Shown here: positions 1-62,445 of the stretch, in pieces
Position numbering within the stretch: position 1 is the first letter of the stretch
Layout: the number at the start of each line of letters is the position of its first letter
The notes under the pieces: generated by a model
The model's input: only the letters and a program-made list of their open reading frames with translations
Database searches by the model: none
Told to the model about the DNA's origin: nothing
Assembly (NCBI GenBank): GCA_018825785.1
Contig: JAHKAY010000037.1
Coordinates: 1-62,445 of the forward strand
Direction: 5' to 3'
Source of the DNA: Chloroflexota bacterium
Lineage (GTDB): Bacteria > Chloroflexota > Dehalococcoidia > JACVQG01 > JAHKAY01
DNA length: 62,445 nucleotides
Made by a program: the position numbers and the translations under genes

Positions 1-318
1 CCCTTAAAGCAAGGGCTGAACGAATGACCCCGCCGATGTATGGCCGATAGCTGACCCCCTGGGGCATATAGCAGTTGAACGGGGGCCGTAGCAAGCCGAA
101 TAGGTATGCCAATACCGAAAGGCCAATACCTCTAGGTGAAGGTGAAGAGACTAACTGGGAAGGACGCCTCTTTCCGGGAAGCCGAAAGCCCTATTCAGGG
201 ATAGCGTCAACATAGTGGACTAGCCGAAAGGCAAGCCGAAAGGTGAGCCGAGGGAAAGCCGAAAGGCAAGCCCTTCACTAGAGAATAGGGGAGGAAAGTA
301 TATTTTCTCGCTCTAGTG
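1..318 (+). ncRNA. Group I self-splicing intron (left end cut by the window)
   Basis: Reads as a group I intron core. P3 is GTTGAACG (74-81) with CGTCAAC (205-211), one bulged A. P4 is GGCC (84-87) with GGCC (121-124). P5 is GGTAT (103-107) with ATACC (112-116). The stretch GAAGGTGAAGAGACTA (138-153) closely resembles the J6/7 and P7 5' strand of the Azoarcus tRNA-Ile intron, and ACTA (150-153) can pair with TAGT (213-216) for P7. Three or more GCC-GAAA-GGC tetraloop hairpins follow (223-232, 235-244, 258-267), as in P9 extensions, then CACTAGAG (276-283) pairing with CTCTAGTG (310-317). The downstream exon is coding. P1 and the 5' splice site are probably left of the window; the 3' splice site is a guess. 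The P7 3' strand is not canonical, so activity is uncertain. Confidence 0.68.
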
Positions 319-321
319 GGA

Positions 322-387
322 CTAGACCGCACGCTCTACGCCCACAAGCTGGGCGGGGTGGAGCTGGAGGCCGTGGGCCAAATCTGA
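322..387 (+). CDS. C-terminal exon of an intron-interrupted phage-like gene
   Basis: An open frame follows the intron-like RNA and ends with TGA at 385-387; it reads LDRTLYAHKLGGVELEAVGQ then I and stop. The next gene's Shine-Dalgarno GAGGAGG begins four bases later, so this looks like the end of a co-transcribed gene. Too little protein is visible to name it. The neighbouring ORFs suggest a phage or mobile element. Confidence 0.4.
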   Translation, partial: LDRTLYAHKLGGVELEAVGQI

Positions 388-401
388 AAAGAGGAGGCCC
401 A

Positions 402-461
402 ATGCCCAAGAAAACCGATACCACTACCCCAGGCTACATCTCAGCCCTGCTCCAGCCCTGA
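402..461 (+). other. Likely true 5' end of the next gene, ended by an in-frame TGA
   Basis: ATG at 402 sits 6 bases after a strong GAGGAGG ribosome site and is in frame with the ORF at 501-899, but codon 20 (459-461) is TGA. The codons either side read LLQP and PERTAD. The ORF's own first start, GTG 501, has no ribosome site. TGA is a normal stop in neighbouring genes (for example the formate dehydrogenase catalytic gene), so this is best read as a nonsense mutation, a readthrough site, or a sequence error. Confidence 0.5.
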
Positions 462-500
462 CCCGAACGCACCGCCGACAGGCGAAGCTGGAGTATCCCT

Positions 501-899
501 GTGTTCGGGGTGTGGGTTCCCTTCTTCACCGCCACCAACACCGAAGGGCAGACCCGCATATCCCACGAGGCCCTGGGAGCCCCTGTGAGGCTCGCCAGGG
601 AGAAGGACGGCTCCGCCAAGATAGCGGACAACGGCAGGCCCGTGCTGCGCCTGGTCAAGGAGTTCAGCGACCAGGTGCGGATGGTGCGGGAGAACTTCCA
701 GGCGGGGCTTGTCTCCTACGCCGAGAATGTCCAGCGGGCGATGCCTGACGCCTACAAGGCCCAGTCCGACGCCGCCAGGAAGAAGGGCGAGGTCATCTAC
801 CAGATGGATACCAAGGTTTTGACCGAAGCCCTGGCGGTGGTGGAGAAGGCCGAGGCCGAGCCCGCCAGGGACGCCGAGCCCGTCGCAGTCCCCGCCTAA
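501..899 (+). CDS. Phage-like hypothetical protein (possibly 5'-interrupted)
   Basis: Open frame of 132 residues; not a family I can name. It is polar with an Ala/Glu-rich C-terminus, predicted mostly helical in its second half (EFSDQVRMVRENFQAG onward), with no signal peptide or membrane segment. It follows the intron-containing gene and precedes another orphan on the same strand, all ending at one strong terminator, so the set looks like one transcript. The better ribosome site lies at ATG 402, separated from this frame by a TGA at 459, so the functional product may be longer by 33 residues or absent. Phage origin is inferred only from context. Confidence 0.55.
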   Translation: MFGVWVPFFTATNTEGQTRISHEALGAPVRLAREKDGSAKIADNGRPVLRLVKEFSDQVRMVRENFQAGLVSYAENVQRAMPDAYKAQSDAARKKGEVIYQMDTKVLTEALAVVEKAEAEPARDAEPVAVPA

Positions 900-956
900 A
901 GGAAAACTGGCCCACGGCTCCAGCTCCACCCCGCTCAGCAGAAAGGAAGGTGGACT

Positions 957-1463
957 ATGAGGGCATTACCTTTGTGGTCCACCCCCGAAAGGCAGGCGTT
1001 TCTCGTCCAGCACTTCCTCCAGTCGGGAGGCCGGTTTCTCCTGGAGCTGGGAACTGGCCAACTTGTTGACCCCTACGCCGAGATGGTGATAGAGGTCTGG
1101 AAAGCCGAGGACAGGGAAGAGCGGGAGGAAAGCTGGAGGCGGGAGAAGAGGATGCTTCACTCCCTCCCCGAGATACTCAGGCGGGGGCCGTTTGACAGCA
1201 TCGCCAGGGAGATATACCTGGCGGAACGCCCCCTCTGGAAGATAGAGGCGGTGGGGGTGGGGGCCTTCACCTTCAGGCGGGTGGCGAAGGTGGAGATACC
1301 CGCCCTGGAGAAGGTGATATGGGTTGACCTGGCGGGGGTGGAGATAAGCAAGAACGCAAGGCGGAAGTTAGTCCGCTACAAGAAAGGCAAGCTCCCCAGG
1401 GAGCTTGAGGAAAGCATCTTTGCCCGCTGCCAACGGGCCGTAGCACAATACCTGGCCAGCTAG
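957..1463 (+). CDS. Hypothetical protein of a phage-like module
   Basis: A 168-residue protein with an ATG after AAAGGAAGG. It is strongly charged: a Glu/Arg-rich helix at about residues 44-66 and a Lys/Arg-rich C-terminal third. No signal peptide, membrane segment or catalytic motif is visible, and I do not recognise the family. It is the last gene before the terminator at 1482-1533, so it closes the short transcript that begins left of the window. Confidence 0.6.
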   Translation: MRALPLWSTPERQAFLVQHFLQSGGRFLLELGTGQLVDPYAEMVIEVWKAEDREEREESWRREKRMLHSLPEILRRGPFDSIAREIYLAERPLWKIEAVGVGAFTFRRVAKVEIPALEKVIWVDLAGVEISKNARRKLVRYKKGKLPRELEESIFARCQRAVAQYLAS

Positions 1464-1481
1464 GGAATAAATAGCTGTCCA

Positions 1482-1533
1482 GCCCCCCAGGGGTTTCACC
1501 CAACGGTGGAGCCTCTGGGGGGCCTTTCTTTTT
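1482..1533 (+). terminator. Rho-independent terminator
   Basis: GCCCCCCAGGGG (1482-1493) pairs with CCTCTGGGGGGC (1512-1523) with one G-U pair, an inner CACC/GGTG stem continues the helix, and CTTTCTTTTT follows. It separates the phage-like module from the formate dehydrogenase operon. Confidence 0.85.
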
Positions 1534-1662
1534 GCCCATCCGCATGACCACCATGACCACCATTCTGACCCCTGTCCAGGCCGCAGGCGACGGCGCAGCG
1601 GCACGCCTGGAGGCGTTCCTGCCCCTCACCCGGGCTGTGGCCCGTCACTGGGCCCGCAGGCA

Positions 1663-1716
1663 TTCACCAGTTGTTACCTTCTGTTTACTGACATATTCAC
1701 CAATCCGCTTCACAAT
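1663..1716 (+). promoter_or_regulatory. Promoter with four 11-bp direct repeats (formate dehydrogenase operon)
   Basis: TTCACC (1663), TTACCT (1674), TTACTG (1685) and TTCACC (1696) start exactly 11 bases apart, the spacing of binding sites for OmpR/PhoB/PhoP-type response regulators. CTGACA (1688-1693), 17 bases, and CACAAT (1711-1716) make a plausible -35/-10. The 19-base core at 1684-1702 recurs with two mismatches upstream of the hdr operon at 36781-36799. The rest of 1534-1841 holds no gene I recognise; an open frame at 1532-1741 looks spurious. Confidence 0.45.
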
Positions 1717-1841
1717 GGAAGTGTGTGAGCAGATTCACTAGCGCTCCTGTCTTGTGGCACTTGCGAAATCAGGCATCCCCATTTTAGTGCAGCGGCTGGG
1801 GTGCGGTCGCCGAATTGGTAGTCTGAAGAGGAGGTTGAGCT

Positions 1842-4800
1842 TTGCATATCTCCAGACGGCAATTTCTGAAGCTGGGCGCGGGTGTCGGCGGCATATCTGC
1901 GCTCGCCGGCCTCACCGGGAGGCAGAGGAAGGCGCTGGCCGCCGTGGCGAAGAGGGCCAGCAAGCAATGGGGCAAGGAGACCACAACCGTGTGCCCCTTC
2001 TGCGGCTCGGGCTGCGGCTTCATCGTTGGCACCGAGGGCGGCAAGCTCGTCAACCTTGAAGGAGACCCCGACCACCCCATAAACGGCGGGGCCGCCTGTT
2101 CAAAGGGCGCGGCTCTCGCCCAAGTCCACAACAACGAGCGCCGGCTGAAAAGCGTGCTCTACCGGCCGCCCGGCGGGACCGAGTGGCAAGTGGTGGAATG
2201 GGATTGGGCGCTGGACCGAATCGCGGCCAGGATAAAGAGCACAAGGGATTCGTATTTCACGGAACGTGACGACCAGGGGCGGCTGGTGAACCGCGCGGAG
2301 GCCATCGCTTCCCTCGGCGGGGCCGCCCTGGACAACGAAGAGTGCTACACGATAAGCAAAGCGATGAGGGCGCTGGGCGTCTGCCGGATAGAGCACCAGG
2401 CCCGCCTGTGTCACTCAACGACCGTCACCAGCCTGGCGGCCTCATTCGGTCGCGGGGCGATGACCAACCACTGGAACGACATCGCCAACTCCGACTGTAT
2501 CCTGGCTATTGGCGCGAACCCGGCCGAGAACCACCCCGCATCGTTCCAATGGATCAACAAGGCCCGGGAGAAGGGCGCGATTCTCATAAGCGCAGACCCC
2601 CGCTTCACCAGGACGTCGTCGAGGGCTGATATCTACTGCAAGTTCCGCTCGGGGACCGACATAGCGTTCATCGGCGGCATGATCAACTACGTGATAAACC
2701 AGATGGAGCGCTACCCCCAGGAATTCAACATGGCCTATGTCACCGAATACTCCAACGCATCCTTCCTGGTCCGGAAGGACTTCCAGGGCCCTGGAGACCT
2801 GGACGGGCTGTTCTCAGGCTACGCCGAGGCTACCCGCGCCTACGACCGGACGACCTGGGACTACGAGAGGGGTGATGACGGGTGGCCCAAGAAGGACCCC
2901 ACTCTCAAGGCGCCCAACTGCGTCTTCCAGCTGCTCAAGAAGCACTTCGCACGCTACGACATCGACACCGTCTGCAATATCACCGGTACCCCCAAGGACA
3001 CATACCTGGATGCAGTGAAGACCTTTGCCGCCACAGGCAGTGCAACGAAGGCGGGGACCATCCTCTATGCCATGGGCACCACCCAGCACACGGTGGGCAC
3101 CCAGAACATCAGGGCCTACGGGATACTCCAGTTGCTGCTGGCCAACATCGGCATTTCCGGCGGCGGCATCAATGCCATGAGAGGGGAGTCCAACGTCCAG
3201 GGCTCCACCGACCATGCCATGCTGTGGAATGTCCTCCCGGGGTATCTGGCTGTCAACCGGGTGGAGGATACGACGCTGGCGCAGTACACAAAGAAGCTGA
3301 TTCCAAGCGCCAACGACTCTACGGCCGCCAACTGGTGGCAGAACAGCCCCAAGTACGTCGTGAGCATGCTCAAGGCCTGGTACGGCGAGCATGCAACGAA
3401 GGACAATGAGTTCGGCTATAACTACCTCCCGAAGGTGGCAAGGGCCTACGACCACATGGCCATCTTCGAGGAGATGTCCAAGGGAGACGTCAAGGGGTTC
3501 CTGCTCTGGGGACAGAACCCGGCGGTCGGGGGCCCCAACTCCACGCTTGAGCGCCGCGCACTGGAGAACCTCGAGTGGATGGTCGCAGTGGACCTGTGGG
3601 AGACCGAGACTGCCGCCTTCTGGAAGAGGCCGGGCGCGGACACTGCTGCTATCAAGACCGAGGTCTTCCTGCTTCCGGCCGCTGCCTCCTACGAGAAAGA
3701 GGGCAGCATAACCAACAGCGGGCGCTGGGCCCAGTGGAGATACAAGGCGGTCGAGCCCCCCGGCCAGGCCAGGGCAGATCTGGATATCTTGACGGGACTC
3801 GTCCACAGGCTCAAGGACCTTTACGCCGTGGAGCCCGGGCCCAACGCCGAAGCCATCCTGAATCTCACCTGGGACTACGGCGACCCGCCGGACCCCGCCA
3901 GAGTGGCGAAGGAGATCAATGGGTATGACCTCGCCACCGGCAAGCTCATGGGCTCCTTCGCCAACCTCAAGGACGACGGGACCACGAGCTCCGGCAACTG
4001 GATCTACTGCGGCTCCTTCCCCGAGGCAGGGAACCTCATGGCTCGCCGCAGCCTCAATGACCCCACGGGGATGGGAATGTACCCTGAATGGGCGTGGTCC
4101 TGGCCGGTCAACCGGCGCATCATCTACAACAGGGCCTCGGTGGACCTCAACGGCCGCCCCTGGAACCCGGACAAGCCCGTAATCTGGTGGGACGAGGCCC
4201 AGAAGAAGTGGATGGGAGATATCCCCGATGGGGGCCAAGCCCCGATCGCCACCGATCCCGAGCACATCTCGCGGCCTTTCATCATGAAGCCGTCGGGTCA
4301 CGCTTCGCTCTTCTGCCACCGCATACTGGCTGACGGGCCGCTGCCGGAGCACTACGAGCCCTGGGAGAGCCCGATAGACAACCCGCTATCGCGGACCCAG
4401 TTCAACCCGGCGGCAGTGATCTGGAAGGGTGACCTGAACCCGCGTGGTGACTCCAGGCGGTACCCGATTGTCGCAACCACCTTCCGGCTCTCCGAGCACT
4501 GGCAGGCGGGGCAGATGACTCGAAACCTCCCCTGGCTCGTGGAGCTCTTCCCGGAGATGTTCGTGGAGGTATGCCATGACCTCGCCATGGAGAAAGGGAT
4601 CAAGGACGGGGACCGGGTCACACTTGTCTCGGCCAGGGGCATTATCGAATGCAACGCCGTGGTGACTCACCGGCTCCAGCCGCTCCAGATTAATGGCCGG
4701 GTGGTGCACCAGGTAGCTCTCCCCTGGCACTGGGGCTACATGGGACTCGCGACGGGGCCGAGCGCCAACCTGCTGACCCCGCACGTTGGAGACGCTAACA

Positions 4801-4904
4801 CGATGATGCCCGAGTTCAAGACCTTCCTCTGCAATGTGGAGAAAGCTCCGAGCCAGGTAGCAAGCAGCACAGTCGAAAAGGGCCGGCCGCAGGTTTGGGG
4901 GTGA
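1842..4904 (+). CDS. fdnG: Formate dehydrogenase catalytic subunit, cysteine type, Tat-exported
   Basis: Molybdopterin oxidoreductase of 1020 residues, the usual FdnG length. It oxidises formate to CO2 on the outer face of the membrane. The TTG start follows GAGGAGG by a good spacing. A twin-arginine signal (SRRQFLKLG, residues 4-12) is followed by the [4Fe-4S] cysteines 51, 54, 58 and 86. The motif matching E. coli NQARVU-H reads HQARLCHS, so the metal ligand that is selenocysteine in FdnG is Cys190 (TGT) here; GRGAMTNHW and DPRFTRT follow as in the family. The Fe-S and membrane subunits and FdhE and FdhD follow in one operon. A different substrate cannot be excluded, but the FdhE/FdhD context argues strongly for formate. 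Confidence 0.9.
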   Translation: MHISRRQFLKLGAGVGGISALAGLTGRQRKALAAVAKRASKQWGKETTTVCPFCGSGCGFIVGTEGGKLVNLEGDPDHPINGGAACSKGAALAQVHNNERRLKSVLYRPPGGTEWQVVEWDWALDRIAARIKSTRDSYFTERDDQGRLVNRAEAIASLGGAALDNEECYTISKAMRALGVCRIEHQARLCHSTTVTSLAASFGRGAMTNHWNDIANSDCILAIGANPAENHPASFQWINKAREKGAILISADPRFTRTSSRADIYCKFRSGTDIAFIGGMINYVINQMERYPQEFNMAYVTEYSNASFLVRKDFQGPGDLDGLFSGYAEATRAYDRTTWDYERGDDGWPKKDPTLKAPNCVFQLLKKHFARYDIDTVCNITGTPKDTYLDAVKTFAATGSATKAGTILYAMGTTQHTVGTQNIRAYGILQLLLANIGISGGGINAMRGESNVQGSTDHAMLWNVLPGYLAVNRVEDTTLAQYTKKLIPSANDSTAANWWQNSPKYVVSMLKAWYGEHATKDNEFGYNYLPKVARAYDHMAIFEEMSKGDVKGFLLWGQNPAVGGPNSTLERRALENLEWMVAVDLWETETAAFWKRPGADTAAIKTEVFLLPAAASYEKEGSITNSGRWAQWRYKAVEPPGQARADLDILTGLVHRLKDLYAVEPGPNAEAILNLTWDYGDPPDPARVAKEINGYDLATGKLMGSFANLKDDGTTSSGNWIYCGSFPEAGNLMARRSLNDPTGMGMYPEWAWSWPVNRRIIYNRASVDLNGRPWNPDKPVIWWDEAQKKWMGDIPDGGQAPIATDPEHISRPFIMKPSGHASLFCHRILADGPLPEHYEPWESPIDNPLSRTQFNPAAVIWKGDLNPRGDSRRYPIVATTFRLSEHWQAGQMTRNLPWLVELFPEMFVEVCHDLAMEKGIKDGDRVTLVSARGIIECNAVVTHRLQPLQINGRVVHQVALPWHWGYMGLATGPSANLLTPHVGDANTMMPEFKTFLCNVEKAPSQVASSTVEKGRPQVWG

Positions 4905-4908
4905 TAAG

Positions 4909-5706
4909 ATGGCAAAAGCTCTGCTCATAGATGTCACCAGGTGTACGGGGTGCCGCGGGTGTCAGGTGGCCTGCAAGCAGTGGAACGAGCTTCCGGGCGA
5001 GAAGACGTCCGTCAGCACCTCTTGGACCAACCCCAAGGAACTCAGCGCCTACACCTGGACGCATGTGGACTTCCGCGAGGTGCCCAACCGGGCAGGCCAC
5101 CCCACCTGGAACTTCGTCCACAAGAGGTGCTTCCACTGCCTGGAACCCGCCTGCGTGTCCGCGTGCCCCGTGGGCGCACTCCAGAAGACTGAAGAGGGCC
5201 CGGTCACCTATGATGCCGCCCGGTGCATGGGCTGTCGCTACTGCATGGTGGCCTGTCCCTTCAGCATACCCAAGTTCACCTGGGACTCGGCCCAGCCGGT
5301 CATCGCCAAGTGCACGTTCTGCGCCGACCGCCTTGCCGATGGCCAGGAGCCGGCCTGCGCCAAGACATGCCTCACAAACGCTATTCAGTTCGGGGAGCGC
5401 GATGAGCTTATCGCGGAGGCCCAGGGGAGGATCCAGGCCACGCCGGGCCGCTACGTCAACTACATCTACGGCAAAGACGAAGCCGGCGGCACCAGCGTGA
5501 TGTACCTGGCCGGAGTCCCCTTTGACCGCCTTGGCTTCAAGACAGACATCTCCCTTGAACCGTACCCGGAGCGCACCTGGGAGGCCCTGTCCAAGATCCC
5601 CTGGGAGGTGCTGGGCGTGGCCGCGGTAATGAGCGGCACATGGTGGATTATCCAGCGCCGCGAGAAGAACGGGGCGAACAGCATCTCCAAGAAGGCGAAG
5701 AGGTAG
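4909..5706 (+). CDS. fdnH: Formate dehydrogenase Fe-S subunit (four-cluster ferredoxin type)
   Basis: A 265-residue ferredoxin-like protein that would pass electrons from the catalytic to the membrane subunit. Four cysteine groups are visible: CTGCRGCQVAC (from residue 12), CFHCLEPACVSACP, CMGCRYCMVACP and CTFCADRLADGQEPAC with CAKTC, enough for four [4Fe-4S] clusters as in FdnH/HybA. A hydrophobic segment at about 230-246 (VLGVAAVMSGTWWII) looks like the single C-terminal membrane anchor of FdnH. There is no signal peptide, as expected if it is carried through Tat with the catalytic subunit. It starts four bases after the catalytic gene's stop. Confidence 0.9.
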   Translation: MAKALLIDVTRCTGCRGCQVACKQWNELPGEKTSVSTSWTNPKELSAYTWTHVDFREVPNRAGHPTWNFVHKRCFHCLEPACVSACPVGALQKTEEGPVTYDAARCMGCRYCMVACPFSIPKFTWDSAQPVIAKCTFCADRLADGQEPACAKTCLTNAIQFGERDELIAEAQGRIQATPGRYVNYIYGKDEAGGTSVMYLAGVPFDRLGFKTDISLEPYPERTWEALSKIPWEVLGVAAVMSGTWWIIQRREKNGANSISKKAKR

Positions 5707-5709
5707 AAG

Positions 5710-6894
5710 ATGAAGAGCATTGCGGATCCCAAGCAGGCGGAAGTCCGGCTGAACACTCCGGGGACCTGGCTGCTGGTAGCGCTGGTCGTGGTGGGAGTGT
5801 CAGTAGCGGCGCTGCGGCTGGCCACCGGCCTGGGCGCGACAACGAACCTCAGCGATGGCGTGCCCTGGGGCCTCTGGATCGGCTTCGATGTCGTCGCCGG
5901 CGTTGCCCTGGCCGCCGGAGGGTTCACTCTGGCAGCTATTGTGTACATATTCGGCCTCGAGAAATACAGGCCGGTTGTGAGACCGGCGATTCTCACGGCG
6001 TTCCTGGGCTACATCTTGGTGGCGGTTGGCATAGTGCTGGACATCGGGCGGCCATACCGCATCTGGCACCCCATCGTGTTCTGGCAGGAGCACTCGGTGA
6101 TGTTCGAGGTTGCCTGGTGCGTCATGCTCTACCTCTCTGTGCTGGCCCTCGAGTTCAGCTCGAGCATCTGGGAGAAGCTGCGCTTGGCCAGGCTGGTGAA
6201 TTTCATGCGCATGATCATCATACCCCTGGTGATTCTGGGCATCACACTGTCCACCCTTCACCAGTCCTCGCTGGGCTCCCTCTTCCTCATCACCCCGGAG
6301 CTCAGCCCACTGTGGTACACGTCCCTGTTGCCCTACCTCTTCTTCATCTCCGCGGTGGGAATAGGCCTGGCGATGGTCATCTTCGAGTCCTTTATCAGCG
6401 CGAAGGTGTTCAAGCAGGGGCTGGAGATGAAGGTACTGACGGGGCTGGCAAGGGCGGCTGTCTTTGTCTGGGTGGGCTACTTGGCCATCAGGTTCTGGAA
6501 CCTCATTGCGACCGGCAGGTTGTGGGATTTCACCTGGAACGCCCAGGGGGCGTTGTTCCTCGTAGAGACGGGCGTTGGCATGGTCCTCCCGGTGCTGATT
6601 CTCTCCATCGCGCGGCTGAGGAACTCTCCCGGATGGCTATTCGGCGCAGCCTCGCTGCTTATTGGCGGGGCCGTACTGAACCGGCTCAATACGAGCCTGC
6701 TTGGCTTCCCCAACACCTGGCAGGTTGGCTACTTCCCATCGTGGATGGAGTTCGCCGTCACCATCGGCCTGGTCTCAGCTGCCCTTCTCGCGTTCAAGCT
6801 CGCCGTCAAGTACACAGCCGTGTTCGCGGCATATGCGCACAAGCCCTCGACGCCCGGCCTCAAGAGCGCCGGGGCGGTCGTGGAAGCGGAGTAG
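5710..6894 (+). CDS. nrfD: NrfD/HybB-type membrane subunit of the formate dehydrogenase
   Basis: A polytopic membrane protein of 394 residues, the NrfD/HybB/PsrC quinone-reacting subunit, with about ten hydrophobic segments. After the first comes the loop GATTNLSDGVPWGLWIGFDV, typical of the family. It would move electrons from the Fe-S subunit to menaquinone. It replaces the haem b-containing FdnI of E. coli; I see no paired histidines suggesting haem. It starts three bases after the Fe-S gene's stop, so the three subunits are surely co-expressed. Confidence 0.88.
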   Translation: MKSIADPKQAEVRLNTPGTWLLVALVVVGVSVAALRLATGLGATTNLSDGVPWGLWIGFDVVAGVALAAGGFTLAAIVYIFGLEKYRPVVRPAILTAFLGYILVAVGIVLDIGRPYRIWHPIVFWQEHSVMFEVAWCVMLYLSVLALEFSSSIWEKLRLARLVNFMRMIIIPLVILGITLSTLHQSSLGSLFLITPELSPLWYTSLLPYLFFISAVGIGLAMVIFESFISAKVFKQGLEMKVLTGLARAAVFVWVGYLAIRFWNLIATGRLWDFTWNAQGALFLVETGVGMVLPVLILSIARLRNSPGWLFGAASLLIGGAVLNRLNTSLLGFPNTWQVGYFPSWMEFAVTIGLVSAALLAFKLAVKYTAVFAAYAHKPSTPGLKSAGAVVEAE

Positions 6895-6901
6895 GAAGGG
6901 A

Positions 6902-7780
6902 ATGACCGAAGTGCTCCCGCGGTTGGAACAGGAGATGGCGCGCTACGTCCGGCTCTTCCCTGAGATGCAAGAGGTGGCGGGAATGCACGCAGACATCTTC
7001 CGGTTCCAGGAGGACCTCAAAGCACGGCTGGGATCGGTGGAGCCCGCCGACCCCGCCCGCTCAATGGAGAGGCTGTCCCGGTGCGGGCTGCTGCTGGAAG
7101 AGGGAGCGCCGTCCGTGCCCCAGGCCCTCCTGCGCGAAGCTGCCCGTTCCCTGGCGATGATATGGCAGAAGTGGAACGAGGATTTCTCGGCTGAAAGTCT
7201 CCTGGGAGCCAGGCAGATGAGCGAGGAGCACCTGCCGTCGCTCGTCCATGAGCTGCGAAACCACCCCGGTTCCGCCCTCGCGAAGCTCTCAGAGGAGACC
7301 GGCCTGGAGCAGGCGGGCCTCGCGTTCTTTATGCGTACGCTGATGACGCCTTTCTATGAGCGCGAGGCCTCGAGATACCGCGAGTTGCTGCGGGGATTGT
7401 CATGGCGCTCCGGCTCATGCCCTGTCTGCGGCAGCCCCCCGGGGATGGCACAGATACGCAGAGACGGCAGGAGGATGCTGCACTGCTCGCTCTGCCGCAC
7501 CGAGTGGGAGTTCCAAAGAATCGGCTGCCCTTTCTGCAGGAACACAGAACAGGACAAGCTCCGGTACTTCCACCTCGAGGGCGACCCCGGCCACAGGGTG
7601 GACGTCTGCGAGAAGTGCCGGAAGTACGTCAAGACCTCCGACGGCAAAATGCTGCCGCAGCCGCTTACCCCGCAGGTTGAAGTCATGGCCATGCTGCCCC
7701 TAGACTGCCTCGCGGAAGAAGAGGGATACAGCCCGGGCGACAGTGGACAGTGTCCGCAGCGGGCAGCCCGGGCGAGCTAG
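6902..7780 (+). CDS. fdhE: FdhE-like formate dehydrogenase accessory protein
   Basis: About 292 residues from ATG 6902, which has GGAAGGGA just upstream; a longer frame to 6701 runs into the membrane gene. The C-terminal half carries the rubredoxin-like CxxC pairs of FdhE: CPVCG, CSLC, CPFC and CEKC, with the family phrase LHCSLCRTEWEF. FdhE is needed for assembly of periplasmic formate dehydrogenases in E. coli, possibly protecting the iron-sulfur site before Tat export. Its 3' end overlaps fdhD by 31 bases, so the two are translationally coupled. Confidence 0.85.
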   Translation: MTEVLPRLEQEMARYVRLFPEMQEVAGMHADIFRFQEDLKARLGSVEPADPARSMERLSRCGLLLEEGAPSVPQALLREAARSLAMIWQKWNEDFSAESLLGARQMSEEHLPSLVHELRNHPGSALAKLSEETGLEQAGLAFFMRTLMTPFYEREASRYRELLRGLSWRSGSCPVCGSPPGMAQIRRDGRRMLHCSLCRTEWEFQRIGCPFCRNTEQDKLRYFHLEGDPGHRVDVCEKCRKYVKTSDGKMLPQPLTPQVEVMAMLPLDCLAEEEGYSPGDSGQCPQRAARAS

Positions 7781-8604
7781 GCGAGATGGAAGAAGGGGTG
7801 GAGGAGCTGGCCCCCGGCGCGAAGCCAGGCATGGCATGCAGGCAGTTCTCCTCGGGCGAGTGGCTCACCAAGCCTTGCGCGGTGCCAAGGGAGATTGAAC
7901 TCGCCATCTATGTGAATGGCAGGGAGCTTGTCAGCACGCTGTGCACGCCGACCAACTTGACATGCCTGGTCCTCGGCTTCCTGCACTCTGAGGGGCTCAT
8001 CCGGACCGTTGACGAGGTCGCCAGCATGAGGGTCTGCGAGGAGGAGTCGGTGGCAGACGTCAGGCTAAGGGGCGACTACTTCCCGCCGTCGCGGAGGACG
8101 CTCACCTCAGGGTGCGGCGGGGGAACAAGCTTCCGGAGGGACGCGGAGAGGGTGGACTCGAATCTGCTGGTCGCTCCGGTTGACCTGCTGTCGCGCATGC
8201 GGGAACTGCACGAGAGAGCGGAGCTATTCCAGTGCTGCGGCGGAGTCCATGCCTCTGCGCTGTCCAGCGCCAGACACCTCCTGATAGTGGCGGAGGATAT
8301 CGGCAGGCACAATACGCTGGACAAGATCCAGGGGGAGTGCCTGCTGACGAACACGCCGACCAGGGAAGCAATGCTCCTGACGACAGGGCGCGTTTCCTCG
8401 GAGATGCTGTACAAGGCGGCCCGGATGCGGACGCCCGTCGTCGTCTCCCGCAGCGCCCCAACAGAGCGCGCCATTTCTCTGGCCGATGGGCTCGGGATCA
8501 CCCTTGTCGGCTACGCCCGTGGCACCCGCCTGTCCGTGTATTCCCACGAGGAGAGGGTCCAGGGTGCTGACCTGGAAGCACGGCTAGTAGCCGAGGCAGC
8601 CTAG
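7750..8604 (+). CDS. fdhD: FdhD sulfurtransferase for formate dehydrogenase
   Basis: A 284-residue FdhD protein, which passes sulfur from a cysteine desulfurase to the molybdenum cofactor of formate dehydrogenase. Visible family blocks are VNGRELVSTLCTPTNLTCLVLGFLHSEG, HASALSS, EDIGRHNTLDKIQG and TTGRVSSEM (shown in parts). The E. coli CxxC loop is reduced to one cysteine here, SGCGGG. GTG 7750 overlaps fdhE; ATG 7786 is an alternative start. A Cys-type enzyme with a dedicated FdhD fits the sulfuration role. Confidence 0.9.
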   Translation: MSAAGSPGELGEMEEGVEELAPGAKPGMACRQFSSGEWLTKPCAVPREIELAIYVNGRELVSTLCTPTNLTCLVLGFLHSEGLIRTVDEVASMRVCEEESVADVRLRGDYFPPSRRTLTSGCGGGTSFRRDAERVDSNLLVAPVDLLSRMRELHERAELFQCCGGVHASALSSARHLLIVAEDIGRHNTLDKIQGECLLTNTPTREAMLLTTGRVSSEMLYKAARMRTPVVVSRSAPTERAISLADGLGITLVGYARGTRLSVYSHEERVQGADLEARLVAEAA

Positions 8605-8682
8605 GCGCAGCAGGTCGAGTCAACGCTTCCAGCAGAGTCAGTGTATGCGGGCCGCGCCGGTTTCTGCTAGAATCGAAGCAGA

Positions 8683-9657
8683 ATGACCGGACTCTCCGAC
8701 TCGTTTCACCGGCCCATTGACTATCTGCGCATATCGGTCACCGACCGCTGCAATCTGAGGTGTTTCTACTGCATGCCCGAGAAGGGCGTGCCCCTGCTCC
8801 CCCGCGAGAACGTCCTCAGCTACGAGGAGATAGCCCGGGTGGCCGCGGCGGCGGTGGGGCTGGGAATCAGCAAGCTGCGGCTTACTGGGGGCGAGCCTCT
8901 GGTGAGAGCCGGGCTGGTGGACCTGGTCTCAATGCTCGCAGCAATACCGGGGCTGGACGACCTCTCCCTTACCACGAATGGCCTCCTTCTCGCGGGCCTT
9001 GCCTCCGATTTGAAGAAGGCCGGGCTGAGGAGGGTCAACGTCAGCCTCGACACGTTCAATCCCGAGCGCTTTCGACGTATCACCGGCGGGGACGGGCCGG
9101 AGGCGGTTCTCAAGGGGATTGAGGCGGCTGGTGAGGTCGGCCTGGACCCGGTGAAGGTCAACACGGTGGTGATGCCAGGGGTTAACGACGACGAGCTTTT
9201 GGCCTTCGGGCAGAGGAGCGTGAAGGGCTGGCACGTCCGCTTCATTGAGATCATGCCCTTCGGCCAGGCCCTGGGTCTCCCCGCTTTACCCGCGCCCCGG
9301 ATAGCGTCCCGGCTTGAGGAGGCTTTTGGCCCACTGTCGCCGGCTCTGAGCAGGGGTTGCGGGCCTGCCCGCTATTTCCGTCTCCCCGGGTCCAGGGGCA
9401 CCATCGGCTTCATCTCGCCGGTGAGCCAGCACTTCTGCTTCGCCTGCAACCGCCTCCGCCTTACCGCTGAGGGGAGGCTCCGGCCCTGCCTTCTCAACGA
9501 TACCGAGGTGAACCTCAGGTCTCCACTCAGTGCGGGCGCCTCAGCCGAGGAGTTGAAGGGCCTCATCCGGCAGGTGGTGGCCAGCAAGCCGCTGAAGCAC
9601 CGTCTGGAAGAGAACAGGCCGCTGGACCTCAAGCGCATGTCGCGCCTTGGCGGCTAG
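8683..9657 (+). CDS. moaA: GTP 3',8-cyclase MoaA
   Basis: A radical SAM enzyme of 324 residues for the first step of molybdenum cofactor synthesis. The N-terminal SAM-cluster motif is CNLRCFYC (Cys23, 27, 30), followed by TGGEPL. The C-terminal second cluster is FCFACNRLRL with a later LRPC. The protein ends in RLGG, matching the conserved GG tail that enters the active site. It lies 78 bases after fdhD on the same strand and supplies the cofactor its neighbours use. No other moa or moe genes are in the window. Confidence 0.92.
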   Translation: MTGLSDSFHRPIDYLRISVTDRCNLRCFYCMPEKGVPLLPRENVLSYEEIARVAAAAVGLGISKLRLTGGEPLVRAGLVDLVSMLAAIPGLDDLSLTTNGLLLAGLASDLKKAGLRRVNVSLDTFNPERFRRITGGDGPEAVLKGIEAAGEVGLDPVKVNTVVMPGVNDDELLAFGQRSVKGWHVRFIEIMPFGQALGLPALPAPRIASRLEEAFGPLSPALSRGCGPARYFRLPGSRGTIGFISPVSQHFCFACNRLRLTAEGRLRPCLLNDTEVNLRSPLSAGASAEELKGLIRQVVASKPLKHRLEENRPLDLKRMSRLGG

Positions 9658-9966
9658 GCATTATCTAGGTTTGGAGAGCGTTCAACGACTAGTCTGGCGG
9701 GTAGACGGGTATGACCAGTTGCTCGTCTTAGGGCGGGAAGTAACGAGCCGCAGTACTGAAGCAGGATATGCTAAAATGTTTCAAAGCACAGTACGACAGC
9801 AAGCTGCCATTTGCCAACCCTCGCATTTAGTGCTGGTTCAGCTAGATGGCGAGCACTGGGCAACGGGGAATACGCCAGAGAGAATTATGTGGCACTATTC
9901 TTATGACTGAGTCTGTCACCACACTACCCCGAAGTACGCACGGAAGGGCAGACAACCCGATAACGA
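9658..9966. other. Intergenic stretch with no recognised gene
   Basis: About 300 bases of lower GC than the flanks. A short forward frame (9647-9910) overlaps the end of moaA, has no ribosome site and no recognisable family, so I leave it out. Confidence 0.5.
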
Positions 9967-10431
9967 CTAAAAACACCCCAGTTGGCAGCTGTGGATTTTC
10001 AAATTCCGAGCATTCGCCTCATTCGCAATGACTATTGGCTTTAATCCAGATAGCCGCGCCAGATCAAACACTCTGGCACAGGTAAGCTGATTGTCTCCTT
10101 TCAATGCTTCAAGCATGGTGATGATGTTACCGTCTGTACTTCTACGAACCGAGTCGTCATAGAAAGTTCTCTCTGATTTAAAGCAACCAAGCTGACAATT
10201 CGTTATGCGAAGCCCTAGCCTATCGGCAATTTCCCCTATGACGACTTTAGGGACATTGGCTTCTTTGGCGATCCTCCAGGCAACGGGACACGGCAAATAT
10301 CCGTCTATTAATGACGCTTTCACCGTATCTTCCAGCTGTGAAAGCGCTTTTTTGGAAAGGTCCCCAGGATCTTCCTGTGTCCGAATCCTCATGTTCTTCT
10401 TTTTTCGGTCAGCTTCGTTGAAATCTCGCAT
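9967..10431 (-). CDS. Two-repeat CQLGCF protein of unknown function
   Basis: A 154-residue protein made of two similar halves. Each ends in a cysteine motif: LRITNCQLGCFK near residue 83 and LKIHSCQLGCF at the very C-terminus. Before each motif is a short helical segment resembling helix-turn-helix repeats (AWRIAKEANVPKVVIGEIAD and ARVFDLARLSGLKPIVIANE). The N-terminus is basic. I do not recognise a named family. The paired Cys-x3-Cys sites could bind a metal or act as redox switches; that is inference. It lies 300 bases from moaA on the other strand, so a link to molybdenum or redox regulation is possible but unproven. ATG 10392 (residue 14) is an alternative start. Confidence 0.65.
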   Translation of the reverse strand: MRDFNEADRKKKNMRIRTQEDPGDLSKKALSQLEDTVKASLIDGYLPCPVAWRIAKEANVPKVVIGEIADRLGLRITNCQLGCFKSERTFYDDSVRRSTDGNIITMLEALKGDNQLTCARVFDLARLSGLKPIVIANEANARNLKIHSCQLGCF

Positions 10432-10950
10432 TGCCCAACATCGCCAGTACAGATTGGCGGGGGATATTCAGGGAGCCGATAAGTAACGCTGCCGTTGCTT
10501 CATACGCCCTTGAGAAGTCTACTCTCTTGGCCGATGAGAAACAAACGTCAGTTGCTCCCGGCATTGCCGCCAACTGCTGGATGCCTGTACCTCGCTGGCG
10601 GTTCACAGGGCCCGCAATGAGCCAAGCCCAGCAGTCAATAATCCATTTTGGGAATTCCTTGGGCTGATGTCAACCGTGGGGTCTATCCCGCAGAATGGCA
10701 TCCGCGTGGTCAGGTTGTTCGAAGCGAAGTCGCTCTGAAGCAGCAGAGTGTTGCGAAGGGGCGGATGGTGGTGAACGTGCCATAACTCATGTAACCGAAG
10801 GACAAGTTGTCCAGTCACGGTCCGCCGAGTTGCAGGATTGGAGGATAGCGGTACTTCGCGCGGAGCCTGACCCTCCGCAAATCTGCCTGGCCGGTCGCTC
10901 CTTCCCCCGCCCACTTCTGGACTGCCAGGCACCCCATACTGTCTCGGTCT
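10432..10950. other. Long stretch without a recognisable gene
   Basis: About 520 bases in which only short overlapping frames occur on both strands, none with a ribosome site or a family I recognise. Together with the flanking orphans it looks like degraded island DNA. Confidence 0.45.
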
Positions 10951-11361
10951 CTAGTCCTTCCCCAACACCTGATAGCCACCCAGTATGATACCCCTTTGCT
11001 TGAAGGACCTATAGAGGTAGGTATCCACAAAATCCTCAAGGCTGATGTCGGCAGGCCAGTTCCATTCCCGGATGGCAGCCTCCCTCGCCTGCCACAGCAA
11101 CACGGAACTCATCGTGAAGGTCTTGGGGACGATGGTTACCGTCTGGGCCTCGGCTATGTCTGAGGTCACCTTGGCCCGGGGCTCGGCCTTGCCCCCCTTC
11201 CAGGGCTTTCTGGTCTCCCCGTGCCTCGACCGCAGAACTACGTTGGCTTTGTGGCGAGCAGCTTCGAGCTGCCGCCGAGCCTCCTTGGGGTGGACCTCCC
11301 AGCGGTGCTTGGGAATCTGCCTGCTGGGCACCTCAACACCGCACAGCTTGCACTTGGCCAT
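10951..11361 (-). CDS. Zinc-finger-like hypothetical protein, probably from a mobile element
   Basis: A 136-residue protein starting with a finger-like motif, CKLCGVEVPSRQIPKHRWEVH (Cys4, Cys7, with His19 and His24), which has C2H2 spacing. The centre is basic and probably disordered (residues 28-65); the C-terminal half (MSSVLLWQAREAAIREWNW onward) looks helical. Small proteins with such fingers are common in phages and plasmids, but I do not recognise this one. It stands alone on the reverse strand in a gene-poor stretch. Confidence 0.55.
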   Translation of the reverse strand: MAKCKLCGVEVPSRQIPKHRWEVHPKEARRQLEAARHKANVVLRSRHGETRKPWKGGKAEPRAKVTSDIAEAQTVTIVPKTFTMSSVLLWQAREAAIREWNWPADISLEDFVDTYLYRSFKQRGIILGGYQVLGKD

Positions 11362-11669
11362 CGCTGCCAGTATACCATAGATGGCCTCCTTCAGGTCAGC
11401 GGTCGTCTGTGGTTGGTCAACGCTAATCAGCGCTGAGTCAGTGCGCGGTCTGTGGTGGGCGTGTGGTAATTCAATGGTGTCGCTTGGCTATTATGCCAAT
11501 TCTGGACCCGGCGTCTGCAGTATTCGCAGCAGACGGGGACGCGCACCTGAGGTCAATTGCCTGGGCAATCCAAGACCTCCCAGCGCAACGGCATTGACAC
11601 TGCTAGTCCAGGGTGCTAGCCTAGTCACGAAAGGAGGCGAGGGGAGGCCAGCTTTTTCTCGCCTCAAAT

Positions 11670-11709
11670 GGGGTTCAGGTGGTCGGCGGTTCAAATCCGC
11701 CCTCCCCGA
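11670..11709 (+). other. tRNA 3'-end fragment (possible attachment-site remnant)
   Basis: GGTCGGCGGTTCAAATCCGC followed by CCTCCCCGA has the form of a tRNA variable region, T arm (GGCGG-TTCAAAT-CCGCC) and 3' acceptor strand. No matching 5' half is found at tRNA distance; a GGGGAGG at 11641-11647 is too close. Integrating elements often leave such fragments, so this may mark the edge of an island. Confidence 0.4.
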
Positions 11710-11819
11710 TATCTGTTCCTCGGGGGCCTGCAAACATTTTGTTAACGTTTCCCGTTTCAACTGCGCTCTGTGCTGGCTGAGTTCGGCACCCGGGTCGGAC
11801 CTTCGCTCAAGGGAAGCAT

Positions 11820-11876
11820 TTCTAACCAATTTCTAACTTCATTTTAACCCCCAAAAAACATGGCATCCTCTACAAT
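11820..11876 (+). promoter_or_regulatory. Three 11-bp direct repeats and a -10 box
   Basis: TTCTAACC (11820), TTCTAACT (11831) and TTTTAACC (11842) start 11 bases apart; TACAAT (11871-11876) is a good -10 with no clear -35, as at promoters activated by PhoP/OmpR-type regulators. The gene at 11919 follows. The remaining DNA from 11362 holds only the tRNA fragment. Confidence 0.45.
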
Positions 11877-11918
11877 CGCTTATTGAAGAGGTTGGTCCAA
11901 AGGACCGAGGAGGAATAC

Positions 11919-12560
11919 ATGGCTAGTAGTGAGCGAGAAACACCAGGAATGGGAACAGGCCCTGGCGGGCCAAAAGGGGGCGGCAGACTTGTTACGCGGC
12001 GGGCCCTGCTGCGGCGTCTGGGCGTGGGCACGGCAGCAGTAGTGGGCCTTTCGTACGTCAAGCCATCCCTGCTCACTGTGGGCGTGTCAAAGGCGTATGC
12101 CAATGGCGTCTATGCTACCCCCACTCCTACTCCTACTCCTACACCCACACCGGCTGCCGGGCTCACCCCCGGCTACTGGAAGAACTGGCGGAATCAGTAC
12201 ACTCAGGCACAGTTCCTGGGCCTGCTGAGCGGCACCATTGCCGACAACAATATACCAAAAGCCGATGCTATCTTTGACAAATGGAGCGCAAATCCCGGGA
12301 AAGAGATGACTATCCTGCGGGCCTTCCTGCTGGCAGTGCAGCTCACCATCCGTCTTGTCTCTTCAGGCTTGCCTGTGCCGGCCGGCGTCAATCTGTCCCC
12401 AAGCTCTCCTCTTCCCGGCGGCGGGACACTAGGTGGCGCCATAACCGATGCGCTCTCGCTGGAGGGAACATACCCCTATTCCGCCCAGGGCGTTAGCAGC
12501 GGCGACCGAGCTTTCGCCCTTGCGACGAAGGACAGACTGGCGGTGTTGCTCACGCTCTAG
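11919..12560 (+). CDS. Tat-type exported protein with Pro-Thr linker and GYWKN motif
   Basis: A 213-residue protein from ATG 11919, which follows GAGGAGG; an upstream in-frame start lacks a ribosome site. Residues about 26-62 form a twin-arginine-like signal: TRRALLRRLGVG, a hydrophobic stretch, then SKAYA. A spacer of about seven Thr-Pro repeats follows, then LTPGYWKNW, a motif I have seen in secreted proteins of several phyla but cannot assign a function. The rest looks helical, with no catalytic motif. Next come a PqqD-like gene 18 bases on and an HprK-like kinase gene. Such partners usually act on a peptide or protein substrate, so this protein may be that substrate; this is inference. 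Confidence 0.7.
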   Translation: MASSERETPGMGTGPGGPKGGGRLVTRRALLRRLGVGTAAVVGLSYVKPSLLTVGVSKAYANGVYATPTPTPTPTPTPAAGLTPGYWKNWRNQYTQAQFLGLLSGTIADNNIPKADAIFDKWSANPGKEMTILRAFLLAVQLTIRLVSSGLPVPAGVNLSPSSPLPGGGTLGGAITDALSLEGTYPYSAQGVSSGDRAFALATKDRLAVLLTL

Positions 12561-12578
12561 GGAGCGGGCGGGCGCCAC

Positions 12579-12899
12579 ATGCATGCGGAGAGGCTACGGA
12601 CCGGCGCGAAGTCTGGGGAGCATAGGCTGCCGCTCCGGGCCAGCGGCCTTCTGGAATACGGGGTCGAGGGCCAGCTTATCCTGTGTGAACCCAGTGTTGA
12701 ACAGGTCCACTTCCTGAATGCTACGGCCGCAGCTATATGGTTGCTGTGCGACGGCCGCCATACGGAGGCTGATATCGTTGCCGAACTGGCAGCCCTTTTC
12801 AATTGGGACGTGCCCGGTGTGGAAAGCGACGTCAGGGAGACACTGGCTGATTTTCTGAGGAAAGGCCTGCTCCGGGCTCCCCCAGGGTATGATGCCTAG
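12579..12899 (+). CDS. PqqD-like protein (RiPP recognition element fold)
   Basis: A 106-residue protein with the PqqD pattern: EGQLILCEPSVEQVHFLNATAAA then IWLLCDGRHTEADIVAEL and a C-terminal FLRKGLL. PqqD domains bind leader peptides and present them to modifying enzymes. It starts 18 bases after the GYWKN gene, and the next gene begins inside its last codons, so all three are one unit. No radical SAM gene is adjacent, so it is not part of a pyrroloquinoline quinone cluster. Confidence 0.75.
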   Translation: MHAERLRTGAKSGEHRLPLRASGLLEYGVEGQLILCEPSVEQVHFLNATAAAIWLLCDGRHTEADIVAELAALFNWDVPGVESDVRETLADFLRKGLLRAPPGYDA

Positions 12900-13833
12900 C
12901 TCCCTCGCCTTGGGGACGCCGCCTTCGCCCCCGGATATATCTGTCGCTGATTGGAGGGAGGAGGAGTTTGCCGTCCTCAACCTTCGAATCGCCCTGCGGA
13001 CCAATGAGCCGGGGCTGGCAGACCACCTGCGGACCATATTCCCTGGCCAGGAGGGTGTTGTTGCCACAGTACCGCCTGGGCGCCAGGACTATGTGGTTTC
13101 CTGCGTCCGCAACCAGGCTCATCAGCGGGCATACCAGGTAGCCACGGGCGGGCGCGTGGTGCTGAGGACCTGGGACCGGGATGCTCTGGCGACATACCTG
13201 GAAAGGTCCATCTGCAACGCCATAGCGGAGCACCTGGGCCATCGATATGTCCTCATCCATGCTGCGGCCCTTGCTCATGGGGGGTGCGGTATCCTATTCC
13301 CCGGCGCTTCCGGTGCTGGCAAGAGCTTGACTGCGGCCGCGCTGGCTGCGAACGGTTTCCAGTACTTCTCCGATGAGGTTGCAGTGGTGACCGACGATGG
13401 GCGCCTGCGCCCCTTCCCCAAGGTCATCTCACTGAAAGCAGACGGCTGGCGCAAACTCGCAGAGGCCTTTCCCTTTGTGGCACCTGCTGGCGGCTGGCTA
13501 CCCTCGGGTGAAGGCGGCCTCTACCACCTGGACCCGTCCCATCGGCTGAGAAGCGGGGGGCGGTGGGCCGGTCCTCCGGTCAGGTTCATCATTGTGCCTT
13601 CCCGCAGGGCCGGGGCGTCTACCATCCTGGAGCCGTTGCCAAAACCAGCCGCCCTGACACTGCTGCTGGAACAGTCCCTGAACCTGCGTCAGCTGGGGAC
13701 CCGGGCAATGGGTGTCCTCGTACGCCTGGTAAAAGAGTCTGAATGTTTTACGCTGGCTGCTGGGTCTCTCCGGGAAGCTGGCTCGCTGGTGGCGCGGCTT
13801 ACCCAGCTCAGGGGGGGGCCTGGATTGCGGTAG
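12889..13833 (+). CDS. HPr kinase-like P-loop kinase
   Basis: A 314-residue protein. Its C-terminal domain has the P-loop GASGAGKS (residues about 138-145) and a downstream YFSDEVAVV, the Walker-B-like site of HprK-type kinases. The N-terminal 120 residues are not the normal HPr kinase domain. Similar truncated or altered HprK proteins sit next to PqqD-like genes in peptide-modification cassettes (for example SynChlorMet ScmC, and lasso peptide kinases), where some phosphorylate the peptide. It overlaps the PqqD gene by 11 bases. Target and activity are unknown; no phosphotransferase-system genes are nearby. Confidence 0.75.
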   Translation: MMPSSLALGTPPSPPDISVADWREEEFAVLNLRIALRTNEPGLADHLRTIFPGQEGVVATVPPGRQDYVVSCVRNQAHQRAYQVATGGRVVLRTWDRDALATYLERSICNAIAEHLGHRYVLIHAAALAHGGCGILFPGASGAGKSLTAAALAANGFQYFSDEVAVVTDDGRLRPFPKVISLKADGWRKLAEAFPFVAPAGGWLPSGEGGLYHLDPSHRLRSGGRWAGPPVRFIIVPSRRAGASTILEPLPKPAALTLLLEQSLNLRQLGTRAMGVLVRLVKESECFTLAAGSLREAGSLVARLTQLRGGPGLR

Positions 13834-14046
13834 CAGCCCGCCTTATCGGGGGCTGGTGATGGGGTTCCCAGCTTCGCATATTGGTTTTGCCTCTCTATCT
13901 TCTTCTTCAACACCTTTGCTGTTAAGATGCCTCTTCATTCATAACGGGGCTAGTGAGAGTGTAGTTCTAAAGGACCGAAGGGGTAGAATTCGGCAGGGGG
14001 CATTTGCGGAATGGCCAGGAAGGCACCTCTGGAAAGGGGTGGGGGG

Positions 14047-14790
14047 ATGAGGGGGAAGGTCTTAGGTAGCGCCGGCATGGGTGCTGCGCTGTTGGTGCTG
14101 GGTGCTTTGCCTATGCTTGCGGCGGGGACCAGCGTTGTAACTACACCGGTCTTTGCGACCCACGGCATGAGCGGCTCCGTGGCCGGATTTCGCACTGAGG
14201 AAACGATATTGGGCCGCAACTCGGTGAGACTTTCTATCCCTCAGGGTGTGATAGGAGAAGTCTACAACCTGGGGCTTAACGCTGAGGTGGCTATGCCGGG
14301 CGAGCACGTGGGTCAGGGCATGTCTATCTACGACGGCGTCTCGTTCAGGGCAAAGCCAGGTCCGCCCGGAGTCCACGGCCCCCTCTTTGTATCGATTATC
14401 CTGTATGACGACACCCACGATGTCTGGGTGTCCATGCTTAACTACAGCCCTGTTTGGACGGAGCCTGATGCTGGGGGCTGGTCCACGGTCACCGTTCCCG
14501 CTGGAGCCTCTTGGGATGCCTGGACTTTCGGTGGAGATGCCTGGCCTGTTGGTCGCGACCCGGGATATGTTTCCCTGGCGCAGTGGGACCAATACATTCA
14601 CGCCCAGGGCATCAAGGCCGAGGTCAAGAAGCTGAACATCCAGTTCGGGTATGGGTGGAACGCCTGGGGCGCTGTCTACGTTGATGGACTCGCCGCCCAC
14701 GGGTTCCTCTTGGACTTTGAGCCGAAGCCTCACGCTGAGGATGGCGAGGAGGATGAAGAGGGGGACGGGGGCGATGGTAATCGGAAGTAG
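14047..14790 (+). CDS. Exported hypothetical protein, probably beta-rich
   Basis: About 247 residues from ATG 14047, which has a G-rich ribosome site; ATG 14011 is also possible and adds 12 residues. A signal peptide is clear (MRGKVLGS, a hydrophobic core, then PVFA). The mature part is rich in Gly, Trp, Tyr and Val with alternating hydrophobics (VRLSIP, LFVSIILYDD, VYVDGLAAHGF), suggesting a jelly-roll or beta-sandwich fold. The C-terminus is a highly acidic Glu/Asp/Gly tail. I do not recognise the family. Its leader shares AAAGGACCGA with the leader of the GYWKN gene, so it may belong to the same response. Confidence 0.65.
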   Translation: MRGKVLGSAGMGAALLVLGALPMLAAGTSVVTTPVFATHGMSGSVAGFRTEETILGRNSVRLSIPQGVIGEVYNLGLNAEVAMPGEHVGQGMSIYDGVSFRAKPGPPGVHGPLFVSIILYDDTHDVWVSMLNYSPVWTEPDAGGWSTVTVPAGASWDAWTFGGDAWPVGRDPGYVSLAQWDQYIHAQGIKAEVKKLNIQFGYGWNAWGAVYVDGLAAHGFLLDFEPKPHAEDGEEDEEGDGGDGNRK

Positions 14791-14950
14791 GGTGCGCTCG
14801 GTCTCCTGGGCACCGTGGTCGCCAGCGCCGGACAGTTTGAATTGGGTTTGAATTGCCCCAGGCATGTCAGTCATGCCCTTGAAATGGTAGCAGGCAGGGC
14901 CTAGGATGGTCAGGGCTGGCGGCCCAGTCTGAGGGATTTGCTGGAGGGGG

Positions 14951-15184
14951 ATGAGGGAGATGTTCACAAGGGCGCTGAATATCGCCAGGGCGTGGGGCCT
15001 TACCATCCTACTGCTCTGGTTCGTGGGCGCAGGTATCGGTTTTGCCTGGCTCATCGGCCTCAAGTGGGCCGGCATCGTGACCAGCCTGTTCTTTCTCTCT
15101 CTCCTGGTGCTCCTCGCCCACGTATGGGGCCAGATAGAGGTTGCGCTGTCGAAGGGAACCGAGGACAGCGGCCCAGGGGTTTGA
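14951..15184 (+). CDS. Small membrane protein with two transmembrane helices
   Basis: A 77-residue protein with hydrophobic segments at about 16-34 (LTILLLWFVGAGIGFAWLI) and 40-60 (GIVTSLFFLSLLVLLAHVW). GGAGGGGG lies directly before ATG 14951; ATG 14960 is an alternative. No family recognised. It lies 160 bases after the exported beta-rich protein on the same strand. Confidence 0.5.
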   Translation: MREMFTRALNIARAWGLTILLLWFVGAGIGFAWLIGLKWAGIVTSLFFLSLLVLLAHVWGQIEVALSKGTEDSGPGV

Positions 15185-15356
15185 AGCGCAAGAGAATCCC
15201 CCCAGCTCCACCTGGTTTTCCCTAGTCGCCCTCTTTTTACCACATCTCTACCGCTTCTTTACACCGTGCCCCCCTTGTTTTACCTGTTCATTAACCATCC
15301 TGTGCTAAAAATTGGGGCGTGCTCAGGACAGGGAAAACCGGAAGGGGGTAAGAGAA

Positions 15357-15542
15357 ATGGTAGTAGTTGAGATAGAGGACCTCCCAAAGAAGATAACCTG
15401 GGTTAGCTGTCTCCGTGAGCCAATATATGGCGGCCAACATAACGTCGTCGGATACATCGAGCGGGCAAAGCACAGGGCCTATGTGAAGCGGGGTGTCAAG
15501 GTCAGCACTCAGGAACTGGCATACATGGACTCAAGCGACTAG
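15357..15542 (+). CDS. Small conserved-looking hypothetical protein
   Basis: A 61-residue soluble protein beginning MVVVEIEDLPKKITW. ATG 15357 has GGAAGGGGG nine bases upstream and is preferred over the frame start at 15312. The sequence is balanced in charge and looks folded, but I do not recognise it. Upstream, TTTACC (15279) and TTAACC (15291) form a weaker version of the direct repeats found before the GYWKN and formate dehydrogenase operons. Confidence 0.5.
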   Translation: MVVVEIEDLPKKITWVSCLREPIYGGQHNVVGYIERAKHRAYVKRGVKVSTQELAYMDSSD

Positions 15543-15637
15543 AAAGGCTGGAAGACAGCCTGCGTCACCATGAGCCATAAGCGTTCCGCAACCGAAGCAG
15601 GAAGGGTTATCGTGCCCCCGCTGGGCGCGGTGAGAGC

Positions 15638-15925
15638 CTAGTCCTCCTCCACCACGAAGCTGTCTCTCAGCTTCGTGGTTCTTGACCCGTCGACAGCTTT
15701 GTAGCGCACATTATAGGGCCCCGACGCCGCCGTGTCCGCTGAGGTGTAATCGTAGTGATACTTGCCCACAGCGTCCTTCACCATCTGCGCCTCGTTCACA
15801 ACCACTGTCCCAGCCGGGTCCTTCACCTTGATGGTAGGCGTGCTGGCGGGGTCCACGTAGCTCCCCGCGCTGTCCTTCACCTCCAGGCTGAGAACGACTG
15901 TTTCACCTCGCTGGAAAACTGCCAT
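15638..15925 (-). CDS. Phage tail-associated Ig-like protein
   Basis: A 95-residue protein reading as one immunoglobulin-like beta domain: VVLSLEVKDSAGSYVDPAST, TIKVKDPAGTVV, then YHYDYTSADTAASGPYNVRYKAVDG. Such domains (BppU or invasin-like) are common on phage tail and capsid decorations. Its ATG lies directly after the stop of the repeat-rich tail protein upstream, so it is the last gene of the reverse-strand tail-like set. Confidence 0.6.
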   Translation of the reverse strand: MAVFQRGETVVLSLEVKDSAGSYVDPASTPTIKVKDPAGTVVVNEAQMVKDAVGKYHYDYTSADTAASGPYNVRYKAVDGSRTTKLRDSFVVEED

Positions 15926-17704
15926 TCAGCCCCCCTTCATAGTAGCTTCAAGCTGGAGCCCTCTCCCCGAGACGGCACTCATGGTCAGGGCCGGGCCCGT
16001 CGTCCCACTCATCTCAAGGCCCTCCTTCGCCAGAGAGGCCAGCACCAGCAACCGGACGACCAGCACCGCCGCCGCCACCTGGTCAGCCAGGGCCAGGCTA
16101 TCAGCAATGCTCTTGAACTGCTTTGGGCTCGCCGTCTCGACCAGGGCCAGGGCATCGGCCACAGTGAGCCTGGCTGTGGTCCCCAGGGCGTCAGAGATGT
16201 TCAGTCCCTGGGTCAGGGAGACAAATCCCTTTAAGGAAAGGGTCTCTGCCAGGGCCAGGGCATCCGCAACTAGCTTCTGAACGGCCCCCGTATTCACTGA
16301 TAGGGCATCGGCAAGGGCCAAGACTTCAACCAGGCTCAGGAAAGCTTTTGGTGTCCCGGAAGGGAGTGCTTCGGCTAAGCCGAGGCTCTCGGACAGGCTA
16401 AGGGAGGCTTTGGGAGTTCCTGAGGGGAGGGCTTCCGCCACCCCGAGAGCTTCAGTGAGAGTTAGCTTGGCCGAAATGCCTGGGGCGTCATCGGCCAGGG
16501 CCAGGGCGTCGGTGACGGTTTTCTGGGTAACTCCCGCAGGCTGGGCCAGCTCAAACCCGATGTAGGTTATCACCATTGAGCCAGAAGACCCGCCAGTTAC
16601 CACCCCCCAGTCCAAGAGGTCGGTAGCAACACAGGAAATGGCATTGGTTGTATCCTCAAATGTCCCAGTTGCGCCGCTACCAACCGTAACCGAAAGTGTG
16701 CTATTCCCTGCGTTCTGTCTCAAGGTGAAAGTGGAGTTCCCGTTCAGACTGTTGGTCGGCACCCTTACAAATAGATTTTTGGCCGTGAAGCTAGCCTGGG
16801 CCGCCACCTGGGTATTTGCTTCGGTAGTAGCGTAGGCCTGAACCCCTGCCTCCAACGGAACATATCTTGTGATGCCATAAGCAATCGTGTTGGTGCCGGG
16901 GTTTGCGGCGATTACCTGTCTCCCCGCCGAGTTTGATTTCATCTGCCAAATCATAATCGCGAAGGAGCCCGAAGACCCGCCAGTGGCCACCTGGTAGGCC
17001 ACGGCATCTCCTGAAGCGATGGAATCAGAGTTCACCGTGTCCTCAAAAGCCCCCGTTGTGGAAGCCCCTACGGAGACGGACTGGGCACCGTCGGCAGCGT
17101 TTTTTCTGGTCCTGACCGTGGTGGTGCCATTCACACTGTTGGACTGGACATAGATGCGGAAGTTGGACAACGTGGCGGCCACCCGAAAGATATACTGGGA
17201 GCGGGACTCGGTGGTGTTGTATCTGGCCTCCCCCCCTATAGGAGCGTATGTGGTGGTCCCAAAGTTCACCGATGTGGAAACCACATCCCCAGCGATTAAG
17301 ACTGGGGTGGTGTTGCTGGCCGTGGCAAGGGTGTAGGCGATAATTGCCAGGGTCAAAGAGCCGCCTGCGCCCACAACTGTCTGGGTATTGAAGAGGTCCC
17401 CTGCTACCAGGTTGTCGGAGTTAACGGAGTCCTGGAAGACCCCTGTGGCCCCAGCCCCTATGGAGACGCTTTGAGCACCGTTTGCTGTATTCTTCCTGCT
17501 CCTCACCGTTGAAGAGGCGGTGGTGGCGTTGGCGAGCACCCTCACATAGAGGTCGGCCAAGGTATAACTGTCCCTGGCGATTGCCTGATGGCGGGCTTCG
17601 GCGCCCGACTCAGTAAACCCCCCAGAGGGATTATGATACTTCGTAGCGGAGGCGGACAGGACAACGCCCGTGCTGTGCCCAGCCACCAACGGATAGGTGG
17701 GCAT
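15926..17704 (-). CDS. Phage tail fibre-like repeat protein
   Basis: About 592 residues from ATG 17704, which overlaps the upstream gene's TAA. The N-terminal two thirds hold three or more degenerate beta repeats with phrases like TVRTRKNAADGAQSVSVGAS and GTFEDTTNAIS. The C-terminal third has about eight helical repeats of the form LADALALAE, two joined by the identical linker ALPSGTPKA. This looks like a tail fibre or baseplate adhesin. The longer open frame to 17827 has no ribosome site and would overlap the upstream gene. Confidence 0.65.
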   Translation of the reverse strand: MPTYPLVAGHSTGVVLSASATKYHNPSGGFTESGAEARHQAIARDSYTLADLYVRVLANATTASSTVRSRKNTANGAQSVSIGAGATGVFQDSVNSDNLVAGDLFNTQTVVGAGGSLTLAIIAYTLATASNTTPVLIAGDVVSTSVNFGTTTYAPIGGEARYNTTESRSQYIFRVAATLSNFRIYVQSNSVNGTTTVRTRKNAADGAQSVSVGASTTGAFEDTVNSDSIASGDAVAYQVATGGSSGSFAIMIWQMKSNSAGRQVIAANPGTNTIAYGITRYVPLEAGVQAYATTEANTQVAAQASFTAKNLFVRVPTNSLNGNSTFTLRQNAGNSTLSVTVGSGATGTFEDTTNAISCVATDLLDWGVVTGGSSGSMVITYIGFELAQPAGVTQKTVTDALALADDAPGISAKLTLTEALGVAEALPSGTPKASLSLSESLGLAEALPSGTPKAFLSLVEVLALADALSVNTGAVQKLVADALALAETLSLKGFVSLTQGLNISDALGTTARLTVADALALVETASPKQFKSIADSLALADQVAAAVLVVRLLVLASLAKEGLEMSGTTGPALTMSAVSGRGLQLEATMKGG

Positions 17705-18072
17705 TAGTTGATTTTCACCTTCCCAGCCCCAAAAGCTGTGTCGCAAGCACTCTGGAGCTGATTTTTCTGCGAAGCGGTGAGGTTGGGGATGACCACCTGG
17801 AGGACCCTTGCCGTGTCGTAATACCAAAGCCAGCCTTCCGGGTCCAGAGCGCCTAGCTGAGCCTTGGCGGTATCATAGGTGCGGTTTTTCCTCCGATTCT
17901 CACTGACCACCTCATCATAGAGGCCGACTCCGCCAAGCAATCTGTGGGCAGGACAGAGCTTGACTACCTTAGCAAGCGAGTGGACTCGTGAAGCCTCCGA
18001 GGTAGCATCATCCCAACTGTATTCCAGGACGCACTCGCAGGTATCCGGTCTCCAGGTCGTTGTCCTTATCAT
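17704..18072 (-). CDS. Hypothetical protein of the tail-like cluster
   Basis: A 122-residue soluble protein. Cysteines occur as CECVLEY near the start and in VVKLCPAHRL. The C-terminal half reads LTASQKNQLQSACDTAFG. No family recognised. It overlaps the tail fibre-like gene by the TAATG stop-start junction, and AGGGAGGGAAAG precedes its ATG, so it is translated with its neighbours. Confidence 0.55.
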   Translation of the reverse strand: MIRTTTWRPDTCECVLEYSWDDATSEASRVHSLAKVVKLCPAHRLLGGVGLYDEVVSENRRKNRTYDTAKAQLGALDPEGWLWYYDTARVLQVVIPNLTASQKNQLQSACDTAFGAGKVKIN

Positions 18073-18178
18073 CTTTCCCTCCCTAGGATAGGGTCTGCTG
18101 GCAAATAATCCCCTTTTCTCTTGCTACGGTGCTTCTCCCTTGGTCTATCCCAACCCTGGTCGGCATTTCGTCGGCCTC

Positions 18179-18690
18179 CTAGCTCATTGTGACCTGGATG
18201 GTGAGCTCCCAGGTCTGCCCACTGGTCTTGGTGCCCTGAGCCGATACCTTGCGGACCAGGTTCTTGTTGGGGGTAGCGCCGTGTCCACGGTGAACTCCTG
18301 CCAGGCGAAGTTGGCCTCGGTTCCCCCGAAAGTCCCCCGGAAGCTCACGGTCTGGGCCGACCTGGAGGGGTAGGTCGCGTCCATAGCCTTAAAGGCCGTG
18401 CTGGTCCCCAGGAGCCCGGTCTGGGTGGCAGCCTCCGCCGTGGTGCTGTCCCCTACCCCCACCCGAGCGTTGGCGTTGTTGTAGGCCGTGGGGGTGCCCA
18501 GGCCACAGGCCAGGTCCAGCAGCTCGGCCATGCCCTCATTGAGGCCGATATTGCCCTCGACCTGGGAGACCTTGTAGGGCTGGTCCCGCCGATGAGCCTC
18601 GTCATCGGCGAACTTTCTGATGATAAACCGGGTCTTCAGCTTGAGATGCCCATGCCTCCGCTTTTTCTGCTCCGCCTTTACCCCAACCAC
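18179..18690 (-). pseudogene. Phage structural-like gene with a 3' frameshift
   Basis: GTG 18690 follows AGGAGG and fits better than the upstream frame start at 18744. The body reads as a structural protein (KVSQVEGNIGLNEGMAELLD, TYPSRSAQTVSFRGTFGG). After VDT the open frame turns into an unlikely Arg/Pro-rich tail ending at 18184. Adding one base near 18283 restores ATPNKNLVRKVSAQGTKTSG, then QTWELTIQVTMS and TAG at 18179-18181, a far more natural beta-strand end. So the gene has lost one base, or the assembly has an error. Confidence 0.6.
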
Positions 18691-18918
18691 AGTTCCTCCT
18701 TTCTCATCTCTCAATCCATCTGGCAACGCCATCGGAAAAGGCACACCAGAACAGATGAGCTAAATACTACCATGGCAGTGGCTTGGCGTCAAGCGTCTTT
18801 TGTCTTGCTGGCGGCGAAAAACCCTGCTTAAATGACAGGTGGCCGGCGCAAGCCCTCCCAGGACTATTTGGCCGGTTGAAAAGGGCCCTGGAGTGGGGCT
18901 ATCATTGTCCTGACTCTG

Positions 18919-19410
18919 ATGAACGGGCTGGATATCCTGGTCGGCATTACCCTGGCCCTTGGGGCATATACGGGCCTGAGGAAAGGTATTGTGGGGATGG
19001 TGCTGCCGCTGGTGGGACTGGTGATAGGGGTCCACCTGGCGGGGAGGTACTACCAGGCCCTGGCGGAGCGGGTCTTTCACTCTCAGGCCAGCAGCATGCA
19101 GATAATCTCCTTTGTCCTCATCCTTCTGGCGGTGATATTTGCTGCCAGCCTGGTGGCCTCCCTGGTTAGCCGGGCACTTTCCCTCATCCTCCTGGGGTGG
19201 CTCAACGGGCTCCTGGGGGCGGTGCTGGGTCTCCTCTTGGCGATGATGGCCTGGGGGACCCTCCTGGCCATCATCCTCCTCTTCCCAGGCCTCGCCCCGG
19301 AGGGACTTATCGGGGACTCCTTTTTCGCCGGCCTCATCGTGGAGCGATTTCCCCTGCTCCTGGCCCTCCTCCCCGAGGAGTTTGACCGGGTGAGGACTTT
19401 CTTCCGTTAG
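18919..19410 (+). CDS. CvpA family membrane protein
   Basis: A 163-residue protein with four hydrophobic segments and the CvpA family opening MNGLDILVGITLALGAYTGL, then RKGIVGMVLPLVGLVIGV. CvpA-type proteins are inner-membrane proteins linked to colicin V production and envelope homeostasis in Proteobacteria; the role in this group is not known. The C-terminus is a short soluble tail. It stands 80 bases before the next gene on the same strand. Confidence 0.75.
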   Translation: MNGLDILVGITLALGAYTGLRKGIVGMVLPLVGLVIGVHLAGRYYQALAERVFHSQASSMQIISFVLILLAVIFAASLVASLVSRALSLILLGWLNGLLGAVLGLLLAMMAWGTLLAIILLFPGLAPEGLIGDSFFAGLIVERFPLLLALLPEEFDRVRTFFR

Positions 19411-19492
19411 GCCCAGGAAAGAAGGCCCCCTTTCCTCTCCATATTGCCTATCTTATAATCCAGTTGGAGAAGGGCAGGTCTGAAGAGAGCGC

Positions 19493-20194
19493 ATGGAAAC
19501 TGAGGACGAAAGGCTGGAATACGCCGTCAGGCACACCCAGGTGCTGAGGCCTCCCCGGCAGGCCCTGGAGACCTTTGGTATCACAAAGGTCCGCTATCAC
19601 CTGCTCACCGCCCCTGCCTATGCTGACTTGGTGGCCGGGGAAGGGGAAACAGTAGTCAGAGAAGGCCAGGTCATTGCCGAAAGGCCCAGGGTGGTGACTC
19701 CCTACTACCTCCTGAACCTCGAGGGGTTCAGCCACCACGCCAGAAGGTATCTGGAGAAGATGGCGCAGGAGGAGCATTCCTCACCGGCCCTCCTCTACAG
19801 GTACCGCAATGAGGTCGAGGGCCTCTCCATCGTCTCGGAGCCCCTGGACCAGCTGGCCCAGAAGCTAACAGAGAAGCTGGAGAGGGAGGGAACAGCCCTG
19901 GACTGTGTCATCAAGGGGGTGGATGAGCTGTGGGATGTCTGTCTCCTCAGGTTTATCCACGAGTTTACCCTCCGTTCCCTGCAGAGCAATGTGATGGACC
20001 TGGGCAGGAGGGGGCTCCTGGAGATTGACCGGGCCGGCGTCCCGCTGGATGCCCGGCGGCGGATTGACGAGCTCTTTTTCCAGGTGAGAGAGGGCCAGGT
20101 GGGCCCATCGGAGCTGAAGGTTGAGCTGGATTGCTGGGGCCTCTGGCCCGAGTATGAGGACAGGTTCCTGGCCCTGTTCCAGAGGCGTCCGTAA
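19493..20194 (+). CDS. Conserved-looking hypothetical protein
   Basis: A 233-residue soluble protein, acidic and helical, with a Glu/Arg-rich C-terminal half. No signal, membrane segment, cysteine cluster or catalytic motif is seen, and I do not recognise the family. A TATAAT (19454-19459) lies 34 bases before the ATG, though its -35 is weak. The gene sits between cvpA and a tRNA on the same strand. Confidence 0.6.
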   Translation: METEDERLEYAVRHTQVLRPPRQALETFGITKVRYHLLTAPAYADLVAGEGETVVREGQVIAERPRVVTPYYLLNLEGFSHHARRYLEKMAQEEHSSPALLYRYRNEVEGLSIVSEPLDQLAQKLTEKLEREGTALDCVIKGVDELWDVCLLRFIHEFTLRSLQSNVMDLGRRGLLEIDRAGVPLDARRRIDELFFQVREGQVGPSELKVELDCWGLWPEYEDRFLALFQRRP

Positions 20195-20264
20195 GACTCT
20201 TAGGGGGCCGGGGACCTGTTTCTGCCCGTCACCAAGGCCCTTCCCGGGGAGCCTCTCCCGGTGG

Positions 20265-20294
20265 TGGACAGGCTCAGGCCAGGCCCTCTATAAT
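20265..20294 (+). promoter_or_regulatory. Promoter of tRNA-Gly
   Basis: TGGACA (20265-20270), an 18-base spacer and TATAAT (20289-20294), ending eight bases before the tRNA. Confidence 0.7.
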
Positions 20295-20302
20295 GGATGA
20301 GA

Positions 20303-20377
20303 GCGGGAGTAGCTCAGGGGTAGAGCTCTTGCCTTCCAAGCAAGTTGTCGCGGGTTCGAATCCCGTCTCCCGCTCCA
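20303..20377 (+). tRNA. tRNA-Gly (UCC)
   Basis: Complete cloverleaf: acceptor GCGGGAG with CTCCCGC, D arm GCTC/GAGC, anticodon stem CTTGC/GCAAG with loop CTTCCAA giving anticodon UCC, T arm around TTCGAAT, and an encoded CCA end. Confidence 0.97.
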
Positions 20378-20442
20378 CCCTTTCCTCTGATGGCCACCCT
20401 CTCTCTTGAACTATCTCCATCCTGTGGGCTATCATATGGGCA

Positions 20443-22029
20443 ATGAGGAAGCCTGGCTCGGGTCGGGCATTGAGAACCGGTGCCATTGCGGCAGCGCTGG
20501 TGCTGATGGTCCTGGTGTGGGTGGGTGCTTGCAGGCAGACCAGGCCCACCCTCACTCCCCATCCCACAGCCACGCCAGCGCCGACCCCTGCTCCCACCGC
20601 CCAGGTTTCCCCGGGGCCGACTCCCAGAACCTTCCCCCAGAGAATACAAAGCTTCATAGACGGGATAAGGGACTGGGCCCCCCTCTGGCCCTGGCCCCAG
20701 TCTCAACGGCCCGGTAATTTAGACTTGGCTGCTTTGCCCAGCTTGCCAGGGGAGTTCCAGCCGGCCCAGTTCATCCCCCCCGCCACCTGCAGGACCTGCC
20801 ACGCCGATATATATTCCCAGTGGAAGGGAAGCATGCACGCTCTGGCCCTGCAAGACCCTGTCTTCCAGGAGCTCTCCAAGCACTTCCTGGCCCAGGTGGA
20901 GACGGATGCCCAGAGAAAGGAGGCCCAGACGTGCGTGCGCTGCCATACGCCCGCCGGCCATCTTGCCGGGGAAATAGTCACTTCCGAGGGGGACTACGAC
21001 GCCGTCAGCGCCCCTTTCGATGAGGGCATTTTTTGCGATTTCTGTCATTCGGTAAAGGCCTCCGCGGGAATCGGCAATGCCCCCTTCCTCGTGGAGCCCG
21101 GGAACGGTCCACAGGCGCCGGGTGTCAAGCGGGGGCCTTTCGCGGATGCTCGGTCGCCATATCATGGTTCGGAGTATTCAGAGCTTCACACCCGGGCCGA
21201 GTTCTGCGGCATGTGCCACGAGGTTGCCCACGTCTCTTTCGGCACTCCCATTGAGCGGACCTATACCGAGTGGCGCAGCGGGCCCTACAACACCGGCGAC
21301 CCGGCCACCACGGTGCCGTGTCAGGACTGCCACATGCGCCAGCGTCCCGGCATCCCCGCCACCGGCTCCACGGCGCGCCCGGACAACCCGGGCCAGGCAG
21401 CCCTGGGCGGTCCCCAGCGGCCGCACATCTATACCCATTACTTCGTTGGGGGGAACTCAGCTGTGCCCGCCCTCCCCGGTGCCGCCGTTAGCGCTCAGAT
21501 GGCGGAGGAGCGCCTGAAGAATGCCGCCACCATTGAGCTCTTGCCGGCGGAGGGGTGGCGGCCAGGGGGGCTGGCCACTTTTGAGGTGAAGGTCAACAAT
21601 GTGGGCGCTGGCCACTATCTGCCGACAGGCTCTACCGAGATACGCCAGATGTGGCTGGAGGTAACGGTAAAGGATGCCACCGGCCGGGAGCTCTTTCATT
21701 CCGGCGCTGTGGACGAGGAGGGCAGGCTGGACCCCGGGGCGGTCATCTTCGGCACGGTGGTAGGGGACGCCTCGGGGAAGCCGACTGCGAACCTGGTCAT
21801 GGCCACCCATGTGCTCTTTGACCGCCGCATCCCCCCCAAAGGTTTTGACAGAGCGGGCTACACCTTCTTGCTGCCCGCTGATGCAGCGGCCCCGCTTGAC
21901 ATAAAAGCCACCCTGCGCTATCGGTTGGCTCCCCAGGAGCTGGTCAATGAGTTGCTGGGGAAAGAAGCGCCCCGGTTGCCCATTATTGATATGGCTTTGG
22001 CTTCCCTGGCCGTTGCCCCCATCAGCTAG
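20443..22029 (+). CDS. Five-haem c-type cytochrome, predicted lipoprotein
   Basis: A 528-residue exported cytochrome. The N-terminus is a lipoprotein signal with lipobox VGAC, cysteine near residue 28, then a Thr/Pro-rich tether (about 33-62). Five CxxCH haem sites occur between about 110 and 290: CRTCH, CVRCH, CDFCH, CGMCH and CQDCH, resembling cytochrome c554-type multihaem folds. The C-terminal 200 residues contain an immunoglobulin-like stretch (GLATFEVKVNNVGAGHYLPT) with no haem. It probably carries electrons on the outer face of the membrane. Haem attachment would use the ccm genes 3 kb downstream. Confidence 0.85.
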   Translation: MRKPGSGRALRTGAIAAALVLMVLVWVGACRQTRPTLTPHPTATPAPTPAPTAQVSPGPTPRTFPQRIQSFIDGIRDWAPLWPWPQSQRPGNLDLAALPSLPGEFQPAQFIPPATCRTCHADIYSQWKGSMHALALQDPVFQELSKHFLAQVETDAQRKEAQTCVRCHTPAGHLAGEIVTSEGDYDAVSAPFDEGIFCDFCHSVKASAGIGNAPFLVEPGNGPQAPGVKRGPFADARSPYHGSEYSELHTRAEFCGMCHEVAHVSFGTPIERTYTEWRSGPYNTGDPATTVPCQDCHMRQRPGIPATGSTARPDNPGQAALGGPQRPHIYTHYFVGGNSAVPALPGAAVSAQMAEERLKNAATIELLPAEGWRPGGLATFEVKVNNVGAGHYLPTGSTEIRQMWLEVTVKDATGRELFHSGAVDEEGRLDPGAVIFGTVVGDASGKPTANLVMATHVLFDRRIPPKGFDRAGYTFLLPADAAAPLDIKATLRYRLAPQELVNELLGKEAPRLPIIDMALASLAVAPIS

Positions 22030-22067
22030 TAGAAAGCCGCCCCCCCTTTCGTGATTCCCAGCTCCGT

Positions 22068-22330
22068 CTAGGCCCCCCCGGGCAAGGAGGCTACAGCTTC
22101 CCGCGTGGAGTGAAGCGGCCTCCAGCCGAGCCCTTGCTTGATTCGGGCATTGCTGGCGGTCCACCGGTACATGATGAAAGGCAGGTATGAAGCTGGCGCG
22201 GGCACCGGCCTTAGATACCAGAGCAGGGCGAACAGGGGACGCACCAGCCAGTGGGGGTATTCGTAGACCGGATTGTTAGCTATTTCCTCTGGGGCGGCCA
22301 ATGAGCTCTTGTATCCCGGCGAGTAGACGC
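22068..22330 (-). pseudogene. C-terminal fragment of an NAD-dependent epimerase/dehydratase
   Basis: The reverse strand encodes about 85 residues ending SNARIKQGLGWRPLHSTREA and so on, the usual end of extended short-chain dehydrogenases. No Rossmann start is present: the frame is closed by a stop just upstream and flanking DNA does not encode the rest. It reads as a leftover 3' end. Intergenic DNA between it and rnpB shows nothing else. Confidence 0.5.
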
Positions 22331-22392
22331 ATGGTTCCCCCCACGCATAAGACTACTGTGGGCTGGGGAAAAATGTCAAATGCAGATTAGGG

Positions 22393-22802
<410 letters not shown>

Positions 22803-22809
22803 CAACTCC

Positions 22810-22838
22810 AGTTTAGACCATCCCTGGAAAGTATTCAA
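22810..22838 (-). promoter_or_regulatory. Promoter of rnpB
   Basis: Reverse strand TTGAAT (22838-22833), a 17-base spacer and TAAACT (22815-22810), placing transcription start at the RNA's 5' end. Confidence 0.65.
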
Positions 22839-22841
22839 CTC

Positions 22842-23534
22842 TCAGGGTTGGAGGAGGATACGGCTGCATGAGGGGCAGGGGACCAGTTCCTGGCCCCGGG
22901 CCCGCTGCATCAGCCCCACGGGCAGGGCAATACGACACCCCTGGCACATCCCCTGCTCTACCCTGGCTACTGCGGGGTGGCGGCTCCGGCGGGTCTCTTC
23001 ATACTGCTGGAGGTGGGCAGGGGGAATTCGGGAGGCCTGGGCCTCCCTCAGCCTATTAAGGGAGGCCCAGGCCTCCTTAAGCTCCTTTTGCTCTCTGGCC
23101 AGCTGCTGCTGGCGTTCTTGCCACTTGAGCTCCACGTCTCTCAGGTGGACCATCCGGTTATGGAGGCTCCCCCGGGCATCCTCTATCTTCTCCATGACCC
23201 CCAGGACCTTGTCCTCCAGCTTTTTGCGCTTCTCCGCCAGAAGCCCAACATCCTGCTGCATGGCGGAGAGCTCTTTGGGGTTGGTGACCTTGCCGCTGTA
23301 GAGCTTCTCTTCCATGGTCCTTATCTTCTGCTGGATGTCGTCCAGGGCCCAGTTGGCATCCCGCTCCTGTTTCTGGAGCTCCTGGAGGTATCGCTGGGCT
23401 TCGGCCACGGCCTCTTCGGCCTGGGCCACCTCCTGGCGCTGGCCAAGCTCGCTCTCCACCCGGGCCAGGGTTTCCTCCTTGGACTCCCGTTCCCGGTCCA
23501 GGGCCTCCAGTTCATAGAGAAGCCGGGCCGTCAT
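22842..23534 (-). CDS. Coiled-coil zinc-ribbon protein (DUF164 / CT398-like)
   Basis: A 230-residue protein. Residues about 1-175 form a long Glu/Lys/Gln-rich coiled coil containing the family phrase YSGKVTNPKELSAMQQDV. The C-terminus is a zinc ribbon, GMCQGCRIALP and VPCPSCSRIL. The family is widespread; one member (CT398) binds sigma-54 and other partners in Chlamydia, but the general role is unclear. It lies directly upstream of rnpB on the same strand. Confidence 0.85.
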   Translation of the reverse strand: MTARLLYELEALDRERESKEETLARVESELGQRQEVAQAEEAVAEAQRYLQELQKQERDANWALDDIQQKIRTMEEKLYSGKVTNPKELSAMQQDVGLLAEKRKKLEDKVLGVMEKIEDARGSLHNRMVHLRDVELKWQERQQQLAREQKELKEAWASLNRLREAQASRIPPAHLQQYEETRRSRHPAVARVEQGMCQGCRIALPVGLMQRARGQELVPCPSCSRILLQP

Positions 23535-23627
23535 AGCCCAATGATATCACGGTGGGCTGGTCCCAGAAAGCCCTTGCTGGCGAGGGACACAACCTGTAGA
23601 ATATTAACAGTAGGAGGTTGGGGGGAT

Positions 23628-24323
23628 ATGTTCTTCTTTGACCCTGTATATTTGCTCTTTGCCGCTCCGGCGCTTCTGGTCATGTTCTACGCCCAGGCCA
23701 AAGTGCGCTCGGCCTACGGGAAGTATTCCAAGGTAAGGAATATGAAGGGGATTACGGGCTATGAGGCGGCCCGCACCCTTCTGGGCGTCCACGGCATGGG
23801 CGAGGTGAAGATAGAGGAGCACCCCGGGGTCCTGACCGACCACTATGACCCCCGGAAGAAGGTGCTGCGTTTCTCCCGGGACATATACGGCAGTGCCTCG
23901 GTGGCCTCGCTTGGGATTGTGGCCCACGAGATAGGCCATGCCCTTCAGGACCGGCTGGGCTATGGCCCAATGAGGCTGCGGGCTGCCCTGGTTCCTGCGG
24001 CCAATGTGGGCTCCTCCCTGGGCTGTATCTTCTTCATCCTGGGGATAATTGTGGGGGTGGCGGGGCTGACCTGGGCAGGGGTTGCCCTCTTCAGCGCGGG
24101 GGTGCTCTTCTCCCTGGTCACCCTGCCGGTGGAGCTGGACGCCTCCCGCCGGGCAAAACAGATGCTCCAGGCCACGGGGCTGGTCGTCTCGGCGGAGGAG
24201 GGGCGGGCCACCAGTGCGGTCCTTTCTGCCGCCGCTCTCACCTATGTAGCTGCCCTGCTCCAGGCGGTGTCCAGCCTGGCCTACTTTGTCTTCCTGGCCA
24301 TGGGCTTGAGCCGGCGGGACTAG
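23628..24323 (+). CDS. Membrane zinc metallopeptidase (YugP-like)
   Basis: About 231 residues from ATG 23628, which follows AGGAGG; a longer frame over the neighbouring gene is spurious. The zinc site HEIGH is at about residue 103, preceded by SLGIVA, with a Tyr/Gly-rich N-terminal domain and three or four hydrophobic segments in the second half. This is the neutral zinc metallopeptidase family of B. subtilis YugP; substrates are unknown. It is divergent from the zinc-ribbon gene. Confidence 0.88.
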   Translation: MFFFDPVYLLFAAPALLVMFYAQAKVRSAYGKYSKVRNMKGITGYEAARTLLGVHGMGEVKIEEHPGVLTDHYDPRKKVLRFSRDIYGSASVASLGIVAHEIGHALQDRLGYGPMRLRAALVPAANVGSSLGCIFFILGIIVGVAGLTWAGVALFSAGVLFSLVTLPVELDASRRAKQMLQATGLVVSAEEGRATSAVLSAAALTYVAALLQAVSSLAYFVFLAMGLSRRD

Positions 24324-24340
24324 AAGCCCGGGTTCCCTAG

Positions 24341-24481
24341 CTACTCTTTCTTCCTGGCCTGTTTGAGGGCCTCCAGCTCCCGGCGGAGTTCCTGTTGCCT
24401 TCTCATAATGCGCAGGATGTAGAGGAAGGTCACCAGCCAGATAAGGCTGTAGCCGGCAAAGAGATAGGGAAAGGTATCCAT
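24341..24481 (-). CDS. ccmD: CcmD-like small haem-export membrane protein
   Basis: A 46-residue ORF beginning MDTFPYLFAGYSLIWLVTFL and ending in a Lys/Arg-rich helix. One membrane segment near the N-terminus followed by a charged tail (RRQQELRRELEALKQARKK) is the CcmD pattern; CcmD helps release haem-loaded CcmE from CcmABC. Its ATG follows ccmC's TAA by one base, and it is the last gene of the ccm operon. Confidence 0.75.
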   Translation of the reverse strand: MDTFPYLFAGYSLIWLVTFLYILRIMRRQQELRRELEALKQARKKE

Positions 24482-24482
24482 T

Positions 24483-25154
24483 TTATTCCCTCCAGGCTTC
24501 TTTCAGTTCTTCTATTTCCGCCTCCGCGCCCCTCAACGCCACCCGGAGCTTGGCCAGAAGGATGAAGAAGAGGGTGAAGGCGGCCAGGCTGAAGAGTAAG
24601 GTAGTGAGCATGGTGGGGTGGAGGCCCCCTCCGGTGCCGATGACTGGGCCGGGGTGGAGGGTGCGCCACAAGCGGATGGCAAAATACACGATGGGGACAT
24701 CAAGGAAGCCCGCGATGCCCACTACGGCGGCAAAGCGGGGGGCCTGGTGGGCGGGGGCGTAGGAGCGCAGGAGGAGGTAGCCGACATAGATGAGCCACAG
24801 CACCAGCATGGAGGTAAGTCGGGGGTCCCACACCCACCAGTGGCCCCAGGCTGGCCTGGCCCAGATAGAGCCGGTAGCAATGTTAAGGAAGGCGAAGACC
24901 ACCCCTATCTCCGCCCCGGCATACGCCAGGTGGTCCCAGCCCTTCCCCCCCCTCACCAGGTAGATGATACTGCCCACAAAGGTCAGGGAGAAGGCCAGGA
25001 AGGAAATCCAGGCCATAGGGACATGGAAGTAGAAGATGCGCTGGGCAATCCCCTCCCGGACATCGGCGGTGGGCACCCACATGAAGACGAGATAAAGGGC
25101 AGACAGAATTCCCACCAGCCCCAGGGCCCAGAGGACGCGGTCAAGGACTTTCAT
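24483..25154 (-). CDS. ccmC: CcmC haem-handling membrane protein
   Basis: About 223 residues from ATG 25154, preceded by GAGGAGG; the longer frame overlaps ccmB. Six hydrophobic segments and the tryptophan-rich haem-binding motif WGHWWVWDPRLTSML (about 108-122) mark CcmC, which loads haem onto CcmE. Conserved histidines flank it (FYFHVPMAW before, TLHPGP after). Confidence 0.92.
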   Translation of the reverse strand: MKVLDRVLWALGLVGILSALYLVFMWVPTADVREGIAQRIFYFHVPMAWISFLAFSLTFVGSIIYLVRGGKGWDHLAYAGAEIGVVFAFLNIATGSIWARPAWGHWWVWDPRLTSMLVLWLIYVGYLLLRSYAPAHQAPRFAAVVGIAGFLDVPIVYFAIRLWRTLHPGPVIGTGGGLHPTMLTTLLFSLAAFTLFFILLAKLRVALRGAEAEIEELKEAWRE

Positions 25155-25164
25155 CTTTTCCTCC

Positions 25165-25821
25165 TCAGGTCTCCAGCACATATGGGAAAGCAAAGATAGC
25201 CAGGACAAAGAATATGGCATCAAAGGCCAGAATCATCTGGAGCCAGGGGGTTATCTCCCCCCAGGGGGCCCCGGCCAGCACCCCGGCGGAGCCCTCCACT
25301 GCCGCAATGATAAGGGGCACCGCTGTGGGCAGGAAGAGGAGGGGGAGCATCAGCTCCTGGGCCCGGGTGTTGGCGGCCATGGCGGCAAAGAGGGTCCCCA
25401 GGGAGACAAAGCCGATGGTGGCCAGGAAGGCCACCAGGACCAGGCGGGGGATGATAATGGGCAGGTTCATAAAGATGGAAAAGACGGGCATGATGAGCAG
25501 CTCTGCCACAAACATGAACAGGAAACCGCTCCCCACTTTCCCCAGGAAGACCACCTCCCGCTCCACCGGGCAGAGCATAAGCCCGTCTATCCCTCCCCTC
25601 TCCCTCTCCAGGAAGAAGGAACGGGAGAGGCCCAGCATCCCGGCGAAGGTAAAGGCCACCCACAGGACCCCAGCCGCTGCATCGTCCACAATGTCCGGGC
25701 TCAGGGCGAAGTAGAAGATGAGCATGGACAGCAGGGCATAGAGGAGGAAAGAGGTGAGGAGGTCCTTGGCCCGGGCCTCGGATAGGACATCCTTCCAGAT
25801 GATGACCAGGGCCTTCCTCAC
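25165..25821 (-). CDS. ccmB: CcmB haem exporter membrane subunit
   Basis: A 218-residue protein with six hydrophobic segments and the family pattern FFLERERGGIDGLMLCPVER after the second. CcmB forms with CcmA the ABC-type complex that releases haem-loaded CcmE. It overlaps ccmA by four bases and is followed by ccmC. Confidence 0.9.
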   Translation of the reverse strand: MRKALVIIWKDVLSEARAKDLLTSFLLYALLSMLIFYFALSPDIVDDAAAGVLWVAFTFAGMLGLSRSFFLERERGGIDGLMLCPVEREVVFLGKVGSGFLFMFVAELLIMPVFSIFMNLPIIIPRLVLVAFLATIGFVSLGTLFAAMAANTRAQELMLPLLFLPTAVPLIIAAVEGSAGVLAGAPWGEITPWLQMILAFDAIFFVLAIFAFPYVLET

Positions 25822-26513
25822 GGCCGGGTCCCGGTATATTTGCAGTAGGTCTCCGGGAAGGTTGCGGGGTCCAGGGGCTTTCTCCCCTCGTAGGTTATTT
25901 TCCCCTGGGAGAGGATGACCACCCGGTCCCCCATCCTCAGTCCCCGCTCCAGGTTGTGGGTGGTCATGACCACGGTCCTCTCCCCCATAAAGCGTTCCAG
26001 GGTCTCTACAAAGATAGAGGTGGCCCTCTGGTCCAGGCCCGTCTCGGGCTCATCCAGGAGGATGACAGGGGGGTTGTGTATGAGGGCCCGGGCAATGGAG
26101 AGGCGCTTCTTCATGCCGTGGGAGAGGTTTCGCGCCTTTTCCCCCAGGAAGGGGGCCAGGTCCATCTCCTCGGCCAGGGCCTCTATCCGGGCCTCGGGCC
26201 CGGGCACATCATACATCCTGGCATAGAACCGCAGGTTCTCCAGGGAGGTAAGGTCCTCGTAGAGGAGGCTCTCATGTCCCACAAAGCCCAGGAGCCGCCT
26301 CATCTCAGCCCCGTCCTTCAAGTCCCGGCCGCCTATTCTCATCCTGCCCTGGGAGGGCCTGAGGAGGGTGGCCAGGACCTTGAGGAGGGTGGTCTTTCCC
26401 GAGCCGTTGGGGCCCAGGATGGTGACAAACTCCCCTTTTTCAACCCGCAGGTTGAGGCCCCGGAGCACCCAGCGGCTGCCAAAGACCTTGCCCAGGTCTT
26501 CTATCTCAATCAT
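25818..26513 (-). CDS. ccmA: CcmA haem exporter ATPase
   Basis: A 231-residue ABC ATPase. Walker A is GPNGSGKTT (about 33-41), the signature is LSHGMKKR (about 128) and Walker B is VILLDEPE; a switch histidine follows in TTHNLERG. The size and its place directly before ccmB identify it as CcmA rather than another transporter. Confidence 0.92.
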   Translation of the reverse strand: MIEIEDLGKVFGSRWVLRGLNLRVEKGEFVTILGPNGSGKTTLLKVLATLLRPSQGRMRIGGRDLKDGAEMRRLLGFVGHESLLYEDLTSLENLRFYARMYDVPGPEARIEALAEEMDLAPFLGEKARNLSHGMKKRLSIARALIHNPPVILLDEPETGLDQRATSIFVETLERFMGERTVVMTTHNLERGLRMGDRVVILSQGKITYEGRKPLDPATFPETYCKYTGTRP

Positions 26514-26522
26514 AGCCTGTCT

Positions 26523-27737
26523 TTAGCCGGAGCCGAGGAGGCGGGCCATCAGCTCTGCCCGGAGGCGGCGGTAGCGTGCTTCGGGGACCTTATTGGCCTC
26601 AAAGTCATCGTCCAGGCTGGCGATGGCCAGGAGGAGGTCCTTGCGGGACTCCTCGGGGACCCGGGCCGGGGCGGGCCTTCTCCTCAGGGAATAGACCAGG
26701 CCGGCCCCCAGGGCCACGGCCATGGCCCCCACCAGGGCCCATTGCAGGAGGGCACCCATCCCCGCCGCCGTCCCCGCGGTGGGGATGCCGGAGATGGTGA
26801 AGGCGATGGTGGCGCCGGAGGGGATGTCAGGGGCATCATAGCGGAGGTAGCGGACACCCTGGATGTCCCCAGGCTCTGCCGGGTAGAGGCCCTGGGCCTC
26901 TACCTTGAAGCCCTGGTCCTTCACCAAAAGGTTGAAATAATCGGTGGGGAAGTCAAAATTCTTCTGGAAGCGGACGCTCTTCTGCCCCGGGACGGGGTAG
27001 CTGAAGGCTATCTGCCTGGTCCCGGGAGGTATGGGCGTGGTGTCCACCAGGTCACTCTGCTGTAAGGCCAGGTATTGCTCCATAAGGCCCGCCAGCGGGC
27101 GGATGAGCCCCGCCTCCTGGGGCAGGGAGAAGCGGATGGTCTCCTTCCTGTCCAGGGTTGGGACCGCCTGGCTCCCCACATAGGTGCGGAGGCCCGTGTT
27201 CTCCACAATGTACAGCTCCAGCACCTCTATTTCGCCGTTCTGGGTCGTTATGATGGTGTGGGACCGGGCAATCTTTATGTCCTGGGGGCTGGACGTGGCA
27301 TCATAGACAGCTATTTCCAGGGGTAGGGTGGGCCCCGTTTTAAAGCTCACCCGCTCGGTGGAGTAGTCGGCCTCCTGGTAGGTGAGGGTGATATCGTAGC
27401 TGAATTCTGGCCCGGTGTCGAGGCCGGGAAAGCGGAAAAGCCCCTCACTATCGGTGTTGGCCTTGGCCTGTCCCTTCTCTGTCTCTCCCTCATAGATGTG
27501 GAGGGTGAGCTCAGTGCCCCCTATAAAGCCGCCGCTGGGGGTCCCGTTGGCTAGCTTCCCGTCAATCACTCCCTCCCCTGCCGCCACGGCGGGGAGGGAC
27601 AGAAGGAGGGCCAGGACGAGCCCCAGGACGAGCCCCAGGACGAGCCCCAGCAAGCCCCCTCCTAATCGCTGGGAGTGGGACTTTGTCCCTCTTTCAACGC
27701 CCGCCGGGGGCGGTCCGGCTCTCCCGGTTGTCCTCAA
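26523..27737 (-). CDS. Exported membrane-anchored protein in the ccm operon, unknown function
   Basis: About 404 residues from a TTG that overlaps the upstream stop. A signal peptide containing a GLVL tetrapeptide repeat ends near PAVAAGEG. A carboxypeptidase-regulatory-like beta domain follows (about 57-125), then a beta-rich middle, a membrane segment at about 325-345 and a cytoplasmic tail ending in a helical RYRRLRAEL region similar to CcmI-like tails. I know no ccm component of this form. Its position between the ccmI-like gene and ccmA suggests a role in cytochrome assembly, such as holding apocytochrome. Confidence 0.7.
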   Translation of the reverse strand: MRTTGRAGPPPAGVERGTKSHSQRLGGGLLGLVLGLVLGLVLALLLSLPAVAAGEGVIDGKLANGTPSGGFIGGTELTLHIYEGETEKGQAKANTDSEGLFRFPGLDTGPEFSYDITLTYQEADYSTERVSFKTGPTLPLEIAVYDATSSPQDIKIARSHTIITTQNGEIEVLELYIVENTGLRTYVGSQAVPTLDRKETIRFSLPQEAGLIRPLAGLMEQYLALQQSDLVDTTPIPPGTRQIAFSYPVPGQKSVRFQKNFDFPTDYFNLLVKDQGFKVEAQGLYPAEPGDIQGVRYLRYDAPDIPSGATIAFTISGIPTAGTAAGMGALLQWALVGAMAVALGAGLVYSLRRRPAPARVPEESRKDLLLAIASLDDDFEANKVPEARYRRLRAELMARLLGSG

Positions 27738-28147
27738 GTCTTTCCTCCCTTCAGGGATGCACCGCAGCGGGAGCAGAAGCTGTCTCCCGGGTCGGCTTTG
27801 TCACCGCAGCGGGAGCAGAATTGCTTTTCCTTTGCAGCCCGGCGCAGAGCGGCGATTTCCCTCTCTACCTCCCCTTCCCTGCTGGGGGATGGATGGTCCA
27901 GCTCCCGCAGGACCGAAAGGGCTCTGGCCTCATATTTCTCCTCCAGCTCCCGGTGCTCCTTGGGGGAGAGGTTCCCAAGCTCGTAGTCAAACTGGAGCTC
28001 CTTTATAGCGCTTAGAAGGGCGTCTTTCCGGGAGAGGAGTTCTCTTTCCGCCTCCTCTTTTTCTCTCTTCCGTGGGGGGTGGAGAAGGGGATAGGTCACG
28101 TAGGCCCCTACGGCCAGGAAGATGATGGCGGCCAGCAGCCAGATCAT
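27734..28147 (-). CDS. CcmI-like protein with a C-terminal double zinc ribbon
   Basis: A 137-residue protein: one N-terminal membrane segment (MIWLLAAIIFLAVGAYVTYP), a charged helical part with KDALLSAIKELQFDYELGNL and SPKEHRELEEKYEARA, the pattern of CcmI/CycH N-termini, then two zinc knuckles, FCSRCG and FCSRCGASL. CcmI chaperones apocytochrome; the zinc knuckles are not in classical CcmI. It sits between ccmF and the unknown exported gene. Confidence 0.7.
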   Translation of the reverse strand: MIWLLAAIIFLAVGAYVTYPLLHPPRKREKEEAERELLSRKDALLSAIKELQFDYELGNLSPKEHRELEEKYEARALSVLRELDHPSPSREGEVEREIAALRRAAKEKQFCSRCGDKADPGDSFCSRCGASLKGGKT

Positions 28148-28198
28148 CTCAGCCCCTCACCGAATCCGCCCGGGACCGCAGCACGCGCGCCAGAAAGT

Positions 28199-30139
28199 CT
28201 AGGCCGGAACAGGGGCACGCCTCCTTTCGGGCCAGATGGCGATGACACTGCCCAGGAGGAAGAGGAACCCACCTATCCACATCCACACCATCAGGGGGTT
28301 GATGTAGGCCTTGAAGGCCGCAAGCCCGCCTATCTGGTCCGACCCCAAAAAGATGACGTAGAGGTCCTCCAGAGGCCCGGTCCGGATGGCCACCTCGCTC
28401 ACAGGGCTATCATAGTTTACATGGAAGGTCTTGGCGGGGGCCATGATGCCCGCTGGTTTGCCATTGTTGAGGACCTGGAGGGTGGCGGAGACCACCTCCT
28501 TCTTGGCGGTGGGAGAGGTGGACATGCCTTCATACTGCAGCGTGTACTTGCCTATCTGGAAGCTCTCCCCGACGTTCAGGCTGTCCTCTGCCTCCACCTT
28601 GTAGAAGGAGGAGCCTATGACCGCCAGGGCAATGAGGATGATGCCCGCATGGACGATGTAGCCGCCGTACCGGGGACGGTTCCCCCACAGGAGGCGGAAG
28701 AAGGCAGTAAAGTAGTTCTCCCCTTTGCGGTGGCGGGCTCTCACCCCCCGGAACCACTCCAGCAATATGGTGGCCAGGACAAAAGCACATGCCCCGAAGC
28801 CCACCAGGGCATACCACGTCCTGGTCCAGATGATCAGGAGGACCACCACCAGGGCCGCGGCCGTGGCAGGGATGAGAAGTCTGCGCAGGAGGTTTCTTGG
28901 GGTGGCCCGCCGCCAGCCAACAAGGGGGCAGATGCCCATAAGAAGAATGAAAACGAGGAAGAGGGACCCGTTGACCTGGTTGAAGAAGGAGGGCCCTACC
29001 GTTACCCTCACCCCCCCCACCGCCTCGGAGATGGCAGGGTACATCGTCCCCAGAAAGGTGGCGAAGGCAATAGCTACAAGGAGAAGGTTGTTCAGGAGGA
29101 AACTGCTCTCACGGGAGACCAGGGAGTCAAGCCTGTCCTCGCTCCTGAGGGAGGGCAGTCGCCAGTAGAGAAGGATGACAGGGACCAGCAGGGAGAGGAA
29201 GATGAAACCCAGGAACAGGGGTCCCAGGCTGGAAATGCCGAAGGTGTGGATGGAAGAGACGACACCGCTCCGGGTGAGGAAGGTGCCGAAAAGGCAGAGA
29301 TTGAAGGTGACGATGATGAGCACCATGTTCCACACCTTGAGCATCCCCCGTCTTCTTTGGATTATGGCGGAGTGGAGGAACGCGGTCCCGGTGAGCCAGG
29401 GCATAAGGCCGGCGTTCTCTACCGCGTCCCACGCCCAGTATCCCCCCCAGCCCAGCTCCACATAGGCCCACCAGGCACCGAGGATATTCCCTACTCCCAG
29501 AAAGAGCCAGGCCACCAGGGCGTAGCGGCGAGCCGGCCTCAGCCATTCTTCACCCAGCTGGCCTGTGGCCAAGGCCGCCACGGCAAAGGCGAAAGGGATG
29601 GTGAAGGCTGAATAGCCAGCAAGCAGGGTGGTGGGGTGGAAGAGCATCCCAGGATTTTCCAGAAGGGGGTTGAGACCCCGGCCATCGGCCAGGGCGAAGG
29701 GCAGCCGCTCAAAGGGATTGGCAACGGACAGCATTAGGAGAAGGAAGAAGGCCTGGTTGGCGGCAACCACTGCCAGGATATAGGGAAGGAAGTCCCGGCG
29801 CGGCTTCTGCCAGAGGACAACGGCCGCCATCAGCGCCAGGACCCAGGACCAGAGGAGCAGGGAGCCCTCGTTGCCTGCCCACAAGCCCGCCAGGGTGTAG
29901 AAGGTGGACATGCCCCTGGCGGAGTAGGCTGCCACATACTCCAGGCTGAAGTCATGGCTGATGAAGGCATAGGCCAGCACCGCCGAGGCCAGGGAGGTGA
30001 GGCCCAGGAGGGCGAAGGTCCCATTCCTGGCGGCCGCCACCAACTCCGGCCTGCCCCTGGCCCCCAGAAGGGCGGCGAGGAGTGTGAAAAGGGCCACCAC
30101 CAGGGCCAGGGCTAGGGAGAAATAGCCTAGGTCAGCCAA
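28199..30139 (-). CDS. ccmF: CcmF cytochrome c haem lyase subunit
   Basis: A 646-residue protein with about fourteen hydrophobic segments and the WWD signature WGGYWAWDAVENAGLMPWLT (about 229-248) flanked by conserved histidines. CcmF transfers haem from CcmE to CxxCH motifs of apocytochromes on the outer face of the membrane. A periplasmic domain lies near the C-terminus. It follows ccmE by 12 bases. No separate CcmG or CcmH gene is in the operon. Confidence 0.93.
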   Translation of the reverse strand: MADLGYFSLALALVVALFTLLAALLGARGRPELVAAARNGTFALLGLTSLASAVLAYAFISHDFSLEYVAAYSARGMSTFYTLAGLWAGNEGSLLLWSWVLALMAAVVLWQKPRRDFLPYILAVVAANQAFFLLLMLSVANPFERLPFALADGRGLNPLLENPGMLFHPTTLLAGYSAFTIPFAFAVAALATGQLGEEWLRPARRYALVAWLFLGVGNILGAWWAYVELGWGGYWAWDAVENAGLMPWLTGTAFLHSAIIQRRRGMLKVWNMVLIIVTFNLCLFGTFLTRSGVVSSIHTFGISSLGPLFLGFIFLSLLVPVILLYWRLPSLRSEDRLDSLVSRESSFLLNNLLLVAIAFATFLGTMYPAISEAVGGVRVTVGPSFFNQVNGSLFLVFILLMGICPLVGWRRATPRNLLRRLLIPATAAALVVVLLIIWTRTWYALVGFGACAFVLATILLEWFRGVRARHRKGENYFTAFFRLLWGNRPRYGGYIVHAGIILIALAVIGSSFYKVEAEDSLNVGESFQIGKYTLQYEGMSTSPTAKKEVVSATLQVLNNGKPAGIMAPAKTFHVNYDSPVSEVAIRTGPLEDLYVIFLGSDQIGGLAAFKAYINPLMVWMWIGGFLFLLGSVIAIWPERRRAPVPA

Positions 30140-30151
30140 TCGGCCCCTGTT

Positions 30152-30541
30152 CTAGAGCTTGGGGACATATCGGGTGGGGCACTTGGCAATGAGCTGGTCC
30201 GCCTCGAAGGGGCCGGAGATGCTGTATTTCCCCTCCACCACCACCTCCCCACCCGCCTTGAAGGCATCGGGCACAACCCCTACATATACGACCTGGAGGG
30301 AATGGTCCTCACCATCCACGATGGTGAAGCTGGTGGTGCGGGTCCTGGCGTCCCAGGAAATTGTCTGGGTGCCCACATTCCCCGCTACGCGGATGCGGGA
30401 GCCGTCCAGGTCCGTCCCGTTCTGGCGGAGCTCAGGTAGGGTATAGTAATATACCGCGGAGCCCTGGAAGCCCCGGTAGAGTAGAAAGCCCAGAGCGGCA
30501 AAGACTATCAACCCCCCAAGGATATACTTCCACTTCTTCAT
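30152..30541 (-). CDS. ccmE: CcmE haem chaperone, cysteine (CxxxY) variant
   Basis: A 129-residue protein from ATG 30541; a longer frame exists but the promoter at 30558-30586 places transcription start after it. One N-terminal membrane anchor, then the OB-fold domain of CcmE (YYYTLPEL, VEGKYSISGPFEADQLIAKC). The covalent haem ligand, histidine in E. coli, is Cys121 here, with Tyr125 four residues on: the CxxxY form known from archaea and some sulfate reducers. It heads the ccm operon. Confidence 0.88.
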   Translation of the reverse strand: MKKWKYILGGLIVFAALGFLLYRGFQGSAVYYYTLPELRQNGTDLDGSRIRVAGNVGTQTISWDARTRTTSFTIVDGEDHSLQVVYVGVVPDAFKAGGEVVVEGKYSISGPFEADQLIAKCPTRYVPKL

Positions 30542-30557
30542 GGCGAAATCACTCCAT

Positions 30558-30586
30558 ATTATAACTCTCTCTGGCCTGGGGGACAA
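30558..30586 (-). promoter_or_regulatory. Promoter of the ccm operon
   Basis: Reverse strand TTGTCC (30586-30581), a 17-base spacer and TATAAT (30563-30558). Start is expected near 30551, just before GGAG and the ccmE ATG. Confidence 0.65.
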
Positions 30587-30680
30587 CCTGGGCTCGGAGC
30601 CTCCCCCTTCAGCGCCGGATTGTTCCGGTGACTTCCTCATCTGGCCCGGGGCGAAGGGCATTGCCGCCTCCAGAGACCGA

Positions 30681-30708
30681 CTCCGGCGGGCCCTTGGGCC
30701 CGCCGGAG
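30681..30708 (-). terminator. Strong hairpin after the nine-haem cytochrome gene
   Basis: CTCCGGCGGGCCC (30681-30693) and GGGCCCGCCGGAG (30696-30708) are perfect inverted repeats. No T run follows on either strand, so it may end transcription imperfectly or protect mRNA. Confidence 0.55.
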
Positions 30709-30733
30709 GAAACGCCGCAATGCTCTGTCCTGT

Positions 30734-33610
30734 TTACTTCAGGGCATCAATGGAAGCATTCAGCACATCGAAAGTAAAGGAGGGGTTGTGCACGCCTTCG
30801 CTGCCGTCGCCCTCAATCAGGAAGAAGTTCCAGCCGGCCTTCACCAGGGGGTCAGAGGCCGGAATCAGCGCTGCGGTCCCATCGGTGGTGATGTCGGCCA
30901 GTTGGACCTCCGCTTCACTGAGGACCACGACGTGAGGGGCTTCCCCGGTGGGGGCATAGGTGAAGGTTACCGGGGCCTTGAACTTGAAGATGAACCCCTG
31001 CTGGCCGTGGGGCTCCGTGGGTTCAAGAGAGGCGATGTTGGTCTTGTCCACGGCCACGGCGGCGCTCTTCACATCGTACGATCTGCTGCCGTACTGGTGG
31101 GGGGTGTAGTCCTTGATGAAGGTTCGGGCCGGAAGCTTCTTCGTCAGGTAGTAGCCCATCTTCTGGCCCAGCTCATGGAGCCTGGCCTCTACACTCTCCT
31201 GGAGGGTGCCGCCGTCAAAGGTGCCGTGGCAGTTGCCACAGATGGCATTGCTGGCCTTGAAGCTATGGTTCGTTCCCCCGCCCTGGTAGCTGAACTCGGT
31301 GGGGGGTGGGGTCAGCTCCATGTGGCAGGTGGCGCAGGTATCTTTGATGTAGGAGTGGCGGGAGCGGGCACCCACTTCGACGAAGTAGGCGTTCTCCCCC
31401 ATGAGCACGTCGCCCTGGGCCGCGGTGTGAGGCGCTTGGTAGTTGGGAGGAGGGCCGACCTCCTCGTTGTGCAGGTTGTTACGGGTGTTGTGGCAGGTGA
31501 TGCACAGGGCGCCCCGGCCCAGCCCCTCCGCCTGGAAGCCGGCGGCCAGCATCTTGGTGTTATCCATAATGCGGACCATGGCAGTGTTGGGGTCTCCAGA
31601 GGTGGTGCCCTGCTTGTGGGAGTCGTGGCACACCGCGCAGGTCTGGGGCTGGACGGTGTCCCCGGTGAGCCCGAGGGCCCTCATCTCTTCCGCCGTGGCG
31701 TTGCCGGTCAGCTTGGCGCCGGCTATGCTACCAGAGTAGTACTGGATGCCCGAGGCGGTCCAGGTGATGCTGACCGCAAGTGTGCCTGTGACCGGGCTGA
31801 CCGCGTTGAAGCTGGCCGCCGTGACCGTCCCGGCACCGGCCGTGGTGGTCCACTTGCCCAGCACCCCCGTTGTGCTGTTGGTGAAGGTGACCGTGTTGGT
31901 AGCCGTGAAAGGTGACGTCGTCACGGTGGCGGTGGCGGTTGCGGCCTTGCCCTGGAGGGGCTTTGCCATATCGTCCTGTGCTATCCATGCCAGGAATCCC
32001 TGGCCGGTGTGGCAGCGAGCGCAGTTTGTTGACGTGGACCTGGCGGTGGCCGCCTCAAAGTTGCTGTGGCCGCTCTCCTCCCACTGCTGGAAGCGGCTGT
32101 GCCGCAGGGGCTCCCCATGGCAGCTGGCGCAGACGTCCGAGGAGAGGCTCACCCGGGCAGCGCCCTGGGTATGAGCCGGGCTCTGCTGCGGGCCGTGGCA
32201 GCTCTCGCACTGGATATTGGCCAGTTGGGCCGTCTTGGGATACTTGGTCAGCAGGGCCGTCCATGAGCCAATGTCTCCGTGCGGCGGGACCTGCCAGCCT
32301 TCTGCGGCGACGGCCTCATCAAAACCGTTGTTTTTCACATCGGGGTTGTATCCCACGGTGTGACAGGAGGCACAGTTCGTGCTCCAGTGGCCCGCAGGGT
32401 TGTCTATGTTCTGCGTGAATATTTCTGCGTGCCCCGAATTCTTCCAGTCCTTGAACTGGTCCTTGGCTATCTTGTCGTTGTGGCAGGTTGTGCAGGCCGC
32501 CGCCAGGGGCCGCCCATTGGCATCCTGCCCGCTGATGGCCCCTACCCAGTTGCCGGCGGAGATGTTAATAGTGGCCCCGCCGTTCTTCTCGGTCAGGGTA
32601 TATTTCCCCGGGACGTCGGGGGTGAAGTAGGGGTTAGCCTCGGACAGCGAGTCCGGGGCCGCCTTGGAGCCGGCCGGGGCCGTCAGGCTCCAGGCGTAGG
32701 CCAGCTGAGCCTTGCCGTGGACCAGGACTGGCACTCCTACGGCTACATTCTCAAGGCCGGGGTTCACTACCCATGGGAGGGTCACTGCCACATTCACCGT
32801 GGCACTATAGCTTCCGCTGCCGGAGGTAGCCGTGACTTTGAAGGTGGCCGTCCGTGCAGCTGTCAGGGCATGGGGGTTGATGGCCTGGACTTCCCATCGG
32901 TCCGGGGTCTCGAGGTTCTTGAAAAGCTCGGCCTTGTAGGCCGCCAGGTCGCCCATGGTTACCACGGCGGTCGCTTTATCGGCGTCCCTGATGGTGAGCG
33001 GCACCCCGGCGGTCTGGGTCCACTTGTAGGCTGTTACCTGGGAGCCGTCCAGGGGCTGCGCCCTGGCCGCCAGGGTCACCGTCGCACCGGGGGAGCTTGT
33101 CTGGTTTGCCCCGGCGCTGACCGCTACCGGGCTGACGGGCTTCAGGGCCACATCCTTAGTAACTGTCTGCCCCGCCACCAGCGAGACTGCCATCGTGGCG
33201 GCGGTGAAGTTGTCTCCCTTGGCGGCAAGGGTGTAGGTACCTATAGGGAGGGTAGCCGAGTACTTGCCGTTGTCGTCAGTCTTGATGCTGATGCCGCTGA
33301 TGGCCGGGTCCGGGGTGAAAACAACCCCGGCTACACCCTTGCCGGTCAAGCTGTTGGTCACTGTTCCGGCAACCGTAGCGGTGCTGATTCCCGGCGCGCC
33401 GGACGGCCCCGCCGGCCCGACAGGTCCGGAGGAACCCGGGAGCCCGGACGGTCCCGCCGGCCCGAGAGCGCCGGCCGGCCCTGGGGACCCAGCCGGGGCC
33501 ATAGCCCCCAGCCGCCCGCCACTGACCAGCGAGAGCCCGCGATCGGCGACCAGAAGAAGCACAACTACCGCAAACACGCTTAGAAATAGCCTGCTAACTT
33601 TCACCGTCAC
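30734..33610 (-). CDS. Nine-haem exported cytochrome with a collagen-like stalk
   Basis: A 958-residue exported protein from GTG 33610, after AAGGAG. In order: a signal anchor (5-25), about eleven Gly-x-y collagen-type triplets (41-75), a carboxypeptidase-regulatory-like domain (about 76-160), PKD/Ig-like beta domains (to about 370), and a haem region with nine CxxCH sites (CTTCH, CASCH, CESCH, CASCH, CARCH, CAVCH, CITCH, CATCH, CGNCH), interrupted by one more beta domain near 560-640. This is a surface-type electron carrier on a stalk; partner and acceptor are unknown. The ccm operon lies next to it and would mature it. Confidence 0.88.
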   Translation of the reverse strand: MTVKVSRLFLSVFAVVVLLLVADRGLSLVSGGRLGAMAPAGSPGPAGALGPAGPSGLPGSSGPVGPAGPSGAPGISTATVAGTVTNSLTGKGVAGVVFTPDPAISGISIKTDDNGKYSATLPIGTYTLAAKGDNFTAATMAVSLVAGQTVTKDVALKPVSPVAVSAGANQTSSPGATVTLAARAQPLDGSQVTAYKWTQTAGVPLTIRDADKATAVVTMGDLAAYKAELFKNLETPDRWEVQAINPHALTAARTATFKVTATSGSGSYSATVNVAVTLPWVVNPGLENVAVGVPVLVHGKAQLAYAWSLTAPAGSKAAPDSLSEANPYFTPDVPGKYTLTEKNGGATINISAGNWVGAISGQDANGRPLAAACTTCHNDKIAKDQFKDWKNSGHAEIFTQNIDNPAGHWSTNCASCHTVGYNPDVKNNGFDEAVAAEGWQVPPHGDIGSWTALLTKYPKTAQLANIQCESCHGPQQSPAHTQGAARVSLSSDVCASCHGEPLRHSRFQQWEESGHSNFEAATARSTSTNCARCHTGQGFLAWIAQDDMAKPLQGKAATATATVTTSPFTATNTVTFTNSTTGVLGKWTTTAGAGTVTAASFNAVSPVTGTLAVSITWTASGIQYYSGSIAGAKLTGNATAEEMRALGLTGDTVQPQTCAVCHDSHKQGTTSGDPNTAMVRIMDNTKMLAAGFQAEGLGRGALCITCHNTRNNLHNEEVGPPPNYQAPHTAAQGDVLMGENAYFVEVGARSRHSYIKDTCATCHMELTPPPTEFSYQGGGTNHSFKASNAICGNCHGTFDGGTLQESVEARLHELGQKMGYYLTKKLPARTFIKDYTPHQYGSRSYDVKSAAVAVDKTNIASLEPTEPHGQQGFIFKFKAPVTFTYAPTGEAPHVVVLSEAEVQLADITTDGTAALIPASDPLVKAGWNFFLIEGDGSEGVHNPSFTFDVLNASIDALK

Positions 33611-33649
33611 CTCTCCTTACGAGTTAGAGCTAGAAGTTACCATAGGTTA

Positions 33650-33678
33650 ATTATAGTAGCAATTCATCACAATGTCAT
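33650..33678 (-). promoter_or_regulatory. Promoter of the nine-haem cytochrome gene
   Basis: Reverse strand ATGACA (33678-33673), a 17-base spacer and TATAAT (33655-33650): a near-consensus promoter about 33 bases before the GTG start's ribosome site. Confidence 0.7.
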
Positions 33679-33688
33679 GGCAATATTT

Positions 33689-33740
33689 GTAGTCCTTTAG
33701 GACTACTTTTCCCTGAAAGGGCCTAGTCCTTTGGGACTAG
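33689..33740. promoter_or_regulatory. Paired perfect palindromes, likely operator
   Basis: GTAGTCCTTTAGGACTAC (33689-33706) and CTAGTCCTTTGGGACTAG (33723-33740) share the arms TAGTCC and GGACTA. Their centres are 34 bp apart, about three helix turns, and fall near -55 and -89 of the cytochrome promoter. Between them CCCT-GAA-AGGG forms a third small hairpin. The rest of 33741-33961 has no gene. Confidence 0.6.
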
Positions 33741-33961
33741 CCGATGGCGGTTTGGGTGGGGGGAAGGGCAAGTATCATCGGCCCGATTTCCATTGTGGAA
33801 TGGGCGGTGGTTCGTTGTCCTGGCCAGTCAAAAATAGTAACATTGGGCGAAGAAGAGGGGTCTGTGGTGGCCCGCTTCTGGAAATAGATGTCCGGGGGCA
33901 GATAATCTGCCTGCTCTATCCTGCAAAGAGGGCAGGTCAGGGCCGGGAGATGGGGGGATAG

Positions 33962-36073
33962 TTGGCACAGATCAGCCCGCAAGTGATGTTTCTGGTTTTC
34001 TTTGTCTATGGGCTGGCCTGGTTTGTTATGGGCCTGGCGGTGGCCCTGGAGTCCCGCCGCACTACCGCCCTGCCCCTGGCCTCCAGCCTGAAGTACCTGG
34101 CTGCTTTTGGCATCGTGCACGCCGCGGTGGAGTGGCTGGACATGGGGCTGCTGGTCTGGGACCCCGGGGCGGCGGCCTTCTCCTGGCGGGTGGGAAGGAC
34201 CCTGGCCATGGCTGTGTCAACCCTTTTCCTGGCCCTTTTTGGGGCGAGCCTGATTTCGGTCAACACCGGGGGCTATCGCTGGCTGAGGTGGATGTCCCTG
34301 GGGCTCTTTGGGATATGGCTCCTGGCAGTGGTCCCGCGCCATCCAGGAGCGCCAGGGGCCTTCCTTGGCCTGGAGGAGGGATGGCTGGGAAGTGCTGATA
34401 TCCTGGCCCGCTATCTCCTCTATCTACCGGGTTGTCTCTTGGCGGGGCTGGCGTTGGCTGGACAGAGGAGGTGGTTCCGCCGCCATGGCTATTTCCGGGG
34501 GGCCCGGGACAGCCTTGTGGTGGCGGGGGCCTTTTTCTTCAACGCCATTGTCGCCGGCCTCATTGTCCCTCAAGGGCACTATTTTCCAGCATCGGTCCTT
34601 AACTACGACTCCTTCTTCCAGTGGGTCCGGATGCCCCCTCAGGTCTTCCGGGCCCTCTCGGCGCTGGTTATCGCCTTCTTCCTGGTGCGGGTGCTCAACG
34701 TCTTTGAGATGGAAAGACAGCGCCAACTGGAGAAGGCTAACCGGGAGCGCCTGGAGTTCCAGGAGAAAGCCCGCTCCCAGCTGGAGAAGTGGATTCATAA
34801 GCTGGAGACCAAGACCCGGGAGCTGATGTCCCTGGTGAGGGCGTCGGAGGCCCTGGTCTCCACGGCCGGGCCCGAGACCCTGTTGTATTCGGTGGTGGCC
34901 ACCGCTGCGCAGACCTTTGGCGCCGATGTGGCTGTGTTGTTCCTCTGGGATGCCCCCAGCGGGAGGCTAAGGGCCAGGGCTGCCACCGGGTACGACCTCC
35001 GGCCCCTTTCCCTGGTAGCCCTTCGGCCGGGGGAGGGGATTGCGGGCCAGGTATTCCAGACGGGGGAGGCCGCATATTCCAGCAATCCTGCCGATGTGGA
35101 CGGGTTGCTCGGCAACCTGTCCGCTGAGAACCGGCGCCTCCTCCTGGAGGCCAGGGGCGGCCTGGAGCCCCGGGCCTTTCTCTGTGTTCCCCTGGAGACG
35201 CGGGGCCAGGTCCTCGGCAGCCTGCTTCTCGTAACCTTCCGGGAGGGGGTAGCCTTTTCCTCGTCCAACCTGGAGCTGGCCCGTATCTTCTCCAGGCTGG
35301 CCTCTGCCCTCCTGGAGAAGCTGAGGCTGCTTCAGGAGGCCAGCCAGGCCGAGGCCCTGCGCCGGGCCGACCAGTTGAGAACCGAGTTCCTGGCCAACAT
35401 ATCCCACGAGCTTCAGACCCCCCTGGCCTCCCTGAAGGCCTCCCTGGACTTCCTCGCCCCTGCCCTCGGCGGCCAGGCCCTGGAGGCTCAGGCTATGCTG
35501 GTGGAGAACGCTCGGCGCAGCACGGAACGCCTTCAGAAACTGGTCAGCGACCTGCTTGATGTGACCCGGCTCCAGAACCTCCGGTTGAAGCTGGAGCGGG
35601 ATATACTGGACCTGAGAGGAGTCATGGAGCAGGCGGTGGAGAACCTCGCGCCGCTGATGGCGCAGAAAGGTCAGGAGCTGAAGCTCTCCATCCCCAACGG
35701 TTCCCTTCTGGTCCTGGGGGACCACCGCCGCATAGAGCAGGTCCTGGGCAACCTCCTCGTGAACGCCCACCAGTACACCCCTGAAGGGGGACGCGTTACC
35801 CTTAGCGCCCTGGAGCGGGGCGATAAGATAGTGATTTCCGTGGCGGATACCGGGCCGGGCATCCCCCCGGCCGAGAGGGACCAGCTCTTTGAGCGGTTTT
35901 ACAGGGGCCCCTCCGGCCAGCGCCCTTCCGGGCTGGGGCTGGGGCTGGCCATCGCCAAGGGGATAGTGGAACTACATGGAGGTAAGATATGGGTAGAGAG
36001 CGAGCCGGGAGAAGGCAGCGTGTTCAGTTTCTCCTTGCCCAGGGCGCATTCCGATGAAGATTCTCATCATTGA
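33962..36073 (+). CDS. Membrane sensor histidine kinase with 7TM-like and GAF domains
   Basis: A 703-residue kinase from TTG 33962, preceded by GGGGGATAG. It has about seven N-terminal membrane segments (to about 240), a coiled coil (240-290), a GAF domain (about 300-445), HisKA with NISHELQTPLASLK (His near 482), and HATPase motifs NLLVNAHQYTPEGG, DTGPGIPP and GLGLGLAIAKG. The signal is unknown; the multi-TM sensor plus GAF suits a redox or membrane input. Its end overlaps the response regulator gene by 20 bases, so they are a pair. Confidence 0.85.
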   Translation: MAQISPQVMFLVFFVYGLAWFVMGLAVALESRRTTALPLASSLKYLAAFGIVHAAVEWLDMGLLVWDPGAAAFSWRVGRTLAMAVSTLFLALFGASLISVNTGGYRWLRWMSLGLFGIWLLAVVPRHPGAPGAFLGLEEGWLGSADILARYLLYLPGCLLAGLALAGQRRWFRRHGYFRGARDSLVVAGAFFFNAIVAGLIVPQGHYFPASVLNYDSFFQWVRMPPQVFRALSALVIAFFLVRVLNVFEMERQRQLEKANRERLEFQEKARSQLEKWIHKLETKTRELMSLVRASEALVSTAGPETLLYSVVATAAQTFGADVAVLFLWDAPSGRLRARAATGYDLRPLSLVALRPGEGIAGQVFQTGEAAYSSNPADVDGLLGNLSAENRRLLLEARGGLEPRAFLCVPLETRGQVLGSLLLVTFREGVAFSSSNLELARIFSRLASALLEKLRLLQEASQAEALRRADQLRTEFLANISHELQTPLASLKASLDFLAPALGGQALEAQAMLVENARRSTERLQKLVSDLLDVTRLQNLRLKLERDILDLRGVMEQAVENLAPLMAQKGQELKLSIPNGSLLVLGDHRRIEQVLGNLLVNAHQYTPEGGRVTLSALERGDKIVISVADTGPGIPPAERDQLFERFYRGPSGQRPSGLGLGLAIAKGIVELHGGKIWVESEPGEGSVFSFSLPRAHSDEDSHH

Positions 36074-36743
36074 CGACAACCCCGACCTGGTGCAGGCCCT
36101 GAAGCTGGGCTTCAAGCTTCAGTGGCCGGAGTCCCAGGTGACGGCTGCTGGCGATGGGGAGAGGGCCCTGGTGGTTTTCTCCGAGGAAAGCCCCGACATC
36201 GTTCTCCTGGATATAGCCATGCCCGGCATGAACGGCTTTGAGGTGCTGCGGCGTCTCCGCCAGGTCTCCGATGTGCCCGTGGTCATGCTCACGGTAAAGG
36301 GGGACGAGCAGGACAAGGTCAGGGCCCTGGAGCTGGGGGCCGACGACTATGTCACCAAGCCCTTCGGCTCCCTGGAGCTCATGGCCCGCATCAAGGCTGT
36401 CCTGCGCCGGGTGGCGGTGCCCCTCCCCGAGGCAACCGCACTTCCCTTCGCCGGCGGGGACCTGACTATTGACTACGCCACTCGCATCGTAACCGTCCGC
36501 GGCAAGCCGGTGAAGCTGACCCCCACCGAATACAAGCTTCTGTGCGCCCTGGCCCGTTACCCTAACCAGGTCCTCTCCCACCCCACCCTCCTGGTCCGGG
36601 TCTGGGGGAGCGAGTACCGGGGGGAGAGCGACTTCCTCAAGGTCTATATCAAGCGCCTTCGGGACAAGATAGAGGAGGACTCCTCTTCTCCCCGCTATAT
36701 CCTCACCGAGTGGGGCCAGGGCTACAGGCTGTCCGTCCCCTAG
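36054..36743 (+). CDS. OmpR/PhoB-family response regulator
   Basis: A 229-residue regulator. The receiver has IIDDNPD, phospho-acceptor Asp53 (VLLDIAMPG) and the KPFGSLEL lysine; a winged-helix DNA-binding domain follows (KLTPTEYKLLCALARYPNQV, then FLKVYIKRLRDKI). It overlaps its kinase gene. The hdr operon begins 124 bases downstream with a promoter carrying roughly 11-base-spaced repeats of the type such regulators bind, so it may control that operon. Confidence 0.88.
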   Translation: MKILIIDDNPDLVQALKLGFKLQWPESQVTAAGDGERALVVFSEESPDIVLLDIAMPGMNGFEVLRRLRQVSDVPVVMLTVKGDEQDKVRALELGADDYVTKPFGSLELMARIKAVLRRVAVPLPEATALPFAGGDLTIDYATRIVTVRGKPVKLTPTEYKLLCALARYPNQVLSHPTLLVRVWGSEYRGESDFLKVYIKRLRDKIEEDSSSPRYILTEWGQGYRLSVP

Positions 36744-36757
36744 TCCCCCTCTACCCC

Positions 36758-36814
36758 CTGTAACTAATTGGAACTCTATCTTTACTGACTTATTAACCAC
36801 TTCCCCCTTATACT
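36758..36814 (+). promoter_or_regulatory. Promoter with direct repeats (hdr-mvh operon)
   Basis: CTGACT (36785-36790), 18 bases and TATACT (36809-36814). TAAC, GAAC, TTAC and TTAACC half-sites upstream and across it are 10, 11 and 12 bases apart, exactly as in the formate dehydrogenase promoter when both are aligned on their C. The core TTTACTGACTTATTAACCA (36781) differs from the fdn core at two positions. Confidence 0.5.
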
Positions 36815-36866
36815 GACTGTAGTGAATAATTTCACATTAGTTGAGCGGCTGAGAGAGGGATGAGCG

Positions 36867-37559
36867 ATGATAATCTGCAATAACGGTGATGACGTCCTGG
36901 AGTTTGAAGCCCTGGAGGATGAGGATGTGGAAGAGGACGAAGGCCTGCCATTGCAGGGGGAGCGCACCAGAGCCGGCGGGGCGGTGACAGGCAGGGGGGT
37001 TGAAGTGGAATGGCAGGTCCCGGCCGCAGTCTCTGCGTTTGGAGACCTCCTGGAGGAGACCAGCGGTGTGGACACCAATGTGTGCTACCAGTGCCGGAAG
37101 TGTGTTAGCGGGTGTCCGGTGGCCTATGCCATGGACTATACCCCTGTCCAGCTTCTCCATGCCGTCCGGCTGGGGCTGAAGGACCTGGTCCTGGGCAGCG
37201 CCACCATCTGGCTCTGCGCCTCCTGCGAGACCTGCGTCACCCGTTGCCCGCAGAATGTGGACATAGTCAAGGCCATGGACTCTCTCCGGGTCATGGCCCT
37301 GCGCAGCGGGGTCAAGTCGGCGGTGCCCGAGGTGGCCGGGTTCTACCGCTCCTCCCTCCAGAATATCCGCCTCTTCGGCCGGATGTATGAGCTGGGGCTG
37401 ATTGCCCAGTTGAAGCTGTCCACCCGCCAGTTCGCTAAAGACCTGGACTTGGGGGCACAGATGATGAAGAAGGGGAAGCTAAAGCTGCTGCCGGAGTTTG
37501 CCAGCCTGGGCGCTGCCCGGAGGGTCGTCTCCCGGGCCAGTAAGCTGGAGGGAAAGTGA
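36867..37559 (+). CDS. hdrC: Heterodisulfide reductase subunit C-like protein
   Basis: A 230-residue Fe-S protein with two four-cysteine groups, CYQCRKCVSGCP (about 73-84) and CASCETCVTRCP (about 116-127). It links HdrA to HdrB electrically. The first 50 residues are an acidic extension not usual for HdrC, and the C-terminal 100 residues are basic and helical. It heads the hdr-mvh-hyp operon; its stop overlaps hdrB's GTG by four bases. Confidence 0.87.
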   Translation: MIICNNGDDVLEFEALEDEDVEEDEGLPLQGERTRAGGAVTGRGVEVEWQVPAAVSAFGDLLEETSGVDTNVCYQCRKCVSGCPVAYAMDYTPVQLLHAVRLGLKDLVLGSATIWLCASCETCVTRCPQNVDIVKAMDSLRVMALRSGVKSAVPEVAGFYRSSLQNIRLFGRMYELGLIAQLKLSTRQFAKDLDLGAQMMKKGKLKLLPEFASLGAARRVVSRASKLEGK

Positions 37560-38428
37560 AATACGCCTACTATCCGGGCTGTTCCCTCCACTCCACGGGC
37601 AAGGAATACGATGCCTCCCTACGGGCGGTATGCCTGAGGCTGGGCATTGAGCTGGTCGAGGTTAAGGGCTGGGTCTGCTGTGGCTCCGCAGCGGCCCATG
37701 CGGCTTCCCGGCGCCTGGCCGTGGCCCTGCCCCTGAAGAATCTGGCCCAGGTGGAGAGGCAGGGGCTGGAGGAGGTGCTGGTCCCCTGCGCGGCCTGTTT
37801 CTCCCGGTTCAAATTCGCCTGGCACGAAATAGAGGGCCAGCCGGAGCTGCGCCGGGAGATGGAGGATGTGGTGGAGCACCACTTCGGGGACGGGCTCCGT
37901 ATTCTCCATCCCCTGGAGGTCATGGCCCGCGACGAGCATCTGGCCCAGCTAGCCTCCCTTAAGGGCCCAAGCCTGGCCGGGCTGCGGGTCGTCTGCTACT
38001 ACGGGTGCCTCCTCACCCGTCCTCCCGAGGTAACCCACTTTGACGATGCTGAATACCCCCAGAGCATGGACCGGTTGCTGTCGGCCCTGGGGGCCTCGGT
38101 CCTGGACTGGGGCTACAGGACTGACTGCTGCGGCGCTTCTTTCTCCCTTACCAGGACGGACATTGTGCGCAAGTTGAGCCACGATATCCTGGAAGGGGCC
38201 AGGGAGGTGGGTGCCGAGGCTATCGCTACGGCCTGTCCCCTGTGCCAGCTGAACCTGGACTCCCGCCAGAGGGAGATTGAGGCCGAGTACGGCACCAGGT
38301 ACAACCTGCCCATCTACTATTTCACCCAGCTAATGGGCCTGGCCTTGGGGGTGCCCAGCCGGGAGCTGATGCTGGGGAGGCACTTTGTGGATGCCCGGAG
38401 GGCCCCGGAGAAGGTGGTGATGCCATGA
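37556..38428 (+). CDS. hdrB: Heterodisulfide reductase subunit B-like protein
   Basis: A 290-residue protein with two CCG domains: YYPGCSLHS, WVCCGSAAAH and PCAACFSRF in the first, CYYGCLL, DCCGAS and CPLCQLN in the second. In methanogens these cysteines hold two non-cubane [4Fe-4S] clusters that reduce the heterodisulfide CoM-S-S-CoB. Bacteria lack that substrate, so here another disulfide or protein acceptor is likely. GTG start overlaps hdrC; ATGA overlap with hdrA. Confidence 0.9.
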   Translation: MKYAYYPGCSLHSTGKEYDASLRAVCLRLGIELVEVKGWVCCGSAAAHAASRRLAVALPLKNLAQVERQGLEEVLVPCAACFSRFKFAWHEIEGQPELRREMEDVVEHHFGDGLRILHPLEVMARDEHLAQLASLKGPSLAGLRVVCYYGCLLTRPPEVTHFDDAEYPQSMDRLLSALGASVLDWGYRTDCCGASFSLTRTDIVRKLSHDILEGAREVGAEAIATACPLCQLNLDSRQREIEAEYGTRYNLPIYYFTQLMGLALGVPSRELMLGRHFVDARRAPEKVVMP

Positions 38429-41400
38429 CAAACAACAGAAAGACGGGCTCAGTGCTGGTGGTGGGGGGTGGTATCGCCGGGATGCAGGCTTCCCTGGACC
38501 TGGCTGAGTCCGGGTTCAAAGTCTATATGGTGGAGAGCAGTCCCGCCATCGGGGGAAGGATGGCCCAGCTGGACAAGACCTTCCCCACCAACGACTGCGC
38601 CATGTGCACCCTGGCCCCCAGGATGGTGGATGTGGGCGGCCACATTAACATTGAAAAGCTGACCTATTCCGAGGTCGTGGGCATAAAGGGGGAGCCGGGC
38701 CACTTCCGGGTCAGCGTGAAGAAGAAGGCGCGCTCTGTTGATGCCGAGAAATGCACCGGTTGCGGCGAATGCACCCTCAAATGCCCTGTCCTAAAAGCCA
38801 AATCGCCGGTGGTGCTTTCAGAGTACGATGCCGGGCTCGTCCGGCGGGGTTCCATCTACATCCCCTTCGCCCAGGCGATACCAAAGGTAGCAGTTATTGA
38901 CCGCGATTCCTGCCCCTATTTCCAGCAGGGTCGTTGCAGGGCATGCGAGAAGATCTGCCAGGCGAAAGCGATAGATTTTGACCAGAAAGACGAGGTAGTG
39001 GACCTTGAGGTGGGGGCGGTGGTGCTGGCGGCCGGCTATGAGATAGGCGACCCGGAGCTGAAGAAGGAGCTGGGCTATGGCCGCTTTGCTAATGTGGTCT
39101 CCAGCCTCCAGTTCGAGCGGATGCTCTCCGCCAGCGGGCCCTCCACAGGCACAGTGCTGCGTGCTTCTGACCAGAAGCCGCCCAAGAAGATAGCCTTCAT
39201 CCAGTGCGTGGGCTCCCGGGAGATAGACCACAACTACTGTTCCTCCTTCTGCTGCATGTATGCCACCAAGGAGTCCATCATCGTCAGGGAGCACGCCACC
39301 GAGACCGAATGCACCATCTTCTACATTGACCTGCGGGCCTTCGGCAAGGGATATGAGGCCTATTACCAGAGGGCCAAAGAGCTGGGCGTGCGCTATATCC
39401 GCTGCCGTCCTTCCTCGGTGAGAGAAGTGCCGGGGACCAGGAACCTGGTGCTCCGCTTTGAGAAGGAGGATGGCTCCCTAACCGCGGAGGAGTTTGACCT
39501 GGTGGTCCTCTCGGTGGGGGTGAGGCCCGCGCCCAAGGCGAAGGGGCTGGCGGAGATTTTTGGGGTGGAGCTGGACAGCCACGGCTTTGTCCGGACCCAC
39601 GATATGGCCCCCGTGGAGACCTCCATGCCGGGGGTCTATGCGGCGGGGGTGCTCTCCGGCCCCAAGGACATACCCGAGAGTGTGATGGAGGCCTCGGCGG
39701 CGGCCTCCCGGGCCATGGCCCTTCTGGCCGAGGCCAGGGGCACCCTGGTCGGGGAGAAGCGCTATCCGCCCGAAAGGGATGTTTCGGGGCAGGAGCCCCG
39801 CATTGGCGTCTTCGTCTGCCATTGCGGGAAGAACATCTCGGGCGTAGTCAAGGTGGCCGAGGTGGTGGAACATGCCCGCACCCTGGCTAATGTGGTCTAT
39901 GCCGAGGACAACCTCTATATCTGCTCCACCGATAGCTGTGAGCGCATCAAGCAAAAGGTCCAGGAGCAGGACCTCAACCGGGTCATTGTGGCCTCCTGCA
40001 CCCCCAGGACCCACGAGCCCCTTTTCCGGGACACCGTCCGGCAGGCGGGCCTCAACCCCTACCTGTTTGAGATGGCCAATATCCGGGACCAGTGCTCCTG
40101 GGTGCATATGCACGAGCCGGAAAAGGCCACCAGGAAGGCAAAGGACCTGGTGAGGATGGCCGTTGCCAAGGCCAGGCTCTTGGAGCCGCTTTATTCATCC
40201 TATGTCCAGGTGAACCCCCGGGCCCTGGTGCTGGGTGGGGGGCTGGCAGGAATGACCGCCGCCCTGGAGCTGGCAGGGCAGGGCTTTGAGACCTACCTGC
40301 TGGAGAAAAGCCCGGTCCTGGGCGGAAACCTGCGGCGGGTCAGGTTCCTCCCCGACGGCACAGACGCCCAGGAGAAGCTGGCTTCCCTGGTGGCCCAGGT
40401 CACTGGCCACCCTCTACTGCATGTCTATACCAACGCCGAGGTGGTTGACTTTGAAGGCTCTGCGGGGAACTTCAAGACCAGGTTCACCTCCAGCGGGGAG
40501 CCCCATGAGATTGAACACGGGGCCGTCATCGTCGCCACCGGAGCCCAGGAGTACCGGCCATCGGAGTATCTCTACGGCCAGCACCCGGGGGTGATAACCC
40601 AGCTGGAGCTGGAGGAAAGGCTGGCCAGAGGGGACTTCAAGGCAAGGTCGGTGGCGATGCTCCAGTGTGTTGGCTCCTGTGAGCAGGTCCACGGCTACTG
40701 CAGCCGCCTCTGCTGCGCCCAGGCGGTCAAAAATGCCCTCGTAATAAAGGAGAAGAGCCCGGGTACCAGCGTTTTCGTCCTCCACCGGGACATGCGGACT
40801 TACGGGTTCCATGAAGCCCGCTATGGAGAGGCCAGGGAGAAAGGGGTCCGGTTCCTCCGCCTGGCCGAGGGCGATAGGCCACAGGTCTTGCCCGTCAATG
40901 GCCGGGTGAAGGTCTCGCTGCTGGATGACATACTGAAGGCGAAGTTGAGCATTGAGGCCGACCTCCTGGTCCTTTCCACAGGCATTGCCCCCGGGGAAGG
41001 CAACAAGGACATAGCCCAGAAGCTGAAGGTCCCCCTCACCCAGGATGGCTTCTTCCTGGAAGCCCACATGAAGCTGAGGCCTGTGGACTTCGCCACCGAC
41101 GGCATCTTCCTCTGCGGGCTGGCCCATAGCCCCAAGACTGCTTCCGAGAGCATTGTCCAGGCCTCGGCGGCCGCCGCCAGGGCGGCTACCGTCCTGTCCA
41201 AACCGCGCATCCAACTGGAGGCGGCCATCTCGCAGGTGTTGGACGAGAACTGCGATGGCTGTGCCTACTGCGTTGAGCCCTGCCCCTACCACGCCATCAC
41301 CCTCATGGAATATGCGAAGGACGGGGGCTCCAAGAAAACGGTGGATGCCGACCCGGCCAAGTGCCGGGGCTGTGGGGTGTGCCAGGCCACCTGCCCCAAG

Positions 41401-41472
41401 AGGGGCATCCTCGTCCGCAACTTCCGGCCGGACCAGCTCTCCGCCATGGTAGAAGCGGCCCTGGCAGGATAG
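38425..41472 (+). CDS. hdrA: Large fused HdrA (two FAD domains)
   Basis: A 1015-residue protein, longer than methanogen HdrA (about 650). Residues 1-450 form one Fe-S and FAD domain: VVGGGIAGMQA at 12-22, CTGCGECTLKCP at 110-121. From about 465 a second, canonical HdrA begins with VFVCHCGKNISGVV and CSTDSCER, a second GxGxxG-like site ALVLGGGLAGMTAALEL near 598 and two C-terminal ferredoxin motifs, CDGCAYCVEPCP (about 942) and CRGCGVCQATCP (about 979). HdrA is the flavin site of electron bifurcation. The N-terminal copy suggests an internal duplication or fusion. Confidence 0.9.
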   Translation: MTNNRKTGSVLVVGGGIAGMQASLDLAESGFKVYMVESSPAIGGRMAQLDKTFPTNDCAMCTLAPRMVDVGGHINIEKLTYSEVVGIKGEPGHFRVSVKKKARSVDAEKCTGCGECTLKCPVLKAKSPVVLSEYDAGLVRRGSIYIPFAQAIPKVAVIDRDSCPYFQQGRCRACEKICQAKAIDFDQKDEVVDLEVGAVVLAAGYEIGDPELKKELGYGRFANVVSSLQFERMLSASGPSTGTVLRASDQKPPKKIAFIQCVGSREIDHNYCSSFCCMYATKESIIVREHATETECTIFYIDLRAFGKGYEAYYQRAKELGVRYIRCRPSSVREVPGTRNLVLRFEKEDGSLTAEEFDLVVLSVGVRPAPKAKGLAEIFGVELDSHGFVRTHDMAPVETSMPGVYAAGVLSGPKDIPESVMEASAAASRAMALLAEARGTLVGEKRYPPERDVSGQEPRIGVFVCHCGKNISGVVKVAEVVEHARTLANVVYAEDNLYICSTDSCERIKQKVQEQDLNRVIVASCTPRTHEPLFRDTVRQAGLNPYLFEMANIRDQCSWVHMHEPEKATRKAKDLVRMAVAKARLLEPLYSSYVQVNPRALVLGGGLAGMTAALELAGQGFETYLLEKSPVLGGNLRRVRFLPDGTDAQEKLASLVAQVTGHPLLHVYTNAEVVDFEGSAGNFKTRFTSSGEPHEIEHGAVIVATGAQEYRPSEYLYGQHPGVITQLELEERLARGDFKARSVAMLQCVGSCEQVHGYCSRLCCAQAVKNALVIKEKSPGTSVFVLHRDMRTYGFHEARYGEAREKGVRFLRLAEGDRPQVLPVNGRVKVSLLDDILKAKLSIEADLLVLSTGIAPGEGNKDIAQKLKVPLTQDGFFLEAHMKLRPVDFATDGIFLCGLAHSPKTASESIVQASAAAARAATVLSKPRIQLEAAISQVLDENCDGCAYCVEPCPYHAITLMEYAKDGGSKKTVDADPAKCRGCGVCQATCPKRGILVRNFRPDQLSAMVEAALAG

Positions 41473-41481
41473 GGAGGCGCA

Positions 41482-41901
41482 ATGACAGAAAACGGCTATG
41501 AACCCCTCATCATCGCCTTCTGCTGTAACTGGTGTTCCTACGCCGGGGCAGACCTGGCGGGTGTTTCCAGGCTCCAGTACCCGACCAACCTCCGAATTAT
41601 CCGGGTGATGTGCTCGGGCATGGTCCATCCCAATCTGGTAATGGACGCCCTGACCAAGGGGGCTGACGGCGTCCTCATCTGTGGCTGCCACCCCGGCGAC
41701 TGCCATTACCTGGAGGGGAACCTGAGGGCCCAGGCCCGGTCGGATGCCATCAAGCTCATGCTCCAGGACTTCGGCATTGAGGAGGACCGGTTCCGGCTGG
41801 AATGGGTCTCGGCCTCCGAAGGCCCCCGTTTCGCCCAAGTGGCAACGGATATGGTGGAAAAAGTGAAGAAGCTGGGGCCCAGCCCCTACAGGGCAGGGTG
41901 A
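41482..41901 (+). CDS. mvhD: MvhD-like Fe-S linker of hydrogenase and Hdr
   Basis: A 139-residue protein of the MvhD (FlpD) family. The [2Fe-2S] cysteines are visible as FCCNWCSYAGAD, MCSGMV and CGCHPGDCHY. It passes electrons from the [NiFe] hydrogenase to HdrA. It lies 10 bases after hdrA and before the hydrogenase, in the order expected for an Mvh-Hdr complex. Confidence 0.93.
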   Translation: MTENGYEPLIIAFCCNWCSYAGADLAGVSRLQYPTNLRIIRVMCSGMVHPNLVMDALTKGADGVLICGCHPGDCHYLEGNLRAQARSDAIKLMLQDFGIEEDRFRLEWVSASEGPRFAQVATDMVEKVKKLGPSPYRAG

Positions 41902-42116
41902 GGGGCACCGTGGAGCTTTCGCGCCGCTTTGGGGGCAAGAAGTTCATGTGGGACGGGAACACCCACTCCACCGAGGAGCAGGCCCGGCAGAAGACCCGGG
42001 AGTACCAGGAAAGGGGCTTCCAGGTGGAGCTGGTGGCGGAGCACGACAGCGATGACAGGTTCTACCTCTTCACCCGGCGGGAAGTCAAGGAAATTGTGGT
42101 AGAAGGAAAACCTTAG
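41898..42116 (+). CDS. Small hypothetical protein between mvhD and the hydrogenase
   Basis: A 72-residue soluble protein from GTG 41898, which overlaps the mvhD stop as GTGA; GTG 41910 is an alternative. It contains GGKKFMWDGNTHSTEEQA and a C-terminal FYLFTRREVKEIVV. I do not recognise it. Being translationally coupled inside the operon suggests a role in this complex, perhaps assembly. Confidence 0.55.
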   Translation: MRGTVELSRRFGGKKFMWDGNTHSTEEQARQKTREYQERGFQVELVAEHDSDDRFYLFTRREVKEIVVEGKP

Positions 42117-42135
42117 TGAAAGGAGGAGCAACTAT

Positions 42136-43056
42136 ATGGTAAGGGTGGCTTCGGAATGGCTGGCAACCTGCGGTGGCTGCGAGATAACCATCCTGGATAT
42201 CGGTGAGCCCCTACTGGACCTCCTGCCCAAGCTCCAGTTCGTCCACATGCCCGTAATCATGGACCACAAGTACTACGGGCAGACTGGGGAAATGGAGTTT
42301 AATATCCCCGAGGCCGATGTCGGCCTCATCAGCGGGAGCATCCGCAATGAGGAGAATGCCAAGGTGGCCCAGGAGATGAGGAAGAAGTGCAAGACCCTTG
42401 TTGCCGTGGGCTCCTGCGCCAATTTCGGCGGCATCCCGGCCCTGGCCAACATGTTTACACTGCAGGATATGTTGGATACGGTCTACCGGAAGACCAGGAC
42501 CACCGTCCCCGCCGACAACCCTTCTATGGACATCACCCCTCTAGGGGACCGGGTATATTCAGTAAGCGAGGTGGTCAAGGTTGACCTGGGGCTGCCCGGG
42601 TGCCCCACCACCCCGGAGCTCATAGCACAGGCCATAGTCGCCCTGCTGGAGGGAAAGCCCTTCAGCCTGGTGGAGAGGAGCGTCTGCGATGACTGCCCCA
42701 CCAGGAGGGAGAAGAAGGCGGTCTCCTCCCTGAAGAGGCCCCTGGACAGGGTGGAATTCGCCCCGGGCCAGAAGTATGAGGATGTCCGCTGCTTCATGGA
42801 ACAGGGCTATCTCTGCCTGGGCCCGGCCACCAGGACGGGCTGTGGCGGGACGGACAAGGTGCCCCGCTGTATCCGGGCCTATACGTCCTGCCGGGGTTGC
42901 TTTGGCCCCATTCGGGCCGGGGCCAATCCCATGGTGGACATGATGGGGGCCCTCTCCTCTGTTGGCCTTGACCCCAGGCAGATAGAAGACAGGATGGCTA
43001 CCTTCAACCGCTTCGTGGGCGTGGTGGGCCGCTTGCGGCCCGTTGCGGTGCGGTAG
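42136..43056 (+). CDS. mvhG: [NiFe] hydrogenase small subunit (Mvh/group 3c-like)
   Basis: A 306-residue Fe-S subunit. Proximal cluster ligands are in WLATCGGCE (Cys12, 15), GSCANFGG and GLPGCPTTPE; the medial and distal groups are CLGPATRTGCGG and CIRAYTSCRGCFGP. No signal peptide, so it is cytoplasmic. It pairs with the following large subunit. Confidence 0.92.
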   Translation: MVRVASEWLATCGGCEITILDIGEPLLDLLPKLQFVHMPVIMDHKYYGQTGEMEFNIPEADVGLISGSIRNEENAKVAQEMRKKCKTLVAVGSCANFGGIPALANMFTLQDMLDTVYRKTRTTVPADNPSMDITPLGDRVYSVSEVVKVDLGLPGCPTTPELIAQAIVALLEGKPFSLVERSVCDDCPTRREKKAVSSLKRPLDRVEFAPGQKYEDVRCFMEQGYLCLGPATRTGCGGTDKVPRCIRAYTSCRGCFGPIRAGANPMVDMMGALSSVGLDPRQIEDRMATFNRFVGVVGRLRPVAVR

Positions 43057-43068
43057 AGAGGAGGCGAG

Positions 43069-44505
43069 ATGAAGCAGATTATTCTGCAGCCGGTAACCCG
43101 CATTGAGGGGCATGCCAAGGTAACCATTCAGCTGGATGACCAGGGGAATGTGGCCGATACCCGGGTCAACGTGGTGGAGTTGAGGGGGTTTGAGAAGTTC
43201 TGTGTGGGGAGACCCGTGGAGGAGCTACCCCGCATTGTCCCCCGCATCTGCGGGGTCTGCCCCTGGGCCCATCACCTGGCCTCCTCCAAGGCCTGCGATG
43301 CTGTCTTCGGGGTGGAGATTCCTCCCGTGGCCAAGAAGCTCCGGGAGCTGGCCTATATGGGCCACTTTATCCACAGCCATGTCCTCCATTTCTTCGTCCT
43401 CTCCGGGCCAGACTTCGTCATGGGGCCTGGTGCCGACTACACGGTGAGGAACGTCATAGGCATCGCCCAGAAGGTCCCCGATATAGCCAGGCAGGTCCTG
43501 CGCACTCGCTTCCTGGGCCAGATGATGACCCAAATACTTGGGGGCAAGGCCATCCACCCCGATGTCTCCGTCCCCGGGGGCTGGAGCAAACCCGTTACCA
43601 AAGAGGAAGTGGTCAAGCTCAAGGAGATGGCCAAGGAATGCCTGGACTTTGCTACCTTCGCAATGAACTTCGCCAAGAAAGATATCTTTCCCCAATACCT
43701 GGAGGTGGTGAAGTCCTACGCTCCTATCTCCACCGGCTTCCTTGGGATGGTCCAGGATGGGGCGCTGAACCTCTATGATGGCAACCTGCGGATGATGACG
43801 GCCGATGGCAAGTACGAGGATTTCCCCGGAGAGAGATACATGGACCACATCGCCGAGCACGTAGAGCCCTGGACCTATCTGAAATTCCCCTATTTGAAGA
43901 AGGCGGGCGGCTTCTCCATGGCCCTGGATAAGCCGGTGGGCATCTACCGCACCAATTCGCTGGCCAGGATAAATGTGGTTGACCGGATACCCACTCCCCA
44001 GGCCCAGGCGGAGCTGGAGGAGTTCCGGAAGAACTTCGGCAGACCCGCCCAGCTCACCCTCCTTTATCACTGGGCCCGGTTAATTGAGCTGCTCTATGCG
44101 GCGGAGAGGGCTGTGGAGCTTCTGGCCGACCCCGGGATAACCGACCCCAACACCAGGAAGGCGGTAACCCCCAGGGCGGCTCGGGGGGTGGGGGTAGTGG
44201 AAGCACCCCGGGGCACCCTCATCCACGATTACGAGACCGACGAGAAGGGCCTGGTGAAGGACGTCAACATCATCGTAGGCACCACCCACAACAATGCCGC
44301 CATAAACATGTCGGTGAAGAAGGCCGCCCAGGACGTCATCAAGAATGGGAAATACGACCAGGGGCTGCTGAACCTGGTGGAGATGGCCATCCGGGCCTAC
44401 GACCCCTGCCTCTCCTGTGCCACCCACGAGCTGGACGGCCGTATTCCGGTAAGAGTGAACATAGTGAATCATGCTGGCGAAATTGTGGCTAACCTGGTAG
44501 ATTAG
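43069..44505 (+). CDS. mvhA: [NiFe] hydrogenase large subunit (Mvh/group 3c-like)
   Basis: A 478-residue catalytic subunit. Nickel ligands lie in RICGVCPWAHH (about 60-70) and near the end in YDPCLSCATH, with 25 residues after the histidine that the protease encoded next should remove. The VTRIEGHAKV opening is typical. It oxidises H2 and feeds electrons to MvhD and HdrA. Confidence 0.94.
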   Translation: MKQIILQPVTRIEGHAKVTIQLDDQGNVADTRVNVVELRGFEKFCVGRPVEELPRIVPRICGVCPWAHHLASSKACDAVFGVEIPPVAKKLRELAYMGHFIHSHVLHFFVLSGPDFVMGPGADYTVRNVIGIAQKVPDIARQVLRTRFLGQMMTQILGGKAIHPDVSVPGGWSKPVTKEEVVKLKEMAKECLDFATFAMNFAKKDIFPQYLEVVKSYAPISTGFLGMVQDGALNLYDGNLRMMTADGKYEDFPGERYMDHIAEHVEPWTYLKFPYLKKAGGFSMALDKPVGIYRTNSLARINVVDRIPTPQAQAELEEFRKNFGRPAQLTLLYHWARLIELLYAAERAVELLADPGITDPNTRKAVTPRAARGVGVVEAPRGTLIHDYETDEKGLVKDVNIIVGTTHNNAAINMSVKKAAQDVIKNGKYDQGLLNLVEMAIRAYDPCLSCATHELDGRIPVRVNIVNHAGEIVANLVD

Positions 44506-44524
44506 AGGAGCCGGGGGTGATGGG

Positions 44525-45031
44525 TTGGCAGATGCTGGCTATGTCCCTGAATATTGTCGCAAGGACACTCTCGTCCTGGGGTGCGGCAATGTCCTCCTGG
44601 GGGATGACGGGTTCGGGCCCCAGGTAATAGCCTATCTTCAGAGCCATTACCCCCTTCCGGAAGATGTTGCCCTGCTGGATGTCGGCACGGGGGTCCAGGG
44701 GGTGCTCCTGGACCTGGCCCTCTCCCAGCAGAAGCCCAGGAGGCTGGTCTTGGTGGACGTCCTGGATAGAGGCCAGCCTCCCGGGACCATCGCTACCCTC
44801 CGTGTAGACAGCCTTCCCCCGGGGAGGGGTGGGGATTTCCTCCCACATCTGAGCCCCACCTCCAGTCTCCTGCGGGAGCTGGAAAAGCTGGCCGGGGTGG
44901 AGGTGGTCCTGCTCACCGTTCAGTCCCCAGGGCTTCCCCAAGAGGTGCATCCGGGTCTGTCGGCACCAGTGCTGGAGGCGGTGCCCCGGGCCTGTGAGCT
45001 TATTGCCAGGAGCTTTTTCTCCCATGCATGA
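44525..45031 (+). CDS. Hydrogenase maturation protease
   Basis: A 168-residue HyaD/HycI-type endopeptidase from TTG 44525. Family features: TLVLGCGNVLLGDDGFGP (nickel-site Asp/Glu in the loop) and VLVDVLDRG. It cleaves the C-terminal tail of the large subunit after nickel insertion. It sits directly after that gene and overlaps hypA. Confidence 0.88.
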   Translation: MADAGYVPEYCRKDTLVLGCGNVLLGDDGFGPQVIAYLQSHYPLPEDVALLDVGTGVQGVLLDLALSQQKPRRLVLVDVLDRGQPPGTIATLRVDSLPPGRGGDFLPHLSPTSSLLRELEKLAGVEVVLLTVQSPGLPQEVHPGLSAPVLEAVPRACELIARSFFSHA

Positions 45032-45290
45032 GGGTTCTATCGCCGAGGAGCTGGTGGAGGAGGCCGTGGCCCGGGCCATGGACACGGGCATCACGCGCAT
45101 AACCCGGGTGAGGGTGAGATTGGGGGCGGAGGGCCATGTCACAGGGGAAGCCCTCAGCTCCTGGTTTGACCTGGCGAAGGCCGGCACCATAGCCGGGGAA
45201 GCGGTGCTGGAGATTGAGCAGGCAGAGGGAAAGGATATTGTCCTGATGTCCCTGGAGGGTGTGGCGCCCGATGCCCCGGAGCATAGCTGA
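45024..45290 (+). CDS. hypA: HypA-like nickel-binding protein lacking the zinc domain
   Basis: About 88 residues from ATG 45024. The start MHEGSIAEELVEEAV keeps the nickel-binding Met-His-Glu of HypA, and the N-terminal fold runs to VLEIE. Normal HypA then has about 35 residues with CxxC pairs binding zinc; here the sequence passes straight to a short GKDIVLMSLEGV tail and has no cysteine. It overlaps the protease and hypF genes. No frameshift that would restore the zinc part is seen. Confidence 0.75.
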   Translation: MHEGSIAEELVEEAVARAMDTGITRITRVRVRLGAEGHVTGEALSSWFDLAKAGTIAGEAVLEIEQAEGKDIVLMSLEGVAPDAPEHS

Positions 45291-47640
45291 CCTGGAGTTG
45301 ACCAGGGCCAGGGTCCTGGTGCGGGGGGTGGTCCAGGGGGTGGGTTTCCGCCCCTTCGTCCACCGCCTGGCCCACGAACACGGCCTGAAGGGATGGGTGC
45401 TCAACTCCACGGAAGGGGTGGTCATCGAGGTGGAAGGCCCCTCCCAGAAGCTGGAGGCCTTTCTCCGGGACCTGGAGGGGAAGCCGCCCCCCAGGGCGGT
45501 GGTGGAGAAGGTGGAGGCTAGTTTTCTACCCCCCCTGGGCTATACTTCCTTTACCATTGAGGCCAGCCTCCAGGCCGCCGATGAGTTTGTCCTCATTTCC
45601 CCTGACATCTCCATCTGCGCCGACTGCCTGAGGGAGCTCTTCTCCCCCGCCGACCGGCGCTTCCGCTACCCCTTTATCAACTGCACCAACTGCGGGCCCA
45701 GGTTTACCATAGTCAAGGATATCCCCTACGACCGCTCCAAGACCACCATGGGGGTCTTCCAGATGTGCCCTGAGTGCCAGAGGGAGTATGACGACCCGGC
45801 GGACCGCCGCTTCCACGCCCAGCCTAATGCCTGCCCCTCCTGCGGCCCCCATATCTGGCTGGCGGGAAGGGACGGCTCGGTGCTGGTCGAGGCTGAGGGG
45901 GCTATCCAGGAGGCCCGCCGCCTCCTGGCCCGGGGCGCTATCCTGGCGGTGAAGGGGATTGGAGGCTTCCATCTGGCCTGCGATGCCACCAGTGACGCCT
46001 CGCTCTCCACCCTCCGGGAGCGAAAGCACCGGGTAAACAAGCCCTTCGCCGTCATGTCCCTGGACCTGGGGGAGGTAGACAAATACTGCTACCTGGGTGA
46101 AGGGGAGGGGCAGCTCCTGGGGTCGCCCCAGCGGCCCATCGTCCTCCTTCGCCGTCGGCCCGGCTCCCCCATCTCTGCCCTGGTTGCCCCCAACAACCTC
46201 TACCTGGGTGTCATGCTGCCCTACACCCCCCTGCACTACCTGCTCCTGGAGAAGGACCGGGAAGGGGACCTGACGGCCCTGGTGATGACCAGCGGCAATA
46301 TGAGCGAGGAGCCTATCGCCAGGGACAACCAGGAAGCCCTGGAGCGCCTGGGGGGGCTGGCTGACGCCTTCCTGCTCCATGACCGGGATATCCACGTGCG
46401 CTGCGATGACTCGGTGACCCGGCTCTTTGAGGGCAGAGAGTCCCTGCTGCGCCGTTCCCGGGGCTATGCCCCCTTCCCGGTGCGCCTTCCCTTTGAGGTA
46501 GGGCCGGGGCTGGCCTGCGGGGCCCACCTCAAGAACACCTTCTGCCTCACCCGGGACAACTACGCTTTCCTCAGCCACCATATCGGCGACCTAGAGAACC
46601 TGGAGACCCTGGCCTCCTTTGAGAGCGGGATTGAGCACTTCAAGGGCCTCTTCCGGGTTGAGCCCCAGGTGGTGGCCTATGACCTCCACCCGGAGTATCT
46701 GTCCACCCGGTACGCCCTGGAGCTGAAGGGGAAGCGACCTGATGGGATGGCCTTCATCCCGGTGCAGCACCACCACGCCCATGTGGCCAGTTGCCTGGCG
46801 GAGAACGGCCTTTCCGGCCCGGCCATCGGCGTAGCCTTTGACGGCACCGGCTACGGGGAGGACGGTCAGGTATGGGGTGGCGAGTTTCTGGTAGCGGACT
46901 ACTGCGGTTTCGAGCGGGCGGCCCACCTCCGCTACCTGCCCCTGCCCGGGGGGGAGATGGCCATCCGAAAACCCTATCGCATGGCCCTGAGCTACCTGGG
47001 CCATCTGCCAGGAGACCTGGTGGGGGACCTGGCCCTTCTGAAACGGGTCAGTCCGGTGGAGCAGGCCGTGGTGGAAAAGCAGGTGAAAGAGAGGTTTAAC
47101 TCCCCCATGACCTCCAGCATGGGCCGGCTCTTTGATGCCGTGTCCTCCCTGGTCGGTATCTGTGATGTCATTACCTACGAAGGACAGGCGGCCATGGAGC
47201 TGGAGATGGCCGCCGATGAGGCGCTGGAGGAAGGCTACCCCTGGCCCGTGGAGGCCGGGGGGTCCCCCCTGGTCCTGGACTGGGCCTATCCCCTTGAGGG
47301 GGTCATCTCAGACCTGAAGGCCGGGGTTCCGGTGCCGGTTATCTCTGCCCGGTTCCATGATTCTGTGGCCGGGATGGTGGCCCGGACCTGCTCCGTCATC
47401 CGGGAGAGGACGGGGCTGGAGCAGGTGGTCCTGAGCGGGGGCGTCTTCCAGAACATTTTCCTCCTGGAGCGGGCCCTCCGCCATCTGCGCCGCCAGGGGT
47501 TTGAACCCTTCATCCACCACCAGGTCCCGCCCAATGATGGGGGCATCGCCCTGGGACAGGCGGTGGTGGCCAGCGCCAAACTCCAGTCCAAGCTCGCAAA
47601 GAGGGGAAAGGGGATATATGTGCCTGGCCGTACCGGCTAA
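45271..47640 (+). CDS. hypF: HypF carbamoyltransferase
   Basis: About 789 residues from ATG 45271. An acylphosphatase domain (VRGVVQGVGFRPFVH), two zinc-finger groups (CADCLRELF, CTNCGPRFT, CPECQREYDD, CPSCGPH), a YrdC-like domain (KGIGGFHLACDA) and a Kae1-like C-terminal domain with VQHHHAHVASC and DGTGYGEDGQVWGGEF. HypF makes the cyanide ligand precursor from carbamoyl phosphate. Confidence 0.95.
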   Translation: MPRSIADLELTRARVLVRGVVQGVGFRPFVHRLAHEHGLKGWVLNSTEGVVIEVEGPSQKLEAFLRDLEGKPPPRAVVEKVEASFLPPLGYTSFTIEASLQAADEFVLISPDISICADCLRELFSPADRRFRYPFINCTNCGPRFTIVKDIPYDRSKTTMGVFQMCPECQREYDDPADRRFHAQPNACPSCGPHIWLAGRDGSVLVEAEGAIQEARRLLARGAILAVKGIGGFHLACDATSDASLSTLRERKHRVNKPFAVMSLDLGEVDKYCYLGEGEGQLLGSPQRPIVLLRRRPGSPISALVAPNNLYLGVMLPYTPLHYLLLEKDREGDLTALVMTSGNMSEEPIARDNQEALERLGGLADAFLLHDRDIHVRCDDSVTRLFEGRESLLRRSRGYAPFPVRLPFEVGPGLACGAHLKNTFCLTRDNYAFLSHHIGDLENLETLASFESGIEHFKGLFRVEPQVVAYDLHPEYLSTRYALELKGKRPDGMAFIPVQHHHAHVASCLAENGLSGPAIGVAFDGTGYGEDGQVWGGEFLVADYCGFERAAHLRYLPLPGGEMAIRKPYRMALSYLGHLPGDLVGDLALLKRVSPVEQAVVEKQVKERFNSPMTSSMGRLFDAVSSLVGICDVITYEGQAAMELEMAADEALEEGYPWPVEAGGSPLVLDWAYPLEGVISDLKAGVPVPVISARFHDSVAGMVARTCSVIRERTGLEQVVLSGGVFQNIFLLERALRHLRRQGFEPFIHHQVPPNDGGIALGQAVVASAKLQSKLAKRGKGIYVPGRTG

Positions 47641-47848
47641 GGTTGTCAGCATAGATGGCGAGACCGCCCTGGTGGAACTGGGAGGGCTTACCCGCCAGGC
47701 CCGCACCATGCTGGTGCCCAGTGTAAAGGTAGGCGACTATGTCCTGCTCCATGCCGGCTTTGCCATCCAGACCCTGGACGAGGCCGCGGCCCAGGAGACA
47801 CTGGGGCTTCTGGCCAGGATGGCTGAGGCCGGGGCGGGGGAGGCGTGA
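47618..47848 (+). CDS. hypC: HypC chaperone
   Basis: A 76-residue protein starting MCLAVPAKVV; the initial Met-Cys and the VGDYVLLHAGFAI segment are diagnostic of HypC, which carries the Fe(CN)2CO unit with HypD. ATG 47618 lies inside the end of hypF, and hypD starts before its stop. Confidence 0.95.
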   Translation: MCLAVPAKVVSIDGETALVELGGLTRQARTMLVPSVKVGDYVLLHAGFAIQTLDEAAAQETLGLLARMAEAGAGEA

Positions 47849-48933
47849 GGTTCCTCACCGAGTTCCGCCAGCCCGCCCTTGCGGAGGCTCTGGCGGAGAG
47901 GATAAGGAGATGGTCCGGGCCGCCGGTGAGCCTGATGGAGGTATGCGGCACCCATACCGTAGCCATCTTCCGCCATGGCCTCCGGGGGCTCCTGCCGCCC
48001 CAGGTGAGGCTCCTCTCCGGCCCGGGCTGTCCGGTCTGCGTCACCCCCAACAGGGAAATAGACAAGGCCATTGCCCTGGCCAGCAATCCCGGGGTCATCC
48101 TGGCCACTTTTGGCGATATGATGAAGGTGCCGGGGAGCTACTCCAGCCTGGCCGAGGCCAAGGCCTCGGGCGCTGACGTGAGGGTGGCCTATTCCCCCAT
48201 GGAGGCCGTGGAGATAGCCCAGGGGAACCCCAAGAAGGCGGTGGTCTTCTTCGGCGTGGGCTTTGAGACCACCGCGCCCACCACGGCGGCCTCCCTCCTG
48301 GAGGCAAAGCGCCTGGGGCTGAGGAACTTCTTCTTCCTCTCCGCCCACAAGCTTGTCCCCCCGGCGTTGATGGCCCTGCTGGAGGCGGGGGAGGTGCGAA
48401 TAGACGGCCTCATCTGCCCCGGGCATGTGAGCACCATCATCGGCTCCCGGCCCTACGAGTTCATCCCCCGGGACTATGCCATCCCCTGCGTCATCTCCGG
48501 CTTTGAGCCCGTGGACATCCTCCAGGCCATTGCCATGCTGCTTGACATGCGGGCGGAGGGGAAGGCCGAGGTGGCCATCCAGTACCGCCGCGCCGTGCGC
48601 CCCCAGGGAAACCCCCAGGCCCTGGAGACCATGGCCGGGGCCTTCCAGGTAGGGGGCGCCGAGTGGCGGGGGCTGGGCCCCATCCCTCAGAGCGGGCTTC
48701 ACTTGCGTGATGGAATGGAGGCCTTTGCTGCCGAGCGGCACCTGGAGATGAAGATAAGGCCGCCCAGGGAGGCAGTTGCCTGCCGCTGCGGCGAGGTCCT
48801 CCGGGGGCTCATCAACCCGCCCGAGTGCTCTATTTTTGGCACAGGGTGCACCCCGGAGCATCCGGTGGGGCCGTGTATGGTCTCCACCGAGGGTACCTGC
48901 GCCGCCTGGTTCCTCTACAAGCCGGGGGGCTGA
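47845..48933 (+). CDS. hypD: HypD Fe-S scaffold protein
   Basis: A 362-residue protein with HypD motifs MEVCGTHTVAIFRHG, GPGCPVCVTP, GFETTAPTTA and a C-terminal cluster region containing CRCGEVLRG, CSIFGTGCTPE and GPCMVSTEGTC. It builds the iron-cyanide-carbonyl centre together with HypC and HypE. Confidence 0.95.
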   Translation: MRFLTEFRQPALAEALAERIRRWSGPPVSLMEVCGTHTVAIFRHGLRGLLPPQVRLLSGPGCPVCVTPNREIDKAIALASNPGVILATFGDMMKVPGSYSSLAEAKASGADVRVAYSPMEAVEIAQGNPKKAVVFFGVGFETTAPTTAASLLEAKRLGLRNFFFLSAHKLVPPALMALLEAGEVRIDGLICPGHVSTIIGSRPYEFIPRDYAIPCVISGFEPVDILQAIAMLLDMRAEGKAEVAIQYRRAVRPQGNPQALETMAGAFQVGGAEWRGLGPIPQSGLHLRDGMEAFAAERHLEMKIRPPREAVACRCGEVLRGLINPPECSIFGTGCTPEHPVGPCMVSTEGTCAAWFLYKPGG

Positions 48934-49947
48934 GTGCCGCGAGCCCGGGTGCTGCTGGGCCACGGGAGTGGGGGCAAGCTCACCCACCAGCTCATAGAGT
49001 CGCTATTCCTGTCCCAGCTGGCCAACCCAATCCTCAAGGCCCTGGACGATTCGGCGGTATTCTCGGTGGATTCCAGAGGCAGGCTCGCTTTCACCACGGA
49101 CTCCTATGTGGTCCGGCCCCTCTTCTTTCCAGGGGGGGACATCGGTCGGCTGGCCGTCTGCGGCACCGTCAATGACCTGGCCATGGTGGGGGCCACCCCC
49201 CTCTATCTGTCGGCGGCCTTCATCCTGGAGGAGGGGCTGCCCCTGGCTGACCTGCGCCGCATCACCGCTTCGCTGAAGGGGGCAGCCCGGGAGGCGGGGG
49301 TGAAGATTGTGGCCGGGGATACCAAGGTGGTGGAGCGGGGCAGCGCCGACGGCCTCTTCATCAACACCGCGGGACTGGGCCTGGTGCCTGAGGGAGTGGA
49401 CATCTCGGGGAGCAACGCCCGGCCGGGCGATGCCGTAATCCTTTCCGGGCCCATCGGCAACCACGGCATCTCGGTGCTGCTGGAGCGGCAGCAGATGGGG
49501 TTCGTCAGCACGGTGAAGAGCGATGTAGCCCCCCTGAACCTCCTGGTGGCGGCCATGCTCCAGGCCAGCCCCAATATCCATGCCCTCCGGGACCCCACCC
49601 GTGGGGGCCTGGCCACCAGCCTGGTGGAAATGGCCCGCCAGTCCGGCGTGGCTATCCGCATCCACGAGGGGAAGGTCCCCGTAGACGAGGAAGTGGCCGC
49701 CGCCTGCGAGATTCTGGGTTATGACCCTCTCTATGTGGCCAACGAGGGGAAGCTCATCGCCCTGGTGGCCCCCCAGGATGCCCCTGGGGTTATCCGGGCC
49801 ATGAAGAAATCCCCCTACGGCCGGCAGGCCACTATCATCGGCGAGGTCCTGGCCGAGCCCCGGGGAAAGGTCCTCATGGCTACCCGGGTGGGCGGCACCC
49901 GGATAGTGGACATGCTGAGCGGGGAACAGTTCCCCCGCATCTGCTAG
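48934..49947 (+). CDS. hypE: HypE carbamoyl dehydratase
   Basis: A 337-residue protein of the PurM/SelD fold with LLGHGSGGKL at the N-terminus and GDTKVVERG. It ends PRIC, with the terminal cysteine that carries the thiocarbamate turned into thiocyanate. GTG start directly follows hypD's stop. It closes the hydrogenase maturation set; hypB is not present in the window. Confidence 0.95.
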   Translation: MPRARVLLGHGSGGKLTHQLIESLFLSQLANPILKALDDSAVFSVDSRGRLAFTTDSYVVRPLFFPGGDIGRLAVCGTVNDLAMVGATPLYLSAAFILEEGLPLADLRRITASLKGAAREAGVKIVAGDTKVVERGSADGLFINTAGLGLVPEGVDISGSNARPGDAVILSGPIGNHGISVLLERQQMGFVSTVKSDVAPLNLLVAAMLQASPNIHALRDPTRGGLATSLVEMARQSGVAIRIHEGKVPVDEEVAAACEILGYDPLYVANEGKLIALVAPQDAPGVIRAMKKSPYGRQATIIGEVLAEPRGKVLMATRVGGTRIVDMLSGEQFPRIC

Positions 49948-49981
49948 AGTTCACGCCGAAATTCGCCCCAGGGGGAGTTCA

Positions 49982-50082
49982 GAGGGGGTTTGACCCCCTC
50001 GGGGCACCCGCTACAGCGGGTCGGGGGTCTGGGGGTGTCCCCCAGATAATCTATCTTCCCCCTCTCCTTGCAGGAGAGGGGG
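49982..50082. repeat. Cluster of four perfect hairpins
   Basis: GAGGGGG/CCCCCTC (49982-50000), ACCCGC/GCGGGT (50006-50021), TCTGGGGG/CCCCCAGA (50028-50046) and an 11-bp CCCCCTCTCCT/AGGAGAGGGGG (50058-50082). The last arms recur in the hairpin at 59448-59475. They look like a dispersed REP/MITE-like repeat and may also terminate the hyp operon. Confidence 0.55.
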
Positions 50083-50146
50083 TCAGCGGGTGAGGTATAG
50101 GCCCCTTGGCTGGCGGGTTCTGCTACAATGCTCCTGAGGAGGAGCC

Positions 50147-51181
50147 ATGATACGGTATGAAAGGCATGTAGCTCAAGCGGAGCTTCTGAGCCCCCTCAAA
50201 AATTTTGAGCCCGATTCCCAGCCTATTGAGCACCGGGTGGACCCCCTTATGGGCTTCACCTCGGTGGTGAGGACGGGCAGGAAGTTCTGGCAGGCCCTCT
50301 ACAATACCGATGAGAAGCTCCTCAAGGAGCTGGTGGAGGGCTCCCGGGGGCGGTGTTTCTTCTGCCCGGAGAAGGTGGCCTCCGCCACCCCCCTCTTCCC
50401 CAAGGACTTCATCCCTGAGGGCCGGCTGGTGCTGGGGGAGGCGGTGGTCTTCCCCAACCTCTTCGCCCACAAGGAGTTCAGCGCCATCGCCGTCTTTACC
50501 CGGGACCACTACCTCCCCCTGGACGGCTTCACCCCGGGGGTGCTCCTGGGCGGCTTCCGTGCCGCCATGGCATACATCCGGCGGGTCCATGAGAAATACC
50601 GGGCCAGGTATGCCGAGATAGGCTGGAACTACCTCTTCACCGGAGGGGCCAGCATTATCCACCCCCACCTCCAGGTCATCGTTTCCCACCAGCCCTATTA
50701 CCTTATCAAGGAGATGGACTGGCGGGCCAGGAAGCACCTGGAGGAATACGGGGTGAGCTTCTGGGAGGAATACCTGAAGGAGGAAAAGAGAGAGGGGAAG
50801 CGCTATCTGGGGGCGATAGGCAATACGGAGTGGTTCTGCCCCTTCGCCCCCACCCGCGAGGACGAGGTGAACGCCGTAGTCCGGGGGAGGTCCAATTTTC
50901 TTGAGCTAAGAGACGCTGACTGGGAGGCCCTGGCCGAGGGCCTGGCCCGGGCCCTGCGCTACTACCGGGAAAAGGGCCTGTCCAGCGTAAACATGGCGTT
51001 ATACTCCGGCCCCCTGGGGGAGAGGAGCCCCCATCTGTGGGCGGGGCTGAAGCTCGTCTCCCGGACCTCCGCCCAGGCCACCCCCGTCAACGATGTCTGG
51101 TACTCCAGCAACCTGCTCCTTGACGGCTTCGTCACCGACCCCCCCGAAGATTTGGCCAGAGAGATAAGGAAATACTTTTGA
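50147..51181 (+). CDS. GalT-like nucleotidyltransferase (HIT superfamily)
   Basis: A 344-residue protein resembling galactose-1-phosphate uridylyltransferase. A HIT-type active site HPHLQVIVS (about 175-183) and a zinc-like CFFC site (about 70-73) are visible; a C-terminal SPHLWAGLKL supplies a further His. The real substrate may be another sugar or nucleoside phosphate, since the family is broad. It follows the hairpin cluster and overlaps the next gene by four bases. Confidence 0.75.
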   Translation: MIRYERHVAQAELLSPLKNFEPDSQPIEHRVDPLMGFTSVVRTGRKFWQALYNTDEKLLKELVEGSRGRCFFCPEKVASATPLFPKDFIPEGRLVLGEAVVFPNLFAHKEFSAIAVFTRDHYLPLDGFTPGVLLGGFRAAMAYIRRVHEKYRARYAEIGWNYLFTGGASIIHPHLQVIVSHQPYYLIKEMDWRARKHLEEYGVSFWEEYLKEEKREGKRYLGAIGNTEWFCPFAPTREDEVNAVVRGRSNFLELRDADWEALAEGLARALRYYREKGLSSVNMALYSGPLGERSPHLWAGLKLVSRTSAQATPVNDVWYSSNLLLDGFVTDPPEDLAREIRKYF

Positions 51182-51783
51182 CTCACGGACCAACCAACCT
51201 CTTCACTTCTCTCCTGCGCTACTGTGGAGAGCAGAAAGAGCATTTTGTTGGCGAAGCCTTTGTTCTGGTCTTGAATAGTCTCCTCAGCAGCGACCGCAAG
51301 ATAGCCGTTGAGATTCTAGGCGACCTTTGCGGGACTGACACGTTTGGCTGGCATGAATCTGATGACATTGTAATTCGTGCCCAAGGTTATGCGGGAGACG
51401 CCGGGACCCCTGACATTACCATTGGCTCCCGTGACAAGAAGGTGTATGTTGAGGTGAAGGTAGAAGCCCCCGTAGACGGCGAGCAACTCCACAAGTATAG
51501 GCGGTCTCTGGAGTCGTTCGGGGTGAGGCAGCGCCAGCTGGTGTTGCTCACCAAGCTGCCCGCTGAACTGCCGCCTGGGCTGGAGAAGGATGTAAAGAAG
51601 GTCTACTGGCATGAAGTTCGCCAGTGGCTTTCGAAGCGGGAGGCAGCAGTAACCGACAGAATTAGCCGGTACCTGTTAAACTCCTTTGCAGCATTTCTAA
51701 CAGAAGGAGGCATTTCCATGGAAAGAGTGGATGGGGACTACCGCATGCTGAAGTATGCTCTGCCCAGTTGCGCAATCTTGTAG
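51178..51783 (+). CDS. PD-(D/E)XK nuclease-like protein, N-terminal part of a split gene
   Basis: A 201-residue frame with the restriction-nuclease pattern GTPDITIGSRD then VYVEVKVEA (PD...ExK), the core of many restriction and defence enzymes. GC is lower than in neighbours. Its last residues (PSCAIL) do not fit, and the next frame continues the protein after one base is added in CCC at about 51759. The gene is probably frameshifted. Confidence 0.65.
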   Translation: MTHGPTNLFTSLLRYCGEQKEHFVGEAFVLVLNSLLSSDRKIAVEILGDLCGTDTFGWHESDDIVIRAQGYAGDAGTPDITIGSRDKKVYVEVKVEAPVDGEQLHKYRRSLESFGVRQRQLVLLTKLPAELPPGLEKDVKKVYWHEVRQWLSKREAAVTDRISRYLLNSFAAFLTEGGISMERVDGDYRMLKYALPSCAIL

Positions 51784-52181
51784 ATGTATTGGAAACAGTG
51801 AAGAAAGGGGTCAACGGTTCATCCATTACTGTTGGACGATGGTGGGCCGGTTTCCTTTGTAGGTCCGGAAAGCCAGAAAAGGAATTGTGGTTTGGGGTGG
51901 ACTTTGATGAACCATTTGTATTCCCTACTATTTCATTTCATGTCCTCAAGCCAATCTCCTTTGACTTAGACAAGCTAGAAAAAGCTCTGAAAGGGATGCG
52001 GCATCCGTTCCACAGACGGGAAGGAGACCTGACCAGAAAGGCTATGTTCTACTGGGACTTGGAAGCCCTCGGCTTCTTCTCACTGTCGTTGGACGAGCAA
52101 AGAGACCTGATGAAGGCAGTAGTAGTGGGGGCGTGGGAGGCAGCCAAGGAAGCTCGTAAAAAACCCGAGGCCAAAGAGTAG
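51768..52181 (+). CDS. C-terminal part of the split nuclease-like gene
   Basis: A 137-residue frame beginning at TTG with no ribosome site. Read with one extra C upstream the join becomes YALPQLRNLVDVLETV, a smooth continuation of the nuclease frame. It contains WFGVDFDEPFVFPTISFHV and a Lys/Glu-rich end. Alone it would probably not be translated. Confidence 0.55.
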   Translation: MRNLVDVLETVKKGVNGSSITVGRWWAGFLCRSGKPEKELWFGVDFDEPFVFPTISFHVLKPISFDLDKLEKALKGMRHPFHRREGDLTRKAMFYWDLEALGFFSLSLDEQRDLMKAVVVGAWEAAKEARKKPEAKE

Positions 52182-52192
52182 GGCAGTCCTTC

Positions 52193-52275
52193 TTATTTCT
52201 CCTTAAACACGGGTTCGCGCTTTTCCAGAAAGGAGCAGGCTGCCTCCTGGAAGTCCCCATTTTCAGCGGGGAACC
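52193..52275 (-). pseudogene. 3' remnant of an enoyl-CoA hydratase gene
   Basis: The reverse strand encodes SGFPAENGDFQEAACSFLEK then REPVFKEK and a stop, the standard end of enoyl-CoA hydratase/crotonase proteins. Nothing upstream continues it, so only the last 27 or so codons remain. Confidence 0.5.
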
Positions 52276-52322
52276 CGCTTGCAGGCGTCAACGATTGACC
52301 CCGAATACACAAAACGGGGATA

Positions 52323-54254
52323 ATGGGCCGTATGGAGAGGAAGGCCCTCTTTGAGCCCCTTCCCCTGGGGGGCATCAGGCTTAAGAACCGGCTGGTCATG
52401 GCCCCCATGGGGACCAACTATGCCTCCACGGCTGGCGAGGTCACGGAAAGGCTCCTGGACTACTACGAGGAGAGGGCCCGGGGTGGGGTGGGGCTCATCA
52501 TAGTTGAAGCCGCCAATGTGGCCTTTCCCCTGGGGTCAACCCTGGAGCGCCAGCCCAGGGCTGATGACGATGGGTTCCTTCCCTGCCTGGAGGGGCTGGC
52601 CCGGAGGCTCCATGCCAATGGGGTGGGGGTCCTGCTCCAGCTCTGCCACGGTGGCCGGGTGGCCCGCTCTCGCCTCTACGGCCAGGTGCCGGTGGCCCCC
52701 TCCCCCCTCGCCCCACCCGGGGGAGAAATCCCTCGCGAGCTGACGACGGGGGAGATTCCCGAAATCGTGGCCCTCTTCGTCCGGGCGGCAAGAAGGGCCC
52801 AGAGGGCGGGCTTTGACGGCGTGGAGGTCCATGCCGCCCATAGCTACCTCTTGAACCAGTTCCTCTCCCCCGCTGCCAACCGGCGTCCGGACGGCTACGG
52901 GGGGGACCTGAAGGGCAGGGCCAGGCTCCTCCTGGAGGTCCTCCGGGAGACCAGGAGGGAGGTGGGGAGGGGCTTTGTCCTCTCCTGCCGCATCAACGGG
53001 GCTGAGTTCGGCCTCACTGACGGCATCACCCCCCAGGACTCCCAGGACCTGGCCCCCCTTTTAGAAGAGGCCGGCGCCGACATCATCCATGTTTCGGCCT
53101 TTGGCTATAACCATCCTGTTATGCGGGCCTCGGCCCCCTCGGAGCCGGGCTTTGAGCTCCCTCTGGCCGAAGGGGTCAAGAAAAAGGCCAGGGTGCCGGT
53201 CATCGCCGTGGGCCGGCTCACCCCGGCCATGGCGGAGGGGGCCATCCAAGAGGGCAGGGTGGACCTGGTGGCCTTTGGCCGGGCCCTCCTGGCTGACCCC
53301 CAGGCGCCCAATAAGATAGCCCTGGGCCGGGAGGAGGACGTCTGCCCTTGCATCAACTGCCTCAAGTGCCGCGATGGACTGCAAGCGGGCAACCCCGTCA
53401 CCTGCCCTGTCAACCCAACCCTGGGCCGGGAGAGGGAGCTAAGCCTTTCCTCTGCCCGCCGGAGGAAGAAGGTGCTGGTGGTGGGGGGTGGGGTGGCGGG
53501 GATGGAAGCGGCCAGGGTCGCCGCCCTGAGGGGGCACCAGGTCTGGCTCTATGAGAAGGCGAGGTCCCTGGGGGGCCAGCTCCGGGTGGCCTCAAAGCCA
53601 CCGGAGAAGCAGGACCTTGACGGGCTCAATGTCTATCTCCAGGCCCAGATAGGGAAGCTGCCGGTGAGGGTGAAGAGGGGGAAGGCGGTGACCCCGGAGG
53701 TGGTGGAGGCCCTGGGGCCCCAGGCGGTGGTCCTGGCCATGGGGTCCGCCCCTTTTACTCCGGGCATCCCCGGCATTGAGCAGAACCGGGTGGTCCTGGC
53801 GGCGGAGGTGCTGAGAGGGAGGGCTGTAGCAGGGGATAGGGTGGTGGTGATAGGGGGGGAGATGGTGGGGTGCGAGACGGCTGACTTCCTGGCCGGGAAG
53901 GGCAGGAAGGTGACCGTGGTGCGGCGGGGGGAGGAGTTTGCCACCAGGATAAGTCCCACCAACCGCCGGGCCCTCCTGGCCCGCTTGGCCCAGAAAGGGG
54001 TGGAGCTCCTGGCAGGGGCCAGCTACCAGAGGATTACCCCCCAGGGGCTCCTCATCCGGGACAGGGAGGGAAGGGAGAGGTTGCTGGAAGCAGACACCAT
54101 CGTCATGGCCGCCGGGGCTCGCCCCCAGGACGACGGGCTGGCCCAGGCCCTTGAAGGTAAGGTCCCACAGCTTTACTGGGTGGGGGACTGTGTGGAGCCC
54201 CGCACTATCCAGGAGGCCATGGCCGAGGCCTACACCACGGCCCAGGGGCTTTGA
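52323..54254 (+). CDS. NADH:flavin oxidoreductase, 2,4-dienoyl-CoA reductase/old yellow enzyme family
   Basis: A 643-residue protein: an FMN-binding TIM barrel (LKNRLVMAPMGTNY, LLQLCHGGR, HAAHSYLLNQFLSP), a [4Fe-4S] site CINCLKC with a later CPVNP (about 340-365), then an FAD/NAD domain with VVGGGVAGMEAARVA and VVVIGGEMVGCETADF. Enzymes of this form reduce unsaturated acyl-CoA or other enones. ATG 52332 is an alternative start. It is coupled to the next small gene. Confidence 0.9.
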   Translation: MGRMERKALFEPLPLGGIRLKNRLVMAPMGTNYASTAGEVTERLLDYYEERARGGVGLIIVEAANVAFPLGSTLERQPRADDDGFLPCLEGLARRLHANGVGVLLQLCHGGRVARSRLYGQVPVAPSPLAPPGGEIPRELTTGEIPEIVALFVRAARRAQRAGFDGVEVHAAHSYLLNQFLSPAANRRPDGYGGDLKGRARLLLEVLRETRREVGRGFVLSCRINGAEFGLTDGITPQDSQDLAPLLEEAGADIIHVSAFGYNHPVMRASAPSEPGFELPLAEGVKKKARVPVIAVGRLTPAMAEGAIQEGRVDLVAFGRALLADPQAPNKIALGREEDVCPCINCLKCRDGLQAGNPVTCPVNPTLGRERELSLSSARRRKKVLVVGGGVAGMEAARVAALRGHQVWLYEKARSLGGQLRVASKPPEKQDLDGLNVYLQAQIGKLPVRVKRGKAVTPEVVEALGPQAVVLAMGSAPFTPGIPGIEQNRVVLAAEVLRGRAVAGDRVVVIGGEMVGCETADFLAGKGRKVTVVRRGEEFATRISPTNRRALLARLAQKGVELLAGASYQRITPQGLLIRDREGRERLLEADTIVMAAGARPQDDGLAQALEGKVPQLYWVGDCVEPRTIQEAMAEAYTTAQGL

Positions 54255-54255
54255 G

Positions 54256-54666
54256 ATGGCCTGGCATTGCGAGTATAACTACAAGTGCGCCGGGTGTGGG
54301 GAGCCCTATATCAGCTACGCCCCCGGGGTGAAGTGCCCCCGTTGTGGGCAGGCGGGGGATGAAGACTATGATATCATCGGCGAGGCCCTGAAAGGGGCCT
54401 GGTTCCACCTGGAGTATCACGGACGCGTCCTTCCCCCCGACTACGCCGTCTCCAGCCTGGCAGACCACTATCTAAGGCTTTCTTTTCTGGCCCTGGAGGC
54501 CTTTTTGGAGGAGGAGAGCCAGGATGCTGAAGGGGTGACGGGGTCGATAATGCGGCGCATTGACTTCCGGGACCATGAGTACCTCCGCCCCCACCTTGAG
54601 GACTATTTTCCCCTCCTCCTCAGGCGCTTTCAGCAGGGCTCCGCCCCCACCGGGAAGGGCGACTAG
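54256..54666 (+). CDS. Zinc-ribbon hypothetical protein
   Basis: A 136-residue protein from ATG 54256, one base after the oxidoreductase stop. The N-terminus is a zinc ribbon, CAGCG and CPRCG about 17 residues apart; the rest is acidic and helical (LALEAFLEEESQDAEG). Family unknown; co-expression with the oxidoreductase is likely. Confidence 0.6.
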   Translation: MAWHCEYNYKCAGCGEPYISYAPGVKCPRCGQAGDEDYDIIGEALKGAWFHLEYHGRVLPPDYAVSSLADHYLRLSFLALEAFLEEESQDAEGVTGSIMRRIDFRDHEYLRPHLEDYFPLLLRRFQQGSAPTGKGD

Positions 54667-54677
54667 GGCCCTTTTCC

Positions 54678-54706
54678 TTGACAGGGGCAAGGGGAGAGGG
54701 TAGAAT
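54678..54706 (+). promoter_or_regulatory. Promoter of rplU-rpmA-rpmE
   Basis: TTGACA (54678-54683), a 17-base spacer and TAGAAT (54701-54706), close to the ideal housekeeping promoter. Start is expected near 54713, only a few bases before the rplU ATG. Confidence 0.75.
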
Positions 54707-54716
54707 AACCCAAGAT

Positions 54717-55034
54717 ATGTACGCGATAGTCCAGACCGGGGGCAAGCAGTACCAGGTTTCCCCCGGTCAAACTTTTGAGGTGGACAGGCTCCCTGTCCCG
54801 GAGGGGGTAAAGATGGAGCTAGACCAGGTGCTCCTCCTCCAGGATGGGGAGAAGGTGGTGGTGGGCACCCCTACCGTCCCCGGGGCCTGCGTGGTGGTTA
54901 CTTCCCTGGGGGAGGTGAAGGGGGACAAGCAGATAGTCTTCAGGTACAGGGCCAAGGTCCGCTACCGCAGGAAGACAGGCCACCGGCAGCGCTATACCCA
55001 GCTGCGGGTGGAGGATATAAGGCTGGAGGAATAG
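54717..55034 (+). CDS. rplU: Ribosomal protein L21
   Basis: A 105-residue L21: [17 protein letters not shown] at the start, and [20 protein letters not shown], the RNA-binding end. ATG 54717 has no Shine-Dalgarno and follows the predicted transcription start by about four bases, so the mRNA may be leaderless. It heads the L21-L27-L31 cluster. Confidence 0.96.
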
Positions 55035-55035
55035 C

Positions 55036-55290
55036 ATGGCCCATAAGAAGGGGGGGGGCGCCTCCCGCAATAACCGGGACAGCAAGTCCAAGAGGCTGGG
55101 GATAAAGAGATTTGAGGGCCAGGTGGTTCTTGCTGGCACCATCTTGGTCCGTCAGCGGGGCACCCGCGTCTACCCGGGGGAAAATGTGGGGGTAGGGAGG
55201 GACTTCACCCTCTATTCCCTGGTGGATGGGGTGGTGAACTTCGGGCCCCATAGCCAGGAACATAAAAAGGTCTCGGTGCTGGCCCAATGA
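55036..55290 (+). CDS. rpmA: Ribosomal protein L27
   Basis: An 84-residue L27, [20 protein letters not shown] at the N-terminus with no cleavable extension, and [20 protein letters not shown] in the middle. It follows rplU by one base and overlaps rpmE by four. Confidence 0.97.
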
Positions 55291-55490
55291 AGGAGAAGCT
55301 CCACCCCAAGTACCACCACGACGCCAAGGTAGTCTGTTCCTGTGGCAATACCTTTATCACCGGCTCCACCAGACAGCTCATAAAGGTTGAGGTATGCGGC
55401 CGGTGTCACCCTTTCTATACTGGCGAGCAACGCATCAGGGATACCGGGGGGAGGGTGGAGCGCTTCAAGAGGCGTTTTAAGACCGAGTGA
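55287..55490 (+). CDS. rpmE: Ribosomal protein L31 (zinc form)
   Basis: A 67-residue L31, [20 protein letters not shown] with [13 protein letters not shown]; the four cysteines make it the zinc-binding form. The start overlaps rpmA. A terminator follows 20 bases after the stop. Confidence 0.96.
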
Positions 55491-55509
55491 AGGTGAAGGG
55501 GAAAAGAGA

Positions 55510-55536
55510 GGGAGCGGAGGCCTCCGCTCCCTTTTT
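55510..55536 (+). terminator. Rho-independent terminator of the ribosomal cluster
   Basis: GGGAGCGGAGG (55510-55520) is followed at once by CCTCCGCTCCC (55521-55531) and TTTTT: a perfect inverted repeat with a T run. Confidence 0.85.
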
Positions 55537-55548
55537 GGTTGGCGCGCG

Positions 55549-56454
55549 GTGAAAGATTCGCCCCGGTTCCACTATGGGGGCCAGGCCCTCATCGAGGGGG
55601 TGATGATAAGGGGAGAGAAGCATGTCTCCATCGCTGTGCGCCGGCCCATCGGGGATATTCGTCTCCTCTGCCAGCCCCTGGGGAGGATTTCGGTGGGGAG
55701 GTGGGGGAAGGCCCCCCTGTCCCGGGGGGTGGTGGTGCTGGGGGAGACCCTGGCCCTGGGGATGAAGGCCCTCCTCTATTCCGCAGAGGTGGCCCTGGAG
55801 GAGGGGGAGGAGAAGGCGGAGCTTCCCAAGGGCCTGGCCTGGGGGACGGTGGCCGTGGCCATGGCGCTGGGGGTGGGGCTCTTCTTCCTGGTGCCCTTCT
55901 TCCTGGCCCAGCTGCTGAAACCCGCCCTGGCCTCCCCCTTTCTCTTCAACCTGATGGAGGGGCTTATCAGGCTGGTCATCCTCATTCTCTATCTGAAGGT
56001 CATAGGCCTCTTCGGCGACATCAGGAGGGTCTTTGCCTACCACGGCGCGGAGCACCGGGTAATCAATGCCTACGAGGCCGGGGTCCCCCTGGAAATAGAG
56101 CAGGTGAAGAGCTACTCTACTGCCCACGCCCGGTGTGGGACCAGTTTCCTCCTGGTGGTGGTAGTAATAGCGGTGCTGGCCTTCAGTCTATTGGGGAGGC
56201 CGCCCCTGTGGCTGGCGGTCCTGGGAAGGATTGTCCTCCTGCCGGCCATCGCCGCTGTTTCCTATGAGCTTATCCGTCTGGGGGCGAGGCATCACACTAA
56301 CCCGGTGGTAAGGGCCCTTCTCTGGCCGGGGCTTCTTCTCCAGGGCCTCACCACCCGCCCCCCCGATGATAGCATGTTGGAGGTGGCCCTAAAGGCCCTC
56401 CAGGGTGCCCTGGAAGCGGACGGGGCTACTAAGGCGGGTTCTCCAGCGGCGTAA
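55549..56454 (+). CDS. DUF1385 membrane protein (YqhQ-like)
   Basis: About 301 residues from GTG 55549, just after the terminator; the longer frame overlaps rpmE. DUF1385 features: [14 protein letters not shown] near the start, and the block [20 protein letters not shown] before [13 protein letters not shown]. It has four or five hydrophobic segments. The function is unknown. It converges with hisI and overlaps its end by 26 bases. Confidence 0.85.
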
Positions 56455-56746
56455 AAAAGCAGGTCCGGTTGCCGGTGTGGCAGGCGGGGCCCCGGGGGCG
56501 CACTTTCAATAGTAGGGCGTCCCCGTCGCAGTCTTCGGAGATGCTCACCAGTTCCAGGATATTCCCCGAGGTGGCCCCCTTGTGCCACAGCTCCTTGCGG
56601 CTCCGGCTGTAGAACCAGGCCTCTTTCTGCTTCAGGGTCAGGCGGAGGGCCTCCCGGTTCATGTAGGCAAGCATCAGAACATCGCCGGTCTCCGCATCCT
56701 GGGCGATGGCGGGGATGAGGCCGTTGGAATCAAACTTCAGCTTCAT
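56429..56746 (-). CDS. hisI: Phosphoribosyl-AMP cyclohydrolase
   Basis: A 105-residue HisI, third step of histidine synthesis. Motifs [29 protein letters not shown] and the metal-binding [17 protein letters not shown] and TCFF are all present. No HisE domain is fused. It is the gene downstream of hisF, overlapping it by four bases. Confidence 0.95.
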
Positions 56747-57498
56747 AGTCTTACTGGTACTCCTCGTTCATTCAGGTATTCCTTCACCTGGCGGATGGGG
56801 TGGGTGCCGTAGTGGAAGATGCTGGCGGCCAGGACGGCGTCGGCCTTGCCCTGGACGATGGCCTTATAGAGGTGCTCCGGCTTCCCCGCCCCGCCGCTGG
56901 CGATTACCGGAATAGACACCCTCTCGGCCACCTTGCAGGTGAGCTCCAGGTCGTAGCCCGTCTGGTGGCCGTCGGCGTCCATGCTGGTGAGCAGAATCTC
57001 CCCCGCCCCCAGCCCTGCGACCTTGCCGGCCCATTCCAGGGCGTCCAGGCCGGTGGGGGTCCTGCCCCCGTGGATATAGACTTCCCACCCGCCGTCCCCC
57101 CTCTTGGCATCGATGGCCACCACGATGCACTGGCTGCCGAACTTCAGGGCTCCCACTTCAATGAGCCTGGGGTTCTGGACAGCGGCCGTATTGATGGCTA
57201 CCTTGTCAGCCCCGGCCTCCAGGATTTTCCTCATATCCTCCAAGGTGCGCAGTCCCCCGCCCACGGTGAGGGGGATAAAGACCTGGTCCGAGACCCTCTC
57301 CACCACCTCCCTCATGATCTCCCGGGCATCGGAGGAGGCGGTGATGTCCAGGAAGACCAGCTCATCTGCCCCCTCGCGGTCATAGAAGGCGGCCAGTTCC
57401 GCCGGGTCGCCGGCATCCCGGAGGTGGACAAAGCTGACCCCCTTTACCACCCTCCCGGCGGTGACATCCAGACAGGGAATAATGCGCTTGGTAAGCAC
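56743..57498 (-). CDS. hisF: Imidazole glycerol phosphate synthase cyclase subunit
   Basis: A 251-residue HisF barrel: [20 protein letters not shown] with catalytic Asp11, [29 protein letters not shown] and [15 protein letters not shown] carrying the second catalytic Asp. With HisH (not in the window) it makes IGP and AICAR. It leads the hisF-hisI pair. Confidence 0.96.
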
Positions 57499-57599
57499 GG
57501 GCCCTATTCTAGGGCCAGCATTTCAACCTGTCAAAGCCAGGGCCGGTTAGCTCACTGCCCCGGGGCAGAGCGGATTGCGGCCGCGGCGAGCGAAAGGTA

Positions 57600-57628
57600 T
57601 TGACAGACAGCTTTCCTTCTGCTACTTT
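57600..57628 (+). promoter_or_regulatory. Promoter of the small zinc protein gene
   Basis: TTGACA (57600-57605), a 17-base spacer and TACTTT (57623-57628) with TG two bases before it (extended -10). Confidence 0.5.
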
Positions 57629-57671
57629 GTGGCCGACTGTATCCAGGTAGTAAATGGTCAAGGAGGGTGGA

Positions 57672-57812
57672 ATGAAAGCCTACTGTATGAAGTGCAGAGC
57701 CCAGAGAGAGGTCAAGAATCCTAAGTCCATATTAATGAAGAACAAGCGTCCCGCCACCCAGGGCGTGTGTCCTGTCTGTGGCACCAAGGTGTTTCGCATA
57801 GGGAAGGGCTGA
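57672..57812 (+). CDS. Small zinc-binding protein (DUF5679-like)
   Basis: A 46-residue ORF after GGAGGG: MKAYCMKCRAQREVKNPKSI, then a basic middle and GVCPVCGTKVFRIGKG. Two CxxC pairs make a zinc ribbon. Short proteins of this form (DUF5679) are common in Chloroflexota and Actinobacteria; the role is unknown. Confidence 0.75.
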   Translation: MKAYCMKCRAQREVKNPKSILMKNKRPATQGVCPVCGTKVFRIGKG

Positions 57813-57849
57813 CAACCGCCCAATTCACCGAACCCGCAAAACTGCCTTA

Positions 57850-57938
57850 GGTGAGCTTTTGTAGCCCGAAAGAAGGGCTGCAGGCTGGGGCTATTGGGTG
57901 TTTTGTCCCTGATAGCACTGGTCGCCATCAAGCTCGCC
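57850..57938 (+). ncRNA. Candidate structured leader RNA upstream of uppP
   Basis: GGTGAGCTT (57850-57858) pairs with AAGCTCGCC (57930-57938). Inside lie two hairpins, GTAGCCC/GGGCTGC (57861-57881) and CTAT-GGG/CCC-ATAG (57891-57915), giving a three-way junction. I cannot match it to a known riboswitch class. Confidence 0.35.
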
Positions 57939-57985
57939 CCAGGGCGGTTGCTCTCTAACCTGAGCAGGTTGCCAGGGGAATATCA

Positions 57986-58840
57986 GTGACTGCAATTCAA
58001 GCTGTCATTCTCGGAATCGTGCAAGGCTTGACCGAGTTTGTGCCGATTTCAAGCTCAGCGCACCTTATCATTATCCCCTGGCTGTTTGGCTGGGATGACC
58101 CGGGCCTCGCTTTCGATGTGGCGCTGCACCTGGGAACACTGGTTGCCCTGCTCTGGTTTTTTGCGGCAGATTGGGTGCGGTTGGTGCGCGCGGGAATCGC
58201 CAGCATTGCTGAGCGAAGAATCGGTGACGATTCGGACCGGCAGCTGGCATGGCTGCTGGTCATCGGCAGCATCCCCGGGGGCATTGCGGGCGCGCTGGGC
58301 GAAGGCAAGATAGAGGAGCTGTTTCATCAACCCGGCGCGGCCCACACGCCACAAGCAATGATTGCCATGGCAATTGTCATCGCTCTGTTGGGCGCAGCCC
58401 TGTTTGTAGCGGAGCGGGTCGCGCGACACATCCGAGAGCTTGACCAGGTGTCACTCAAAGATGCGATAATGATTGGACTTGCCCAAGCGCTGGCGATTTT
58501 CCCCGGCGTCTCCCGCTCCGGCAGCACCATCACAGCGGGACTTGCTCTGGGATTTCGGCGTGAAGCCGCAGCGCGCTTTTCCTTCCTGCTCGCTGCGCCA
58601 ATAATGGTGGGCGCGGGTCTCAAGAGTCTTTTGGACGTTTACAGCGAACTGAAAATTGGGGCGATGGTCCAATCGGAGCTGTTTCCCTTTGCAATTGGCT
58701 TTGTCGCCGCTGTCGTTAGCGGTTACCTGTGCATCAAGTTCCTGCTGCAATTCCTGCAAAAGAACTCTACAGACATTTTCGTGTACTACCGCTGGCTGTT
58801 GGCGGCGCTGCTCATCATTCTTGCGTTCGGGCGAGATTAG
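57986..58840 (+). CDS. uppP: Undecaprenyl-diphosphatase UppP (BacA)
   Basis: A 284-residue membrane protein that recycles undecaprenyl diphosphate for wall synthesis and gives bacitracin resistance. Signatures: GLTEFVPISSSAH (about 14-26) and the GVSRSGSTIT active-site segment (about 172-181), with eight or so hydrophobic segments. GTG start. Its base composition is lower in GC than most of the window, hinting at transfer. Confidence 0.95.
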   Translation: MTAIQAVILGIVQGLTEFVPISSSAHLIIIPWLFGWDDPGLAFDVALHLGTLVALLWFFAADWVRLVRAGIASIAERRIGDDSDRQLAWLLVIGSIPGGIAGALGEGKIEELFHQPGAAHTPQAMIAMAIVIALLGAALFVAERVARHIRELDQVSLKDAIMIGLAQALAIFPGVSRSGSTITAGLALGFRREAAARFSFLLAAPIMVGAGLKSLLDVYSELKIGAMVQSELFPFAIGFVAAVVSGYLCIKFLLQFLQKNSTDIFVYYRWLLAALLIILAFGRD

Positions 58841-58884
58841 CGACTGCCACCAATATACGCGCAGTCCCGCGTAGCCCCCTCGAT

Positions 58885-58917
58885 CTTAACAGGTTCTTAA
58901 TATTTGGTTGCTAGAAT
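58885..58917 (+). promoter_or_regulatory. Promoter with an 11-bp direct repeat
   Basis: CTTAAC (58885) and CTTAAT (58896) are 11 bases apart, and TAGAAT (58912-58917) is a good -10. The gene at 58945 follows after GGAAAGGAGGAAAG. Confidence 0.45.
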
Positions 58918-58944
58918 GTTTATTGGAAAGGAGGAAAGAGAAGA

Positions 58945-59382
58945 ATGTTGAGACGCAAGAGGTTTGTCATTATCGGCCTTCTGGCCGCGGTTCTGCTGGT
59001 CGGGAGCCTAGCCGGGTTGGCCCTCGCCCAGACAGTGGATACGGGGCAACCCCAGACCTTGTTAGCCAGGGTTGCCGCTATCCTGGGCATTGACCAGCAA
59101 AAGGTGGAAGACGCTTATGCCCAGGCCCAACGCGAGATGCGGGACGAAGCCGTGGATAGCTACCTCAAGAACCTGGTTGACCAGGGCAAGATAACCCAGG
59201 GGCAAGCTGACCAGTACAGCGGCTGGTGGCAGGCCAGGCCCGAGGCGCTGCTGCCCGGAGCCATGGGGCGGAACTTCGGCTTCCACGGGTTCAGGGGCGG
59301 GATGAGGGGGGGCAGAGGCTTCTGTTGGGGCCTGCCTCCCATTCCTGCTCCGACCCCCCAGGCTTCTGGCACGTCGTTCTAG
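58945..59382 (+). CDS. Exported protein with a short helical repeat domain (DUF2680-like)
   Basis: A 145-residue protein: signal peptide (RRKRFVIIGLLAAVLLVGSL to ALAQ), a helical segment (IDQQKVEDAYAQAQREMRDE, LVDQGKITQGQADQYSGWW) typical of small secreted DUF2680-like proteins, then a Gly/Arg/Phe-rich tail and a Pro-rich end. Role unknown. It precedes a two-component system on the same strand. Confidence 0.6.
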   Translation: MLRRKRFVIIGLLAAVLLVGSLAGLALAQTVDTGQPQTLLARVAAILGIDQQKVEDAYAQAQREMRDEAVDSYLKNLVDQGKITQGQADQYSGWWQARPEALLPGAMGRNFGFHGFRGGMRGGRGFCWGLPPIPAPTPQASGTSF

Positions 59383-59447
59383 GGTGCTCTCGGGGTCGGT
59401 TGCAGACCAGTTGAATATGGGATAGGTCCAGTCCAGCCGAGCCGCTT

Positions 59448-59475
59448 CAGGAGAGGGGGAGGTCCCCCTCTCCTG
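59448..59475. terminator. Strong hairpin after the exported protein gene
   Basis: CAGGAGAGGGGG (59448-59459) pairs perfectly with CCCCCTCTCCTG (59464-59475), loop AGGT, no T run. The arms are those of the hairpin at 50058-50082, in the other order. Confidence 0.55.
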
Positions 59476-59587
59476 GCATATTGAGCACCCCGGTGGAAGA
59501 AATGGAGATGCTGGTCTTAATGATTCCTTCATAATTTCGTTCTATTATTTGGGGGAGCAGCGCAGATAATCGTAAGGGAGAACAAGG

Positions 59588-60286
59588 ATGGCTGGCAAAA
59601 GGATTCTGGTGGTCGATGATGATGCCAAGACCGTGGAGTTGGTGAAGCTGTACCTGAGCAGGGATGGCTACAAGGTCCTCACCGCCTACGATGGGATTGA
59701 GGCGTTGCGCCTGGCGCGGGAGAGCCGTCCTGACCTCATTGTTCTTGACCTGATGCTGCCCGGACTAGATGGTCTCCAGGTGTGTCGCACCCTCAGGAGG
59801 GAGTCGGATGTGCCCATCATCATGCTTACGGCCAAGACTGCTGAGGAGGACAGGCTAGTCGGTCTAGACCTGGGGGCGGATGACTATGTGACCAAGCCCT
59901 TCAGCCCCAAGGAACTGGCAGCTAGAGTGCGAGCCGTCCTGCGGCGTCTTCCTGAGGAGGCGCTTCAGCGTGGGCCCGTAGAGATAACCCATGGCGAACT
60001 CACGGTGAACTTCCTCACACATGAGGCATCCCTTGCCGGTAAGCCACTGAACCTCACCCCCATAGAATTCAGGTTGCTGGGGGTCCTGATGAGGGAACCG
60101 GAGAAGGTTTTCAGTCGGGCAGAGTTAATTGACAAGGTCTTCGGATATGATTTCGAAGGCTTCGACCGCACGGTGGATGTCCATATCCGTAACCTGCGCA
60201 GGAAGCTGGGGGCGGACCCTGACCATCCCAGGTACATCAAGACGGTGTACGGAGCAGGTTACAGATTTGGGGGAGGGGTGAGATGA
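59588..60286 (+). CDS. OmpR/PhoB-family response regulator
   Basis: A 232-residue regulator: receiver with VVDDD, phospho-acceptor Asp54 (IVLDLMLPG), TAKT and KPFSPKEL, then a winged helix ([44 protein letters not shown]). It overlaps the kinase gene by four bases. It probably controls the adaptor and transporter genes that follow, and perhaps the exported protein before it. Confidence 0.9.
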
Positions 60287-61674
60287 CCCACTCTTTTCGG
60301 TTTCGCCTCCTGCTGGCTTTTGCACTGGTGATAGCCGTAGTCATTGGCACGGTGTCCCTTTTCGTTGCCCGTAGCGCAGCAGGCAGAATCCATGAGTACC
60401 AGCTACAGAGCAATGAGACGCGCTCAGCCAGGATGCAGTCGGTGCTGTCCCGCTACTATGCGGGGAGGGGGGAATGGGCCGGTATTCAGCCTTTTGTAGA
60501 GCAGATGGGAACGCTCTACGGACAGCGCATTATTGTGGTCGACAGCAGCGGCGTGGTGGTCGCTGACTCCCACCACGGTTTTGTCGGCAGTCGTCCGGAC
60601 CCGCGCTGGTCGGGCAGGGTTCTGCCAATACGACCCCCACCGATGCCAGGCGGAGCCAGGGAACCCGGCACTCTCTACATCAACCCCGAATCTGCTTCTG
60701 AGGCTGACTCCATCTCTGTTCAGAGCCTGGCCAACTCAATAAACCGTTTTCTCCTCTGGGGTGGACTTCTGGCCGTTGGTCTGGCTATGGTGTTCACCAC
60801 CTTCCTGTCCCGTCGAATTTCGGCTCCTCTTCGCGCTCTTACCTCGGCGGCCAGGCGGGTGGGCCAGGGGGACTTCTCCCAGAGAGTCGATATCCGCGGC
60901 AAGGACGAGGTGGCAGAGCTGGCCCGGACATTCAACTCCATGGCCAACGACCTGACTCGGGCTGAAAAACTTCGGCGCAATCTCGTAGCCGACGCCGCTC
61001 ACGAGCTAAGAACCCCTCTTTCTAACATCCGCGGCTATCTAGAGGCTGTTCGCGATGGGCTCATGCAGCCCGATGCCTCAACACTCCACTCTGTCTATGA
61101 AGAGGTCCTTCTTCTCTCAAAGCTCATCGAGGAACTCCAGGAGCTGTCGCTGGCGGACGCCGGCGAACTGAAGCTGTTTCGCCAGCCAGAAGACATCTCT
61201 GAGCTGATTCAGAAGGTAGCGGGTGCCGTGCAAGCGGCAATCAAGGCTAAAGGACTGTCCCTCACCGTTGACCTGGCCGATGGACTCCCTCTTTGCCATA
61301 TAGATTCCCACCGGATTGGTCAGGTCTTGCGCAACCTTCTGGACAATGCGGTAGCCCATACACCAGAAGGTGGCGCCATTGCCGTAACCGCCGTGGAACA
61401 GGGTAACTGGGTAGAGGTGGCCGTGGCCGACACGGGCGAGGGCATCCCACCGGAGGACTTGCCCAACATCTTTGAGCGGTTTTACCGGGTAGATAAGTCT
61501 CGTGCCAGGGCGACAGGGGGCAGCGGCCTGGGGCTCACCATCGCCAAGCGCCTCGTGGAAGCCCACGGCGGCAAGATTGGGGTTCAGAGCGAGCCGGGAA
61601 AGGGCAGCTGTTTCGCATTCACCGTTTCCCGGGCTGAGCAGGCTTCTTCAGCCCTGGGCGATATGGAGGCATAA
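60283..61674 (+). CDS. Sensor histidine kinase with HAMP domain
   Basis: A 463-residue kinase: two membrane segments (about 7-29 and 152-172) flanking an extracytoplasmic sensor of about 120 residues, a HAMP domain (about 175-225), HisKA with [15 protein letters not shown], and HATPase motifs [41 protein letters not shown] and [16 protein letters not shown]. Signal unknown. It pairs with the preceding regulator and is followed with no gap by the adaptor gene. Confidence 0.9.
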
Positions 61675-62445
61675 ATGCTGGACGCGTTGAGGACTTTGAA
61701 GCTGTGGCAGATTCTGGTACTGGCAGTAGTGACCCTTGGCACCGCCGCGGGCGTCTATGGTATCTATAGCTGGGCCACCAGCCCTGACACTTCCTCCCTC
61801 CCCGCCAACACCCAGCTTGTCCCGGTGGAATACGGCGACCTGGTCAACACTGTGAGCGCCTCCGGCAGCCTCGTTTTCCCCACCAGGGCCCAGCCGACCT
61901 TCGGCAGTGCAGGAACGGTGGAGCAACTAAATGCCAAAGATGGCGAGACGGTGAAAAAGGGGCAGGTGCTGGCCAAACTTGACAGCGCATCTTTGATATC
62001 TTTACAGAAGACGGTGGCCCAGGCCAGGGTCAATTTGAGGAACGCTGAGGACAACCTGGAGAAGGCCCGGAACCCCTACACAGAGTTGGACATTGCCCAG
62101 GCCGAGGCCGCTGTTACCGCGGCCAGGGTGGCCATCAAGACAGCCCAGGATAACCTAGAGAAGGCCCAGAATCCCTACACAGACTCGGACATTGTCCAGG
62201 CCGAGGCTGCTGTTACCGCGGCCAAGGTTGCCATCAAGACAGCCCAGGACAACCTGGAGAAGGCCCAGAATCCCTACATAGAATCGGACATTGCCCAGGC
62301 CGAGGCTGCTGTTACCTCGGCCAAGGTTGCCATCAAGACAGCCCAGGATAACCTGGAGAAGGCCCAGAATCCCTACACAGACTCGGACATTGTCCAGGCC
62401 GAGGCTGCTGTTACCGCGGCCAAGGTTGCCATCAAGACAGCCCAG
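61675..62445 (+). CDS. HlyD/MacA-type efflux adaptor with tandem repeats (runs off the end)
   Basis: At least 257 residues. One N-terminal membrane segment (about 10-32), then a biotinyl-lipoyl-like region (VEYGDLVNTVSASGSLVFPT, GTVEQLNAKDGETVKKGQVL), then an alpha-helical hairpin region made of four nearly identical 33-residue repeats up to the window edge. Periplasmic adaptors link a transporter to the outside; MacB-type genes often follow. ATG lies right after the kinase stop. Confidence 0.85.
   Translation, partial: MLDALRTLKLWQILVLAVVTLGTAAGVYGIYSWATSPDTSSLPANTQLVPVEYGDLVNTVSASGSLVFPTRAQPTFGSAGTVEQLNAKDGETVKKGQVLAKLDSASLISLQKTVAQARVNLRNAEDNLEKARNPYTELDIAQAEAAVTAARVAIKTAQDNLEKAQNPYTDSDIVQAEAAVTAAKVAIKTAQDNLEKAQNPYIESDIAQAEAAVTSAKVAIKTAQDNLEKAQNPYTDSDIVQAEAAVTAAKVAIKTAQ
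62050..62445 (+). repeat. Tandem 99-bp repeats inside the adaptor gene
   Basis: Units start at 62050, 62149, 62248 and 62347; the fourth ends at the window's last base, so more copies may follow. Each encodes DNLEKA(Q/R)NPY, then a variable T/I-E/D-x-DI and (A/V)QAEAAVT(A/S)A(K/R)VAIKTAQ. Units 2 and 4 are almost identical. Confidence 0.92.

Follow-up and report, generated by a model that had tools for sequence, protein, structure and literature searches.

The window, that is, the whole stretch of 62,445 nucleotides that was analysed from the genome of a Chloroflexota bacterium (G000; 1.59 Mb in 60 contigs), carries a tight plus-strand operon of three open reading frames, all present at the positions in Table 1, in which P0001 and P0002 are separated by 18 bp and P0002 and P0003 overlap by 11 bp. 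The preliminary description had read these as three tightly coupled genes for an exported protein with a Pro-Thr linker, a PqqD protein and an HprK-like kinase, and the open reading frames, their spacing and the profile matches agree with that assignment.

Table 1. Coordinates of the operon genes and of their main sequence features in the window
Feature	Position	Strand	Basis
P0001, candidate substrate: 213-aa protein with Tat signal, PT linker and GYWKN motif	11919..12560	+	sequence; matched by the leader model, as is a paralogue in G000
P0001, Tat-signal twin arginine (R27, R28)	11997..12002	+	sequence; TatC in genome
P0001, Y46-V-K-P-S-L51 in the c-region of the signal, predicted motif for RRE binding; Y lies at -16 relative to the predicted site of cleavage	12054..12071	+	same place in 14 Y-type leaders
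P0001, predicted signal peptidase I site AYA61/N62	12093..12101	+	sequence; signal peptidase I in genome
P0001, Thr-Pro linker	12117..12152	+	sequence; L002, L069, L121 and L122 likewise have PT or PS linkers
P0001, GYWKN motif of the cargo	12171..12185	+	sequence; TPGYWAN in L117, TQGYWVN in L120
P0002, discrete PqqD-type RiPP recognition element (RRE)	12579..12899	+	PF05402 5.9e-14; TbiB1 best PDB match
P0003, HprK-like P-loop kinase	12889..13833	+	profile matches, HprK alignment, predicted fold
P0003, H124, matched to the conserved HprK His	13258..13260	+	alignment
P0003, Walker A GASGAGKS	13303..13326	+	sequence, alignment
P0003, D162, matched to the conserved HprK Asp	13372..13374	+	alignment

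The ATG of P0001 is preceded by a GGAGG ribosome-binding site, and the protein shows, in this order, the twin arginine, a Tat-like hydrophobic stretch, the YVKPSL motif, the predicted cleavage site, the Thr-Pro linker and the sequence TPGYWKN. Its score against the NCBIfam model TAT_signal_seq (TIGR01409) is 15.2 bits, slightly below the cut-off of 16.7; the features of a Tat substrate, namely twin arginine, moderately hydrophobic stretch and AxA site, are all found, and both TatC and signal peptidase I are encoded in the window genome. An AlphaFold model of P0001 alone (pLDDT 36) was unusable. P0002 matches the Pfam family PqqD with 52.6 bits, above the gathering cut-off of 23.4, and its best PDB match is a lasso RRE (E 0.0048). 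P0003 matches HprK_rel_A (TIGR04352) with an E-value of 1.8e-31, but at 109 bits stays below the cut-off of 200; the Walker A motif, the conserved His and Asp and the predicted fold (pLDDT 74), which matches PEPCK first and HprK next, place it in the single superfamily that these two families share.

Upstream of the operon lie formate dehydrogenase, fdhD and moaA-like genes, and the moaA-like gene (8683-9657) is the nearest radical SAM gene; the operon itself contains no radical SAM, cyclase or peptidase gene, as had been noted at the outset. The GC content falls from about 0.63 to 0.55-0.60 across much of the region between 9 and 19 kb, with 0.62 over the kinase gene itself, and a close kinase is absent from the sampled genomes of the same family and order, including two genomes of the same family; because of this GC dip and this absence, the distribution of the operon looks patchy, and it was perhaps acquired. 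Phage-like genes (phrog_23653, 9.7e-37) occupy the minus strand downstream, at 15638-18744, in the lower-GC stretch. The second exported protein, which the preliminary description had placed after the operon, is real (14047-14790), has an acidic C-terminal tail and lacks a significant family match; it starts 213 bp downstream and carries an ordinary signal with neither Tat features nor YxxP, so that its membership of the cassette is improbable and it is probably unrelated. Elsewhere, G000 encodes two further PqqD genes and two further HprK-like matches. A separate cluster on contig C47 (L009, 3869-8838) combines PqqD, radical SAM and HprK-like genes with a SipW-like signal peptidase and an ABC transporter, a gene content that resembles the set of the linear polyphosphorylated peptides (LPPs) with a radical SAM gene added.

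The conserved element of the system is the leader, not the GYWKN domain, and the cargo varies. A second G000 protein, encoded by a solitary gene upstream of nuo genes on contig C52, has the leader and linker of P0001 with a different cargo, and between P0001 and the proteins of L117, L119 and L120 the GYWKN motif alone can be aligned, without significant homology of the domain. When the whole of P0001 was searched against 301 genomes of the phylum, the only true match was in its own genome, the remainder being Thr-Pro linkers or spurious; plasmid searches with P0001, P0003 and the C52 paralogue gave no match, and no relative of P0003 was confirmed among viral contigs. What recurs together is leader, PqqD and kinase. 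At L119 (139-2988, at a contig end), a Tat-leader protein and PqqD are directly preceded upstream by a lasso-type precursor (MRKEYNSPEVVVYGRIDQVTLGEG) together with an ABC transporter. The Tat-leader proteins at L121 (6127-7791) and L122 (5788-6930) combine Thr-Pro repeats of great length and poly-Asp runs with LPVAG at the C terminus, followed by a hydrophobic stretch and a basic tail, suggesting anchoring in the cell wall or membrane.

Kinases of the P0003 clade in other genomes of the phylum were read together with their neighbourhoods; a broad alignment of the kinases proved too diverse to be used on contigs, and a narrower version returned four loci, two of them already known. The kinase class, a discrete PqqD domain and a Tat protein bearing [YW]xxP are found together in the window and in nine other Chloroflexota loci (L067, L069 with two such proteins, L070, L073, L074, L076, L120, L154 and L155). 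The gene order Tat protein-PqqD-kinase recurs in G241 (L067, also L084), G158 (L069) and G065 (L070), and in G160, G080, G046, G055 and G120 (L073, L074, L076, L154 and L155) Trp replaces Tyr in an otherwise equal set. A leader model of 44 columns, built from four genomes and run on 400 Chloroflexota genomes, gave full-length matches in only six (G000, G065, G158, G241, G558 and G014), and the close kinase clade occurs in five of the 400, all among these six; the association (p 7e-11 overall) is circular for the four genomes that built the model, and kinship among loci inflates the p values. Two of the six were held out of the model: G558 has the kinase at the start of one contig and leader and PqqD at the end of another, and in G014 a more distant kinase and PqqD lie directly beside the leader gene. 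A second sample of 158 genomes added leader proteins in G693 (89% complete) and G694 (78%), in neither of which a kinase of this kind was detected, and these are the main exceptions. PqqD and kinase occur without a recognised leader protein at L068, L079, L147, L148 and L153, and L082 combines a discrete PqqD with a Tat protein lacking the motif.

The position of the motif is constant, with Tyr 16 residues ahead of the predicted signal peptidase site (-16) in 14 of 14 Y-type leaders and Trp at -15 in all five W-type leaders (L073, L074, L076, L154 and L155), where the cleavage sites of L120 (ALA) and L155 (VHA) were re-read by eye; the distance from the twin arginine to Tyr is 18-19 residues in the Y-type leaders. 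Among 29 Tat-like signals from the fetched DNA, which consists of loci taken around the module, 12 have the motif, all from module loci or module-holding genomes, and 17, some of them loose matches, lack it. The original assignment of P0002 as a leader binder is strengthened by the finding of YxxPxL inside the signal peptide, the binding itself being predicted. An Asp in the Tyr pocket of the RRE was set aside as evidence, since it seems to be general among PqqD proteins.

In a further group of loci (L071, L072, L081, L146, L149, L150, L151, L157 and L158), PqqD is fused in front of a Tat-like signal, with the kinase adjacent, and the cargo consists of exported, mostly Cys-rich proteins. All nine loci lack [YW]xxP ahead of the cleavage site; when the loci that visibly encode an exported protein are counted, the motif is present in 10 of 11 with discrete and in none of nine with fused PqqD (Fisher p 1.2e-4, a descriptive value, as the loci are related). 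Such an absence would be expected if the motif serves to recruit PqqD, since a tethered PqqD could do without it. PqqD-kinase fusions also exist, in Terriglobia (L085) and Contendobacter (L086), and, judged from the sequences, both kinds of fusion tie together substrate, adaptor and kinase. The earlier proposal that the Tat-exported protein, PqqD and kinase belong together is thus borne out by these fusions and by recurrence across families. Two or three tandem PqqD-Tat fusion genes with differing Cys-rich cargo accompany one kinase at L149 (6874-8264) and L151 (3886-6809), and at L071 (7111-8502) an HprK-like kinase is fused behind a thioredoxin/peroxiredoxin-like domain and adjoins a PqqD-Tat fusion with Cys-rich cargo.

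LPPs have recently been described (Popov et al. 2026; PMC13381572); their precursors measure 35-200 aa, and the systems comprise an RRE, an HprK-like kinase and an NTP transferase. The leaders of LppA and PbaA have Y-16 and W-15, respectively, RRE binding depends on Y-16 and P-13, Ser3 of the core is phosphorylated by LppK, the leader is cleaved by an SpI-type peptidase, and RREs guide the HprK-like kinases of both the LPP and the paeninodin systems (PMC13381572). The cassette resembles the LPP systems in its discrete RRE, its HprK-like kinase with intact motifs, the lack of a cyclase, the Y(-16)xxP leader motif, a shared leader with variable C termini, predicted SpI-type cleavage and an NTP transferase in relatives, whereas its leader is a Tat signal and its cargo reaches several hundred residues; by their description, LPPs occur in Bacillota only and have an exporter and a dedicated peptidase of the SpI type, and that description does not mention a Tat signal as the leader. 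Beyond YxxP, the LPP consensus VLxHQxIxFETxxS is absent from the leader; Ser at core position 3 is missing in P0001 (NGVYATP), with Ser at +2/+3 in most relatives, and no dedicated SpI-like peptidase, MsbA-like exporter or NTP transferase lies within the window operon. Because Ser3, peptidase and exporter are lacking, the cassette is classified here as an LPP-like variant and not as a member of the LPPs. The lasso kinases PadeK, ThcoK and PsmK of the paeninodin and pseudomycoidin systems are likewise HprK-like and act on a precursor with an RRE-binding leader, and the W(-15)xxP of paeninodin corresponds to the W-type leaders; these kinases, however, phosphorylate the C-terminal Ser of small lasso precursors, which depend on the B2 and C enzymes to mature, and neither the macrolactam cyclase C nor the leader peptidase B2 is found near the operon. 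Phosphorylation of a C-terminal Ser as in paeninodin was ruled out, as no such residue is conserved.

Other known systems share single aspects. HPr-rel-A is a predicted pair of a kinase (TIGR04352) and a PqqD-family chaperone (TIGR04353), and both window proteins match its models, far under the cut-offs (109 of 200 and 23 of 35 bits, respectively); no paper naming its substrate was found. TorD and DmsD, redox enzyme maturation proteins, are described as cytoplasmic chaperones that stay bound to Tat signal peptides until maturation is complete (PMC3316669), but they belong to other families and serve cofactor insertion, not covalent protein modification. The precursors of DUF2282 RiPPs with a DUF2063-associated RRE also bear an export signal peptide (PMC12710340), although in this case the signals are of the Sec type, the leaders are variable without a recognised RRE motif, and the system is not kinase based.

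Gene order, gene families, intact kinase motifs, constant motif spacing, recurrence, both kinds of fusion and the presence of TatC and signal peptidase I point to a cassette that is probably a modification module akin to that of the LPPs (linear phosphorylated, RiPP-like) but redirected to Tat substrates, in which the Tat signal doubles as a RiPP leader. The Tat pathway exports folded proteins. In the order of events that we infer, PqqD would bind Y(-16)xxPxL of the signal c-region in the cytoplasm and bring this motif, along with the first residues of the mature chain next to it, to the HprK-like kinase, which would phosphorylate a hydroxyl residue near the future N terminus; Tat would export the folded, modified protein, and signal peptidase I would cut off leader and motif together. 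The C52 leader protein would probably be served in trans. Since Tat and signal peptidase I would take over their roles, no dedicated ABC exporter or peptidase would be needed, and the use of Tat would likewise be explained. The weakest point of the phosphorylation claim is the acceptor: Ser stands at +2/+3 in 12 of the 14 Y-type and in all five W-type leaders, and the two G000 leader proteins (NGVYATPTP and QGRYGPTP) have none there, with Tyr at +4 followed by Thr-Pro; candidate acceptors in P0001 are Tyr65, Thr67 and the linker, and in the L067, L069 or L117 proteins Ser at +2/+3. LppK rejected Thr or Tyr in place of S3 (PMC13381572). A more tentative reading, considered possible though not probable, is that the RRE acts as a Tat proofreading chaperone whose occupancy of the c-region would delay the folded protein until its modification by the kinase, close to the later N terminus, is complete, which would make a covalent modification the gate for export; the signal peptide would then be export signal, RiPP leader and quality-control tag in one, and fused substrates would carry their own chaperone.

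The phosphate may also be only an intermediate, with an NTP_transf_5-type transferase placing a sugar or nucleotide on the phosphorylated residue, as in pseudomycoidin, where the kinase/transferase pair puts hexoses on phosphoserine, giving a phosphoglycosylated surface protein. An NTP_transf_5 gene does lie beside the module in L082 (PF14907, 1.8e-32), similar-looking genes occur in L072, L074, L075, L076 and L086, and another transferase-like gene of similar appearance is found on C47 of G000 (L010), so that relatives having the gene may extend the phosphate with a sugar or nucleotide; for the window the idea seems unlikely, given that no such gene was found near the operon or near its closest relatives, L067 and L069.

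Still less probable is that kinase and PqqD serve another substrate, either a small peptide that was not called as a gene or the RiPP products of C47, with the Tat protein as a mere neighbour and its motif coincidental. The additional PqqD genes and HprK-like matches of G000, one set of which lies inside the radical SAM/SpI/ABC cluster, and the lasso-type precursor near the leader protein of L119 would be consistent with this, but recurrence with unrelated cargo, the constant motif position and PqqD-Tat signal fusions adjoining the kinase argue against it. A third alternative, in which Tat c-regions ordinarily contain YxxP and chance or a mobile island joined the three genes, is very improbable and already disfavoured: the lower-GC stretch, the phage-like genes downstream and the lack of the kinase in most sampled relatives speak for it, whereas the motif at that spacing is absent from all 17 other Tat-like signals of the fetched loci, and the three-part association recurs in several families.

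The novelty of a kinase-modified linear product had been overstated, since LPPs are already described (PMC13381572). No paper on Tat-exported RRE substrates was found in the open-licence papers searched, and what is apparently new here is the leader within a Tat signal, the protein-sized cargo, the orphan substrates, the occurrence in Chloroflexota and the PqqD-Tat fusions, which also offer a compact system for bench work. If the retargeting of an LPP-like module to Tat substrates is true, the recognition of RiPP leaders would cover exported proteins of full protein size as well as small peptides, and the field of Tat signal chaperones would be linked with that of RiPP recognition elements; a fixed code, in which Y at -16 or W at -15 is followed by xxP and then by AxA, would allow substrates to be identified from nothing but their sequence, even orphans encoded at a distance from the enzymes, and Chloroflexota would then be predicted to make surface or secreted proteins that are phosphorylated.
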